In this document: positions 1 through 64,000 of the stretch, one piece after another
Position numbering within the stretch: position 1 is the first letter of the stretch
How the letters are laid out: every line of letters starts with the position of its first letter
From: Haliclona indistincta
Lineage: Eukaryota; Porifera; Demospongiae; Haplosclerida; Chalinidae
Length of the DNA stretch: 64,000 nt
Direction: 5' to 3'
Assembly (NCBI GenBank): GCA_964017065.1
Contig: OZ024784.1
Location: 16,039,152 to 16,103,151, forward strand
The notes under the pieces: model-generated
Told to the model about the DNA's origin: nothing
What the model saw: the letters and a program-made list of their open reading frames with translations, nothing else
The model's database searches: none
Translations under genes and position numbers: made by a program

Positions 1-1100
1 TATATAGTCGCTGTGTGTTGGTCTCATTCTCAGTCCACAGCAGTTCAGGAACGCTGCCATCGGGTCCAGTTCCGAACATAATATGAGACTCATGAAGCGT
101 CTCATGCTTACCAATGATGTGACCTTTATCAACCTACAGCCAAGGATCAGTGTACAGCAGTCTACTGCATGCAACAACGAACCTCTTTCATTAAAGGCTT
201 GCGAGTGCATCCTTCATGAGTACAACCCCATATCCACGTGTTACGATACCAGAAAGTAGGTAAAACATGTATTCGAGAAGCATCAGGTCCGCGATTACAG
301 ACAGTGATTTTAACGAGTACATCATTAGGACCCTCTTTAGCGTACTCCACAAACACGTCCCAGTATCGGCTCTCGTCAAACACTCCGCTATCCTCTAGTT
401 CAAACTCAGGCTGAGAGTTGCCTCGAGAACGATTCTCTTCCAAGAGTCGTCCGTATGGATACTCTGATTGTGGATATTTGTAGAGTCCCTTCATGTACGA
501 GTGAGTAGGGGTGGAGTCAAGGTAGTAGTAACACTCCTTACAATCTTCACCATGATTCCCTTCCGATCCAGTTAGACCAAATAATCGCTCCTGGAGAGAA
601 TGAGAATATGAAGTGTTTAGCACTACTTAGTGAGAGTCAAGTTTAGTGGGTGGGGTCACTCAGCCACACCTTCAGAATAGGATCTTTTTCGTTCCATAAT
701 GCAAGTCCAAAGCACAGTCTGCACTCACGATCGGTGATGCCCATCAATCCATCTTCACCCCATCGATACGCACGGGATCGTGCATGATCATGAGGGAGAT
801 AGTCCCAGCTGTGAGAGGGAGTCAATGAGGTGTGTCAGTTAGTCTAACATGTGTGCACACACACCATGAACCATCTGGTGAGTAGTCCTCGCGAACTGTT
901 GCCCACTGTCTCTCAGACAAATATGGACCCCAACGCTTCCAGTTCTTTTCACGAGTTTTGTCCTCCTTCAGTCGATCAGCCTCGCAGGTGCTCAATCTGA
1001 TTCCTACCACTGTGGGAGCTCTCTTGAAGAATCCCTTGGCCTGGACAATGCCGGTAACATCAGCTGCAGCACGCGTCTTTATGACGCTTTTGCTAGCCAT
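1..1100 (-). CDS. GH63-like (MGH1-type) glucosidase, 5' part only
   Basis: Partial gene that continues past the left edge. Exons read on the minus strand: 865-1100, 670-808, 183-590 and 1-133, with GT-AG introns in compatible phase. The start is ATG at 1100. The protein carries blocks typical of the cytosolic-type glucosidases related to GH63: [70 protein letters not shown], and [11 protein letters not shown] near the edge. Family members hydrolyse alpha-glucosidic or related bonds, but the substrate of this subgroup is not established. No signal peptide is visible. Most proteins of this type that I know are bacterial or fungal, so transfer is possible, but four exons show it is at home in this genome. 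The C-terminal half with the rest of the (alpha/alpha)6 barrel is outside the window. The family call is firm, the substrate unknown. Confidence 0.85.
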
Positions 1101-1258
1101 GCTGCGCTTGTCTCAGGGCTGATCAACAGTACGTATATATGTAGGAAGTGAAAAGGATGGAAGTTTGAGGCGTTCTCTGGACCAGCTGGATCAAGGGCTG
1201 TACGAGAGGAAGTGACTCATAGCGCGTCATCACAAAGAGATAAAGGGAGTTGGTGGTA
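1101..1258. promoter_or_regulatory. Divergent promoter region, GH63-like / ARFGAP1
   Basis: Only 158 bp separate the start codons of the two back-to-back genes, so both 5' UTRs and promoters must lie here or overlap. No clear TATA box was recognised. Inferred from gene layout. Confidence 0.55.
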
Positions 1259-3038
1259 ATGGCGAGTGAAAAAACAAGACGAGTACTACAAGATCTACGC
1301 AGAAAATACAACAACAATGTAAGCCCGTCATTGTTGTATATATAATTATACAAATCTTGTACTTTATCTTGGTTGGGTCGTCCATTATTAGGTGTGTTTC
1401 GAGTGTGGCGCCCTCAATCCACAGTGGGTGTCCGTGTCGTACGGAATTTTTATCTGTTTAGAGTGTTCGGGGCAACATCGAGGGCTAGGCGTACACATCA
1501 GGTAACTATATTATAGCTGATCACTGTAAAACAGCTGATAACTTTCTGTCATTCTGTGGGCGTGGTCTCCCAGCTTTGTCAGATCCACAACAATGGACAG
1601 ATGGAAGGACATAGAACTGGAGAAAATGAAGGTCAGTAGTGCTGTGTTGAACACATATCCTGCTTTAAATAATCACGCTATACATTGTTTCAGGTTGGAG
1701 GGAACAGCCGGCTTACAGAGTTTTTCTTTGCGCAACCAGACATTCATACCGGCATGAGTTTAAGAGATAAATACAACACACGTGCTGCAGCTCTATACAG
1801 AGATAAGGTGAATGGCTCCGTATCTTCATTGTTCACTCTCGTCACTTCTTGTGTCCTCACAGATCAACGCACTCTCAGAAGGTCGCTCGTGGAGTGAAGA
1901 ATCCTCACCTGCTCGTAATTATCGTCCACCATCTTCCTCTTACAGTAGTAGTAGTAGTAGCAGTAGTAGGAAGGGCAGTGCTCTTGTCCAGTAAGTCATT
2001 TAGTGATAGCTCATAGGTGACTGCGCTGCTCTGCTTGTTACAGAGAGAACAGACCAAGCAATGATGATGATGAGCTAGAGGCATTCTTGAATGATTCTAG
2101 TAGTTTCTCTTCAACTCCATCGTCCTCACAGTAAGACCACTAGTGTGTGCTATAGTGACCCGCTCAATGAAACCATCACATCCATTCTGCAGGGCTACCT
2201 CAGCAACTGCATCATCATCGGAAAAGAAATACTGGGGCTTCGGACACACAGCAGAAAAACCCGAAAAAGAGGAGAGTGACTTCATGGAATATCTATCGAG
2301 TGTGAGCACTGCCTATGTGTGCTGTCTATAATTATAGTACTAACTCTTTACTGTAGGGTTGGAGCAGCTTCAGTTCTGGTGCTGGTAAATTAGCCTCGCA
2401 AGCTGGTGACAACCTGTCACGATTTGGGTCATCCGTGCAAACGAATGTCCTCAAACCAACAGCAAATAAAGTGAGATTAGAATTATCTCATAATCTCATT
2501 GTGACACTTTCTGCAGGCTGGTCAATTCGGAAATTATATGAACGATTCTGTAATTCAACCGACGAAACAAAAGGTTTGTGCCTAGTCTCTGTGTGTTTGA
2601 CTATAGTGTATTTCTTGTAGGTGCAAGAAGGTCATCTTGTTAGTGACATGTCCTCGTCAGCTTCACAGTTTGCATCTAAAGTTAGTGCCTAGTTTCAGTG
2701 ATTGTGTCATATTTGTTTGTATGCAGGTGAAGACAGCTAGTGGAAAGGGATGGTCTGGCTTCACTACGTGGATACAGGGAGGCAGTAAAAATGAGGAGGA
2801 AGAAAATGATGAAGACGATAAAGAGAAGGAAGTTGTAGTGGATGATGAAGAGCCTCCTGCTGCTTCCAAACCAGCTCAGTCTGGTCTTCCTAAACCAGCT
2901 GGAGGGCGCTATGGGGCTCTCGGAGGAGACACAGCTGCTAAACCACAACCTACCAAGCAACAGTGGGATGATGATGACGGTTGGGGAGACTGGGGCTGGG
3001 GAGATAGTAACGGAACCGGCAACAAAAAGGACTCATAG
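1259..3038 (+). CDS. ARFGAP1: ADP-ribosylation factor GTPase-activating protein 1
   Basis: Eleven exons: 1259-1318, 1392-1501, 1574-1631, 1694-1807, 1863-1990, 2044-2130, 2193-2301, 2357-2470, 2517-2573, 2621-2680 and 2727-3038. All phases join, giving about 402 aa, close to the vertebrate length. The N-terminal ArfGAP zinc finger is clear ([31 protein letters not shown]) with the arginine-finger region after it. The product stimulates GTP hydrolysis on Arf1 and drives COPI coat dynamics at the Golgi. A serine-rich linker with an AGT/AGC run follows. [15 protein letters not shown] resembles the first ALPS curvature-sensing helix, and [14 protein letters not shown] is a second candidate. The C-terminus is acidic and Trp-rich ([13 protein letters not shown]), like the coatomer-binding tail of the family. 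The ATG at 1259 gives the usual MAS...TRRVLQDLR start. Confidence 0.95.
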
Positions 3039-3351
3039 CAAGTCTCGTAATAATTATTACAATAGTGTGATCTACTTTGTTACATTTTCATCTCATTTTC
3101 AATGATAATCTATTTATGATGTTATGAACTGCACATTGCACAATAATAATTTATATTCTTGTATAAGAACAAATCTGTTATGATTGATTGACAGTGTCAT
3201 AATCTTTGCTAGTCAAATTAGGCGTGCTAGCACTCCTGACTGCAAAAATTTCGTCGTCTATATCTTCCAGTACTGTGTTCAATTGTACCGTGTAGCTCTT
3301 GGACTCTCGCATCTGAATAGAATGTATCACATGTGTTTGTGCCCATTTTGC
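3039..3351. other. Convergent intergenic spacer
   Basis: AT-rich 3' flank between the ARFGAP1 stop and the stop of the minus-strand adhesion GPCR. It must hold both 3' UTRs. I see no further gene. Confidence 0.6.
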
Positions 3352-6300
3352 TCATGTGTGTTGGTTTACCGATAATGGTAGATTATTGTCATTGCTGACG
3401 CTCTCCAAGCTACTGCGTCTGCCTTGAAATGACGATGATACTCTCCGCTTCCATCCTCGAAGAACAGCTGAATTTGTTTTGTATGTGAACAATGACTTCT
3501 GCTTCATTGCCGTCTCTCTACACCCAAAAGCCTTGAAAAATGCAGTCCGAACCTGTACACCAAGGAAAATGCCTAAAAACAGTACCGTCTCTTATTCAAA
3601 TACCTCTGTATTGAGTACACAGTGTACTAGGAATATAGCTAGTCCCTGCAGAGTGACAAACACCAGCACAATGTACTCCACTATCTCTCTATACAGTGGA
3701 TCATCAGAGAGCACTACCAGAAACCCTAACACCCAATTGATACCGAGACAAGGTAACAGCACTATGGATGCTTGTAGTAGAGTGCTGTACGAAAACAGAG
3801 AAATATTAGCAACTTTTTTAGTCAATGTGCTCACCAGAAAAAGCACCGTTGAGGGTCTTTGTTATGGACTGCTCTTATAATGGTCACCATTACCATCACT
3901 AGTAGTATGATGTTGATCTGTTAATTGGTTGCCATAGTCAGTTAGCACAAATTTAGTAGGAACAGAACTTACTGTAACAACAGCTATCACTGGTCCGTGG
4001 AATGCCCAGTTGGCTCCATTTCCCTGTGTGATCCAGCAACTAGAGTATGAGAAAGAGCAAAAATTTGTAGTATTAGGATTTATGTTAATTTGACTCACTA
4101 ATTCAAGGACCCATAGTCGCAGAATCGTACACCAAGTGTGATAGCTACAATAATCAGTGGAGTACCTGAAAGTGACCAGCAATAGCAGTAATTGACTCTC
4201 TCTTGCTATTATACAGCATACCCCATGCAAATGGGTAGTATCCCCACACTATCTTCTCATTGTAGAACACTCTGACTATGTACAGGTACACGTGTACACC
4301 CTCGACCAGTTGCCAGGCGAACGTGCACAACAGTAGATAGTGTACTAATGCTGCTATTAGTGTACATAATGCATCAGGAGTGGGGACGGCACGACGATCT
4401 ACTCCAACTAGAAACAGTACTTGCAGCAGACAGAGAGCTAGAGCCAACTGCCGGTGGATGTGATGAAGCTTACTCTCTAACCTATGTACGGGCAAAATTT
4501 TAAATTTAGAAATTTCTTGTACAGAATGCTTACTTGAGGGCAAACAGGAGAAAAATAGTGGCTAGGAGGCATAAGATTGAAATAGACAGCCCGACCTTTG
4601 TAGCTATTTGGAGTGGTACACTGGAGGTCTGTTTGAACAATGAGAACTGTGTGAGTGACTAGTGAGTGACACACTCTCTCTCACCACTACTCCAGTTGGA
4701 TTCATGAGAAGGCCGAATGTGGTCAAATGATTGCAGGCACAGACAGTATAGTTAGCTTCATCACTAACCAGTGTGCATGCTGACCTCATCCATTCCCTAC
4801 CACTGAAAAAAACAACAACATTTGTTAGTTGGCATCAATAGTACATCAACTTGGTAACTTGCACTCACCCACCCACTCACTCACTCGCTCGCTCACTCAC
4901 CTCTCCACCATCTCATCCAGTACACCACATGACGGCTGTGTGTAGGAGGAGTTTATTTGATGCAGTGTGATGAGAATTGGTTCAGTAAAATTGGATGTAT
5001 TAAGGGAACAGTTAGGACTGTGTACCAATGATATTGACACTAATATACTGTTTACTTCAACTGAAGAATTCATCTGCTGTGACGGAAGAGACCAGTCGCT
5101 GCATGGAGAGATAGATAACACATAAGCTAGTTGTTCAAAATACTGATAGATGTATTGCTGTCGTACCAGACTCCATTAGCTAGTACAATGGGTGGTTCTC
5201 TAGTATCAACCTCCAGTAGAGTGGTATTGACAGCCCACAATGAGGCCAACAGCCTTACATCACACCCACTAGCTGACTGCCCTCGCAATGCATCCTCTAT
5301 AATGGAGGCTGGTATGTGTACAGCAGTCTCCCCTCCCTGATCCTCCAGCAACAGGTTTGACGAGATATTCCAACTAGTAGAGTTTGGTGATGGGATAGCT
5401 ACCAGAAGAGCTATGAGGAATCAGAACATTGGTTATTATAATCTATTTGTTGTGCACTGACCAATATTAGGTGTCGAGATAGTGATGCTGGATCCAACGA
5501 TAGGAATGACCTTGCCCAGAGAATCCACAATTTGGAACAGGTCAAGAATGGTTGCTGACGGCTATAACAACAACAATAATAACCACCTCTAACTTATAGC
5601 ATTGTGCATGCTTATTGAAGCTGTACACAAAATAGCAATGCTTTGCTCACCTCACTGATCTCGGTCAGCTGGCTCAAATCTAAAAAATCACTAACTGTAG
5701 TCAGTATTGTCTAGGTAAGTGAGCAAAGAGTTACTAGACGGGACTAAAGCTTGCTTATTCTGTACCTCTACATTAGTTGCATTAGGATTACTGATGACCA
5801 GCTGAGTAGCGCTAGCAATCAGATCGACTAGAGCTGGTATTTCATTGACCATCACGTCACCCGATGATACAACATTGTGCAGCTGCTCTATGAACATAAC
5901 TTGCTGATCACTCCCGCCACTTTGAGCATTAGTGAGCTGAAAAACAATAAAGTTAGAGAACAAGCGAAGAGTGTTAAAACTCACCAGTGTCTGTAAGGCA
6001 GTGATAGACAAGAGTGGTGGTGGTGATGGTGATGGTGATGGTGACAATAGTGTAGGTGATAGTGACGCTAGTGTTGGTGATGGTGACAATAGTGTAGGTG
6101 GCAGTGTTGACGGTGCATGTGATGATGTTACGTAATAATTGTTTGTAGTTGACACTATTTCTAAAGTATGTGAGGACGACAATGAAACTGTTGGTGAAGC
6201 TGCACAAAAATATGACTCGTTTTCCTGTTTTCTCATACACGAGAGATTAAGAGGACACGTGTAGACTTCATCTGTGCACAGATCTGTAGAGAGTTTTTCA

Positions 6301-7325
6301 ACAGTAGACCACAATTTTCAACAATAGCTATTATGCGCATCATATGTCCACATATGTGAAATGTGTGTATAGCACAAGCTTGCGTGATGATTACAAATAA
6401 CTGCAGAGTCTGCAAGTGCTTACCAGGACAATATGATAGGTTAAGTGCTGGGTCTATGAGCTGTTGTGGTATGGAACTGCCGCTCTCCATGCAGTTAGCA
6501 GTCACTGATGGTAGAGTGGTATTAGTAGAGTGCAGGAGGTCAACCAGCCATTGAATATGGCACGAGCAAATGAGAGGATTACCAGCGAGTGATCTGTAAT
6601 AGTGATATAAACATGCTCAATGTAATAAAGAAAGTAGTACATTGAGCCGGTGATGGACGTGAACAGTGGCTCCAGATCCGACAGTAAGTACTGCAATGAG
6701 TTTTGATCAAGAGATCTGAAAGAGAAGGGAATAATACTGTAGCAAGGCACACACTAGCTCACAGTTGATTCAATCCTGGTGGTATACCATCCAGCATTGC
6801 TCCAGATAGCACAGTGAGACTGTTACCACGCAGATCCCTGCATACAATCGAACAGTCACAAAGGTTGTATTACCAGTATTACTATCACCGACAGTGTTGA
6901 TAGTTGAGAAGCATTTGTGAATGCTCCTGGCTCAATTGTCTGTAGCATTCCAAATCGTAATCTCCTGAAACAGAAAGGTGCAATAAAAGTTGACAAAAAC
7001 TTCAGCACTCACAATATGCTCAGTGACGGATAATAGTATTGTGCAAAGTTCTTTTCAAGTGTTGTATCATTGGCTTGTTCCATTATTCTACAGTTAGACA
7101 CAAGCACTTAGTCTACACTTGCGATCAGTCGACTCACAGCACTTCCACACTTGCAGATGCTCCGCCAGCAGAGAGGGCTGCCGTCACTTCAGCTAGCGGG
7201 ACCGTGGAACACTGCACAGTCAGCTTGCCCATATTGTTAATGCATATGCATCCTGTTGGTAGCTGCGGGCAAGAGAGCCCCCTCGTAACGAGGCCAGAGA
7301 ACAACAGTAGCAGCAACAGCAACAT
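3352..7325 (-). CDS. LRR-containing adhesion G-protein-coupled receptor
   Basis: Multi-exon gene with its start at 7325 and TGA at 3352-3354. The first exon (7138-7325) encodes a signal peptide (poly-Leu MLLLLLLLFSGL) and a Cys-rich LRR cap. Exons down to about 6440 hold leucine-rich repeats (DLRGNSLTVLSGAMLDG) and an LRRCT (NPLICSCHIQWLVDLL...C). A Ser/Thr-rich mucin-like stretch (about 5950-6250) follows, then a GAIN-like region. The GPS lies at 4714-4803 (VCACNHLTTF), with autocleavage expected at HL/T. Seven membrane segments follow: TM1 at about 4520-4614, TM2-3 at 4250-4480, TM4 near 4100-4165, TM5 at 3870-4042 and TM6-7 at 3600-3830. The last exon is a short basic cytoplasmic tail. The LRR-plus-GPS layout is like group A adhesion GPCRs, but no Ig domain was seen. 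It is expected to be a plasma-membrane receptor with a tethered agonist; the ligand is unknown. Confidence 0.88.
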
Positions 7326-7411
7326 TTACTCAATCTGGATCCGGGCGTTGGCTGAAATAATGGGATGGGAGTGGCTATGAATATTAAGCAGATCTACAGC
7401 TGACCTCACGA
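7326..7411. promoter_or_regulatory. Divergent promoter region, adhesion GPCR / UBR7
   Basis: 86 bp between the two divergent start codons. It must contain or overlap both transcription starts. Inferred from layout only. Confidence 0.55.
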
Positions 7412-9022
7412 ATGGCTGATAATCAGGAGGAAGATGGCGAAGAGGTCCAGCTAGCAGAGGTGATAGCATCCCAGGAGGAGCTAGAGGACACGGCCAACGC
7501 TGTTTTAGGAGATTCTGACGACACTAACTGCTCATACTCGAGGGTAAAGATAAACACGTGTTGGAAATGGGCGTGCTAATCAGCCATTATCTTTGTGTAT
7601 CTTTCCAGGGATATGTTCAACGTCAAGCATTATATGCGTGTACCACCTGTGTACCAGTTGACAGCTCACCTGCGGGAGTGTGCCTGGCGTGTAGCCTACG
7701 CTGTCACGAGGGACACAAACTAATCGAAATGTACACCAAAAGGTGGTTACAATAAATCATTACTTTTACTTATGTTCTCATGCAATACAGACATTTCCGC
7801 TGTGATTGCGGTAACAAGCGCTTTCCAACATCCTTCTCTTGTCAACTGATGCCTGTGAGTCTGTATATGCTGTGTTACTGTTGACAACCGTATCTAACTA
7901 CATACATACATGCCTTATTTATCAATTTAGGTCATAGGTCAATGGAGTTATTTTGAATGAATATCCCACTTTAATACCATTTCAGGTGAAGGATGACAAC
8001 AACGACAAGAATGGCTATAATCATAACTTTTCTGGTCTCTACTGCACCTGTAATCGACCATACCCAGATAGTGAAGATGAGGTGGGTCCATTATTCCCGT
8101 ATCTACTCCATTCCTGCTTCTTTCTATGGTAAGGTGGAGGACGAGATGATTCAGTGTGTCACATGTGAGGATTGGTTTCACTCTCGGGTAGGTATGCAGG
8201 CATATGTGATGCTAGTACATGTGTGCATCATTCTGTACAGCACCTCGGGTGTCCTCCACCTTCTGTGTTCCAGGAGATGGTGTGTGATAGTTGTATGACA
8301 AGGATAGTGTTCCTCAGAGCATACCAAATTCACACCACATCTCATAGCAATGAAGAAGGAGAGGTGAATGTACAGGACAGCGCCACATGTGGAGACACTG
8401 AGCCATCTTCTAGCACTGCTCATTCTGACCATGTGTGTGGATTTGTTCGTCGTAAGGAGTTAATGGGTAAATCGTGTGCTGATAAAGGACCAGGATATTT
8501 TACTGACGGATGGAGGAGTGAATTATGTCGCTGTGACAACTGTCAGGTATGAGTCTGTCTGTATGTGCACAGCAGAGTTGAGTTTGAACACTTTAGACAC
8601 TGTACAAGGAAAAGATGGTGATGTTTTTGTGTGAGAAAGATGACTCGGTGGCAGCATACGAAGCAAGAGGAACGCAGCGTCAGTACACTCATGATGCTGG
8701 TATGGATGCACTGTCCTCTGGACTGAGCCATGTCCAACATGTGGAGATGGTACATGGTAGGTATAAGCTCGGTGCCGTTATTTAGTGAATGTGTCAATAC
8801 TTAGAATACAAGCACATGACTTCTAAGTTGAAGTCTTTCTTGGAACCATTTGCACGTGAAGGGAAGGTGAGCATCTGGCTCACTCTGCACATCTTGTTTA
8901 GTCGCTAACTCTACACACAGGTTGTTCGACAGAGAGACATTGATGAATTCTTTGAAGAGATGAAGGCTAAACGTCGTCGCAGTGACAATGGTGATGGTCT
9001 ACCACCTCATTCCTGCCGGTAG
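7412..9022 (+). CDS. UBR7: E3 ubiquitin ligase UBR7 (UBR box + PHD finger)
   Basis: Nine exons: 7412-7543, 7609-7742, 7791-7854, 7986-8081, 8134-8187, 8241-8546, 8597-8756, 8805-8866 and 8921-9022. They join in phase to about 369 aa, slightly shorter than the human protein. The UBR zinc box runs from the second exon (YACTTCVPV, GVCLACSLRCHEGHKLIE) into the third (HFRCDCGNKRF). The PHD-type finger follows (GLYCTCNRPYPD, MIQCVTCEDWFHSRHLG, MVCDSC). Family members ubiquitinate histone H2B and recognise basic N-degrons through the UBR box. The C-terminal block ending EFFEEMKAKRRR also matches the family. The exon 4 acceptor and the in-phase join to GTGGAG at 8134 were chosen because they keep the PHD cysteine spacing. 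Confidence 0.95.
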
Positions 9023-9199
9023 CTACTGACTGTATCAAAAAAAATTTGTATACATTTACTCATCCTTCTTGGTTGGTTTTGCATGTCTGATTTGACCACA
9101 GTTTATAAACTGCAAAATCAATAGCTATTCAGTACGCCATAACTGTACAATTGTCATAAATAATATCAATGTAAAATCATCAAAATAATATTATTGGCA

Positions 9200-12100
9200 C
9201 TATCTTTGTGTCAAGTATGCGATAAGTCGCTTTTTAGTCACTTTGTCTGACTCAAGTCTCCATCGGTTTCTTAGCTCTTGTGGACAATCATCGTCCAATA
9301 TTTGAGATACTGCACACAACACAAGAACCATTCCACTTGCACAAACTCACTCTTTTTCTTACCTTTGCTGTTTTCAACAGCATATAATGCGTATTTCTCA
9401 GGAGATTTTATCTTGCATCTTTGAGCAATCATTTCACCTGTAACAGCGGAGTAATGCAGTATGTAATAGTAGTACTCGTACCAGCTTACATATTTCACCA
9501 GCTGTCATTGTGGGCAGTACCGGCAGCAAGTGAGGATCGCACAACTGATGAGAGATATACGATTACTAGAGTCTATATAGCTTAATACTAGTACCTCTCC
9601 GGTGGTGGTGTCCTCGAAATGTATTTCCAGTTCTGTCTGCAAGTGTGTCATGTTGGGCAGCGGAGAGTCTGTATGCACTGGTGTACCACACAACTCCTTC
9701 AGAACATTTACTGCAAGCAAGTGCATGTAGAGCATGGTGCTACATTACCATCATCACTAGTCATACCTGCACTGGTCAGTGTGGTAAGGTAGTATCCTCC
9801 CTCTCCGTTGAACAAGCTAGGATGAGCCAGTCCCCACACATACTCTGCCTCAATCTCTGCTGTAACAAATTTGTTCTGTGCCAACACCCACACAAATAGT
9901 GGCAGAAAATCTGAGAAAAATTATTGCAATGACACATTCACTGCAGTAGGATATATGCATACCATCGGCTCCAAGATCATTCATTGATTTCTTGGGATTG
10001 TTAATGTCTTTTACATTCTCGTACGTGAGTCTGACAGCCTCTAGCAAATACTCCATCTTACGCATAGCACAGTATGTGTTCTTGACCTGGTCAAACACAC
10101 TAGCAATCTCTGCCATTGGCTTGTCACCTGGTACTGCAAGATGTGGCTGAGGAGAGAAAAGCCACATAAATATCACTAATAGATACGAGTTCTGCAGTGC
10201 ATTACCCGTATTCCAAGCTCAACCGGAGTCTTCTTGCGAGCTTGATCAGTAGCCGATTGTACCTGCTTGAGAGAGCCACCACGACTAAAGTGCTCCTCAA
10301 GACGAACATACATGAACTTCGACAGTGGCTGAGGAGGAAAGTGAGTAGGTTAATTAATGTAGGTATTGAGTGCACTACGTGATTTATGCCAATGCCACTG
10401 TCGAGGCTACAATGGAGAGTACATCGTGCATACTGATTGTTATTGTGCGTTCAATATGAACATATTGTACAGTGGGTGGGTCTCACAAAATACGTGATGT
10501 ACAGGAAGCGTGTTAGCTTTGATCTCGTCCACACATATACTTTAAAGAGACTTACAGAGGACCAACCAACCTTCACAATGCACTGCTGTAAGACAGCCTC
10601 TAACAAATGTTCAAAGTTTCTGCACGAGTCCATACCCACACTGAGCAGGTCAGTGCGATACTGTGCTAGTAGGAGCTCTCGCATCTTGATCATAAACTGA
10701 CGAACCTGAACAAGGATCATATTGAGCAGTTCAATAAATCAAAGGCTCTTACATCACTCAATAGCTTCTGATGTGGTTCATTCTGTCTCATGAGGGTAGT
10801 CTCAATAAAGTAGTGAACTCTACTACCAAACTCCTGACCAGTGTCCTCTGCTAGTCGCAGTATATAGTGCTTTACTCTACTGCGAGGTTTCCTATTCCAC
10901 TTCACTAGACACACAGGAAGGTACAATTAGGGGCAGATCATATACACAGCCACAGAACAGACATTAGGGACAGATTTTATGATCATTATAAGAACAGACA
11001 TAGAATAATTGTACTAACACGTCCTCTGTACAGGATATCCACTCACATTTTTTTGCCCATGAAGGAGTCTTGAGGCGACGAGCTTGATTCTTGGTGGGAG
11101 TGTGGGGGGATGGATTTGGTTGTGCTGGTGGTGGCAGTGCTACCGGTACTCTCTCGGGCTCACTACACCATGAGACCATCACACCAAGACGGGATCAGTA
11201 ATGTGTCATGCATACCTTGGCTTAGGAATATCTACTTTCTCCTTATCATTCTGGGTAACTGTAAGTTGTGACTGTGGTGGTGGTGGAGATCTAAGGAGAT
11301 GAATATTATACAGAATAGACTAGAGTAACAGAACCCTTTACTTTTGTGATACGGACTTTTTTGATGTTGAGGCTCTCTCAGGCTCCTCTGATATGTTAGA
11401 CAATACGCTTGAATCTGAGACAGAGCGCTTTTTCCTGTGTGCAGGATGTGAGAAGGGCTTGGGAGGAATGGGTGGAGGCGCAGGTCGAGGAGGAATAGGA
11501 GGAGGTCTGAGATAGAGAGAGGAGAGATTGTTATGTAGCAACCTTCAATAGACCAGCTTACCCACTCTGAGGGTCCTTGCCTTCATCTCGTGGTGGTAAC
11601 GGAGGTGGACAAGGCTTCGGAGGAAGAGGAGGAGAAATGTCAGGCTGTTGTCTTTGTGGATCCTCGAGTATATCAATGTTCCTGTAAGGTGGTTTCGCCC
11701 GAGAGCCTGCACCATAAGAAGGATTTGTCACACCGTTATTCATTGCTGTCTCATATCGTGTGTTAATGTCTTGATTTCTCTGTGTCTCGTATCTAATGTG
11801 TACAATCTCATCAATTGGTGTCTCGCATGAGCTGCTTAGGGTTGTACTTCTGGTTAGTGAATTGAAGAGAACGTTTGGATCGCTGTCTATCAACGGAGCA
11901 ATTCTACCAACAGCTGCCTTCAGTTCATCATGCTGGTGCTCTGTCAGTGATACTGGCTCTTCTGACTGCTGTTGTTGGTGTCCTTGGTGTTTCACTTCTC
12001 GTTTTTGACGTAGAAACGCACGTAGAAAGTCAAACTGTCTCCGCTTTTCAGGAGGAGAGAGACGAGGTCTTGGAGGGAGTGGAGGAGGAACTGGAAAAGA

Positions 12101-13856
12101 TTTCACACTTACAATGTAATTCTAAAGGTTGTGTGTGCAATAGTACCGTCAGAATTAAGTATAGTAACAGGTTGAGGTCGATCAATAGGAGGAATCTCAT
12201 CGTAGAGGTGACTGGATTTGATTCTGCTTCTTCTTCTCCTCTCCCACTCCTTCTCAATTTCATCATCACTATCGTCCTCCTCTTCATCTTCATCTTCAGA
12301 GTCTGCGCCCGAGGCAGAATGAAGCTTTGGTGGTCGCAAGAGGCAAGGCATTCCACCACTGGGAGGAGAAAAACATTCAGGTGCAGAAATAATTCAGATT
12401 TTAACGTACCTTTGAAAGAAGCAGAAGTAGGCAAGGAGGTCATATAATGTTACAAACTGTAGGTTAGAGCCCTGAATATTGTAGAATCCTTCCTTAGTGA
12501 TGTTGATCAAGAAGTGTGTGATGGGAGGATCGTTGGTGCTCAGTCTGATCGAGAGGGCATGGTCGGCATGCGATGACTCTCTTATTACAAATGACTGTAA
12601 AATGGGAAAAGAGTGCATAGTGCAGTGAACTCTCTGGTTCACTTACCCCAGTTGATCTTTCCAATAGCATTTTAGCAGCTGCAATAATAATGAGTATAGT
12701 ACTAACAACAATAATAGTAATATGTAGTTTAACAAGAGTTAACGCAGTTCGGATTGGCACGGGCGCAAGAATGAATGATAAACTTGACTGTCAGTGTGAT
12801 CGAAGTGGGTAGAACAGGACTTGCCCAAACACGCAGGTTTGAGCAGAGCCCTGTTATTTATGAGCCTTGTTTTTAGCTCAGGTGCATGCAACTTACAGTA
12901 TGGTATTCTGTGTGGCCCGCCAAGCTATGCAGGTTAGTTGCATGCCTACCCACATGAGGCCAAACCAAGCAGATGTGTGTTAAGGGTAACTGTGCAGTAA
13001 GTGTTAGTTATCCAGAGGATATGTAGCTGTATAGTACACAGTGAGTTTTTTAAACTTCACATACATGGATAAGTGTATTTTCAAAAATATAAATAAAATT
13101 ATGTTTTGAGCACTGTGCAGGTGTGCAAACAGAGCAGCTATACTAATCCACACTAAATGACTCATTGTGTGTAAACAGTATACAGAGTGTTGAGTCTAGC
13201 TCTGAAATGGAAAGTCTAGCTTGGTGTTCATTGTCACCTCTAGTACTAATGTGTCTACATAGTTGGTGACTAGGAATCTGTATCACTCTCACATTATGCA
13301 GCTGGTCAGAAATAGATGAACCTACTGGCTCTGATGTGGTGCGTGCATGTATGCGTACGTACGTACGTACCTCCATGACGATCAAGTGTAGGTATGTTCC
13401 ATTGGGACTCTGTTCTCTTCAAGTAGGGCTTGGCAGTTGCCTTAGAGAACTGTACTACATGAGGCTCTAGGACAGGTTGACGAGCAGACACTGATACATC
13501 TATGTGTACAACAAACGTTAAAGATCAACGCTCTAATGATGTATCACTATGGGTCTTACGATCATGTGATGACCTTCGTGAGTCTAATCCGTCTTTTTGA
13601 AGTGATCTGCATTATTGTTAAACACAACTAGTAACATGCAAGTGTATTGTTAACAAAGTGAGGTGGTAAACTGACAGTGTTTTTCTAAAGTGAACGTGTT
13701 CATAGTCGTCCAAGCGGCGTTTATGTGCCTCAAGAGCCTGAGAGAGGGGAGTAGAGAGGACAATAAACTAGGCAAGTATCTACCAGGCTTATTCACCTTC
13801 AAATAGGTGTTGTTGGACTTCTCCCCCGCAACACCACTGCTGTGCGTAGTCGCCAT
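9200..13856 (-). CDS. RIN-family Rab5 GEF (SH2 - Pro-rich - RH - VPS9 - RA)
   Basis: ATG at 13856, TAG at 9200-9202. The first eight exons join in phase: 13797-13856, 13676-13737, 13560-13606, 13371-13499, 12647-12678, 12410-12594, 12147-12358 and 11562-12090. They encode a complete SH2 domain with TGSFVIRESS as the phosphotyrosine-loop arginine motif. Acidic and proline-rich segments follow (PPPLPPRPRL, PPLPPKPCPPPLPPR), which look like SH3 ligands. The RIN-homology region is at about 10450-10930. The VPS9 domain (about 9710-10380) keeps the catalytic-type aspartate in GADDFLPLF and the tyrosine in EGGYYLTTL, so Rab5 exchange activity is expected. The last exons form a Ras-association domain (EKYALYAVE, ILDDDCPQELR). 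Known relatives couple Ras and receptor tyrosine kinases to early-endosome fusion. A single such gene instead of RIN1/2/3 would fit a sponge. Exact joins between 9300 and 11560 were not all fixed. Confidence 0.87.
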
Positions 13857-14123
13857 ACATACAATGTCAGATCATACTAGTCAGAATGCAGCGCAGATCG
13901 ACACGAGTTCAATTTTGTTTGTTGCCATCGCTTAATTAGAATGACCGTAAGTTTCCACTAACGTTATTCATTGGTTCTCGCGCGAAACATCATAAGGGTG
14001 AATGTTGTAGTTCTCGCCAGACTGACTCGCTGTGGAATTGTGACAGTGCGCAGCTGCACTGCACCAGTGCTATTTGTAAGCAATATATACTGTCTATTTG
14101 CACTGTCTAGCTAATATCTTGCT
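13857..14123. promoter_or_regulatory. Divergent promoter region, RIN-like / DH-CRIB GEF
   Basis: 267 bp between two divergent start codons, with no coding signal. It presumably drives both small-GTPase regulators. Confidence 0.5.
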
Positions 14124-17100
14124 ATGCAGACCGATCGATCGTCATCAATCATGTCAACCTGGCGACCGCATCATAGACGAACTAGCTCTATGCCCGTCAG
14201 CAACGAGCAGCTTGAAGAACTGGAAACACGCAGTGTATCAATCGAGTATGAGCATAGCCCGTCCTTCCACGAGGATGATCTAGACACTACTGCCAACAGT
14301 GGGATGTACATTGAGGAGGAAACGGAGGTGAGTTTGTCTGGCGGGTCTAGTCGCTGCATGCAGTGAGCGGCGTCTGTACTCTGTGTGTGATGTGTTTGTG
14401 CGACATACTCACGCATGAGTGGAGTTGGTATTGGTTTATTGTGGGAAACAGACATTGCGTCGTCAGCTCACGTTTACTGCTCTCAAAGATCATGTTACAC
14501 AGTTCATCAATCGACCAGATGACACAGTAATTACTGCATCTATGAGTCAGAAATGATATATGTGCTATTGATACAGATACTGCAGCTGTGTCACTCACCT
14601 ACTGATCCAGACCGATCTGTGCACATCTTTGCATCCATGCTGGACTTGAGCACGCTGTCCGATACAGGTGATCATCATTATTCATATTAACTCACTTGGG
14701 ACCAGCTGTATACTTGTTTACCAAACAAAGTGCACAGCATCGTGTCTGCACTGGGTATGTGATAATTCATTATTGCATATTTCTCCAGATGCCACATTGC
14801 GCAGACATCCTGTCTCTTCTATGAGTGCTGGGGGTAGCTCATCACTGGATCACCCATCCAGTTCATTTGAAGGGGACAATACCTGCACATTACGCAGACC
14901 TCCCAGCCTTTCAATGAGCAACACACCCACAATGACAAAGAACCTGGGGTCATCTGATTCCAGCAGCACTGAATCACTAATGCTAGAAGGTAAGGAGTCA
15001 TGTTTCACTAGATAATGGCCGCCACAGTAGATTACACTTTATACTCTGCTGACAGCTGGAAGTAGTCATGCTCTATTAAATAGCTATAATAATCCCATAA
15101 GAGTAATGGATGCAGTAGAAACAATAATTATTTGATTTCAGATCATCGAACTCTGGTGCTCAAAGAGATTGTTAACACTGAGCTGAAGTATATAACATCT
15201 CTAAATGAACTGCTTCATACGTTCATGCCAGTTTTTGAGAATATAGTCGGTCCTCGTGAACTGAGGTGAGAAGAGGAGTGAGTGGGAGAAGCGTGACAGG
15301 TGTAAATAACATACTCCTCCTCGTATTGCAGGTTAATGTTTCCTTGTCAGTTGGAACCACTCATTGAATGTCACAAAGATTTTCTGAAGCGTTTGCAGGA
15401 ACGTGTTAGCAATGGCTCCAAGTGGTTTGGAATAGTTGGTGACATATTTGGTCGATTTTTAAATGATAAACATGTGAGCTATCTCAATTTATTAACCACT
15501 TTGTGTTAACAACTGTGCTAATTGTAGTCAATTGGACTCTTACACTTTTATGGCTTGTAATCATGTTTGGTGTTAGGTAAATTTTCTTTGACTGTTATCA
15601 CTTCCTGCACACAGATTGAGGTTATTGCTCTCTACAATGCCTACATGCACGAGTTCAAAGTTGCCATGCAGACTATCGCGAAATATGAGCACACATCGCC
15701 TCCGTTCAGGAAAGCACTAAACGTAAGTACTATTGTACAAGTAATTCTATCCTAATTCAATGTCTCTGTGATGAAATTGTCTAATAATGCAATTTGGACT
15801 AGTGGGTGTTTTCTGAATTTTTCGAACATTCAGACACGCATGGATCTATATCCTTTTATGTCAGTATTGTTCAATGTGCTGTTTACTGCAGGAATGTCAA
15901 CAAAAGTCTCATGGACTGACTCTGCAAGCATTCCTTCTCACACCAGTCCAGAGATTACCAAGATACGAGCTCTTACTAAAAGTATGCATATCTTTGTACC
16001 AAAATTATGATAGTACTATTTTGCTGCTATAACTATAGGCTGTACTGAAGCACACCCCTGATCTTGAAGACCATCCTGATAGCTATGGAGTAGACCTAGT
16101 TTTGAAACAGCTCAAGACCCAGCTAGTTGGGTTAGATCACTCTATACAATCCTGCCAACTAGCTTGTTCTGTGACCAAAACAAAGACTAAATCTTATAGC
16201 AAACGGTTAGTAGCAATAACCAAGCAATCACTACAGACTACTACTCATATTCAATAGAAACTCAGCACGAAAATACAAAAGCTCAACGCGCTTCTCAAGA
16301 TTGAAACGGTTTGTTCTGATAACCCATAATGTGTTTCTAACCCTCATTATTTATTGATAGGCACCTCTCTCAGACTAATATTGATGACTACTCCTCGTCT
16401 CCTGAACAGTCTCCACACTCACTAAGAAGCAATAACTTTGTACTACACGCTCAGCATAGCGTACCGCTTATGACAGCTGCTAATCGATGTGTCTCACACG
16501 GCAACCTACTAACTGAGGTACTTGAACAAGTTCTGGACTAGATTGCTGCATAATGATGACATTTTGCAGGGAGACTCAGAGGAACTGGAATCCATCAGTC
16601 ATGCTATAAGCTGCTCTGATGTATCTGTAGTATGCGACCCAATGTTTATCGAACAAGGACAATCAAGTGCCGAGGTAACTGAAACATGCATTGAGCAAGC
16701 ATATGCAAGCAGCAATTATTCAATTAGTGTAGAGTGCGTGTGTGCAACACTTTTGCAATAATTATGTTGATTAGGTATTCCCCGTTGTACATTTATGGAT
16801 ACTGAATATTCAATACACATTAATCAAGTACGTACCCATATACCTGCAGGAAGAAGACACTAGTGCAAACAAGTCAAGTTCAATACATATCTCTCATTCC
16901 AGCAGTTCAGGTTAGCAAGCACGTGTTGTACATACCATACCATACCTACTAACCCTACACAAGCTATGCGCCATACCATACGTGATCAGACCATAGCGGA
17001 CATTATACCTCACTCTCTACAGGTTGTGAGTCAGGTGGGAGTATGTCAGTTTTTTCTCTTGATGACAGTCAAGCTTCAGTGGAGGCTGACAGGAGGAGTG

Positions 17101-17446
17101 TCACAGGAACCACATTGCCTCAGGTCTTGAGTCAGAGCAAGTTAAAGATACCGTCAATTTCAAATGCTTTAATGTCACTTCGAAAGATTGGCAGCAAGTA
17201 AGACATCAACTAACCTGGTTCACAATTTGTCAACAAATTGCACACAAATTTTTTAATTATGGTGACTTGTTATGCAGAATTAAAATAATATTAGTTCCAA
17301 TTATTGGTATTGGTGCAATCAATTATTAATGGTTTGTTTTCTATTTCAGTGCTCATAATTCAGATCAGTACAAGACACACATCAGTGATCCCATTGACTT
17401 CAGACATATTCAGCATGGCAAGAATACTAGCTTGAAATGTGCCTAA
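14124..17446 (+). CDS. Dbl-family Rho GEF with C-terminal CRIB-like motif
   Basis: Fifteen exons, all phases consistent: 14124-14327, 14452-14526, 14577-14667, 14789-14989, 15142-15265, 15332-15473, 15615-15722, 15892-15981, 16039-16205, 16258-16308, 16361-16517, 16570-16674, 16850-16910, 17023-17197 and 17350-17446. The product is about 615 aa. The DH domain spans exons 5-9: TLVLKEIVNTELKYITSLNE is helix 1, and LLTPVQRLPRYELLLKAVLK is the hallmark CR3 block. No PH domain follows; the remaining 220 residues are Ser-rich and basic. The last exon carries ISDPIDFRHIQHGKN, which fits the CRIB core I-S-x-P-x2-F-x-H-x2-H except for the missing Val before Gly. The expected activity is GDP/GTP exchange on a Rho, Rac or Cdc42 protein. 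A CRIB would let it bind GTP-Cdc42/Rac as well. The upstream Ser/Thr region (exons 1-4) has no domain I recognise. Which GTPase it acts on cannot be read from the sequence. Confidence 0.85.
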
Positions 17447-17499
17447 AACTGACTTGATGAAATTAATCTTGTTTTACATTCACTAACTGACTGATGACG

Positions 17500-18490
17500 T
17501 CATAAAGAGTTCATTTGTATATGTCAATCTTGAGCACTCTTATCACCAAGCGATCATAATGAGATACATTTTTCAATTTAAAATTAAAAAAATTATTGTG
17601 CAACTGACTTGAAAAATAACTGTTTCAGTAGGCACTTGTAAAGTGTGCAAACAAGCTCATGATGATGACCATTCTTCTGGTTTACCACTTGTATTATAAC
17701 AACTGCAGAGAGCGGCCATTTCATGTTATCATTTTCTCCCTTTAAATGAAGCAGGTACAAAAACACCCATTAGTGTTATCTTTCATACAGCGACTTTAAG
17801 ATAGAATTTGTATCCTTCTGCATAGTCCAGAGTAGAAAGGTGCACCACACTTTGTAGTTATCTTACGAAGAGGAGGGAACTTTGTTATAAAAACAAGCAG
17901 CTGTGGAATTATTATATGATAGCAAAAACAAATCAAACACTCACCAGTCATGTCACACTGAGGAATTATTGCCATTATCCTTGTCCAGCTTTGTAACTTG
18001 CTGCTCTGTGATTTTTCTCTCCACTGTCAGCTTTTCAACTGACTGTGTCATTTCAGTTCGTAATCTCTTTGTTGATCAGTGATTCTAACTGCTCTATCTT
18101 GATCAGTTGGTCAGCGGTCTTGCTGTTATGCTCAGTCTGTTGATCAGTGATCTTCCTCTCTAGATGTGCTATCTTAGTAGCATATTCATCTCTAACAGCA
18201 ATCAGCTCTTTCTTGTGACGCTCTTCCATCTTGTGCATATAGCTCTCTAGCCTCACTTCCAATGGTCGTTGTGGGCACTCCTCTAGTTCGTGCTGTGCTA
18301 ACTGGTGGCGCAGAATATGTCCAGTACAGTGATAGCGACACTGGACTACTGCCCAACCACATTCCTTCATATTGTGCTCTTCAAGACGACGCAGCTCACC
18401 TATCCATTCACAACCATCATTCTTCCTCTCGCAATAGACCTGTTTACCCAGTACTTGGCGACGAATGCTTACCAAGTACCGGCTAGCATA
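17500..18490 (-). pseudogene. Decayed tandem copy of the TRAF gene
   Basis: 18053-18466 encodes the TRAF zinc-finger and coiled-coil segment almost identically to the intact gene at 18735-20026 (QVLGKQVYCERKNDGCEWIG). The RING exon part is missing: upstream of the match the frame runs into a TGA with no ATG. The coiled coil stops early after KEITN, and the continuation (EKLTVERKITEQQV) lies in another frame. The segment at 17500-17930 is a degenerate MATH region with frame breaks. It ends in a copy of the final block of the intact gene (compare 17520-17560 with 18748-18785). Truncation plus several frameshifts make this a pseudogene, although the coil region could still be transcribed. High identity in the coil suggests a fairly recent duplication. 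Confidence 0.8.
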
Positions 18491-18734
18491 TTGTGTCCTT
18501 CAAGATCCCACCCAGCAAGTTACCAAAATACTACCTACAACCACCAATCAGGCCTCCAAATAAGTTAACTATGCCCAACATCACGACTGTTCCTCATACA
18601 TTGTACTTCAAGTGGTAAACATTGCTGTGACCGATACATTATTTGTGAGAGCAGTATTATTCTATTCCGCATGGGTTGAATACAGCTTAAAATAACACTT
18701 ATGTTATTTTCATTCACAAACTAACAGACACAAA

Positions 18735-20026
18735 CTACACAGTAAGAATGTCAATCTTGAGCACCCTTATCACCAAGCGATCATATGAGACACAGCGAAC
18801 TTCCACTTGACGACTGAATCGACTTGAAAAAATAGCCGTATCACAAGACACTCTGTCGTTATTGGAAGATGCGCAAACAAGCTCATGATGATTCTGATCA
18901 TTCTTCTGGTTTACCACCTGCAATACAACATGTGCAGAGAACGGCCATTGCAGGTTATCATCATTTTCTCCCTTTAGCAGGTACAATGACACCCCATTGG
19001 AGAAAAACAAAATACGGCCGACTTTAAGACAGAATTTGTATCCCTCCGGCCCAGAGTAGAAAGGTGTACTGCACCATGTATCATGCTTTTGCTTCAGCTT
19101 TTTGTAGTCAGTGATGATGAACTCAATGGGAGGAGCTTTGTTATAAAAACGAGCACCTGTGCTAAAAGGTGAATTCACAACAAAGAGAGACAATAACCAA
19201 ACTCACCAATCATGTCACACTGTGGAATAATTTTCTTCATTTCCTTGTCCAGCTCTATAACGTGCTGCTCAGTTAATTCTCTTTGCACAGTGAGTTTATC
19301 AATTGACTGTACCATCTGCTCCATCTTCCATCTCCACTGCTCTATCAAGATCACCTGGTCAGCGGTCTTGCTATCATACTCTTTCTGCTGATCAGTGATT
19401 CTCTTCTTTAACTGCTCTATCTTGATCAGTTGGTCAGCGGTCTTGCTGTTATGCTCAGCCTGTTGATCAGTGATCTTCCTCTCTAGCTGTTCTATCTTAG
19501 TAGCATATTCATCTCTAACAGCAATCAGCTCTTTCTTGTGACGCTCTTCCATCTTGTGCATATAGCTCTCTAGCCTCACTTCCAATGGTCGTTGTGGGCA
19601 CTCCTCTAGTTCATGCTGTGCTAACTGGCGGCGCAGAATATGTCCAGTACAGTGATAGCGACACTGGACTACTGCCCAACCACATTCCTTCATATTGTGC
19701 TCTTCAAGATGGCGCAGCTCGCCTATCCATTCACAACCATCGTCCTTCCTCTCGCAATAGACCTGTTTACCCAGTACTTGGCGACGAATGCTCGGGTCAG
19801 CGATATGTTTGTATTTGTCACTCCTGCAGTGCGGACATGGCTGGCCAGCTGCCTCAATGCGTGTTACGCAAGATTCACAGAGCTTGATTCCACAGCAATC
19901 TAGTAGATGAGGATTACGAAACGCAAGAAGACACACGGAACAGAATAGCGAGTCAGGAATAGAGTCGATAAATTCACAATCATATCCTCCACCAGCGAGT
20001 AGAGGAGCACATTCACCAGACGCCAT
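18735..20026 (-). CDS. TRAF-like RING / TRAF zinc-finger / MATH protein
   Basis: Two exons, 19207-20026 and 18735-19156, joined in phase through an acceptor that ends CACAG before GTGCTCG; about 413 aa. The start is the first ATG (MASGE...) at 20026. Residues 25-75 form a RING-type finger (CSVCLLAF, LDCCGIKLCESCVTRIE, PCPHCRS). TRAF-type zinc fingers follow (ERKDDGCEWIGEL, QCRYHCTGH, HELEECPQRP). A coiled coil comes next with an internal repeat (two KIEQL...ITDQQ...SKTADQ units). The C-terminal exon is a divergent MATH/TRAF-C domain (YNKAPPIEF, SLYLLKGENDDNLQWPF). TRAFs are cytoplasmic adaptors and E3 ligases that trimerise under TNF, IL-1 and Toll-type receptors. The gene starts 74 bp from a divergently transcribed receptor-like gene with death-domain modules, which suggests a shared pathway. 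That functional link is inference. Confidence 0.87.
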
Positions 20027-20100
20027 TGGCGTGAATCGCGTGTCTGTTTCGCACCATGCTCGCACCAAATAACCAGCCCCACCCAACTAGTCTGCATAGC
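20027..20100. promoter_or_regulatory. Divergent promoter, TRAF / 7TM death-domain protein
   Basis: At most 74-89 bp lie between the two start codons, depending on which ATG the plus gene uses (20101 or 20116). An earlier in-frame ATG at 20056 exists, but it would place a polar stretch ahead of the signal peptide. Co-expression is the obvious prediction. Confidence 0.55.
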
Positions 20101-22470
20101 ATGCATAAACAAACAATGGTGCTATCACTCTATTATCTGCCACTATTGCTGATCACAGGCGTGCAAAGCAGAGAGTGCGGAGCTAACAGCGAAGGATGCG
20201 AAACTCTATTCAGAGCCTTTGAAGACGCCTTGCTAGCAAACGGATCAAACCTCTTTAATCTGCGAAGACTATTCTATCCTCCATCATCCCAGCTCCCTGA
20301 GCTAGCGAACATCACTTACTACGTGAAACTCGGATCCGTAGCTATGAGTGGAGAGTTAAAATGTGACGAATCAGTAAATCTGTCTTATCTTGATACAGGA
20401 GTTCGCTATGGTTGGACCACAATTGGTATCTACACTTTCATCCATCCTGCTCTGTTGAATCAACTGCAAGTTCAGCTACCTTTTGCAATTATGAAAATCT
20501 ACGGGGAAAAAGACACATTGACTGGAATAGAGCCATTTCTGTGGGATGGCTTCAGCCGGCTCCCTAGTGCAGAGATATATCTAAACATTCTCAGTGCTGA
20601 AAACGTCACTTGCGCTCCTCCATTTAGCCAAGTGGATGAGATACTTAGAACAATCACATCGCTTGTGAGGAATCACGTTCTGATAAAATTAATGCTTCAA
20701 TGTCCTTTCTCTTACACAGCTGAAATACTATGCACTATCAGAAAGGAAGCTTGGTACTGGATGGCGTCTTACCGATGCCTACTATGCTCTTGATGAAGAG
20801 TCTGTCAGAGAATGTTTTAATAATGGAAATGAGACAGACTACCATTATTTTCCTAAAGAGTTAGCAATTCTCTTCTATACTATGTGTGCTGCTTGCCTAG
20901 TAGCACAGTTGCTAGTTGGATTATCAACTGGCAAATTCATCCAACAGTATATACACACATCAGTGGTTAACCACCAGTCTCTACCACTGCTGATTGGGTT
21001 TCTGTCCTGTATGTTCCTATTTTCAATCGGTATCATTACAGCAGAGATATGGTCGTATGTGACCTGGGAACAGTATTGTAATTCAAAACTAATTCCTGAG
21101 GTCAAAGTAAAATTCTACGTTTTATTCAGCTTTATTGGTGTCTCACTGTTATTTCCATTGTTTCCGATCGCTTTCATTTTGATTTGGTGCAACTGGAATA
21201 AGCATACTATTAATCACTACATGAAATTCACTCTTACAATGTATCTGATTGTGTGGTTGTGTACGTTTGTGTTTCTTTGGGTGATTGTATGCTTAACTGC
21301 TATGTTGTTAATGACACTGGCTTATCCACTATACATGTTCACACTTATATTCATACATGTAGCCTTCGTGTTTTTAGTCACTGTAACATTTGGTGTAGCA
21401 ATATCTCAGATTGTTTCTGTAATGGATCGTAGACCAGGATACAAGCGCTATATATTCCTGGTCATTGTGTTGGGAGTCACCATTGCTATATTATCCTGTG
21501 CACTGTATTTTGGTGTTTTATTCTGGTATAAATTAACAATCGTACAAGGATTATCTAATGTGGAGAGAGCTTCTGCTATAGTGGTCTTGGTTCCATCACT
21601 GGTGCTAGCCTTGTTTGGACGCCTTGTACAACGAAGATTTTTTGCTGACACAGGTAAGTGCACATACATATTCCACATCACAGATAGTGCATCACCATTC
21701 TCACCACATCACAATCCTTCTCACTCAGAACCATCTAGTCCTGCCGTGAGAAGAATAGTGAATGAGTTGGTCACACTAAACTTTAACATTGTAAAGAGAA
21801 GACAACTTAGTGAATTACTTGACATACCAATGAAAGTTCGTGAGACAATTGAATTAGAAGCATCAGGAAAAAATGAAAAGAGACTTGCTTTGACAAAAAT
21901 AATCAGTCATTGGCTAAATAAAACTAAGAATGCTTCATTACAAAAACTGGCAGACGTGCTCCTTATGCTCAAAATGTGTCCCGAAAAATTCAAAAGAGCT
22001 GGAATGTCTGAATCAGAATTTGAGGAATTTGGAATCAGAAAGTCTGAAAGAATCAGGATGTTAATTGGAGACAATTACCTAAAGACACATGATGTTGAGG
22101 CGATCCTGGAAGCAATCAGTGATTCAGCAGTTATACCAGATTCAAAAAGGCTAGCAAAGGAGTTCAATATGTTGCACTGTCCTCCTCGTAAGAGCAATGA
22201 CAGCCTTGAGTCAAGGTTGCGATGGACTTTAGAGACTTGGATTGGTCACAGCTTTGGTTATGTGACATGGAATCATCTCATTGAACACATGAATAACGTC
22301 GATGCTATTGCAGCAGATAAGATCAAATCACTCATATCCGGACACCCTGGCTTTGCAGGTAAATGCATGCTATACATGCAGGTACATGCATGATTCATTC
22401 TTTTTCCGCAGCTCTTCGCAAGGTTTGGAGTAGTGCTCATGTAAAAGCCACAACAGATGAATTGTATTAG
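20101..22470 (+). CDS. Receptor-like protein: ectodomain, about 7 TM, two death-domain-like modules
   Basis: Exons 20101-20664, 20720-22358 and 22412-22470, about 750 aa. The ATG at 20116 gives a clean signal peptide (MVLSLYYLPLLLITGVQS). Next is a Cys-containing ectodomain of about 200 aa (ETLFRAFEDALLANGSNLF, RRLFYPPSSQ). About seven hydrophobic segments lie between 20860 and 21640, with short polar loops. The roughly 260-residue cytoplasmic part holds a death-domain-like six-helix pattern at about 21740-21990 (LLDIPMKVRETIE, ISHWLNKTKNASLQKLADVL). A second related module is at about 22090-22420 (RLAKEFNMLHCPPR, LETWIGHSFGYVTWNHLIEH). An odd number of membrane passes puts the death folds in the cytosol, as needed for adaptor recruitment. 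A possible 30-bp intron at 21654-21683 is read through here because it is in frame and unusually short. I know of no named family with this full layout; I believe similar ectodomains occur in sponge-specific gene families. Function is unknown; signalling is inferred. Confidence 0.75.
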
Positions 22471-22564
22471 CATTGCATAATCATTGTATTAATTTTTTGA
22501 TCAACAATAAAAATTTTTTACTGACACTTAATTTTTGCATGACTTGTGAAAAATTACTGTTGCT

Positions 22565-24709
22565 ATGGTAACAAAGGTAGTTCAACAAAAAGAAATGGCT
22601 ACCGATAATGAACCTGTCGCTCAACTGGAGGACAAAGAGGAGCGCATGGCCCTCAGGCGCAAGCGAGTGGGTGCTAAAATTGAAGAAATAAGGCGCCAAA
22701 CTCTCGGTATAAAACCAAAGACACCCGTGAAAGAAGACAGCGACCCAGAAAAGAAGAGAACAAGTTCCATACAGATCGTGAAGAGCAAGCAGCGGCTAGA
22801 GAAGCTGGCGACAGATGGAACCCAGCTAGTCACTAATGTAGCTGTTGCAGTAGACGCTAGAGAAGTTGGGCGTCGACAGGAAGAAGACGAAGGAGGCAAG
22901 GCTCGCCAAGAGAAGCTCGAGGCCGAAAAAAACGCAGGCGAAGAACGATTTCAAGAGATTATACGAAAATGGAGTCAAACCAGCAAGAAAAAAGTTCCAC
23001 AAGAGTTGCAAGATCTACTACAACAGCAAAAGGAAGCCTGCGACGAGATGATACAAGAGAAGGAGAAGCTAATAACTGAGTTCCAGGAGGAGCTAAAGGC
23101 AAAAGACGAGCAGTACGTGAAACACTTGAAGATGCAAGCTGAAGACATTGATTTGCTGGTAGAACGAATGGAAGAACAAGCTAGAGCTGTAGTAAAGGCC
23201 TTCAGAGAAGAGCTTGAACAAATAGAGAACACATTCTCATTGGAGCGACGAGATCTCACACTCAGTCAGCATGACAAGTACATGAAAATGAAGGAAGACA
23301 AGGAGAAGGAGTACATGCAAAGAAGAGAGGAGCGTCTGGAAGAGAATGAGGCCAAGTTACAACATCTGAGGATTAGAAATGCTGAGCAGCTGAATAAAAA
23401 CAAGATTGAATTGGAGATGGACATACAACACTTACAGCAACAGATACAGCAAATGAAGGCTACATTTCAGCTGAATGCAGAGAAATTGGAGTATAATTTC
23501 CAGGTACTCAAGAAGAGGGATGAAGAAAACACTGTAACCATCAGCCAGCAAAAACGAAAGCTCACTCGGCAGCAAGACACGTTGAACAATCTCAAAGCAA
23601 AGTTGGCAAAGCAAGAGAAAGGTTTCAAGAGTGAGCAGGAGACGTTGCTGTCAGACTATAGGAAGAGTGTGGATCAGTATCAAGAGCTTCAAAAGAAAGT
23701 GCAACACTTTCAGCTTGTAGATGCCAAACGGTTCTATGACATCTGGAAAATGAATGAAGAGAAGGTTCGTAGGCTATCCGAGGCTGTTGGTAATGTAGAT
23801 GAGGTAGTCTTCAGGCATCAGTTGGGACTAAACTGGGAGCCACCTACTCTAGTGGACAGCCCACTGCAGCCATTGCTGACCAAAGTAGAGAATAATGTCA
23901 GTCAAGCCACTATGTATGCCTCACAAATTCTGTCTGAGGCTGGTGACGAGAGCGAGAAGCCAGCTGACGATCAAGCTACTGTAATCACAGTATCAACTGA
24001 GGCTACTTTCTTGCCGTCACTCATCAAACAGGTTCTTGAGTTGGTAGCTGAGGAATCTAGCTTTTTGATTGAGGCCAAACTTTCTCGTCTGTTGGCCCCA
24101 CTAGAGAAGGAAGAGCAGATGCTGATGAAGCTCGACTCAATCTTCAAAGCTCTTGGAATTGAGACTGAGAATGATGTTCATGCTCTTATCCGTTTCTTTG
24201 TCAAGGAGAGTCCATTAAAAGAAGAGACGTCAACTGACACTCAGTCTAGACTAGAGTCAACCATGTCCACTGAACCGTCAACACAAGTTCCACTTGCCTC
24301 ATATCATCTCATCCACCCTAATGAGGTACCCAATGCACTCAGGGGGTTTACAGAGAGTAGACATGCCAATTCTGACTCAAGTTTTGCATCTTCACGAGCA
24401 AAGATCCTTGGTCTACACGGAAATGGTGTTGCTCCAGAATTACTGGACGGGTCATTCTGGCAGAAAATGTCTGGAACATTAGAGACTAGTCACAGAAGAA
24501 TATGGACTGCTCTATTGGATGGTCTAGACAAGTACCACACTGTGGTGAACTCTCGAACCAAGGTAATAGATGAAAGAGATGGTTTGAAGCAACAAAACAC
24601 AGAACTACGACTCCTGTTGCACCAGTACATGCACAGTAAAGTGAACCATGAACTAGAAATACCCCCAGCACTGGCTATGCCCACTACAGTAGAGCATACA
24701 CTAGCATAA
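22565..24709 (+). CDS. DRC1: Dynein regulatory complex subunit 1
   Basis: A single open frame of 714 aa without introns. It starts at 22565 (MVTKVVQQKEMATDNEPV) and ends in TAA. Long coiled coils cover most of the protein. Family landmarks are seen in order: TQLVTNVAVAVDAREVGRR, VPQELQDLLQQQKEACDEM, LLVERMEEQARAV, EKLEYNFQVLKKRDEEN, FYDIWKMNEEKVRRL, IHPNEVP and the C-terminal block EKYHTVVNSRTK-like. DRC1 is a core part of the nexin-dynein regulatory complex that links outer doublets and tunes ciliary beating. Sponges need this in choanocytes and larval cilia. The length matches vertebrate DRC1 (about 740 aa). Lack of introns contrasts with its neighbours, but such genes occur elsewhere in the window. 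An inner ATG (MATDNEP) is a possible alternative start. Confidence 0.93.
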   Translation: MVTKVVQQKEMATDNEPVAQLEDKEERMALRRKRVGAKIEEIRRQTLGIKPKTPVKEDSDPEKKRTSSIQIVKSKQRLEKLATDGTQLVTNVAVAVDAREVGRRQEEDEGGKARQEKLEAEKNAGEERFQEIIRKWSQTSKKKVPQELQDLLQQQKEACDEMIQEKEKLITEFQEELKAKDEQYVKHLKMQAEDIDLLVERMEEQARAVVKAFREELEQIENTFSLERRDLTLSQHDKYMKMKEDKEKEYMQRREERLEENEAKLQHLRIRNAEQLNKNKIELEMDIQHLQQQIQQMKATFQLNAEKLEYNFQVLKKRDEENTVTISQQKRKLTRQQDTLNNLKAKLAKQEKGFKSEQETLLSDYRKSVDQYQELQKKVQHFQLVDAKRFYDIWKMNEEKVRRLSEAVGNVDEVVFRHQLGLNWEPPTLVDSPLQPLLTKVENNVSQATMYASQILSEAGDESEKPADDQATVITVSTEATFLPSLIKQVLELVAEESSFLIEAKLSRLLAPLEKEEQMLMKLDSIFKALGIETENDVHALIRFFVKESPLKEETSTDTQSRLESTMSTEPSTQVPLASYHLIHPNEVPNALRGFTESRHANSDSSFASSRAKILGLHGNGVAPELLDGSFWQKMSGTLETSHRRIWTALLDGLDKYHTVVNSRTKVIDERDGLKQQNTELRLLLHQYMHSKVNHELEIPPALAMPTTVEHTLA

Positions 24710-25060
24710 AGCACACACTAGGATTCATGTGTACTAGTGTTGTATTTTGAAAAATAATTATTTCGACAATGACAGTGGTTTCGCCTTGCAACACGTTCAG
24801 TTGAATGATTAGTATGAAACATCAGATTATTAGAACTGACGACAATACACCAGCAATCATCATGTACACAGTCATAATGCACTATGATACATACAGGCAC
24901 GAATATGATGTAAAGCAACAATCACAGTTGCCAAACAGCGTGACAACGATACCGTCCCAGTGGGTACACACACAAGAGAGAGAGAGTGGACTACAGTATT
25001 GTAAGGGTTAATAATCAGCACTAATGTTGCCAGTGAGGAATGAGTGCCTGCCAGACTGCA
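24710..25060. other. Convergent intergenic spacer
   Basis: 351 bp between the DRC1 stop and the stop of the RRBP1-like gene. AT-rich with a short GA run; no gene or clear repeat seen. Confidence 0.6.
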
Positions 25061-28000
25061 TTACACCTCACTGCTAGTAGAGGCAACGGGTGAGAGAGAA
25101 CCCTAAGAAAGAGAGGATCGGTGAAATGAGCTAGAGCTGATGAGTGAGGCACATACTAGTCGAGTATTGAGATCAAGGTTTGCCGACTTGAGGGCTTCAT
25201 TTTGACTATTGGATTCATTAAGCTTTGCTCTTAGCTGAGTTACTTGCTCCTCCTAAGAAATACAACGATAGCTTTTATTAGAGCTAATGTGTGAGGTGCA
25301 ATCGAACCAGATGAGCAGTGGAATTATCTGCTGGTACAGGAGCTGCAATTTTGTCCTCCAATTCTGCCAGCTTAGCTCTCAACTGAAGCAATTCCTCTTC
25401 TTGCTGTAGATGCAAGACATGCAAGGGTTAGCTCTAAAAAAAAAAACTAGACATACCTCCTTATTTTTTGCTGCAAGTCTGTCAGTCTCTGCAGCAGTGG
25501 CAGCATGTTGCTGCTGTTCATTTACAGCCTGTGAGACGTACATAATTTATTATTACCATAACAGTACTACTTCATTACCTCTAGCTTTCCTCTTGTTTCG
25601 TTCAGAGCTTCTGCCTCTTTCTCAAGCTTTCTCTCCAAATCCTGTTTGGCTGCAACAGCCTATATGTAACACAGTAAGCATTATTACATTGTACGATAAT
25701 GTAAAACACCTCTTGCAACTGTTCCATGAGCTTTTCCTCCCTCTCCACACACTTGTTCTGAAGCATGTCAAGCTTTCCTTTCTGTGTAGTAAAGTGCGTC
25801 TTTAGTACGGTCCACTCGATGCACACACACTTACCGTGCTCAGCAAGGCTGTGCGCAAATTTTCAGCATTTTGTGAGAACTCCTCTTCCCTGCTCCTAAC
25901 CTCAACTAGCTCCTGCTCTTTCCTTCTGCCTTCTTCGCTCACTTTCTCTTCAAACACACTCAACCAATCTTCCTCTTCCCCCACCTCTACACTGGGAAAG
26001 AGCCGCTTCAAGAATTCCTGAACAAAATTTAAAATCACAAAAAATCAAAACCAGAGAGACCTCCTACCTTGTGACATTGTTGCTGCTCAGCAATGACTTC
26101 ATCACGGGCAGCAGATATTCTTTCCTATAGCAAACCAAGACCACTATAGCAACCACACAAGCATGCATACACACCTTAGTTCCTTTCTTTGCTTCTTTTA
26201 CTAACTCAGTACTCTTGTTCTCAATAGCTGCTGCATCGTCACGAGCCTTCCATAAGCTGTCACGCAGTGTCTGAAAATACAAAAATAAGGTACCAATGAT
26301 CATGGATTGTCTCTTACTGTGTTCTTGGTCTTGAGATCGTCTAGTTTCTCTTGCATCATCATTACTTTGTCCTCTAATTCTTGTTTTTCCTCCTGAGCCT
26401 TGCTCAGATCAGCCGACAGCTTCTCTTGCGAATCCTACATGCGAAACACAGTGTACCTCTTCACACTATTTATGGGTATTCTCTCACCTCAGTTTCAGCA
26501 GTTCCGTTGCTAAGAACACCTGTCTGAGACTGGAGATCCTATCACAGAAACAGCTTTAAAACCAAACTCAAAAATATGCGCAATACTGACCTTTTTCGAT
26601 GCTTGTTCTGCTAGCAAAGCCTCTTTGGCTGCTTTAAGTTCTTCCTCGAGACTAGCAAGCTTTTCCAGCTTTCCTCTCATTTCTTTCAACTCGTTCTCTT
26701 TGGTAGCCTTCTCCTGCTCCAATTCTTGAACAGTTCCACTTAAAGTGCCTTGATCATTGATAGCTACTCTAAGCTGTTCAGCATCGTGATCGCAGGCCGC
26801 CTTCAAAGTCTCCACTTCCTTAGCATGCTGAAGTTTTTGCTTATCTCCTTCTTCTTTCAGCTTAGCAAGTTCAGCCTTGAGCTGGTCGATGTCTTCCTGC
26901 GATGCGCCTGTCACGAGCTGCTCTGTTACGACAGGTGCTACAACTCGTTCAGATAAATCTCTTTCTAATTTCTTTTTCTCTTCCTGATGGGCATCCTCTA
27001 GCAATCTCATCTCTCCTCTCATTTTTCCTCTCTCTTCATTGACGGCCTTTAGCTCTACCAAGAGCTTGTCCTTCTCTTGTTGGGCCTGAGCGAGAGCTGC
27101 CTGGAGCTCTTCCACTTGATGTGGGTTAGTGTTGCTGGTCTTAAGTGCCTCCTTGGCACGACGTAGCTCTGCCCTGAGATCTTTGATAGTTTCCTGTCCG
27201 GCGAGTACCTGCTTTTCGTGTGAGCTGATTTTAGTATTCATCATGGCCTTCTCTTCAGCACTAAAGAACACACACATTAGAGCCTTAATAAGTAGAGCAA
27301 AATTACTCACAATAAAGACTGCTGAGCCTTCAAGTTGGCGATTTCACTCTCCAGTTTCTTGGCTAATCCAGCAGCTTCACTAGACTTCAACGTTTTTACT
27401 TCTTCCTGGGAATGGTCTATCTTGCCCTTCAATATGGAGATATCCTCATTCTGTTTAGAGAGCTTTGCCTGCAGTGAGCTCTCTGAAGCAACATGGCGAG
27501 TCTTTTCCTGCTGCATCTCAGCCCTCATCTCCTTAATACGCGCAGAATAGGATTGGGTAGCTTGCTCAGCTGAGAGAAAAGGATAGAAAAGGCATTTGAT
27601 CAGGCATACTGGACAGCAGTCACAGCACTACACACAGTTATTGCACAGTCCTTGAACCTAACATGTGCCGATACAAAAGGTGACACAGCTAATGTGGGGC
27701 CCCTCCCCAGGGCAGTTACCCAAGAAGCAGCTGCCTACAATTTGGAGCTCATATGGTATACCCTGTGTGTATATCCACCTCAGTATGAGTAACACCAAGG
27801 AGGGAAAGATCCACAGGGAGAGACTATCACACGACATCAACAAAGAAACGTGATGCTTACCATCTGCACATCGTCTCTGCAGTTCTTCATTAGCCTTTCT
27901 GAGTGATTTGACACTGTCACTGCTACCACCACGACTAGCCTGTACAACAAAATCCATCAGTACAATAAAAATTAAAGCCATTCCATTGCACATGTATGGT

Positions 28001-30067
28001 AGCACATGTTCATCACATGTCTAATACCAAAAGCTTTACAATACAGTACAGTTATGTGGCTAAGGATTCCTCAGTGTTGATTCTGCTTGAGCAAATACTA
28101 CTGAGCTCACAAACATACCTACACTATGCTCATACTTGTAACTATGCAGCAATTACACTAGAAGTGACTTGACTGTGGGTACACAACAATATCTAGAATA
28201 ACAGATATACATCCAAGAATTACCACACATCAAACTTACAGCTTCCCACTCTATGTTGGACTCCTGCTTCTCCAGCAGTTTCGTCATGAGTAGTTCAACG
28301 TCTTCGTCTGACAGTGGACTAGCGATGAGGATAGCAGCAATGCGCGAAACGGGCAGCTCATCAGAAGAGGGATCTACAGAGCAATACCATGTGCTAACCT
28401 TCAGCAATGCTGGTACAACAGACTTATCAACAGGCTCAGGTGTTAAACATGTAGATCATAGGTATGCCAATGTGACATGACACAGTTAGAATGTCACAAA
28501 TTTTAAAAAAGTTTGTCAATAAATGCCTGTTCACATGGCTGTTTTAGCGAATTGAATGCGTTCACATTGTGAATTCAGAACCCAATCCACTTCACAATGT
28601 GGATTGTGTGGGCGAAACTGGAAATGGCGTGACAATTCTTAAAATGGCCGCTTGCTCTACTGTGTGTCAGCCTGTTTGCAACTTAAGCGAAACACCAGGA
28701 ACACTTAACAGAATGGAATGGTCGCCATTGTCACACTGCTCTTGTATACTGAAGAAAAAATGCAAGTAATCTCCGTCATTCCATTGGCTATTATAACTTA
28801 TCGATTCTTTTGTTTCTTCGCGAGTAAACGTTAATGATCTCTAGCTCCAGCAGAATAAAGAACAGCTCATGCACATTCTGTCCTGCTAATTTCAAGGTCA
28901 GTATGAGCTGCAATGCAATCGTTTGGCATTGTTTACTTGACAATCACATGACAAGTAAAGCTTGCAATTATGTGAACGTTCTCAATGCGCATTGGTGTGA
29001 ATTAGCGCTTATGTGGATTGAATGCACATCAAAAAACAGGTCCATGTGAACAGGCCTTTAGTTTCACAGTTTACAGATCAATTACTTGCAAAACACCCAG
29101 AAAACCCCAGGAAAACTACAAAGTACTTCTGTTGCACTGTGTAAAATCAAACAAAAGCATGAGGCAACACCCACTTGGTTAAAAAGTCACCAAAAGGAGG
29201 AGTGCGTGTGAAACATGTCAACATGTCAACATGGATACACACACCAATGAAAACAAACATGCACAACCATCTCCAGCAGACTGGTAGACAGCAGACAAAG
29301 ACAGGCAATAAGCACTGGCAGTAACACAATGATTATTGTTGAACAGGAACAATGAGGGGTTTTAGTTGTGTCTGGACTCATGTACACAGCTTACAGCACT
29401 CACCAAAGCTGCCAGACAGTTGTTTAGGCTTTGGCTTCTTTTTGTGCCCACCACTGGAGGCTGGAGTGGTGGTCTGAGCCTGCTGCTGCTGCTTCTGAGT
29501 GGTCTTGGGTTGAGACGAGGGAGCCTTGGTTGGAGGAGATCCTCCTGATTTACGGTCCCTCGTTGTAGTGGTAGTCTCAGTTGACTTCACGACAGGTTGA
29601 GGATCAGGTTTTGCTTGTTCAGCATCAATTCCCAGCATTGGGGGTTTACGTGAGGTGGTAGGGTGTGGAGTAGGAGGGTGAGGGCGAGAAGAACGCTCGT
29701 CACGAGGTGGACTGTCTTCCATTTTAAATTCAACATGGTGGCTGCCTGGCTTATTGTTAGGGGCCACGGGATCTTCTTGCTGAGATTCAACAGGGGTTTT
29801 CAGAATAGACTTACGGGCTGGCTGTTCTTCCTCCTCGTCCGTAGAGTTTGTTTCGCGGTAGGCATCCCTTTTCTTTCTGGGCGAAAAAGGCTTTCGTTTC
29901 TTTCCACTCGGTTTGGTCGTTGGTTGTGCGTTTTCTTGAGCAACGGGTCGCTTGGGGTTGCCTTCTTCTCTTGTCGAGACCATCCATACAATAGCCATTA
30001 CCCCCAGTACTAACACGGCCGCCCCACCGGCCACAACAATCAACTCAGGGGTCAGTTCGTCCAGCAT
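25061..30067 (-). CDS. RRBP1 (p180)/kinectin-like ER membrane coiled-coil protein
   Basis: Sixteen exons joined in phase: 29404-30067, 28240-28373, 27861-27939, 27311-27569, 26591-27260, 26488-26538, 26318-26434, 26175-26270, 26068-26124, 25835-26017, 25710-25781, 25579-25659, 25457-25528, 25308-25403, 25157-25252 and 25061-25102. The ATG at 30067 gives a short lumenal N-terminus and one membrane anchor (VVAGGAAVLVLGVMAIVWMV). A Lys/Pro-rich basic cytoplasmic region follows, and the rest is a long coiled coil. Relatives sit in rough ER and bind ribosomes, microtubules or kinesin. The decapeptide repeats of vertebrate p180 are absent. From exon 6 on, every coil exon is a multiple of three in phase 0, so exon skipping would keep the frame. 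The protein ends SSEV, which fits a class I PDZ ligand. RRBP1 versus kinectin cannot be settled by eye. Confidence 0.85.
28524..29056. repeat. MITE-like inverted-repeat element in an intron
   Basis: The terminal sequence GCCTGTTCACATGG at 28525 is matched by its reverse complement at 29042-29055. The similarity continues inward less perfectly (GAATGCGTTCACAT against GATGTGCATTCAAT). About 530 bp long, with no coding capacity, inside the first large intron of the RRBP1-like gene. Confidence 0.7.
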
Positions 30068-30369
30068 TGCCGTTCTTGTTTCTAGCACCAACCGTCAGAA
30101 TGGCGGAATAGATCTCGAGCAAGGCCGACGAAATTGCCGAGCCTTGGTTGTTAGCTGTCGCCTGTCGAGATCAAATATGAGTTCTCAGAGAGTCACCGGG
30201 CGCACCAGGTGAACACAGCTGATCCGCGCCCTATGTCTTTGTACGACAATACAGCGTGGTTTATTCATAGTGCACACGTGCGCTATCACATGGACTGAAT
30301 CAATAATGACGGCCGAGCGTAGAATTATTTTGAAAGAACTATTAAAAATATTTATTGATCACTGGTCTA
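30068..30369. other. Intergenic spacer, RRBP1-like 5' side / AQR 3' side
   Basis: 302 bp with no gene recognised. It should contain the promoter of the minus-strand RRBP1-like gene and the 3' end of AQR. Confidence 0.5.
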
Positions 30370-33094
30370 TTATTCTCCGACCATTGTCTCCTCCTCTTCC
30401 TCTGCTGCCTCCTTGTTCTCTTCCTCCTTGCTCTCTTCCTCCTTGCTCTCTTCCTCCTTGCTCTCTTTCTCCTTGCTCTCTTCCTCCTTGCTCTCTTTCT
30501 CCTCGTTCTCTTCCTCCTTGTTCTCTTCTTCTACTGCCTCCTTGATATCCTTTTCTATTGTATTATCCTCTACAGTGCCCTCATTAGTTGATGATTCCAT
30601 GTCTTGCTCTCCCTGTTCCTCTTCTCTCATCTCTCCATCAGTCTCCATCTCCTCAGCTTCAACCTTCTCTTGTTCTTCCTGCTCAGTTGGAGGAGGAGCC
30701 ATTTGATGAGCTGCTTGAAGAGCAGCAATACGCCTGTGATATTCCTGGAAGACAAAGTCAGCAATCTGAGACATGCCGCCCACAACAAACAGCGGTGACA
30801 ATGGAGGAGCACCAATCTGAATGAAAAGAGAGTAATGAAAAGAGAGTAGAGAGAAGGGAATAGAGTAGTTTCCTACTGCCTTCCTGTGTCATTTTGGAAA
30901 AGATCTATTTTTTGATTGTCTAAATTCAATAAGCACACCTCAATGTAAACCCAATTCCCAATACACACAGTTCTGACTGACATTATACCAACCTATACCA
31001 CACACATACTACATCGATGAGGTCAACAACACCCTGACCACTACACCACAGTACTTACTGGTCTATTAGTAGGATAGACCTCATCAGGGACTAGGTGAAG
31101 ATCAAGCGGTCGCTGCATTAGCTGCAAAAAAGTAACAAAGGGAGCATTAATATTCTTAATGACTAACAATGTTGAAAGCAGGCTGTAGTTCCCGGCATCC
31201 ACTGAACAGCGATACACGTGCCAGTATGTAGAGACCCAGTCTAGCACGTGACATAGCCACCACAAGTCGACGCACATCACGTAAGTGTCCCACATGCTTG
31301 GTACGAACTAGCGACAGGATAATGTAATCATTCTGCTGTCCCTGGTAACGATCGACAGTTGTCACCTGAATATGGTAAAAGTGACATAGCTAAAGTAATT
31401 TGTACCCAGACAAGCACACTGGGAGTTTCCCTACAGCAATCACCACAAAGGAACTCCCATCACGACTGAATGATTGAACCAACATACCACCACATGCAAG
31501 CCCAAGCAATGTAATGTCTCATATCAGTTCCAAGGATTGTAGGTGGGGAGTTCCTTTCCAATAATTTGTGTGTTACTGACACATACCTTCTCAGGCAACC
31601 CAAATACAGGATTCCTAGCACACCTCTTCTGTAGGACATCTCTGATCAAGTGTTTCTGTCCATTGTATGTGGTGAGTATAGCTATCTTGTCAGGAGGATA
31701 GCCCTGCAGTCTCATGTACATGAACAGCCCTACTGCATACTCTGCTTCAGCTAGATTCTGAGTAAAAATAGATTACTTGCAGTCATTTCAAATAGCACAG
31801 TATTTAACCCAACATGCTAAAAGCAGTATCCCTACTCACTTGGTAGAAATATGGGGATGGTGTGTTTTCTCCTACTCCGTTAAAATCCTCTACATTAACA
31901 AGCTGATAGTCAAAGTGCAGTCCAGCATTAGCAAACTGGTACTCGGAAGAGTTCAAAACGTGGGGAAGGTCACCCAGTGTCTTGTAGCGCCATTTATACA
32001 GTGAGCAGAGAGAAGGCCGAGCACGTCCTTGTGCATCAAGCTGTACAATGGGGACACCAAGACGAACGAATCGTGCAAATAGACTCTGCTCCATATTTGA
32101 GAACTTCTGGAACGCCATGTTCTGAATAACTGGAGGAAGCTAGAAAAAAAACAATAAATTATTCAAACAAACAGAAAAGACAAAATACCTGATGATGATC
32201 TCCAATCATTATTATTCTCTTTAGTCGACTGCGACCATCCTGAGGATTCTGAGACAAACAAGCAAGAATCCATCTACTGTTCACTACCTATTCCTCTCTA
32301 ATCACCTGTAACACGAGTGGAATGAACGTCTCAATTTCCAGAATCTGAGCTGACTCTTCCATTAACACGTTATCATACTGTGTGGTTGAGAATAAAAATC
32401 AAAAACGCAATAAAAAACTGACAGTTGATAGCTACTTAAGTTACTAGTCACAGAGATGTGTCTCCTACTCACCTTGAAGGCAATGTCCACAAGGTCTTTC
32501 CTCTTCAGAGCAGCATGGGTGCAAGTTAGAGCGATGATCTTAGCTTCTTTCATCAGCAGGTACTCCACTCTATGGCGACTACTGCGCAGAATCTCAAAAG
32601 CTCTAAACTCCTCAAGCTGCTTGAATATCTTCTTAATGTGCCTGAAACATCCCTAAAGACAAAAATTATCATGCAAAGATACAAATCATTTCACACACCT
32701 CGGCAATATCCCAGTCCTCAGCAAAGCTCCGCCCATTAAACAGTGGCTGAGGAGCGTTTGAGAAGTATCCAGTGAAGGGAAACTCCTGAGCTATAGCCTC
32801 CACTCCACTTGGCTAAGGTGGTATGATATACAACTGATGAGGTCATGATTACAAATAATGACATCACCTTGTCAGCAAGTGGTTTCACTTTACTGCAGTA
32901 TTGGTCCCATCGACTGAGCACCTGAACACAACAACATTAAACACCATGACAAAACAGAGACATGCCTGGAGATTGTAGAAATACCCAGCAGTCTCGCATG
33001 TGTATGAAACATCACCACTAACATTCAGACTGTCCTGTACAAGAGAAAAACAACATGTAATACTGGATAAACAGGTACACACGTACACACGCAC

Positions 33095-33134
<40 letters not shown>

Positions 33135-36100
33135 GCAGTCTCTCTACTTCCTTGAGTAACTCCAGTCTCAGTGCAAGTATGAAGTTCACTCGACCATACC
33201 TGAACAAGCACATAGTCTGGTCACCATCACAAGGTTTGTTGTGGTCTTACCTACTGAAGTCTTGATCAGTCTGGAGCTCTTCTTCACCATGTCCCAACCT
33301 GAGCAGGTGACGATTGTCAATATCTAGTGCCATAATCTTCTCAAACAGCTGATTGAGAGCCTACACAAGAAGATGAGATACAATAGGATACATAACCATG
33401 GTGGTCTTGATCCCTGTACCTGATTAGAGTGAGTGATGAGGAGGGTGCGTTGGTTAGGGAAGTTGTGGTAGATGTTGGAGATGATCTGAACAGCAACATC
33501 AGTCTTGCCTGTACCAGGAGGCCCCACTACCATTGTGAGCCCTGGCTGCATGCCTGCTCTGATTGCCTCCACTTGAGTCGGAACAAATGGAACGGTGTTT
33601 CTGTATGTGAATGAGAGATTGAGCCAGAATTAGCGAGAATTGCAAACTTTTTCGGTTGGTTGTACGGATAAGGTCCTCTGTTAGGGATAGTGTATGGAGT
33701 CACTAGTAGCACTGGCTTGTGACCATTTTTCTCCTCCTTCAGCTCACTGTCAGGATGACGACGCTTTTTGGTCTCCTCATCAGGAAACATCAACCTCAAG
33801 AGAGGAGAGAGAGAGAGAGAGACTCACACATACACCTGCCTAACTCATATAAGCCTACTTGAAAGGAGGTACTTGTTTCTCAGGATCATCAACAGTACAC
33901 TATAACACTTGATATACATGTATATAGGTCCTATACATGACTCACCTCAACCTGGTACTGGGGAAAAGAGTGCACAACATGATCCAATGAAAGAAATGTG
34001 TCGTTGAAGTCGAGTGTTCTAGCCTGACCAGGCATCCTAGAGGAGAGAATAAGGTATGCCTACAAGAAGTGAAGCTACCTGGTGTAATGAGCTGCAGACG
34101 GTTCACCATGACCTAGCAGTATGTTGTGTAGCCAGTTTGGTACAACACATTCTGTGTTGATGAGGTACCTGATGGTCTCCAGTACCGCCTGAAGAGAGAA
34201 ATCAATGAAGGAAGTTTGCAGAGACAGTTGATATACAAACTTTAAAGTTGTTTTCCTTGGGCTTCCTCCTCATTAGTATATTGAAGGTCTCGTAAACGTC
34301 CTGGGATACAGAAACACGGTCACCCCCCACCTCAACTCATCCACTCACCTCCTCTCCCTTTACTACATCTTCCATGTCTTTTTGATACTGGTTTGTGTCC
34401 AGCCACATTCTGAACGTGCGTGTCTCTCCCTTCACTTCAGGCTTGGGTTCGGGACCTAAGAATACAATACAGTTTCACCACTTCATCATCACAATGATAC
34501 CTACCTTCCTCAATCACTTTGCCCTCATTGTCCAGCATACCCTCTACCTCACAGCCTCTGACATAGGCAAGCCCTACCTGAGCTGGGAATGAACTACTCT
34601 CATCATAGCCCTCGTGTAGCGCCATCTTAGCCTTTACTGATAACAAGAAACATACATCGTGTTTCCTGAGTGCTGTACACAAGAGACCAGGTATAGCATT
34701 GTACAATGAGTGCTGCTAACCTTCCCATTCCCTTCTGACAGGATCCTTTATTTTGACATTGATAGTGACATCAGCTTTCACTCTAGATGGTCTGTTCTCG
34801 CCAATATTAGGTTTACCAACCTGCAACATGTAACATCGCACACACGCACACACACACACACACACGCACACACAGTGACTAGCTTTATCGACTGACCTCT
34901 ACCACAGAGAACGCTGAGATGCACTGAGCCATCCTAGCCCAACCAGCAAACAAGGTCTCTCCCTCTGGATTCACCCTGCAGAAGAACAGTGTTAGAACGT
35001 GTGCTCATGTCTGTAGTAAACTACCATGGTCTCATTCTGGTTACTATCTCTTCAACATCTTGGCGGATCTCATCTACAGAGAATAAAAGTCTCAAACACT
35101 CACTCATTTGATTCTCCTACTCACAAGTCGACTCTAGTTGGAATAAAGTGAAGTTTCTGTACAAGTAATCATGAAGTGTGAGAAATTGTAGATTGAGTTT
35201 AGGTAATGCAAGGCAACCTATAGTGAGGAGAGTACAGTTAGAATAGCATGATATAATGTACTCATACCATCGTCATCTTTGTATTCATATGGTACCAAAC
35301 TCTTATCCCACAGCACTCTCTCAGTGGGGTACAGTGGAGTGCTGTTGAGCGTCTCCAGTTGAGACTGACGACGTTCATGTCTAGACACCAACACTTCCAA
35401 CAGGAAGGTGTGGTCAAGGGGTGTGTTCTCAGCATCACCAAGCGATGGAGCTAGTTTGAGGTGAGCTGCTATCTTGTGAAGCGTCTCTGGACTGAAAGAA
35501 AACATGTGAAAGCCTATAACTGTATAGTTTTACCTCAGTGGTTTAAAGTGCTTGTATAAAGCCTCCCTAGTGTCTACACCAGCCACAGTGCTCAGTGAAA
35601 ACCGGCGCAGGTCAGGGAATCGCTTGAAGGCTTCCATCTGCAGTAACGTGATGCTGTTATCATGGAGTGTTATCATCTCATGTTCAGTGAGAGCCTTGTA
35701 CGTTAGATCATTGATCTCAAACACTGAGTAATACTTGAGCTGAGACAAGAGCTAGGAGAGACAAAGAGAACAATAAAGAATTCAGAAGGTAGTACACTAG
35801 TTACCTGATTGAAAAGGTGACCTTTGAACTCCATTTTAGCTAGATTTGACTGTTGACAACGGACCTAATATAAACACACACACAAACACACACACACACA
35901 CACACGTAAGAGCTAGCTAGTGAGCGCCATATTCACTCACTATCAGATGCATATCATCCATCAGAGTATTGAAAAATCTTCGAGTAGATGGTTGGGTCTG
36001 TAATATAAGTGGAACTAACGCCGCCACACTAGTGAAAGTGTTGATTACCTCAATATCGATCAAGAGCTCTATCATTTTCTCACAGTAAACTATACTGTTA

Positions 36101-37503
36101 TCTATAGGCTCAGACTCTGCAGAATATTGATAGGTCACTATTAGTCAATTATTGCTTCCTCACCATTAAAAGATATACTCTCCAGTACTCTGAAAAATAT
36201 ATTGACCAATTCAAATAAGAAGGACCGCTCGCACTGTTGTCTACACAGGATCCATCTAAATCACCACGCCCACTTTAGTACTTCTTACCTCTGACGTGCA
36301 TCGTCGTCCATTTTTTTGTTCTTTTCCTGAATTGCTTTCCAGTAGTCACGCAGTCGAGGAAACTTACTAAACTCTTGTTCTAGACGGCTCTAGAGAAGAG
36401 AGATAAACAGATAAACAGTTTGTGTATACACCCACTGGTAGAAGGTGAGTCCAGATAGTGAGAGAGACAAGCATTTGCACTTGTTTTCTGACCAGGTCTA
36501 CCTCCTAAAAGAAGCGTGAATAATATAATAACAAGTTTGATGGATTGAGGAGGTGACTAACAAAACTGTTGAAGCAGTGTATGAGAAAGTCAAGTAGAAT
36601 GGTTCTCTCTTTCATGGATAGTTCACCAGACTATGAGTACACATGAGCAGCAATAGCACACAACAAACATATCCAACCTCCAGTGGAGTCAAAGCCAACT
36701 CCATAATCATTCTGAAGAACACTCCAAAATGCTCAGGTAGAGCCAAGAATACCTGTAACAAAGACAGTCAATGCACTGTATCTTTTAACAACCACGTTTC
36801 TTCCACTGCTAAGCGTATCACATGCAGTCGTCACTTTTATCGTATTGAGATGAGAACAAGGAGATGCTTTACATCTTGTTCTCTTTTCCTTACCTCCCAT
36901 GCTGGTACGTGCTCTCGAAATTTCTCATTCACCATCAGTATGATAGACATCAGGAGTGGCTTAGTGACAAGAGAGGGCTCAAACCTGAGCCATAGGTAGT
37001 TCTCAAGATAGTGACTCAACTCTAGCACAGTAATTGACCTCGTAGCGTATCTACAACATGCACACACAATAAAAATAAATTTCTCCAAAAACATTAATAC
37101 TCACCCAGCAGTTTGCAAAGCGGTGTATATTCCCTCCACAAGATTGATGTCTAGCTCCTCTCGTCCACCTGCTATCCAGTACCACTGAGCTAGCTGCAGT
37201 ACCAATAACAATGACTACGTCTAAATTTGGTGTTGTTTATTACACCTCAGTAAAGTGGTACTGGCTCTTCTGCTGTCCTGGAGGGTTTTTCACATAGCTT
37301 GCTTTTACTGTCACACTAGACTGCGTCTCAGAACCTTTTCTTTTCTTAAAAAAATAAACATTTTAAAAATCAGTGTTTTCTTGTCACTGAACATGATACC
37401 TGTGCTCTACTTCCTCTTGCACGACCACGAGCTAGATTAGAGATTTGCAAGATCAATAATCGAATTTAGTAGATAAAAACTAACCTGCTTGAGTGTATGA
37501 CAT
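30370..37503 (-). CDS. AQR: RNA helicase aquarius (intron-binding spliceosomal protein)
   Basis: A long many-exon gene from ATG 37503 (MSYTQAG) to TAA at 30370-30372. The N-terminal two thirds is an armadillo-like helical region ([24 protein letters not shown]-type and SVVYKHEFLT-like blocks divided by short introns). The SF1 helicase core follows. Walker A is [13 protein letters not shown] (about 33500-33530). The DEAD-equivalent motif is [16 protein letters not shown] (about 32330-32365). Motif V/VI blocks are [19 protein letters not shown] (31300-31365) and [12 protein letters not shown] (about 31225-31260). AQR binds introns upstream of the branch site in activated spliceosomes and couples splicing to snoRNP and exon-junction assembly. 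The last exon encodes a long Glu/Lys tail from a 15-bp tandem repeat. Individual exons were not all delimited. Family identity is firm. Confidence 0.92.
30405..30525. repeat. 15-bp tandem repeat coding an acidic ESKEE tail
   Basis: On the plus strand CTCTTCCTCCTTG and close variants recur at 15-bp spacing. On the minus strand they encode [10 protein letters not shown] units of the AQR C-terminus. In-frame length makes copy-number change harmless to the frame. Confidence 0.8.
33068..33132. repeat. (CA)n microsatellite in an AQR intron
   Basis: About 60 bp of nearly pure CA dinucleotide repeat, starting with CACACG variants and ending just before an exon. Confidence 0.9.
34838..34873. repeat. 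(CA)n microsatellite in an AQR intron
   Basis: Short CA/CACACG run between AQR exons. Confidence 0.85.
35874..35905. repeat. (CA)n microsatellite in an AQR intron
   Basis: Short ACACACA run with a single AACA interruption between AQR exons. Confidence 0.85.
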
Positions 37504-37735
37504 GGTCCCTGCTTCGCGCTCAATAAGAAGCAATCTATTTATTGCCCACTACATGCTGATAGGCGTGGTTATCCCATTTCGTTATAAATATTCCCCGCTC
37601 TCTCAGACTCTCCATTATCCGGTGCCAGTGCAACCTGAGCCATAGATCTATACAGTAACACTGTATTGAATCAACCATAAGAAATCGACTACTAGCGTGA
37701 ACTGCAGTACGTATCTATCACTTGTTTCTCAAGCC
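37504..37735. promoter_or_regulatory. Divergent promoter region, AQR / SELENOW
   Basis: 232 bp between divergent start codons, with no coding signal. It should hold both 5' UTRs. Confidence 0.5.
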
Positions 37736-39850
37736 ATGGCAGTTAACGTTGATATAATCTACTGGTGAGAGGCGCATGATTATTAATAATTTATCAATAA
37801 CACGATCATAATAATCTTGCTCCTTTTTCAGTGGTGGATGAGGGTACGGGGCCAAGGTGAGTCCAGTCATCTTACGAATAAGCATTATACTACTATAATA
37901 CTATTGCTGTGCAGTTCCGTCATCTGCAGACGGAACTGGAGAAAGAACTTGGGAAAGATGTGTCTGTGGTGAGAATATTACCAAGTTGTGTTAATGTATG
38001 CTGTCGGGTTTCACTCCTAAAATAGATAATAGTTAACATTCTGATAACATCATGCACACTGCATGACCCATTACTGAATTCATATGTGCTTGCATACAGC
38101 AGCCAACCAAAAGGCATTAATGCATTCCATTTAGTTGCATCTGGTTCACCAATCTGGGCTGTAACAATCTACTTCAGCAGCTAGTTGGTAATAGCTGCTC
38201 ACTGGAGTATAAAATTATAAAGATTACTAATAATTTATTACAATGAGTCTGCGTGCATACATGCATATGATATAAACTAATTACAGTTTATATCATAATG
38301 CAGTTTGTGCTACATGTATTCAGTGGAAGAACACTGGGAACCTTATAATAACTATCAATATATTTTCTTTATTAAGTTTTATTGCTTTGTTATTATCAAT
38401 GATCTTTGCTAGTTGAGATGCAAACAGCCATATCCCTGTCATATCCCTTATGATTCTTTCCTTATCACAAATAATGCATTATGCAATGAACATGCAAATT
38501 CTATGAAACCTTAAAATTTTCACATTATGTACTGGGCGGAATTATGCAATGGTAGCTCATGCCATAGTGCATAGTCAAATTCTGTGATTAATTGCAATTA
38601 TTACATAGTACGTCATCTTTCACCAATCGGATTACTCTATTCGAAGGCATTAATGTAGGTTAATGACCACGCATAGCGTCTTCTATAGCAACAGACTATT
38701 CGAGTTTGAATAGTTCGTGATGTTATTGTGCTCACAGTGTTATGTGCGATGAACTATAATTATAATAAGCCAGTTATTGCACTACACAACTCGGGCATTA
38801 ACCGACATACCAGTAAATGACCTGGGGAAAGTCGGTTGCTCGGGCAACTAGACTTTCCCGCGGTCATTTATGTCGATTAATGCCCTCATGTGAGGGCAAT
38901 AGCTAATACTTACAATTACAACTGATTGCAATTATAAATTGAAGTGCATCAACAAAAACCATGAAGCTAATTAGATACTAAACTTGTGATCTATTATTGC
39001 TACAGGTCTTGATGTGAGTCCATGCATTATTTTGTATTTTTATAGAAGGGAAAGAGCACACAAATCATCACTGGATGTTTTGAAGTCTCAGTAGATGATA
39101 CTCTTGTGCATTCTAAAAAGGTACGTATTTCAGTACATTGCAATAGAACTGTGATAATAGCCCGCTGTATTACTGTATAGCAGGTGATTGTGTTCTCACT
39201 GATCAGCCAAATTTACCTTAGAGTAAATGATCTTTTCGAATAAATTTTTTTCTACATTACATTTTCTCAAAACAAAAAGAATTTATTAAATTAAAGCCAC
39301 ACCAACATTATACCACATGAAGCACCAAAGATGCAGATGCCTCGGTGGAATTGCATGCAAACTGCATACTGGACATGCTTTGACAGCAACTACAGCCATA
39401 CCACAGTATGATAATTATTATTTTTCATTCAATCACAGTGCAGTGGTTTGAAGCTGTAGCAATTTTAGTTACCGTATAGCGGGTAATTTTGGCGAATTTG
39501 GCGAATCGTCAAGCATTCGCCATAATAAAATTCGCCAAAATCTGCTTTTTCAATACGTGAGCCAGGCACTTGACGCCAAAGTTCCGTGGCCCACAGAGCA
39601 ATACTAAGTGCCACGCACTGCACGGAATTAAACACGCAATTTCAACGGACCTGCAATTTACTGTAATAGTCAGTCTAAGCTACATGTATGTCCGTGACAT
39701 AGGCTAGCTAACTTAGTAATAAAATTAATAAGTGAACAATTGACATTCATGATAATATATATGCCTGACACACAGAATGGTGATGGATTTGTTGACAGTA
39801 AGGTCAAATCAGACAAGATCATTAAAGCTATCAAAGCTAAATTGTCATAG
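37736..39850 (+). CDS. SELENOW: Selenoprotein W with in-frame TGA (Sec) codon
   Basis: Five exons: 37736-37764, 37832-37856, 37915-37968, 39046-39120 and 39776-39850, totalling 85 residues, the usual size. The N-terminus MAVNVDIIYC joins exon 2 to give YCGGUGYGAK, where U is TGA at 37839-37841. This is the CxxU redox motif of the Rdx/SelWTH thioredoxin-like family, at the expected beta1-alpha1 turn. The reading frame continues after the TGA through three more exons. They match the family: FRHLQTELEKELG, TGCFEVSVDDTLVHSKK and NGDGFVDSKVK, then TAG. The protein is a small cytosolic redox protein that probably uses glutathione or 14-3-3 partners. Translation needs a SECIS in the 3' UTR, and a candidate lies about 85 bp after the stop. 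A conventional gene caller would stop at the TGA and miss it. Intron 3 is over 1 kb and contains a palindromic repeat. Confidence 0.9.
38769..38907. repeat. Palindromic foldback element in SELENOW intron 3
   Basis: The two arms pair over about 60-70 nt: GGGCATTAACCGACAT near 38794 against ATGTCGATTAATGCCC near 38869. They also share GGTCATTTA and GGGAAAGTC blocks around a GTTGC/GCAAC centre. Non-coding, MITE-like. Confidence 0.75.
39472..39560. repeat. Short inverted repeat (GGCGAA type)
   Basis: TTTTGGCGAATTTGGCGAAT and ATTCGCCATAATAAAATTCG face each other around AAGC. This looks like one end or a solo fragment of a dispersed repeat; no second terminus was found. Confidence 0.45.
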
Positions 39851-39931
39851 TAAGTTAACAATTACAGCACAAAATTGTCTATTTGTCTATCTTCCTCAAA
39901 ATTCAGGCTATAAACCACTGGACACATTGTT

Positions 39932-40012
39932 CTTGCATGGCGATTGTGACGAGAGGTGTACAAAGGACTAGTACCTGACATGTCTCTGATGTGTATCACT
40001 GCTGCATTTGAA
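39932..40012 (+). promoter_or_regulatory. Candidate SECIS element of SELENOW
   Basis: Within the 3' UTR, TGAC at 39947-39950 and TGAT at 39987-39990 can form the non-Watson-Crick quartet. The stem GAGAGGTGT / ACATGTCTC pairs directly above it. An AAA at 39962-39964 sits about 12 nt after the 5' quartet, the conserved distance to the apical adenines. A small GG/CC pairing inside the apical loop suggests form 2. The base before the 5' TGA is G rather than the commoner A, and the lower helix is weak. Read by eye, not folded. Confidence 0.6.
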
Positions 40013-40624
40013 TAAAAACAATCATATTGTTTAATGGCGCATACAGCACACATACCTTGGAGCTGCACGCCTCATAATTAACGCACACCAAGACAAAGTT
40101 TTACCGCCATTAGTTTTCAAAATGGTCATATGTTTGCGAGCGTAAACGATTATGCTTTGAAATTGTGAGCACCCAAACGAAGTATTTTTCAACATAATTT
40201 GTTGTTCATCCAACTAAAATTCTTCCAGTTTTTGTGCAAAATGTACCAAAAGCTGCAACTTTTTCAAAGGTGGGACACTTTCGTTTTTGCAACCTCGTGG
40301 GTTCATTCTATAGCGCATCAACAAGAGAAGCCATCTATATTGCAAAATTAGCGCTGTATTGCCATAACATACTCAGCCAGAGGTATTTTTTTTATCATAA
40401 AAAGAATATTGCAGTGCTTTAATACTACTAATACTGTTAGGAAGAATATTATAATTATGGTTAGTCCTCAGAGTCAGGCAGCGGCCAAATGTGACATCAC
40501 AGTACCACCTAGAAAGATCTTGTGTTTCTTGCTTTCTGTGGAAGACAACAAGCAAGGTATGATCACTTCAAAGGCCTCACAGCAGATGTGCAGCAATACT
40601 GACATAGGGCAATACAGTACCAGT

Positions 40625-41019
40625 TAGGGATGAGTCTAATATGCTTTTTTTCTTTCCTATTATGCTTTCAGGCATTGCCGAAGAATTACGCCGGTTATGC
40701 TCTAAAATATTCCAATTATGCTCTATTATTTTCAAAAAAAACAGAACAGTACAATGCATGATTGATGATTACATTGGCTGTCTATTGTATCTGAGCATAA
40801 TCGGTATCAGGAATCGGTATCAGGAACTTCAGTAGTTGTTGAGTAGCTGGAACTGGCTCTAGAACTTCTGCTACAACTAGTACTATCACTACTGCTGGCT
40901 GCCATTCACATTCACGTTGATTTTATTCCGTTTACTTCCCGGTTATTCCCGCATTATGCCTTATGCTTTTACGGACCAATTATTCCGTAAATTATGCCGG
41001 CATATTAGAGGCATCCCTA
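40625..41019. mobile_element. hAT-type MITE with 8-bp target duplication
   Basis: A 395-bp element that begins TAGGGATGAGTCTAATATGC and ends with the inverted counterpart (GCATATTAGAGGCATCCCTA). It is flanked on both sides by GTACCAGT (40617-40624 and 41020-41027). An 8-bp duplication and TAGGGATG termini are typical of hAT non-autonomous elements. The interior is AT-rich and non-coding. Confidence 0.85.
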
Positions 41020-41166
41020 GTACCAGTAGCATACCTGTGATAGCTGTCTTTGTAGGAAAAGCGAAACCTTGGTTCACAATATGAAAAAATTCCTACAATA
41101 GAAAAAAGGCAGTGAAAATGAGGGCATGGTGCATACTGTGTGAAGAGCAAGAAGGAGACAGTGAAC

Positions 41167-42215
41167 AGGAAGAAGAGATACAGACAGAGATATAGTGACA
41201 GACATGCTTATCGATGATGACATTGACATTTTGTTGGTACTTCTGCTATTTCTTATGCTATTTCTATCGTAAGATGAAGTATTTCCTTTGTTCATTTTTT
41301 CCTATCCATTACTTTCCTTGGCTGATTCAATCATGACTACTTTTCTATTCCTGATTCCACCGCCTGATTCTATAGTAACTATTATTGCTGATTATAATAA
41401 TCATACACGTACGTGTTCCTGTTAACTATTATACTCACTGTGGTCAGATCATAATGGCGCCGTCAACACCATAGATGATACAGTACACTGTATAATCTAT
41501 GGGGACACTTTCGTTTTCCCATCTCTACGTCGACAAGAATACCCCTTCACTACAGCTATTACTCCAGTCTACACAAAAAGTATCTTATTAGAGGTGTCGT
41601 CTAGGAGTAAGCCACTCTAAAAGCAGCTAGTGAACTTGATGAATCTTGAGCACGGCCGAGTTGTGATCATCATACATCTTCTCTGGAAAATGTAACTGCC
41701 CCCAGCTTTTACATTAGTGAGGTGCGTGGGCATGGTCATGCGGCCGGAAATATCTCTACTTTTTTCAATTCAAAAAGTGGAAAATTGTCGAGCGCAACGT
41801 ATGAGTGCCGTTTCAGTGGCTAAAAACCACCCCAAGGTTTTCAGATACGCTGATTCCAACTAATTATGAAATTAATTTTAAGCAGATAATTATTGGAAAC
41901 AATGCTGTTTTGCTATGATCAATCAGAGCTAGATCAAAAAACAGCAAAAATTAGTCATCAAAAAATTATTTTCATAGCCAAACAGTTTGCAATGTTAGTT
42001 AAACTTGGACAATACCTCTGACCAACACTTACAAAGATATTAGTGACAGTTTAGGTAAGTGCAAACGTGCTCCAAAGTCGCGCATAGCTGGAATGTCATG
42101 CTAACTGGCCTGTTCGCCGTGTCTTACTTAATCTTACGATAGAAATAGCATTTATGTGTACCAACAAAATGTCTATGTCATCATCGATAAGCATGTCTGT
42201 CACCATCTCTCTTCT
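41167..42215. repeat. 1-kb element with about 85-bp inverted terminal arms
   Basis: GTGACAGACATGCTTATCGA at 41195 is mirrored near 42180-42203. The match continues through CATTTTGTTGGTAC and GCTATTTCTATCGTAAGAT (41226-41275 against 42131-42172). The interior of about 850 bp has no supported ORF. It may be one large foldback element or two copies in opposite orientation. Confidence 0.7.
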
Positions 42216-43600
42216 TCTTGGACGAGCGTTCGTTATAGAAATAAGTGCGCAACAGCGCCGCTGTAACCAGGAAGCCGGCTTTGTAACGTAAAATTGTAAT
42301 TAACTAGAGTTCTAATGAACACATACCCGTGCGCTGAGCTAGGATCTAAAGCCTAAACACGACTACTCCAGCACAACACACGCACGTTACAGCTAGCCCA
42401 TAGACAGCTCCAAAAAATAGATGATAGCATACATGCACTAACAGTTGATTGGCACATCACAGAAGGCCTCAAGAAAGACTGATACTGTAGCTACACTAAC
42501 AGGCCTCAAGAAGCTCTGACTTACGGTACATGTGAGACCGAGTGAGGACATGAATAGGAGGTTGGGTGACACACCCACAATACCGTAAAGTGCTCTTACA
42601 AGGACACGTAGCTTTAGAAAGCCATGGATTAGCCGCTCGAGCAAGGCTTGCCAGCACAGAAAAGGCCTTCATAGGACCAGTGCATAGGACTATAAATTCA
42701 GTGAAGAAGCTGCAGAGAGTGTTTTCGTGGAGAGTTTCGAGCGCTAAGTCGCAAACAGGCGTGTTTTTTGACCACACACACATAATACCGTCGTACATAC
42801 GTACACAGACGGACACAAACGTATAACCCTCGCGCATACTGCGCACGGGTAATTATTAGTGGAGAACAAATTTCACACAGTAACCGAAACCGAACCGCCA
42901 CAAACCGTTGTAACTCAGCTATTTTAGCACCGATTGTGGCACCTCAGGTTGGGTGAACTTAGTCTATCCCAAACCAAAATACCATTGCGACTTTCCTGGT
43001 CTGCTACGTCTTTAGAGGACAACAATGTGAACGGTAAGTATGTTGCGAAGTAGATACTACTGCCCAAGAGCTTTCGTTTAAGCTACCTTACCCCAACCTT
43101 GCCTCTTTTAGTTTTTGCAGTACAGAGAGATGAAGATAGAGAATTGTTTGGCAAAATTATTCACCCAAGAAAGCACCAACGTGATAAAAACAGCATTGCT
43201 ATCATTCTGGAGCATCATTCGGTTAATGATGTAAACAAATTTCGGCTGTGGCGCACAAACTCTGGCTGCAATACGCACAAATGTTGTCCAATCACTGTAA
43301 CAGCAGAAAACTTGTTACAGCTATTTTCAGTAGATTATTCTGGAATATTACTTGCCTTGACCTGGAGTGTAAACAATGCACATTTGAGCTCGATATCATG
43401 TACTATAGCGTGATGGCGAACTGTTTAAACTATCCTGCATACATTCCAAGCCTTACATTCCTACATTCATTATTGTAGGGGGCGTGTGGTATGTCAGCAA
43501 TACGTCATAATAAAAATACTAGGTATACTTACAGCATGTATTTGCCTCGCACGGAAATAAATTCATTAATAATAATAATGCATGGTACCAACCAAAAGAA
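42216..43600. other. Gene-poor stretch, repeat-like
   Basis: Open frames here (for example at 42566-42826 and 43099-43413 on the plus strand) have no recognisable domain, splice context or good start. The CACACACATAATACCGTCGT stretch looks repetitive. I could not assign a family. Confidence 0.4.
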
Positions 43601-43620
43601 AAGACAAACAACATAAGTTA

Positions 43621-43870
43621 CTAGATTAAATTAGATCGATAGCCACAAATATCTCTCTTGAAAACAGAGAGGGATGAAGCGGAGACAATCTGCTGCAGGG
43701 ACAATCTCATGATCAGCAGGTTCCATAGTTTAACAGTGTCCGGGAAAAAGGAGGAGTCATAAGGATGAAATGTTTTAGCATTGAGTCAAGAATCATAACC
43801 TGTTCTTCATTTTCTGTAGACAGTCTTTTGTTAGCCCTTTCACGAATTCGAAGGTGTGAAGGTCTGTTTG
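43621..43870 (-). mobile_element. 3' fragment of a non-LTR retrotransposon reverse transcriptase ORF
   Basis: The minus-strand reading contains FFPDTVKLWNLL followed by SASSLSVFKRDI and then TAG at 43621. This is the usual C-terminal end of LINE-type ORF2 proteins. Upstream, RANKRLSTENEEQ lies in a different frame, so the fragment is frameshifted and 5'-truncated. A dead insertion. Confidence 0.5.
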
Positions 43871-44207
43871 CTCTATTATTTGTAATGGAGAGTAAATACA
43901 GCGCGGGATTATGTTTTTACCGAGTAGCAGTGGTGTCTCTCTTCAAGTTCACGCTGTCTGAGCTTCCCCTCCCGCGCCAAAGCCCTGGTTCTTGCTGCAG
44001 CATCAGTCACAGTATCGCGGATGAGGGCGGTGCATGGAAAGCGAGATGGGAAGGCGAATCGTCGTCCATTTGTAGTCGAGTTATGAAAGAACGTCGAGTA
44101 GTTATGAAAGAACGTGCAATCCCGGGGCCTTTGCAATTGTTGCCCTCGTGGCCCTCGCATACAGTATGGGCCTCGCCATATGGACTGATTGCATTCCTAA
44201 GCGTGAC

Positions 44208-44884
44208 ATATATATATGTTACGACCCGATTCACAACCTTTGACCCGCTTCGAAGCCGGTCGACCGGTTTCGAAGCGGGTTACTAGCTGCGCGCCAGATT
44301 CAAAGCGTGCATAATGCTAAGTGCGCGCGTGTAATAGACTTCGACTACTAAACATAACGTGTACTCTGAGTGTCCACATTGCATCGCAATCATACTGTTT
44401 TTTTAATTTCTTCCATGTACAGGAGTCACGTTTGAAGAAGAAGCTGTGACATGTTCCTACGAATTTTAGTGCAGTTTGATTGTTAAAACAACTGTTGCAT
44501 GCACACAACATTTCTTGCTGCGCTGCGTTGCTGAACCTCTCGTAACGGCATTCCTATCAATTTAGCAGGTAGGCTTGCTGTGCTGCTAAACACTTACAAC
44601 GACGCTCCTGTCGATGACTGTAGTAGCACATGATGCTCTAAATCGCCTCCGCGGACACTTTACAGTCTTGCTGCGCTGCACTGCAGTGAGCTATAACCGC
44701 AACAGCACTCCTACGTAGGTTCTGTCGATCTAGCATGCTGGTGGGCACCCTGAAGCATTGAAACGTTCGGTTTTTAAACCGGGTCAACTGAGTTATGTGG
44801 TTGTAAATCAGGTTAACCGGCTTCGAAACCGGCGGCCGGCTTCGAAACGGGTCAGGTTGTGAATCGGGTCGTAACATATATACA
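44208..44884. mobile_element. MITE-like element with long terminal inverted repeats
   Basis: The left end TATATGTTACGACCCGATTC at about 44211 is mirrored by GAATCGGGTCGTAACATATA at 44861-44880. The repeats extend inward through CACAACC, TGACCCG.TTCGAAGCCGG and CCGGTTTCGAAGC blocks. The termini sit in TATATA, a possible target duplication. No coding capacity was seen in the roughly 675-bp unit. Confidence 0.8.
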
Positions 44885-45149
44885 TACAATTTCGACACAG
44901 TACTCCGCGATTACATGCCTCGCGCTAAGGCGCTCGGCAATTAAAAAATTACCCCCAAAGGAACCGACATTATAAAAGGTCAGCTTACAACAGCGAAGTT
45001 ACCTGCAGAGACTGGCGTTCATGTTTTCTCCTCGCGACGACTGTGAGGGCACCAGCCACTTCCGTGACGACGCTTGCGGTTCGACAAACCACAAAAATTT
45101 ACATGTCACATGACCGAATATCAAAATCCTCTGGGATCGAGATCCGACG

Positions 45150-46142
45150 ATGGCCCTACTAAAAAGTTATCGCCTGTATATATGTCTTGTGTTTGGTGTT
45201 GGCAGTGTAATTGTGCTTTGTTTCATGTCTTTTAAAGACAAACTTATTGTGAAGGAAGATATCGGCCCCGTAGGTCCGCTGAATATCGTTATGGGATCTT
45301 CTATAACTATTGATGAGAAAGTCAATCCTGGTTGCAAGCAGAGAAATCCAGTCAATTCTTACAGACCTATCATACGTGCAATGAACTACCGTCACCCATC
45401 AATTGTGCATTTTGCCAAATTCGTAAAGAAAGCCAGTGAGCCAGCATCTCTTAAGTTTCTCGAGTACATGTCCATGCTCTCGGTGTACAAAATAATGAAA
45501 CCAGAGGAGATTTGGATTCACTCAAATGGTCAGATTAACGGCAAGTACTGGAATCTTACACAGAAATGGTCCGGTACAGCTGTGAAAATAATTCACAATG
45601 AGAAAGTAACACATTTTGGGAAAACAAAAGTGACCTTTTTCGAGCACATGGCAGATTACACTAAACTGCTTCAAGTTCTCAATAATGGTGGAATAGCAAT
45701 GGACTTTGATGTGATAATGATCAATCACACTAAACTAGCAGAGATGCAACGATTGTCCGAGTGTGTACTAGTGCAAGAGGGTGGGGCTATAAGAATCAGC
45801 TTCTTCTCTTGTATCAAAGGTGCTCCATATTTGCAAGCAATGATCGATAGCTATCACACTGACTACAGACCGAGTTGGGTATACAATGCAGGTGCTGTGC
45901 CCACGAGACTACTCACAGCAAAGAGAAGTGACTGTTTTAATGTGTACGTAGAAACAGAGATATGTAAACCTAACTATATGGATGTTCATAAAACATGGAT
46001 GCAACACAACAAAGTGAACTGGAGAATAAAGCCTGCCGCACACTACTACAAGAGGAATTTAAAACTACCCAAAGAAGACGAGTCAATTTTAAATGGAAAC
46101 AGCAGTTTCAGTGAAATGCTCCAGTATATTTATACATTATAA
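45150..46142 (+). CDS. Type II membrane DXD glycosyltransferase (GT32-like)
   Basis: A single open frame of 330 aa, no introns. A short cytoplasmic N-terminus precedes one membrane anchor at residues 9-28 (LYICLVFGVGSVIVLCFMSF), the topology of Golgi glycosyltransferases. The catalytic region has ADYTKLLQVLNNGGIAMDFD. The DFD is the DxD nucleotide-sugar/metal motif, and the preceding R/K-x-x-x-L-x-x-x-GG-I-x-x-D pattern is typical of the Gly_transf_sug (DXD) group. The later block NAGAVPTRLLTAK and the segment ending MLQYIY are consistent with this fold. Similar single-exon genes form small families in invertebrates. Donor and acceptor cannot be deduced. No close neighbour suggests a pathway. 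Confidence 0.8.
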   Translation: MALLKSYRLYICLVFGVGSVIVLCFMSFKDKLIVKEDIGPVGPLNIVMGSSITIDEKVNPGCKQRNPVNSYRPIIRAMNYRHPSIVHFAKFVKKASEPASLKFLEYMSMLSVYKIMKPEEIWIHSNGQINGKYWNLTQKWSGTAVKIIHNEKVTHFGKTKVTFFEHMADYTKLLQVLNNGGIAMDFDVIMINHTKLAEMQRLSECVLVQEGGAIRISFFSCIKGAPYLQAMIDSYHTDYRPSWVYNAGAVPTRLLTAKRSDCFNVYVETEICKPNYMDVHKTWMQHNKVNWRIKPAAHYYKRNLKLPKEDESILNGNSSFSEMLQYIYTL

Positions 46143-46447
46143 TGATTCAATCATAATTATGACTCTGTAGTCGCATGTTTTTTAGAATAATCACATAATG
46201 CTGAAGGCACTTGATTTTCTTCTGATTTCTACATGATCAAGACTTCATAATAGAGATCAAGAATCGAACGCTCAATGGTGCAATGTAAATGCATAGTCAA
46301 CAAACAGATGATTCTTATGTGCATTGCCAGCTGATCACTGATAACAATAGCAATCAGCTTCTCCTGGCTTCAAATGAGATTCATTGCCCAATAATTAATG
46401 ACGACGTGGTTCGTGTTTATTGAGTGTTCGATACTGAACTCTTGACA

Positions 46448-49400
46448 TTAGGTCTTCATAGTAACAATAGGTTCAACAGATCTTTTCTCCACAACTCTGA
46501 CTTTTGGCTGATTTCTCTTTCGTTCTCTGAAAAGTTAAATCATTAATACAACTTCACATAACATGCCAATTATGGCATACTTTGCAGAGGCTCGTGGTCC
46601 CTTTGGTACTATCATGTTCCTCTTTTGTAGACTTTTATACCTGTCCACTAGAAGACTGCCCTCGGGCTAAATATAAGTGGGATAAAAGAAAAAGATTGTG
46701 TGAGAGTTCAAACCTTTAACGCACGGAGTGAACCTATGAGCTCCGTTGATAGCTTCACAGCAATTTCTGGTTCCTCAAATCTATAATCATAATGAATTCA
46801 CAACGCGTGGGCGAAAGGGTACCCGCCACCTTAAGGTGGCGGTGCAATTAGCACTTATCAGTTCCACTAGCAACTAAATAATATGGCAATGTAGGTTTTT
46901 CACACATATTTGTTGTGAAAATACATGTAGTGACCATCAGGAAGTGATCTAAGTCACAAGAGCATCAGTGTCTACAGTGCTTTTAATCTAGAGGAGCCAC
47001 TTTTGTGTTTTGTGGTTAACAAGTATGTTTTGTGTTCAGAAAAAGTAACTATAGTTGCTATTGGACTGAAATTTGCTATGAGTGTTCACACATCATTCTG
47101 TAGTGTGTGTAGAAAATCTGGACTGATTTTGCTGGTTGACAGTAAAGTTATTGCTGCTTGTGTACCAGCCATTGGTTTGCAATTATGAAAAAATGTGTTA
47201 AGGCCAGGAAAATAGTATGGAGCTGAGTTAAGAAATTCCCTTTGCAGTCTGCTTGAATGACTATTCAGTTTTAATCTCAGCAAGTTAGAGAGCTTAACTT
47301 CCAAGCATAGTGAAGTATGAGCCCTAAATGTACTAGAAATTGGCGATTTTTGGTGATAAAAGTGTTAAGGCTGAAATCTGGACATCTTTGCGAGTTAAGA
47401 AAAACCACTTGATCTCTGGATAGCCAGATACTTGTAGTTTTCACTAGTTTTTAAACTAGCGCGATACGTTCATCCATGCGCAAACGCGGTCAGCGAGAAC
47501 ACCAACTTTAGCTGTGACTTCGATTCTCTGCCGGGTTATAATGATATTCATCCAATACGAGCGTTTATCGATTACGTGTTTCTGCCTGCGCTGCGCCGCT
47601 CACTGTCGAGCGGCAAGAATGGCACCGATCAAAAGCTGTGTTTTTCGCTTTGCCCGTTCTTAGGCGTGCTTCTACAGCATAGATATTAGCTAAGCTCGAG
47701 GAATAGTAACCGCCAAGCCTCGTTGTGGCGCTAGACTGTGGCTGCTGTGTCGTAGGTGTGGTTCGTCGTGACGTTGTACAAAATAGAGAGATTAAGTTGC
47801 ACGTCACGTGAAACTTAACGTGTACGCAGAACCTGTAATTCACGTTAGACGTTACAGGTAGCATTCCAATGGCAATTAAGATTCGCGTTTACCTGTGCTG
47901 AGCGCTCGGGCGACTGGATAAGCAGGAAGAAGACTAGCTGTCAAAATTTTAGCTTTTACATTCAGAGTGGATCGAAAGGTAAGCAAAACGTCATGAATAA
48001 CAGCTACAAGTCAGTAGCTATGCGCGAACTATAGCCACTTCGAGCCGAGCAGTGCAGAGGCTTGATTGAATATCATACGCTCGATGAAACTATGGTCGCT
48101 CCTGTTCTGACGACTCGCCTGGGCGAAGGACAGCACGTACAAGCGTTTCAACAAGTCGAGTTTGTAGAGCAGGCATCAAGCAACAGTTTAGTTTAAAGCA
48201 AACGTGGATCTGATGAAACTCAGAGCTGCAAAATGTTCAGGGAAACAGCCAACCTGTAGAAGAGGGTCTAGACGTACGTAACGGGTAAAATCAACGGGTA
48301 GCCAGCAAATTGTACCCGACTTGTAGCGCTCACGTGATCATTTACACGTTACGCGTTACACGTACTGAGTGAAAGACGTGCAACTTAATCTCTCTAATAT
48401 AGTGATGTCACAAACATGGCGCTATTGTATTAGCTTCAATGGGAGAGAGCTGTAGAGCATCGTGTGTCTTTCATTTTCTCATGCTCATAGTTGCAATCTG
48501 CATTAATGCAATAGAAAGGGCTATGTAGAAAGTTGTGTGGACTAACTACACACACAACTCTGGGAATAAAAAGTGGCTCCTCTAGATTAAAAGCACTGTA
48601 TGTGTTTTATAAACACTACTTTACACCTAGGTGGCTGAATACTAGCTGACTTTTACCAAGAAAGTCTATTTGGAAGTGGTACTATGGTGATACCATTTGT
48701 GACCTAATTTGCAAAAAGGGATATTTTGGCGTCAGAAAAGTTTGAGCACACGCCTATAATCAGATAGCTGCTACTCAGTCAAACATAATTGTCTATTCAT
48801 TATACTTGAATATTCTGCTTGCTGTATAACTAAGTCACTATTAACTAGTTAAAGCACCGTTGCGAGTGCAATAATTCCCGTATTGCACGAGCAGACGGTG
48901 CTTTTACTGGTTTGTAGCACGACAGCTCGCCGCTGTTGCTGAATCTTTGTGCTAGGGCGACTTTTTCTCAAGGTCGAGCCAAGGTCTGGTCAGTCTCCAC
49001 CCACCGTGCTATATTGTCCCCAGCCGTGCTATATTGTCTCCAGCCTTGCTATATTGTCCACCGTATCTCATTATAGAAAATATAGAATGGGCAGTGCCTT
49101 TGATACGCCCACGCAGAGTGCTACAAGCTTCATTAATCTGAGCAACAGCCATTTAATTGCAGGCATGGTTCAAATATTTCTGATGCCAAAACATCCCTTT
49201 TCGCAAATTAGGTCACATTCAATCACAACTGAGAACACAACAGGTTAAGGTGACGGTTACCGGCTGTGCCTACGCAAGCCATTTGAATGACAAAAATCAT
49301 TATTATTACCATAATCTAGTCATATTCTGCTGTGCAGCTCCATTGACATAGGTATGGTAAATAAAATGCATGGTCGCTTTGTGGAAAATGGTGTACCAAC

Positions 49401-52400
49401 GAGTGGTAAATTCTTGCATCAAAATTTACGAACAGTGCACATCTACTGACTGTCTTCCAGGTTAATTAAGCAGTATGAAGTCAAGAGCAGGGCCGAGACT
49501 GTAACGCTTGTAACAAAAGTACCATTGCTAGTTATGCAGCAAAGTATCTGCGAGGACGCTATCAGATAAAGGTGAGTTCAAACTTGTTCGCCTATAGCTC
49601 AGACGGAATTCATCAGTAGCCAACCAATACAATACCACTCGTAAAGATTACTTTCTGGAGACCCATTTTAGATAATTGAAACTGCGATTTAGCTTCACAT
49701 GTATCCTTCGCTACCAGACGCCACGCTGTATCTGCTACTTACTTATTTTACTTCTAGTAACTATGGCGCATCGAATGGTGTTCTGCATAGCGCTCTAGCA
49801 TGTTTCCTTTTGCTGCTACAGACGTTAATTAGCTCAAACAGGTAACCGTCACCTTAAAAAATTGACAACAGGTTATTTAGACTTACGGCTGTTTTCCTAG
49901 CCTTTTCGTACGGTAAGGATCGAGTTGTGTGAGATGCTCTTTGCGTAACATCTTAATCTTTGACTGTTCATCCTTTCTTTTCAAGTTCCTTTTAATGGAT
50001 TTTATCCTACGACAACGTCACAGAATTAACAAAGTATGCCAAGTGAATTTCATTTACACAAACAAACCTGTACACCTCATTCATTGTTGCTTTGTTCTGT
50101 TTTTGAAATTTTCGAAGATGTTCCTTTGGGAGTGATAGTATTATAATAGCAGCTATTCAATAAAGTAACAGTTTGTTAGTCAGATGTGCAGTACATTAGA
50201 AGCATTTACAATAAAACTGCTATAATACAGTGAAACCTGTACCTCCAACCTCAATCATGCAAGGTGAGACTGGTGAGCATTGTATAACTGACTTACTGCT
50301 TCCTTCAACTCTCTCGCTTTTCTTCGCTGCTTGCGAGTCTTTCTGTCTTCCGCTCTCACTGGTCTCTTCAGCAATGGACAATCTTCATCACTCTCTTCTT
50401 CCTCAACCTCACTATCATTTTCAGCGCTACCAGGTGGTTTTGGTAAGCCCTCGCTCATTTCTGTCATCCATACTTGCTGTTGAAAAGTGTGAAAATCATC
50501 AGATCACAACTACTCAGACAAACCTTTCTCTCTTTATGATCCATTTCTGCTAACTGTACTCTCTTGTCCAGTGCTTGTAATGCAGCAATCTGTGCCTCTT
50601 CTATTTTCACAGCTTTCCCGAGTAGCTCCTGCAATGGACACAAAGTGTATGTGTTAGGTGTAGGTGTAACTAAAATTCTAAAGGAAATACTAGTAAGTGA
50701 AAATGAAATAACAAACTATAAATACATTGCAAGAACAAAACGCTAAAAAAACCTACGAGATCTACCTGTATTGCTAATTTCAGCGCTTAGTAGCAAGTGG
50801 TTGCTGAGATACGCACTGCGAACACACACACACAACCGTATTACATGGCTCCGGCCACTGAGGCATAATCATTACAACAAATTATTTGAGAAAGTACTTG
50901 GTAACTATAATGATTACAGTTTAAAAGTAATCGTTACAGCAGTTTTATTGGGGCGAGCTTGAGCGAGCCCCACATTGATCGAATGACGTCCCCACTATCT
51001 ATGTATGCGTACATCATTCCGTAAATGCCCCCGCGTTCTATTTAATTGGACTTTTTGAATTTACATTTGTACCACGTGTATTAAGCCTGAATACATCCAA
51101 GCAAGTGCTAAAAAGAAGAATATGTGGAAAAGCTTGCGAGCTACCGGCTGAAACCGTGGAAAAAGAGCTGCGATTTACTAAGCGAAGAGCTCGTGATAAA
51201 GCGAGTCGTGCTAAGCATACTGCTCAACGAAGAGATTAAGAACTACAACAGCTGAGACGTCAACAGCATGAGCTACATACTGCTGAGACCGATGAACGTA
51301 GAAAGAATAGGCTAAAGCGCATAAGGGACCATGAACATGAACGACGTGCTGCTGAGACTAGTGAGCAAAGAGAAGACATGGTACAGCGTACGAGAGACCA
51401 ATAGAGAGGTTAAGATCCACGTTACGGTGAACGTTGAATTATTGTGACGTCACGTTTATGACCACGCCCCTTATTTATTGTCACTTTCACGGTGAATTTC
51501 AACGTTTTTCACGGCAAAACAACGTAAGTGCAAACAGCGCTAGCGTGGGCCCCTAGGCTGGCCCTAGCTCGTGCAGCCCGTGTTTAAAACAGACGCCTGA
51601 CATTTTTAAAGTAAGTTCTCGATGTGTAGAGGGTTTATAAGCAAGCTATGACTGTGTGGCTATGACTGTGTGGCACTGACAGGTCGACCATACTGGCTAT
51701 CGCTCAGTACAGCTGCATACCGTCTCTGCCGCCAACTCTGACTATGCCAGGATTCCGCTGGAGCGTGAAGCTAGTATGTAGCTCATGCTCATGCTTTATG
51801 CTTTATGCTTGCTCATGCTCATGCTTCATGCTTTATGTCTCGAAGTGTTCAAAACGCGTCCTCAAAAAAAACTACTGATTGGGAGAAGGTGGCAACCAGT
51901 CTCGGCGCCGAGACTGCCGAGCAGGCGCCTGCAGCACTTCCAAAAGCCAGGGGGTGCAGCTAAGTTTAATTTATCTCCTTGCTCTCTCCATAGTCCAGGC
52001 AGCGACACTCAGCAGCCACCAGTTGTTCCCTAGCCTGCGTGACAAGCAGCGACCGTATGCTACGTTGACATTAATTTTACCACCCATTTTCACCGTTAAC
52101 GCGTGACGTCACATTTTAAAATTTTTAACGTTTAGAGTTCACCGTAACGTGGATCTTAACCTCTCTAATGTCAAGAACGGCGCTAGACAGTTGTATAATC
52201 ATGAGATGCGGAACTGCTTGCTGCTGTTTCATACTTCACATACAAGATACTCACTTGCAAAAGCTAGCAGAATTGTATCAAACCATGAGTACAACGGCTA
52301 GAGATCATCTGCAATGTGCACTCGCTCAGGCTCGCCAATCATCCATGTACAATCATCTAGTTACTTCTTGCAAGAGTAAAGCGTAAACCGTACACCATAA

Positions 52401-54573
52401 AGTGTGGAGTATTAATGCGTTAAAATTTCATTAAGTCTTTCATCATGCTCCATTGTGTGAATAAATACCAGTGACTTGACACATTAGTGACCGCAAGGTG
52501 ACGCTTTACACCTTGAAAAGAGTAATAAAATCGCTGTACACCCCTGCTAACTGGCAATGCTGTCGTCAGACATTATGATGAAACCTGCCGTTTGCCCCAG
52601 CCTGTGTTCATTACAATGCCAGTACATGATTTCCTACTCATCTAACTTTCCTTTATGTTGGCTACAAGCACAAAGGCATGTGCTTTAGGTCTATATGTGT
52701 TTTCAAACTACCATGCAAGCTAGAGTGCTGCATAGTTACATGACTACACTGGTTTCTTCACTTGTATACAAGTCAAGTTAGGCATTGATATTCAGCCATC
52801 TACAACCCTATGATAATTATAATGTTTTAGAGGTCTAAGTTATTATACATGCAATCACCTGATGATCATTGAATGTCGGATTATATGATGCTCCAGGATG
52901 AGGTGGTTCAACACTCTGTAATGCTGACGGCATCTTACCAAGTAGGGATGGTTTCTAAAGAATAAAGATAATGCATGTTGAAGAGTAGAATCTGGTTATA
53001 AAATGTGATTTAAAAATTGAATCTCAAGAGGTACCTATTAACAGGTGCCTAATAAGAGGTACCTATTTATTACCTCCTGCAACAGAGGTAATAATTAATA
53101 AATTTTATCTGAGTTTACAAGTCAACTATGGTACTTGGACATTTCTCAAGGTAAATTCAACCTTATTTACTCAATACCCATAATACCCATAGAGAACGTG
53201 CAAAACTATTAACAGTGACTGAATAACTCAATAATACCATAAACAGATATCGCAGGTTTTAATTTTTGGGAGAAAAATTTGTTAACCAATAACAATTATT
53301 ATGAAGATTATGCAAAGTTTAATTTTTACAAGTTGAAGGCACCCACGAAAATGTGAAAGGTATTCATGCACGAAAATTTCTACACTTACTGTAGTGAAAT
53401 AGTAGACACACTACTCAGGTATCTGTTTCTGTAATTAGGTCACACTTTCATATACATGTAATTATGTAGGAGTGACCGCAAATAACTACGAAAAAGAGTT
53501 ATCACACATATTTACCTTCACAGATTTCTTGCAAGTCACTGTCAAGTAGAAGTCATCTCCTTCCTGCTGCTCTTTATGGTCGTCTGCACACAAGCAATAT
53601 CAATACAGCTAGCTCAGGCTCACCCACAATGATAAGCATGTAACTACTCGTACACAAATTTTTCAGCAATATTTTATCAGTAAAGCTCTGGCATGAGCCC
53701 TAACACACTTACTACTACTAGACAACACTGAAGTAACTGTCTACTGCTTTAATTTATACTATAACAACCGACCATTCAGGTGAATGGGTGGTTCTTGTCT
53801 ATGTTCAGTGCTATCAACTCTCACGCAACTTGTGTGAGACTCACGCATTCAAGCTTAAAATTTTCCGTATAACAGCCAAAAACCTCCGTATAACAGCAGA
53901 TATTTCTGTAAACTACGAAATCTCACGCATTTGAGCTAAATTTGGTTGAGGTCTCTGTATGTTCCTTACCTCCTATCCACAGATCTTTTAGTTCTCGTTC
54001 ACTAATCTCTTCTTTCATTTTCCGGTACTTTCTCCTCTGTATGGTGGACTTAAGCTTCCATTGTTGTTTTAACTTTTCTCGAAAGGATGCGTTGTCATAT
54101 TCTTCCTCACTAGATGTCTCTCCCTCCATTCCTATCTTCCTCTCCTTCAATCGCTTGTACTTTCTACGCAATGGTACTGATATAGGAGGAATGGATGTGT
54201 CTAAATAAAGATTAGATTCACTACGAAGCGGCTTTTTCTTCCGAGTGGTGACTGGTTGGTCTTCTGTAAACAGACCAAAATTGAAGTGGTTGACTGGTTG
54301 TTTAGTAATACTCACCAGAAGTTGTTGGATCTTTTTCTTCAAAAAATAAATCACGATCTTCTTTTTCTGCTGCTATTCCACTGTGATGACGATTTATCAT
54401 GATAACTGAAACCAGCTCAGTTGGTAACACCCTCACCCTGTTCGTTCTTCACGACGCGTTTCATCAAGGAATTCGTCAACATCTTTTACGTTTGTGAATT
54501 TGCGCCAGTTTTTCTTCTTGTTTTTGCTATATTTTCGCCGCTTGGCGCTTGGTAGCAAGTCTTCTGCCGCCAT
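46448..54573 (-). CDS. NOP53: Ribosome biogenesis protein NOP53 (GLTSCR2)
   Basis: Twelve exons, all phases consistent: 54437-54573, 54316-54380, 53970-54263, 53516-53583, 52859-52954, 50524-50628, 50297-50476, 50068-50123, 49887-50006, 46714-46780, 46581-46666 and 46448-46526. The product is about 450 aa, near the human size. The ATG at 54573 gives MAAEDLLPSAKRRKYSKNKK, a basic nuclear/nucleolar start. Diagnostic blocks include NWRKFTNVKDVDEFLDE, PPHPGASYNPTFNDHQ, NEVYRIKSIKRNLKRK, TKRLGKQP, VKLSTELIGSLRALKPEG and YKSLQKRNMIVPKG. NOP53 brings the exosome cofactor MTR4 to pre-60S particles for ITS2 processing. The 2-3 kb introns after exons 5 and 9 hold several inverted-repeat elements, so the gene spans 8 kb instead of about 2 kb. 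Confidence 0.93.
46823..46842. repeat. Perfect 20-bp palindrome around TTAA
   Basis: CCGCCACC-TTAA-GGTGGCGG, with GGTAC on one side and TGC on the other. It resembles two abutting copies of the TTAA-bounded terminus seen at 49245 and 49857 (TTAAGGTGACGG). It lies in a NOP53 intron. Confidence 0.6.
46973..48600. mobile_element. Element with 32-bp perfect TIRs and TA ends (Tc1/mariner-like)
   Basis: TACAGTGCTTTTAATCTAGA continues to GGAGCCACTTTT at 46973-47004. It is repeated as an exact inverted copy at 48569-48600. TA on both outer ends fits a TA target site followed by CAGTG, as in Tc1/mariner-type elements. There is no transposase ORF. Another TIR element (47784-48396) lies inside it, implying nested insertion. 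Confidence 0.75.
47784..48396. mobile_element. TIR element, TAGAGAGATTAAG family
   Basis: The left end TAGAGAGATTAAGTTGCACG is mirrored at 48376-48396. The 613-bp interior is non-coding and ACGTG-rich near both ends. Its termini resemble those of the larger element at 51402-52167 in the same gene. Flanking duplication was not clear. Confidence 0.75.
48850..48905. repeat. Short foldback palindrome
   Basis: AAAGCACCGT and GTGCAATA on the left mirror TATTGCAC and ACGGTGCTTT on the right, around ATTCCCG. A single 56-bp hairpin in a NOP53 intron. Confidence 0.8.
49245..49857. mobile_element. TTAA-bounded TIR element (piggyBac-type target)
   Basis: TTAAGGTGACGGTTACC at 49245 has an exact inverted copy, GGTAACCGTCACCTTAA, ending at 49857. 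If TTAA is the duplicated target, the TIR proper is 13 bp and the unit fits a piggyBac-like non-autonomous element. No transposase frame is seen in the 613 bp. It sits immediately 3' (in gene direction) of the NOP53 exon at 49887-50006. Confidence 0.75.
50990..51401 (+). pseudogene. Relic of a Helitron-associated-type Arg/Glu-rich ORF
   Basis: In one plus frame, HTAETDERRKNRLKRIRDHE and RRAAETSEQREDMVQRTR form two copies of the RxAETxExRxxRL pattern. That pattern is common near the start of invertebrate Helitron/PIF1-like element proteins. An in-frame TAA interrupts it, and the unit is split at 51402 by a TIR element. Family assignment is from memory of the pattern and is tentative. Confidence 0.35.
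51402..52167. mobile_element. TIR element, TAGAGAGGTTAAG family
   Basis: The terminus TAGAGAGGTTAAGATCCACG continues with TTACGGTGAAC. Its inverted copy ends at 52167, so the TIR is about 31 bp. The 766-bp interior is non-coding. Ends share TAGAGAGRTTAAG with the element at 47784-48396, so both appear to be one superfamily. It is inserted into an older repeat relic within a NOP53 intron. Confidence 0.78.
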
Positions 54574-54630
54574 CTTCACCTGCCCAGGCCCACCACGTGG
54601 TTAACAGCCACGCCCAAAGACCCGCCTACA
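54574..54630. promoter_or_regulatory. Divergent promoter, NOP53 / UFSP1
   Basis: Only 57 bp lie between the two start codons; it contains GCCCAGGCCCACCACGTGG (a CACGTG E-box). Both transcripts must begin here or inside each other. Confidence 0.6.
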
Positions 54631-55590
54631 ATGGCATCAATCAGCTTACTGCAGTTGTGTTCCAAAGCCCTAGAGGAGCTAAAGAAAGACCATAAGGACA
54701 AAGAGATGGTTGTTTATACAGTTCGTGGAGTAGAGGCTAAATATTATCACTATTTATGTGACGGTGAAGATGACAGAGTAGGTGAATCTATTACTGCTGG
54801 TGGTGCACGTACACTATCCTCCACCTTGTTATAGGGCTGGGGATGTGGCTACAGAACATTGCAGTCACTTTGTTCATGGGCGCGTAACATGAGTTCTGCA
54901 AACCACTCGTTATATGAGGCATCCACTTCTTTAGTCCCATCTTTACGAAAAATACAGGAGCTACTGGTGGAAGTTGGTGACAAGAGTGAATCATTTGTTG
55001 GGTCACATCAGTGGATTGGTTGTTATGAGTCTAGCATTGTGTTGGATCAGCTATATGGGGTATGCAGGGCTGATGGATCTGCCCTGCTATCTGTACATTG
55101 TAGGTGTCGAGCAGGTTGCTGCATGTCAGGAGTGGTGGTCAAGTCGGAGAAGTGTTTCTACAGCTGGAAGAACACTTTAAAATGGTCTCTGCTCCTGTAA
55201 TGATTGGTATGTTAATGTTCCTGATGTTCTAAGACAAGTGTCATGGTTTCCTTGTGATGCTAAGCTCTTAGATTTGCTTATTTGTAGGTGGGGATAGAGA
55301 TGCTGCATCTAAGACACTGATAGGCTTAGCTCACCATGGTGGACAAGGGGTCAAATATCTAATTGCTGTAAGCATTCTGTTATGCATGTTGTTATGTGTT
55401 CTGTACATGTATGCTTGATAAGAATCTCAATCTATCTATCGGTCCATTTCCCTAGGACCCTCATTATTGTGGTCACGATGACATTGAATCAGTGTTTACT
55501 GATAATGCCGTAAAGTGGTATGAAACTGAACAACTGTTTGCAGAAAATTCTTTTTACAACTTTTGTCTTCCAATAGCAAAACAACAATAG
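54631..55590 (+). CDS. UFSP1: Ufm1-specific protease 1-like cysteine protease
   Basis: Five exons: 54631-54777, 54835-55059, 55104-55206, 55288-55367 and 55456-55590; 229 aa. Peptidase family C78 blocks are present: GWGCGYRTLQSLCSW with the catalytic Cys, KSESFVGSHQWIGCYESS, APVMIGGDRDA and the catalytic Asp/His in LIADPHYCG. It matures the ubiquitin-like protein UFM1 and removes it from targets such as ER-bound ribosomes. It lacks the long N-terminal region of UFSP2, so it is UFSP1-like, though a short UFSP2 cannot be fully excluded. It starts 57 bp from NOP53 on the other strand. It ends 9 bp from the convergent PAQR gene, so their 3' UTRs must overlap. Confidence 0.92.
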
Positions 55591-55599
55591 TAATCATGA

Positions 55600-56598
55600 T
55601 CATTCAGTTTTTTGATTCTGATGTCTCCTTTTACCCGAAGGTGTTAGTTGTAGACCAAACCAAGCCACAATCAATATACATGCTAACATAGTTCCTACTA
55701 CCCAACCCAATGATGAAGTGAACGTAATTTTATCCAATGAGAGGATCGATTCTCTCTCTCTTAAATCAATGATGACGGCCTTCAAATGACAGAGTGTCCC
55801 CATAGTGGTCATTACATGCACCCAGTGGTGACTGTGACCAATGTAGTCAAACATGCCTGGACGCCATCGTTCAGGGATACGCCCTGCATTGAACACAGCC
55901 GACAACAGGTAAAACAGCCATGTCAGCATAGTATACTGAAGTGCATTAGAGCACTCCTGCCCCATAGTGTAACACTTCACTGTACGTTCTCCCGAGGGTA
56001 AGTGATCGATTGCGTATGCACATGCGAATGCTACTGTTCTTATGACATACTTTTGAGCATCCCAACGATGTCTGCTTGCACAAGTGATGAAACACACTGA
56101 ACACGATGTGAATGCAGCTAGCGGCATGAAGATTTCTGGAACTGATACAAAGTTGAACAGTAGAATTCCACCGTGGACTGGTCTCTGGTAGTAGAACACG
56201 GAGCATGCCCCTCCAATACCGAAAACGGAAATTGCTGCATAGTCCAGAAAGAAACAAACATGTCTAATCCGTGGAGACATGCAGTTAAACATGTGGGCTA
56301 GACTACTGAACAGCAGATAAAGACATATGGAGGATTCTACGGCAAGAAGCGGGTAGTAGCGTGGTGGTATGGCGCCTGGAGGCAGCAACGAGGAGGGAAA
56401 CGTGTTTATCGAATAGGCAACGCATCCAAGGAAAGGAATGAAGTGTGTCCAGAAATTCACTGTCTCGTTGTTCCATCGAGCGACACTGATGAGAGCGGTA
56501 GAGAACGTGGAGTGTGGCCGTCGATATCCACCGCGCACATATCGCTCCTGATACTGAGCAGGGACGTCACTGACAGCAAGACAGCCGGACGAAGCCAT
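55600..56598 (-). CDS. PAQR family receptor (membrane progestin receptor-like)
   Basis: A single open frame of 332 aa without introns, ATG at 56598. PAQR/hemolysin-III landmarks: RWNNETVNFWTHFIPF at the first membrane segment, SSLAHMF with the conserved Ser/His, FLDYAA with the conserved Asp, and GHSHHWVHV with the C-terminal zinc-binding histidines. Seven to eight membrane segments are visible. The pattern is of the mPR/PAQR5-9 side rather than adiponectin receptors (short N-terminus, FWTHFIP). Relatives bind steroids or ceramide and may act as zinc hydrolases. The steroid preference cannot be predicted. A Lys/Arg-rich tail ends the protein. Confidence 0.93.
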   Translation of the reverse strand: MASSGCLAVSDVPAQYQERYVRGGYRRPHSTFSTALISVARWNNETVNFWTHFIPFLGCVAYSINTFPSSLLPPGAIPPRYYPLLAVESSICLYLLFSSLAHMFNCMSPRIRHVCFFLDYAAISVFGIGGACSVFYYQRPVHGGILLFNFVSVPEIFMPLAAFTSCSVCFITCASRHRWDAQKYVIRTVAFACAYAIDHLPSGERTVKCYTMGQECSNALQYTMLTWLFYLLSAVFNAGRIPERWRPGMFDYIGHSHHWVHVMTTMGTLCHLKAVIIDLRERESILSLDKITFTSSLGWVVGTMLACILIVAWFGLQLTPSGKRRHQNQKTE

Positions 56599-56825
56599 TG
56601 GCTATGTAGCTGCACTGTTCGAAACACCTACTTACTGACGTGTGAACGAGCCACTCCTACCTTAGCTCCGCCTGTGGAATTTTAACCGCAGATGGCCCAT
56701 AAATAATTTTCATAATGATTGATTACACACGATCAAGGAAAATAATACAAGGAATAAATAAAATAATACAATGAATAAATAAAATAATACAATGAATAAA
56801 TAGAAATGACAAATTGTTGCTAAAC

Positions 56826-58055
56826 CTAATTGTGTGAAAGTGAGGGATATGGCGATTCATTGTCAAGCTGTCCCTCCATTGATGAGGAGTCTTCTTCAGA
56901 TTCAGTTTCCAGTGTCTGGCTCTCAATAGAATCTAAGTTGCTCTCCATTTCTTGCATTTTCTTCTGTCTGTTACTGATTGCAGTCACCATCTTTGTAATA
57001 TTTTGCTCCATTGTCAAATTTTTCTCTCGGAGTTCTTGAGCATTTTCTTCTGCCAGTCTTGCCTTCGCTTCCTCTTGCTTGTACAACTCTTTGTACTTCC
57101 TTGCTTGCTCTAAGTGTTGTCTGGCACTTTCTTCGTATTCTCTAGTCTTGTCCATTTGCTGGTCTAATTTTTGACGGAGTGATACTTGGAAGATAGTGTT
57201 CTGTCCTTTAAGGGAATCCAATCGTTCGCGTAGCACTTTCACCTCGTCTTCTTTTCGATGGAGTTCAGAAAGAGTTTCACGAAGTTCTCTATTAGTCTTC
57301 TCAGTGTCTGAAGTTTTTACAAGCAACAATTTCTGGCTTTCTTTCTTTTCTAATTCAAGCTGCTCTAATCGATCTTGCAAATCAGAAACACGTTCTTCCA
57401 GTTCCTTGTTGCGTAGCTCAATTGAACACTGTGTGTTTAACTGTACAGGCATGATACCTGATGCTGCAGGTTTTACAAGCGGATGAGTACCAGGGAAATC
57501 ATCTGTTGGTTGCCCCATTGCTGTAGGCATCTCGCCACCATCGGTTGATAGACTAGAATTCCATGCCGAGTCTCTGTTTGCTCCTTCCTGCCATGTGCCA
57601 GCTGTGGAGAGTGAGATAACTGGTGGTATTGCTGGTGGAATAGAGTGTGTTGCCGTTCCTGAAACAAGTGCACTACTGTCTCTTTGCAGTCTACTAACCA
57701 ACGGACTACCAATAAACACAGCCTCCTCTCCAAGCTCCCTCAGTTCACGATTTAGTGAAGTCAATAACATGTTTTTCAAATGTGCCTTCGAGGCGATCTC
57801 GGCGACTGCTGAAATAAATTCATTAAACGTAGACTCTGTGAGTGTCCCATTCTCAAGACGCCTCCTGATAGCCGACAAGGTCATGCTTATGTCCATCTTA
57901 TCCATGATTTCCTCGGAGATCAGTCCTCGGCTGAACAATTTGTTATTGAGTGAGTTGACTTCAGGGTGCAGCTCTTGGTGAAGACAATCTGTGTGACTCC
58001 GTAACGTCGCTATCATACCCTTTCTTCTTGCTTCTGAACCTTGCGAAGACTCCAT
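56826..58055 (-). CDS. CARD-like N-terminal helical domain + coiled-coil protein
   Basis: A single 409-aa frame, no introns. The ATG at 58055 is followed by about 95 residues that look like a six-helix death-fold, most like a CARD: IATLRSHTDCLHQELHPEVN, LNNKLFSRGLISEEIMDKM, MTLSAIRRRLENG and FNEFISAVAEIASKA. A disordered Ser/Pro/Thr linker (residues 120-215) comes next, followed by a long coiled coil (about 220-385: ELEERVSDLQDRLEQLEL and so on). An acidic tail closes the protein. A CARD plus coiled coil is the layout of scaffold adaptors such as CARD9/11 or BCL10-type partners, but direct orthology is not claimed. The MAGUK part is absent. The domain call rests on helix pattern only. Confidence 0.6.
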   Translation of the reverse strand: MESSQGSEARRKGMIATLRSHTDCLHQELHPEVNSLNNKLFSRGLISEEIMDKMDISMTLSAIRRRLENGTLTESTFNEFISAVAEIASKAHLKNMLLTSLNRELRELGEEAVFIGSPLVSRLQRDSSALVSGTATHSIPPAIPPVISLSTAGTWQEGANRDSAWNSSLSTDGGEMPTAMGQPTDDFPGTHPLVKPAASGIMPVQLNTQCSIELRNKELEERVSDLQDRLEQLELEKKESQKLLLVKTSDTEKTNRELRETLSELHRKEDEVKVLRERLDSLKGQNTIFQVSLRQKLDQQMDKTREYEESARQHLEQARKYKELYKQEEAKARLAEENAQELREKNLTMEQNITKMVTAISNRQKKMQEMESNLDSIESQTLETESEEDSSSMEGQLDNESPYPSLSHN

Positions 58056-58586
58056 TTCTGTAGGCTTGTTCGTTTATCTCCGTACATCATGTTTTGATGC
58101 CCGATGAATCTAGGGAAAGTCCCTTGGCTGCTGTTCCTTAGGCTTAGTTAAAGCTGTTACCTAGCTGGTAGCAACATTGGGACATTTTGTTAGGCTGTAC
58201 TGGAGTGCAATCAGCATTCAACGACTGTAGTTTGCATGCAAATGACAATTTATGATCAAGACGTTGCTCATGCGCTGCAGATTAAATTGTGCGTGGGCGG
58301 TGAGTTATTGGGCGTGGTTATAATTGCACGTGATCATTCCCTCGCAACCAATAAACAATGTTGTAAAGCGTCTCGTGTATTTTGCTGTCATTTGTCGCGG
58401 CTAGCTCATGATTTTCGTTGCCTGTCACCAGAGACAAAGCAAAGAAGGTCGTACAAGTGGCTGGTAAGTTGACATTTTACTTGCGCTTGGATCGATTAAA
58501 TGGATGTCTATTTTGCAGCAATTTTTGACCTGTATTCTTTTTGTTTCTGTAGATCTACAGAGTGACGTCTGTGGAGCCGTCTGTGG
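58056..58586. promoter_or_regulatory. Divergent 5' region, CARD-like gene / TOGARAM
   Basis: 531 bp. A candidate 5' UTR intron (donor GCTGGTAAGT near 58460, acceptor before 58553) suggests the TOGARAM transcript starts upstream. A GGGCGGTGAG stretch and an ATTGG-like CCAAT (58345-58350) are visible. No coding exon was recognised. Confidence 0.4.
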
Positions 58587-61500
58587 ATGTCTCAAAAGAC
58601 TGTCCCCACCGGTCTGGGAGTTGAAAACGGCTTACAGACCGGGGAAAAAGCAGTCTGTGAGACAATTGCCGAGTACCATTGTAGGACTCGAAATCGTACG
58701 ATGCCAGCTGAGAGAGCTCGAAATGGATCTATGGATTACCGCGCCTACCATGAAGATCAGGGCCTCTACCTGGGACTGTTTCCCAGTGGAATTTTGACTG
58801 ATCTAAAGGACCAGTCAAGCCTGGAGAAACGACAAGCTGCAGTGAATCTCATCCAGCATACCATCCAAAGCTGCAGGAAGAAGCGTTTGCTGCAAGAGAG
58901 CCTGCCTCAGCTTGTTGATTTAGTGACCACCCCATTGAACGACACCAACTTCAAGATTGTACTGACTGGTCTCCAGCTAATGGGAGACCTAATTGAGCAA
59001 GTTGGGAACCTGCTTGCACCCTACCTCACCCCCCTCATCTCTTCCTACCTTGGAAAGGTTGGAAGCAACAAATATGCTGTGAAACAAGCTGGCATGCAAG
59101 TATTAATCAAACTGATGCGTGCTCTGGACCCATGGGCTGTTACCAGTACTGTGGCTGTGTATGGTCTCACACACAAGCAGACCAAAGTTCGCGAGGAAAC
59201 CTTGAATGTCATCATCTCATCTCTACTCTCATTCCCCGCAAAGTGCTTCAAGCTGGGTCGACTAGTTGAAATCACTGTACCACTGCTGGTCGATAGCAAG
59301 CGACGAGTTAGACAAGCTTGCCTGGAGACTCTTAGCGTCCTTGCTGACCGAATGGGCCGAAAGAAGACCAAGTTCATCATGTCTATGATTGCTGACATGG
59401 AAAAGAAGCTGAGCACTGAACTGGAAGACGACAACGTTGGTCTGCTGCTCGCTGTCCAAACTCGCCTGGCTAGAAAGGCGCTGCCCACTCTGAATACTGA
59501 CGGTCTGGTGGATCACGTGGTGACAGCCGCTAGCGGTCACTCGACTGAGGAATTCACTGGACCTGATGTTGACTGGATCCTTACTGCCACCAAGGGCAAG
59601 TCTCCTGCCTCCCGTAGGAAGAATGCTGAGACTGGGGGGCAAGGAGCAGCAACATGCCCTGCACCTGGTCCACTGAAGAGTGCTGGAAGGAGACTCCCAT
59701 GGGACCCAGAGCAAGCTGCAGCTAGTGTGGTGAGTGTGCACATGTGTTGTGTGTGGTGTAAATACCTTAGGTTGAAGGTTATTCCTTTTCTATTATAGTT
59801 TACAATTAGTGGTCACAGAGCAATGTTTGATCTTCATACTGCTTTTACCACTGCAGCTACAGACTAGTGTGTGCATGGGGTGTCATTGTTTACTTATATG
59901 TAGCTGTTGTAAAGTGTTTGAATGCTTTATCAATCATATTTTTTGCAGAGAAATGACCAACCAACTGTGCCACCATTAAACACCACCTACCCTGCTGCAA
60001 TGCCACCTCCTCCTCCACCACCACCAACCACATCTCCTCCTCAATGTGAGTCCTATGTGGACATGTACAAGAGAAGAGCTGCTCGACGCCTAACCAATGG
60101 CAGCAGACAGCAGCGTGAGCGAGTTGAGGCTCACATGTCCAATGTCACCAACACCTGGCTCATGAACAACCATCCTGTCACCTCAGAGAGGGGAGCCACT
60201 GCTGCCAATAGTGTACATGACCCTCTCAACTCTGATTCTCTTGGAATGACTTGGCCAGGGACTGTGGGCTTTGGAGCTGCTAAACCATCTAATTCTACAT
60301 CTCGACAGATCTCTGCTGACCCCACCAATCTGGCTGGTAGGTAACACGCTTTGTACCTGTACATAGAGTAACATTGTACTTAGTAATACAACACTGTTTA
60401 TGACAATAGTCATTGGTGACTGCTAGTATTCACAGAGACTCAGCTTGAGAAATCATCTTCATGAATTAGTGGAATGTGTACTGAATATAGTTACTATCCC
60501 ATTTTTGGCATACTACAGTTTAATAATGATTATTATTGTAGCTCTACCATTTTCAAGTAAAAGTAATCAACACATAAGCTGTACACATGGTGTTATACAC
60601 ACACTCATTTTCACGTTGCCTTCTATTTCCTGCATAGCTGCCCCCCAGAGGAGCAACATGCCCATGATCTGTGACCCGTTCACTACCAACCCGTACCCAA
60701 CCACCCAACCCGCTGCTCCTAAACCAGCTGCTGCCCAGCCTCTTCTTGCTGCTTCCAAGTCTCAACCTGCCAAACCGATTGCAAGGCCCAAAACCAGTAA
60801 ACCACCCCAGAGCCCTACGCAGATTGAGCAGGTAAACTCTTGTACCATAGTCTGTTGCTGTGTGTTTATTGTTGTCTATCTACAGAGTTTCCTAGGAGGC
60901 AATGGTGTTGATGAAGAGCTGGATAGTGAGTACTATAACATCCCTGTTGAGGAGAATGTTCTTGATGATAGCTTGAACTCCTCCTCTAACTCCTCCTCTC
61001 TTTGCCCTGCTCCAAGAGATGCCAATGGAACTGGGGTAAGGAGAGTAATAATAATGACGCTTTGTTTGATATCGGTAATTTTTTACAGACTGTGGACATT
61101 CTCAGTCATATTCGCAGAGAGGCTGCTTCGAGAAAGGCTGAGAAAATGTCGGCCAAGCAAAGCAAGATTGCTGCTAATGCTGAGGGCAACAAGACAACTA
61201 ATGGCACTAGGTATGCATGATTATACTGCATTATCATCAGCTCTGTTGAACTTTTTCTATAGCTCACTGTCCATTGTTCCCAAGAACCGTCCCAATAAGC
61301 TGAATGGTCTCTCCTGTTCTCCTCCTAATCAAGTCTCTCCTCTAGTTACGGAGAAAAAAATTGCTGCCAACAAGTCCCCATCAAAGCATGTCCAAGACAA
61401 TGGTCAAGCTACTGAAGCTGTTGATGGGAAGAAAATTTCAAAGCAAAAGAAGCTCACTCCACCTAGTGCTGCTCCAACTCGCCGCCGACCCACCTATGAT

Positions 61501-64000
61501 GAAGATGATGAAGAGATCAGCCCACCCTCCAAGCAAAGAAGCCTCCCTCCACCTAGCGCTGCTCCAACCCGCCATCATCCCACCTACTATGAGGATGATG
61601 AAGAGCCCTCTAAGCAAAAAAGCCTCCCTCCTGCTCCAACTCGCCGCCAACCCATCTACTATGAAGATGATGAAGAGATCACCCCACCCTCAAAGCAACG
61701 AAGCCTCCCTCCTGCTCCAACTCGCCGCCAACCCACCTACTATGAAGATGATGAAGAGATCACCCCACCCTCAAAGCAACGAAGCCTCCCTCCTGCTCCA
61801 ACTCGCCGCCAACCCACCTACTATGAGGACGATGAAGAGATCGCCCCACCCTCAAAGCAACGAAGCCTTCCTCCTGCTCCAACCCACCGCCAATCCACCT
61901 ACTATGAGGACGATGAAGAGATCAAGCCACCCTCCAAGCCAAAGAAGAACCGACGTTGTCCTCCTCCTAGTGCTGCCCCGACCAAGCAGTCTACCTATGG
62001 TAGTGATAATGATTGTACCTACCATGAAGATGAAGAGCCCAAACGCCCTAATGCTGCTCTTACTCGTCAAGCCACTCATGTTAGCGATGACCATGAAGTT
62101 AGTGAACCAAGGAAGATAATGCCATCCAAACTACCAATCAAAAAGAAGATGCTGTCTGCCTCATTAAAGACATCTAGTGCTGATCCAAACCAGGGCAAAA
62201 CAGCTACTCAAAGAAAGCCAGTTAACCTTGCCAACAGCACTTCAGCTCCACTCAATCGTCAAGGGCATCAATATGATGACAACGATGATGGTTTGGAGAT
62301 ACTTACTCCAGTTCAACATCCTGAGCAAGAACTGCGTGCAGCTCTCAAGACACTTGGTGCTGGAGGAGAAGATTGGGAGCATAAGTGTTTTTGTCTAGTC
62401 ATTGTGCGAAGGCTTGCTGCTCATCATCGTCATCTGGTGCTAGGACAGCTACACAGTGTCACCATGGTCGTGGAAAAGGAGGTGAGCAGCGAAACTTCAC
62501 TACCTGAAGTAGCTATAATAATTTATTTCTCTTAATTTTAGGTGAGGAACCTTCGCTCTCAAGTTGCTCGTGGAGCCATTGCTTGTCTTGGAGACATGTT
62601 CTCCCTTCTTGGCAGAGAAATGGAACAGGTAAATACAAGAAGATACATTTTTTAATTACAACATGCTACTGCTGCTTACCAATAGGTACTTGATGTCCCA
62701 GTGAAGACACTACTTTTGCTTACCTCAAAGTGCAATGTGTTCTTCCGTGAAGATGCTGAGAAGGCTCTGCTAGAGATGGTCTACAATATCAGCCATTCTC
62801 GCAGTCTGCCTGCCATCATCAATGGAGGAGCAAGTAACGCCAACACCGCTGTACGCAGAAATGTCTCCATGCTCATCTGTGTGGCAGTTGAGTACTGCAG
62901 TCCAACAAGACTACTCCGATCGCCTCGTGATGTCGTTGAGAAGACTCTCACTGCTGTAGCACTCCTGCTCTCTGATGCTGACCCTGGAGCTCGTTTCTTT
63001 GCCCGCAAAACAGTGTACCAGTTCTTGCCTCTCCCAGAATTTGAACACCAGACCATAAGAATGCTGTCTACCTCCCATCAAATGAAAGTAAAAGACGTCA
63101 TGGATATTTTGAGAACAAAGGTCAGCAAAATTGTTGTCATGATTAAATTTGATTGTGATGTTTTTTTCACTCAGGGACTCGGAAAACCTCCTGAGCAGGT
63201 TGTCAAACTTGCCCACCATGCTTCCAATCAAAGTGCCTCCCAAGATCCCTCTCCTCCACGCCCACGCAAACTCCCTAGCATGCCCCCAAGTGTCCAAAAT
63301 AGTGGAAAGAAGACCAAGAGAAGACGTTCCACTGTTGTTGACCCACCCGGTTGCCTTGGTGAGAGCTCTGTACCTCATGGAATGTTTGAGTTATTGAGGG
63401 GCACTGACTGGAAAGAGAGGTTTGATGGCCTTTCAATGCTCGAGGAATTCATCCTATCTCGCCACGCACCCATTGGCTCACTGCTACTGACTAGGGTATG
63501 TTCATCATCTCTTTATTCATGATCTATGTTCTCTTTTATAGATTTTTGATGTTCTCAATGAGCGTATGATGGACATGAACAGCAAGGTCAATCATCTTGC
63601 CTTGGTCACCTTCCAACATACCATCAATTCACTTGGAGAGGAGTTGCACCCAGTCCTTGCTCGCGCAGTAAAGGCTGTCTCCACTAACTTTGCCTCACGT
63701 GACAATGACATTCGCAACTCTGCTATTCTCGCTATGGACACTCTTATCGAATACATTGGTAAGAATTTGCTCGCATTGCACAATAATTTTTATTTTGGTT
63801 CATGTTTCTTTCTGTGTTCAGATCCAGTAATCCTGATGCCTCCATTTGCTGCTGCAGTACAAGAGGCCAGTATCAGAGTACTGCCAATAATGATGAAGAA
63901 ACTATCAGGTGAGAGCCAGACATTCTTACTGTCAGTATCATTATCTCTCTTTATTGTAGACATTGTTGTGTGTACCTATGAGGTGAAGCCAGCTCTTGTG
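58587..64000 (+). CDS. TOGARAM1: TOG-array axonemal microtubule regulator (crescerin), 3' incomplete
   Basis: Exons 58587-59729, 59949-60336, 60638-60831, 60886-61035, 61089-61210, 61263-62481, 62542-62628, 62686-63120, 63175-63495, 63542-63758, 63822-63908 and 63960 onward; all phases join. Exon 1 holds the first TOG/HEAT domain (LTGLQLMGDLIEQVG, KQTKVREETLNVIISSLL, DSKRRVRQACLETLSVLADR). The middle is a low-complexity Pro/Ser/Lys linker with a tandem repeat. A further TOG domain is clear (GEDWEHKCFCLVIVRRLAAH, LRSQVARGAIACLGDMFSLL, VFFREDAEKALLEMV, IINGG). Another TOG follows (LRGTDWKERFDGLSMLEEFI, DNDIRNSAILAMDTLIEYI) and runs off the window. Crescerins bind tubulin through TOG domains and set ciliary microtubule length. 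Only one clear N-terminal TOG was seen, where vertebrates have two. TOGARAM2 is the alternative name. Confidence 0.88.
61440..61953 (+). repeat. Coding tandem repeat, about 27-residue unit, six copies
   Basis: Units of roughly 81 bp encode variants of SLPPAPTRRQPTYYEDDEE followed by ITPPSKQR. The third to fifth copies are nearly identical at the DNA level. Lies in the disordered linker of the TOGARAM gene. Confidence 0.88.

Follow-up and report, generated by a model that had tools for sequence, protein, structure and literature searches.

A gene on the plus strand of Haliclona indistincta contig OZ024784.1 probably encodes a member of a family of seven-pass surface receptors with a cytosolic death-domain tail, through which signalling would be nucleated. 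The parts in order are a signal peptide, an ectodomain bearing N-glycosylation sequons, seven predicted transmembrane (TM) segments and a tail; the tail, encoded by a death exon in eight of the 20 family loci, has one death domain and in most cases a second helical module. The initial annotation of this DNA had proposed such an order (signal peptide, ectodomain, seven-pass part, death-domain modules) for the gene, and as far as the open-licence PMC literature was searched (full texts, at the level of titles and the beginnings of abstracts), the architecture is real, recurrent and undescribed: no seven-pass protein with a death domain and no named family of this kind was found there. The gene lies in a window of 64,000 nucleotides, which corresponds to positions 16039152-16103151 of contig C2 in the genome searched (G000; 144 Mb, 46 contigs), and coordinates are positions within this window unless a contig is named. 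The gene model, with exons joined by splice consensus and comparison with relatives, comprises four exons encoding 728 aa, instead of the 750 aa first suggested. A TRAF gene (two exons, 413 aa) adjoins it on the minus strand, and both genes were found where they had been annotated. The features are as follows:

18735..19156, minus strand: TRAF exon 2, MATH domain
19207..20026, minus strand: TRAF exon 1, RING, TRAF zinc finger and coiled coil (by eye)
20027..20100, no strand: gap of 74 bp separating the two start codons, where a shared promoter is possible
20101..20664, plus strand: receptor exon 1, encoding a signal peptide (20101-20169) and residues 24-188, the larger part of the ectodomain, with hydrophobic N-terminus and sequons
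20720..21653, plus strand: receptor exon 2, remainder of the ectodomain, then the seven TM segments (20861-21628)
21729..22358, plus strand: receptor exon 3, both tail modules (A1 alignment, AlphaFold model)
21737..22075, plus strand: tail module 1, death domain by structure match
22076..22342, plus strand: tail module 2, probable atypical death-fold module
22412..22470, plus strand: receptor exon 4, C-terminal residues with the stop codon, splice sites by consensus only

The receptor gene has numerous relatives in its own genome. A search with the 728-aa protein returned 30 exon matches. Among these, C5 contributes a full-length paralogue (identity 64, 68 and 75% for its exons), C3 a cluster of five copies, C2 (10.0 Mb) and C4 one locus each, and C6, C8 and C2 a more distant group. 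When one distant seven-pass (7TM) part served as the query, 16 matches were obtained, which filled in the distant group. The family comprises 20 loci, the window gene included, a count that leaves out some further fragments from the latter search; two of these loci, L019 (C3, with frame breaks) and L034 (C2, 2.4 Mb, with its 7TM part over two frames), were counted and kept out of the alignments. Mean column identity was 48% for 12 aligned ectodomain exons (alignment A3), 38% for 12 7TM exons (A2) and 53% for seven tail exons (A1). All three parts look constrained, given dN/dS values against the C5 paralogue of 0.19 (ectodomain), 0.25 (7TM) and 0.34 (tail). The C3 cluster (C3:9419466-9447668) holds its five members in tandem, one with frame breaks, and is a recent local expansion.

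Relatives also occur in a set of 5.8 billion proteins. The full protein as query retrieved only its own frame among the best 7998 candidates, the 7TM alignment retrieved at least eight proteins including the window's own (among the best 7996 candidates), and the tail alignment retrieved 14. Several of these relatives are copies of loci also present in G000; five (P0002, P0005, P0012, P0014 and P0015) share 74-82% identity with the window gene and are absent from the own-genome matches. The longest contig for both P0002 (7TM) and P0015 (tail) is 96,410 bases, which fits a 7TM part and a tail lying side by side there too.

The family divides by its tail. A tree of 12 ectodomain plus 7TM rows, which carries a long-branch warning and a root for drawing only, separates eight death-tail members (those of the window, C5, C2 at 10.0 Mb and C4, and four on C3) from four tail-less members with 100/100 support. 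A death exon follows the 7TM exon in eight of the nine loci of the first group, the ninth being L019, where no tail was seen in the stretch examined. Seven loci have both tail modules, and the C4 member has module 1 only, followed by a stop. Recurrence of the same order in eight loci, together with constraint on the tail, indicates that the architecture is more than a chance arrangement. A gene-model artefact, in which two separate genes, one for the 7TM part and one for the death domain, were wrongly joined, is very unlikely. Such an error could be suspected because the exon joins are predicted by consensus and because two of the eight members lack the common G|GT donor after exon 2. However, the 7TM and death exons are consecutive and on one strand at every one of the eight loci, the intron 2 donor is kept in the other six members in a splice-site comparison, and the window frame stays open right through intron 2 (ORF 20693-22393). 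Intron 1 lies at the same place, with GT and AG each in 12 of 12 loci compared, the window among them.

The second group contains 11 loci, and the four intact frames read from it (L023, L027, L032 and L035) end shortly past TM7. Profiles of the family's own tail found nothing in the 3.0-3.5 kb downstream of these same four of the 11 loci (best E 0.48). The death tail therefore seems to be missing from 11 of the 20 loci, of which those four were searched, and would accordingly not be needed for the role of the shared part. The contribution of the death tail can be tested by a built-in comparison, between the tail-bearing and the tail-less sister group. Tail to tail with a tail-less member lies a frame with a weak TIR_2 match (L040:2422-3012, plus strand; G000:C2 ~6.0256-6.0262 Mb; E 0.056), perhaps a SEFIR/TIR-type gene.

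Hydropathy, sequon positions and loop charges place the tail in the cytosol and the N-terminus outside, by prediction only. The window protein has a hydrophobic N-terminus at residues 5-23 (GES scale) and seven hydrophobic segments in residues 236-491 by both KD and GES. About seven membrane segments had been annotated initially, with an even number named in advance as counting against that reading; the predicted count of seven is odd. Among the 11 relatives, GES gives seven segments in ten and eight in L038; by KD, four tail-less relatives have only six, and L038 again has eight. Five N-glycosylation sequons fall in residues 24-235, none in 236-505 and three in the tail. Net charges (25-residue counts) for loops 1, 3, 5 and the tail are +1, +2, +3 and +1, against -5, +1, 0 and +1 on the opposite side.

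Pfam searches yielded only weak, scattered matches for the ectodomain and the 7TM part. GPCR family Pfam profiles match none of the 12 members up to E 1; the 7TM parts match five Pfam families, each in one of 12 members (best E 0.016), none of them a receptor family. The 12 ectodomains match tRNA_synthFbeta in four members (best E 0.0085) and DUF7695 in one, both at chance level, with no receptor family and in particular no TNFR cysteine-rich repeat family among the matches (for the window, none at E 10). PDB searches with sequence profiles from A2 and A3 returned nothing below E 0.8, and the window protein has no Pfam kinase match. The 7TM part of the structure model is poor (pLDDT blocks 41-68), and a model made without an alignment (mean pLDDT 44.7) was used only for its seven long helices; GPCR rows in the structure match are not above noise, which is not evidence against a GPCR fold. 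With no GPCR profile match and a poor model, the label 'receptor' rests on topology and the ectodomain. Since no Pfam 7TM family matches, a profile-based survey of GPCRs would probably miss the family.

The 7TM part could instead belong to a transporter, channel or scavenger-like surface protein, with the death domain serving as a scaffold or localization module, as it does in ankyrins. We regard this as unlikely: the single match in this direction is at chance level, no other transporter or channel family emerged from the Pfam searches, and the conserved sequon-bearing ectodomain, signal peptide and seven segments together are a better fit to a receptor.

Two death-domain modules had been claimed initially for the tail. 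The claim holds for module 1, which is a death domain in the structure match, where it adopts a six-helix death fold; module 2 is a probable but atypical death fold and is not secure, and neither module passes the Pfam cut-offs. The possibility that the modules are not death folds, which had been set out in advance as contrary evidence, is thus countered for module 1 by the structure match. Over the tail, the AlphaFold model has pLDDT 73-92 in 19 of the 20 ten-residue blocks of model residues 341-540, and 58 in the remaining block. Foldseek alone found nothing at or below E 0.001. The Pfam death-domain profile PF00531 matches five of seven tails, all of them under its cut-off; the best match has E 0.0011, and the window tail has E 0.025 and 15.1 bits where 22.6 are required. 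PDB sequence searches with the window tail alone (best E 0.01) and with profile A1 (best E 0.1) returned chance-level rows and no death domain; Pfam Death_3 (PF21733) matched nothing in the own genome and nothing in the controls either, and is uninformative.

Module 1 of the C4 member is missed by a death-domain profile built from the own genome (E 7.2) but recovered by the profile of the family itself (E 3e-21). This own-genome profile is not broad, because 19 of its 30 death domains come from one array on C8. For profile comparison, 20 column-shuffled controls were made, two of which were dropped for a spurious one-column score of 99.6%; the remaining 18 gave P 0.064 or worse. As further controls against the death profile, the ectodomain gave P 0.23 and the 7TM part P 0.65. 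Modules 1 and 2 compared with each other gave P 0.56, and module 2 therefore shows no sign of being a copy of module 1. The C8 array itself (C8:11.89-12.24 Mb) is a dense run of Death-profile matches, mostly in open frames of ~890 aa; by eye, three of its genes (L001, L005 and L007) have a death domain followed by what we take to be a P-loop NACHT-like part.

From these parts a mechanism of tail-nucleated death-fold signalling can be inferred. The ectodomain would bind an extracellular cue, altering or clustering the 7TM part, and the death domain of the tail would seed a homotypic assembly of death folds that takes in death-domain adaptors, kinases or caspases from the cytosol. This assembly would in turn switch on an NF-kB/JNK-type or cell-death output. 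The protein would thus act as a death receptor with seven membrane passes, whose main output is the tail rather than a G protein. That such proteins form a new class of animal receptor, the 'seven-pass death receptor', is a more tentative proposal, which we consider possible without favoring it: an orphan 7TM part would sense the cue and directly seed a death-domain signalosome on its tail, no G protein would be needed, and the tail-less sisters would be decoys or have another output. If true, a GPCR-like receptor would drive apoptosis or NF-kB without a G protein. Death-domain receptors and seven-pass receptors are usually regarded as separate routes into the cell, and a family joining both in an early-branching animal would represent a third way of connecting sensors at the surface with cell death or inflammation. 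What the large death-domain and TRAF gene sets of sponges respond to would also become easier to explain.

The known death receptors TNFR1, Fas and p75NTR cross the membrane once and carry cysteine-rich repeats. In contrast to these single-pass proteins, the receptor described here has seven predicted crossings and usually two tail modules, and its ectodomain matches no such repeat family. GPCR-tyrosine-kinase fusions have been reported from sponges (PMC12716839). The GPCR-TK and GPCR-TKL proteins of choanoflagellates and sponges likewise combine a seven-pass body with a C-terminal signalling domain, but their tail is a kinase, for which the window receptor has no match, and the word 'death' occurs 0 times in the main text of that study (PMC12716839). 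Given these fusions, signalling tails on seven-pass bodies are already a known theme, of which a death tail would be a new variant. Death-fold immune-type proteins are described for sponges and other marine animals in another study (PMC8195603), and some of them combine an ectodomain with a membrane helix. The Death-like and TRADD-N expansions of Amphimedon and the bivalve ectodomain-TM-DED-TRADD-N proteins are likewise cases of lineage-specific death-fold reuse in immune-type proteins; the bivalve proteins differ in having one membrane helix and TRADD-N, and '7TM' occurs 0 times in the main text (PMC8195603). The GPCR repertoire of Amphimedon also comprises demosponge seven-pass receptors, and 'death' occurs 0 times in the main text reporting it (PMC4302439). 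In a study of two sponges under microbial challenge, the genes reported to change include DEATH-domain genes and a TRAF2 (PMC6208332); an immune role for the receptor would be compatible with these data, which concern other genes.

The adjacent TRAF gene is most likely an incidental neighbor out of a large TRAF set. It fits the standard RING, zinc finger, coiled coil (by eye) and MATH order of the TRAF adaptor family, although only the MATH (TRAF/meprin) domain is over its Pfam cut-off (E 1.1e-13), whereas the RING (E 1.5e-5, 25.1 bits) and zf-TRAF (E 0.0047, 18 bits) are under their cut-offs of 27 bits. The two genes were initially annotated as starting within 90 bp of each other, in agreement with the 74 bp now measured between their ATGs, and were proposed as a possible co-expressed receptor-adaptor unit served by one bidirectional promoter. 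A gap this short would make co-expression possible, and TNFR1-TRADD-TRAF2 signalling is a case in which death domains come together with TRAF MATH domains (PMC8195603). Nevertheless, such a unit is improbable, as the pairing is seen at one of 20 loci: among the 149 TRAF-like matches listed, the one nearest to any of the 19 other receptor loci is 367 kb away. A tblastn search with the TRAF against 29 family loci (L011-L039), mostly taken with 1.5-kb flanks, matched only L012, the window itself; it found nothing in the 9 kb around the C5 paralogue (L039). Common TRAF-binding motifs were not found in the window tail.

The size of the TRAF set bears on the same question. The own genome has at least 149 TRAF-like matches (with 101 of 570 candidates scored), which merge at 1.5 kb into at least 95 loci. 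By density, on a count of at least 95, the chance that one of the 20 receptor genes has a TRAF-like locus within 1 kb is ~3%, and within 5 kb it is 12%. Adjacency by chance is therefore plausible, though the 3% figure alone leans against pure chance. Nor is the short gap special here, because the receptor has a comparably close neighbor at its other end, a DRC1-like gene with first ATGs at 22565 and 22595, 94 and 124 bp past the receptor stop. This gene (22550-24709, plus strand) has Pfam matches to NYD-SP28 (E 4e-27) and to a sperm-tail C-terminal domain (E 4.4e-19).

A partial second TRAF copy lies just downstream of the TRAF gene (17796-18499, minus strand), 91% identical to it over residues 78-212, which suggests that TRAF pieces are duplicating locally; no RING frame accompanies it, and it looks like a decaying local duplicate. 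Elsewhere in the window, frames of an apparent multi-exon gene at 14100-17450 (plus strand) contain TPVQRLPRYELLLK, which we take to resemble a RhoGEF (DH) signature, and positions 55600-56601 (minus strand) encode an HlyIII/PAQR-type membrane protein (Pfam E 2.9e-39).
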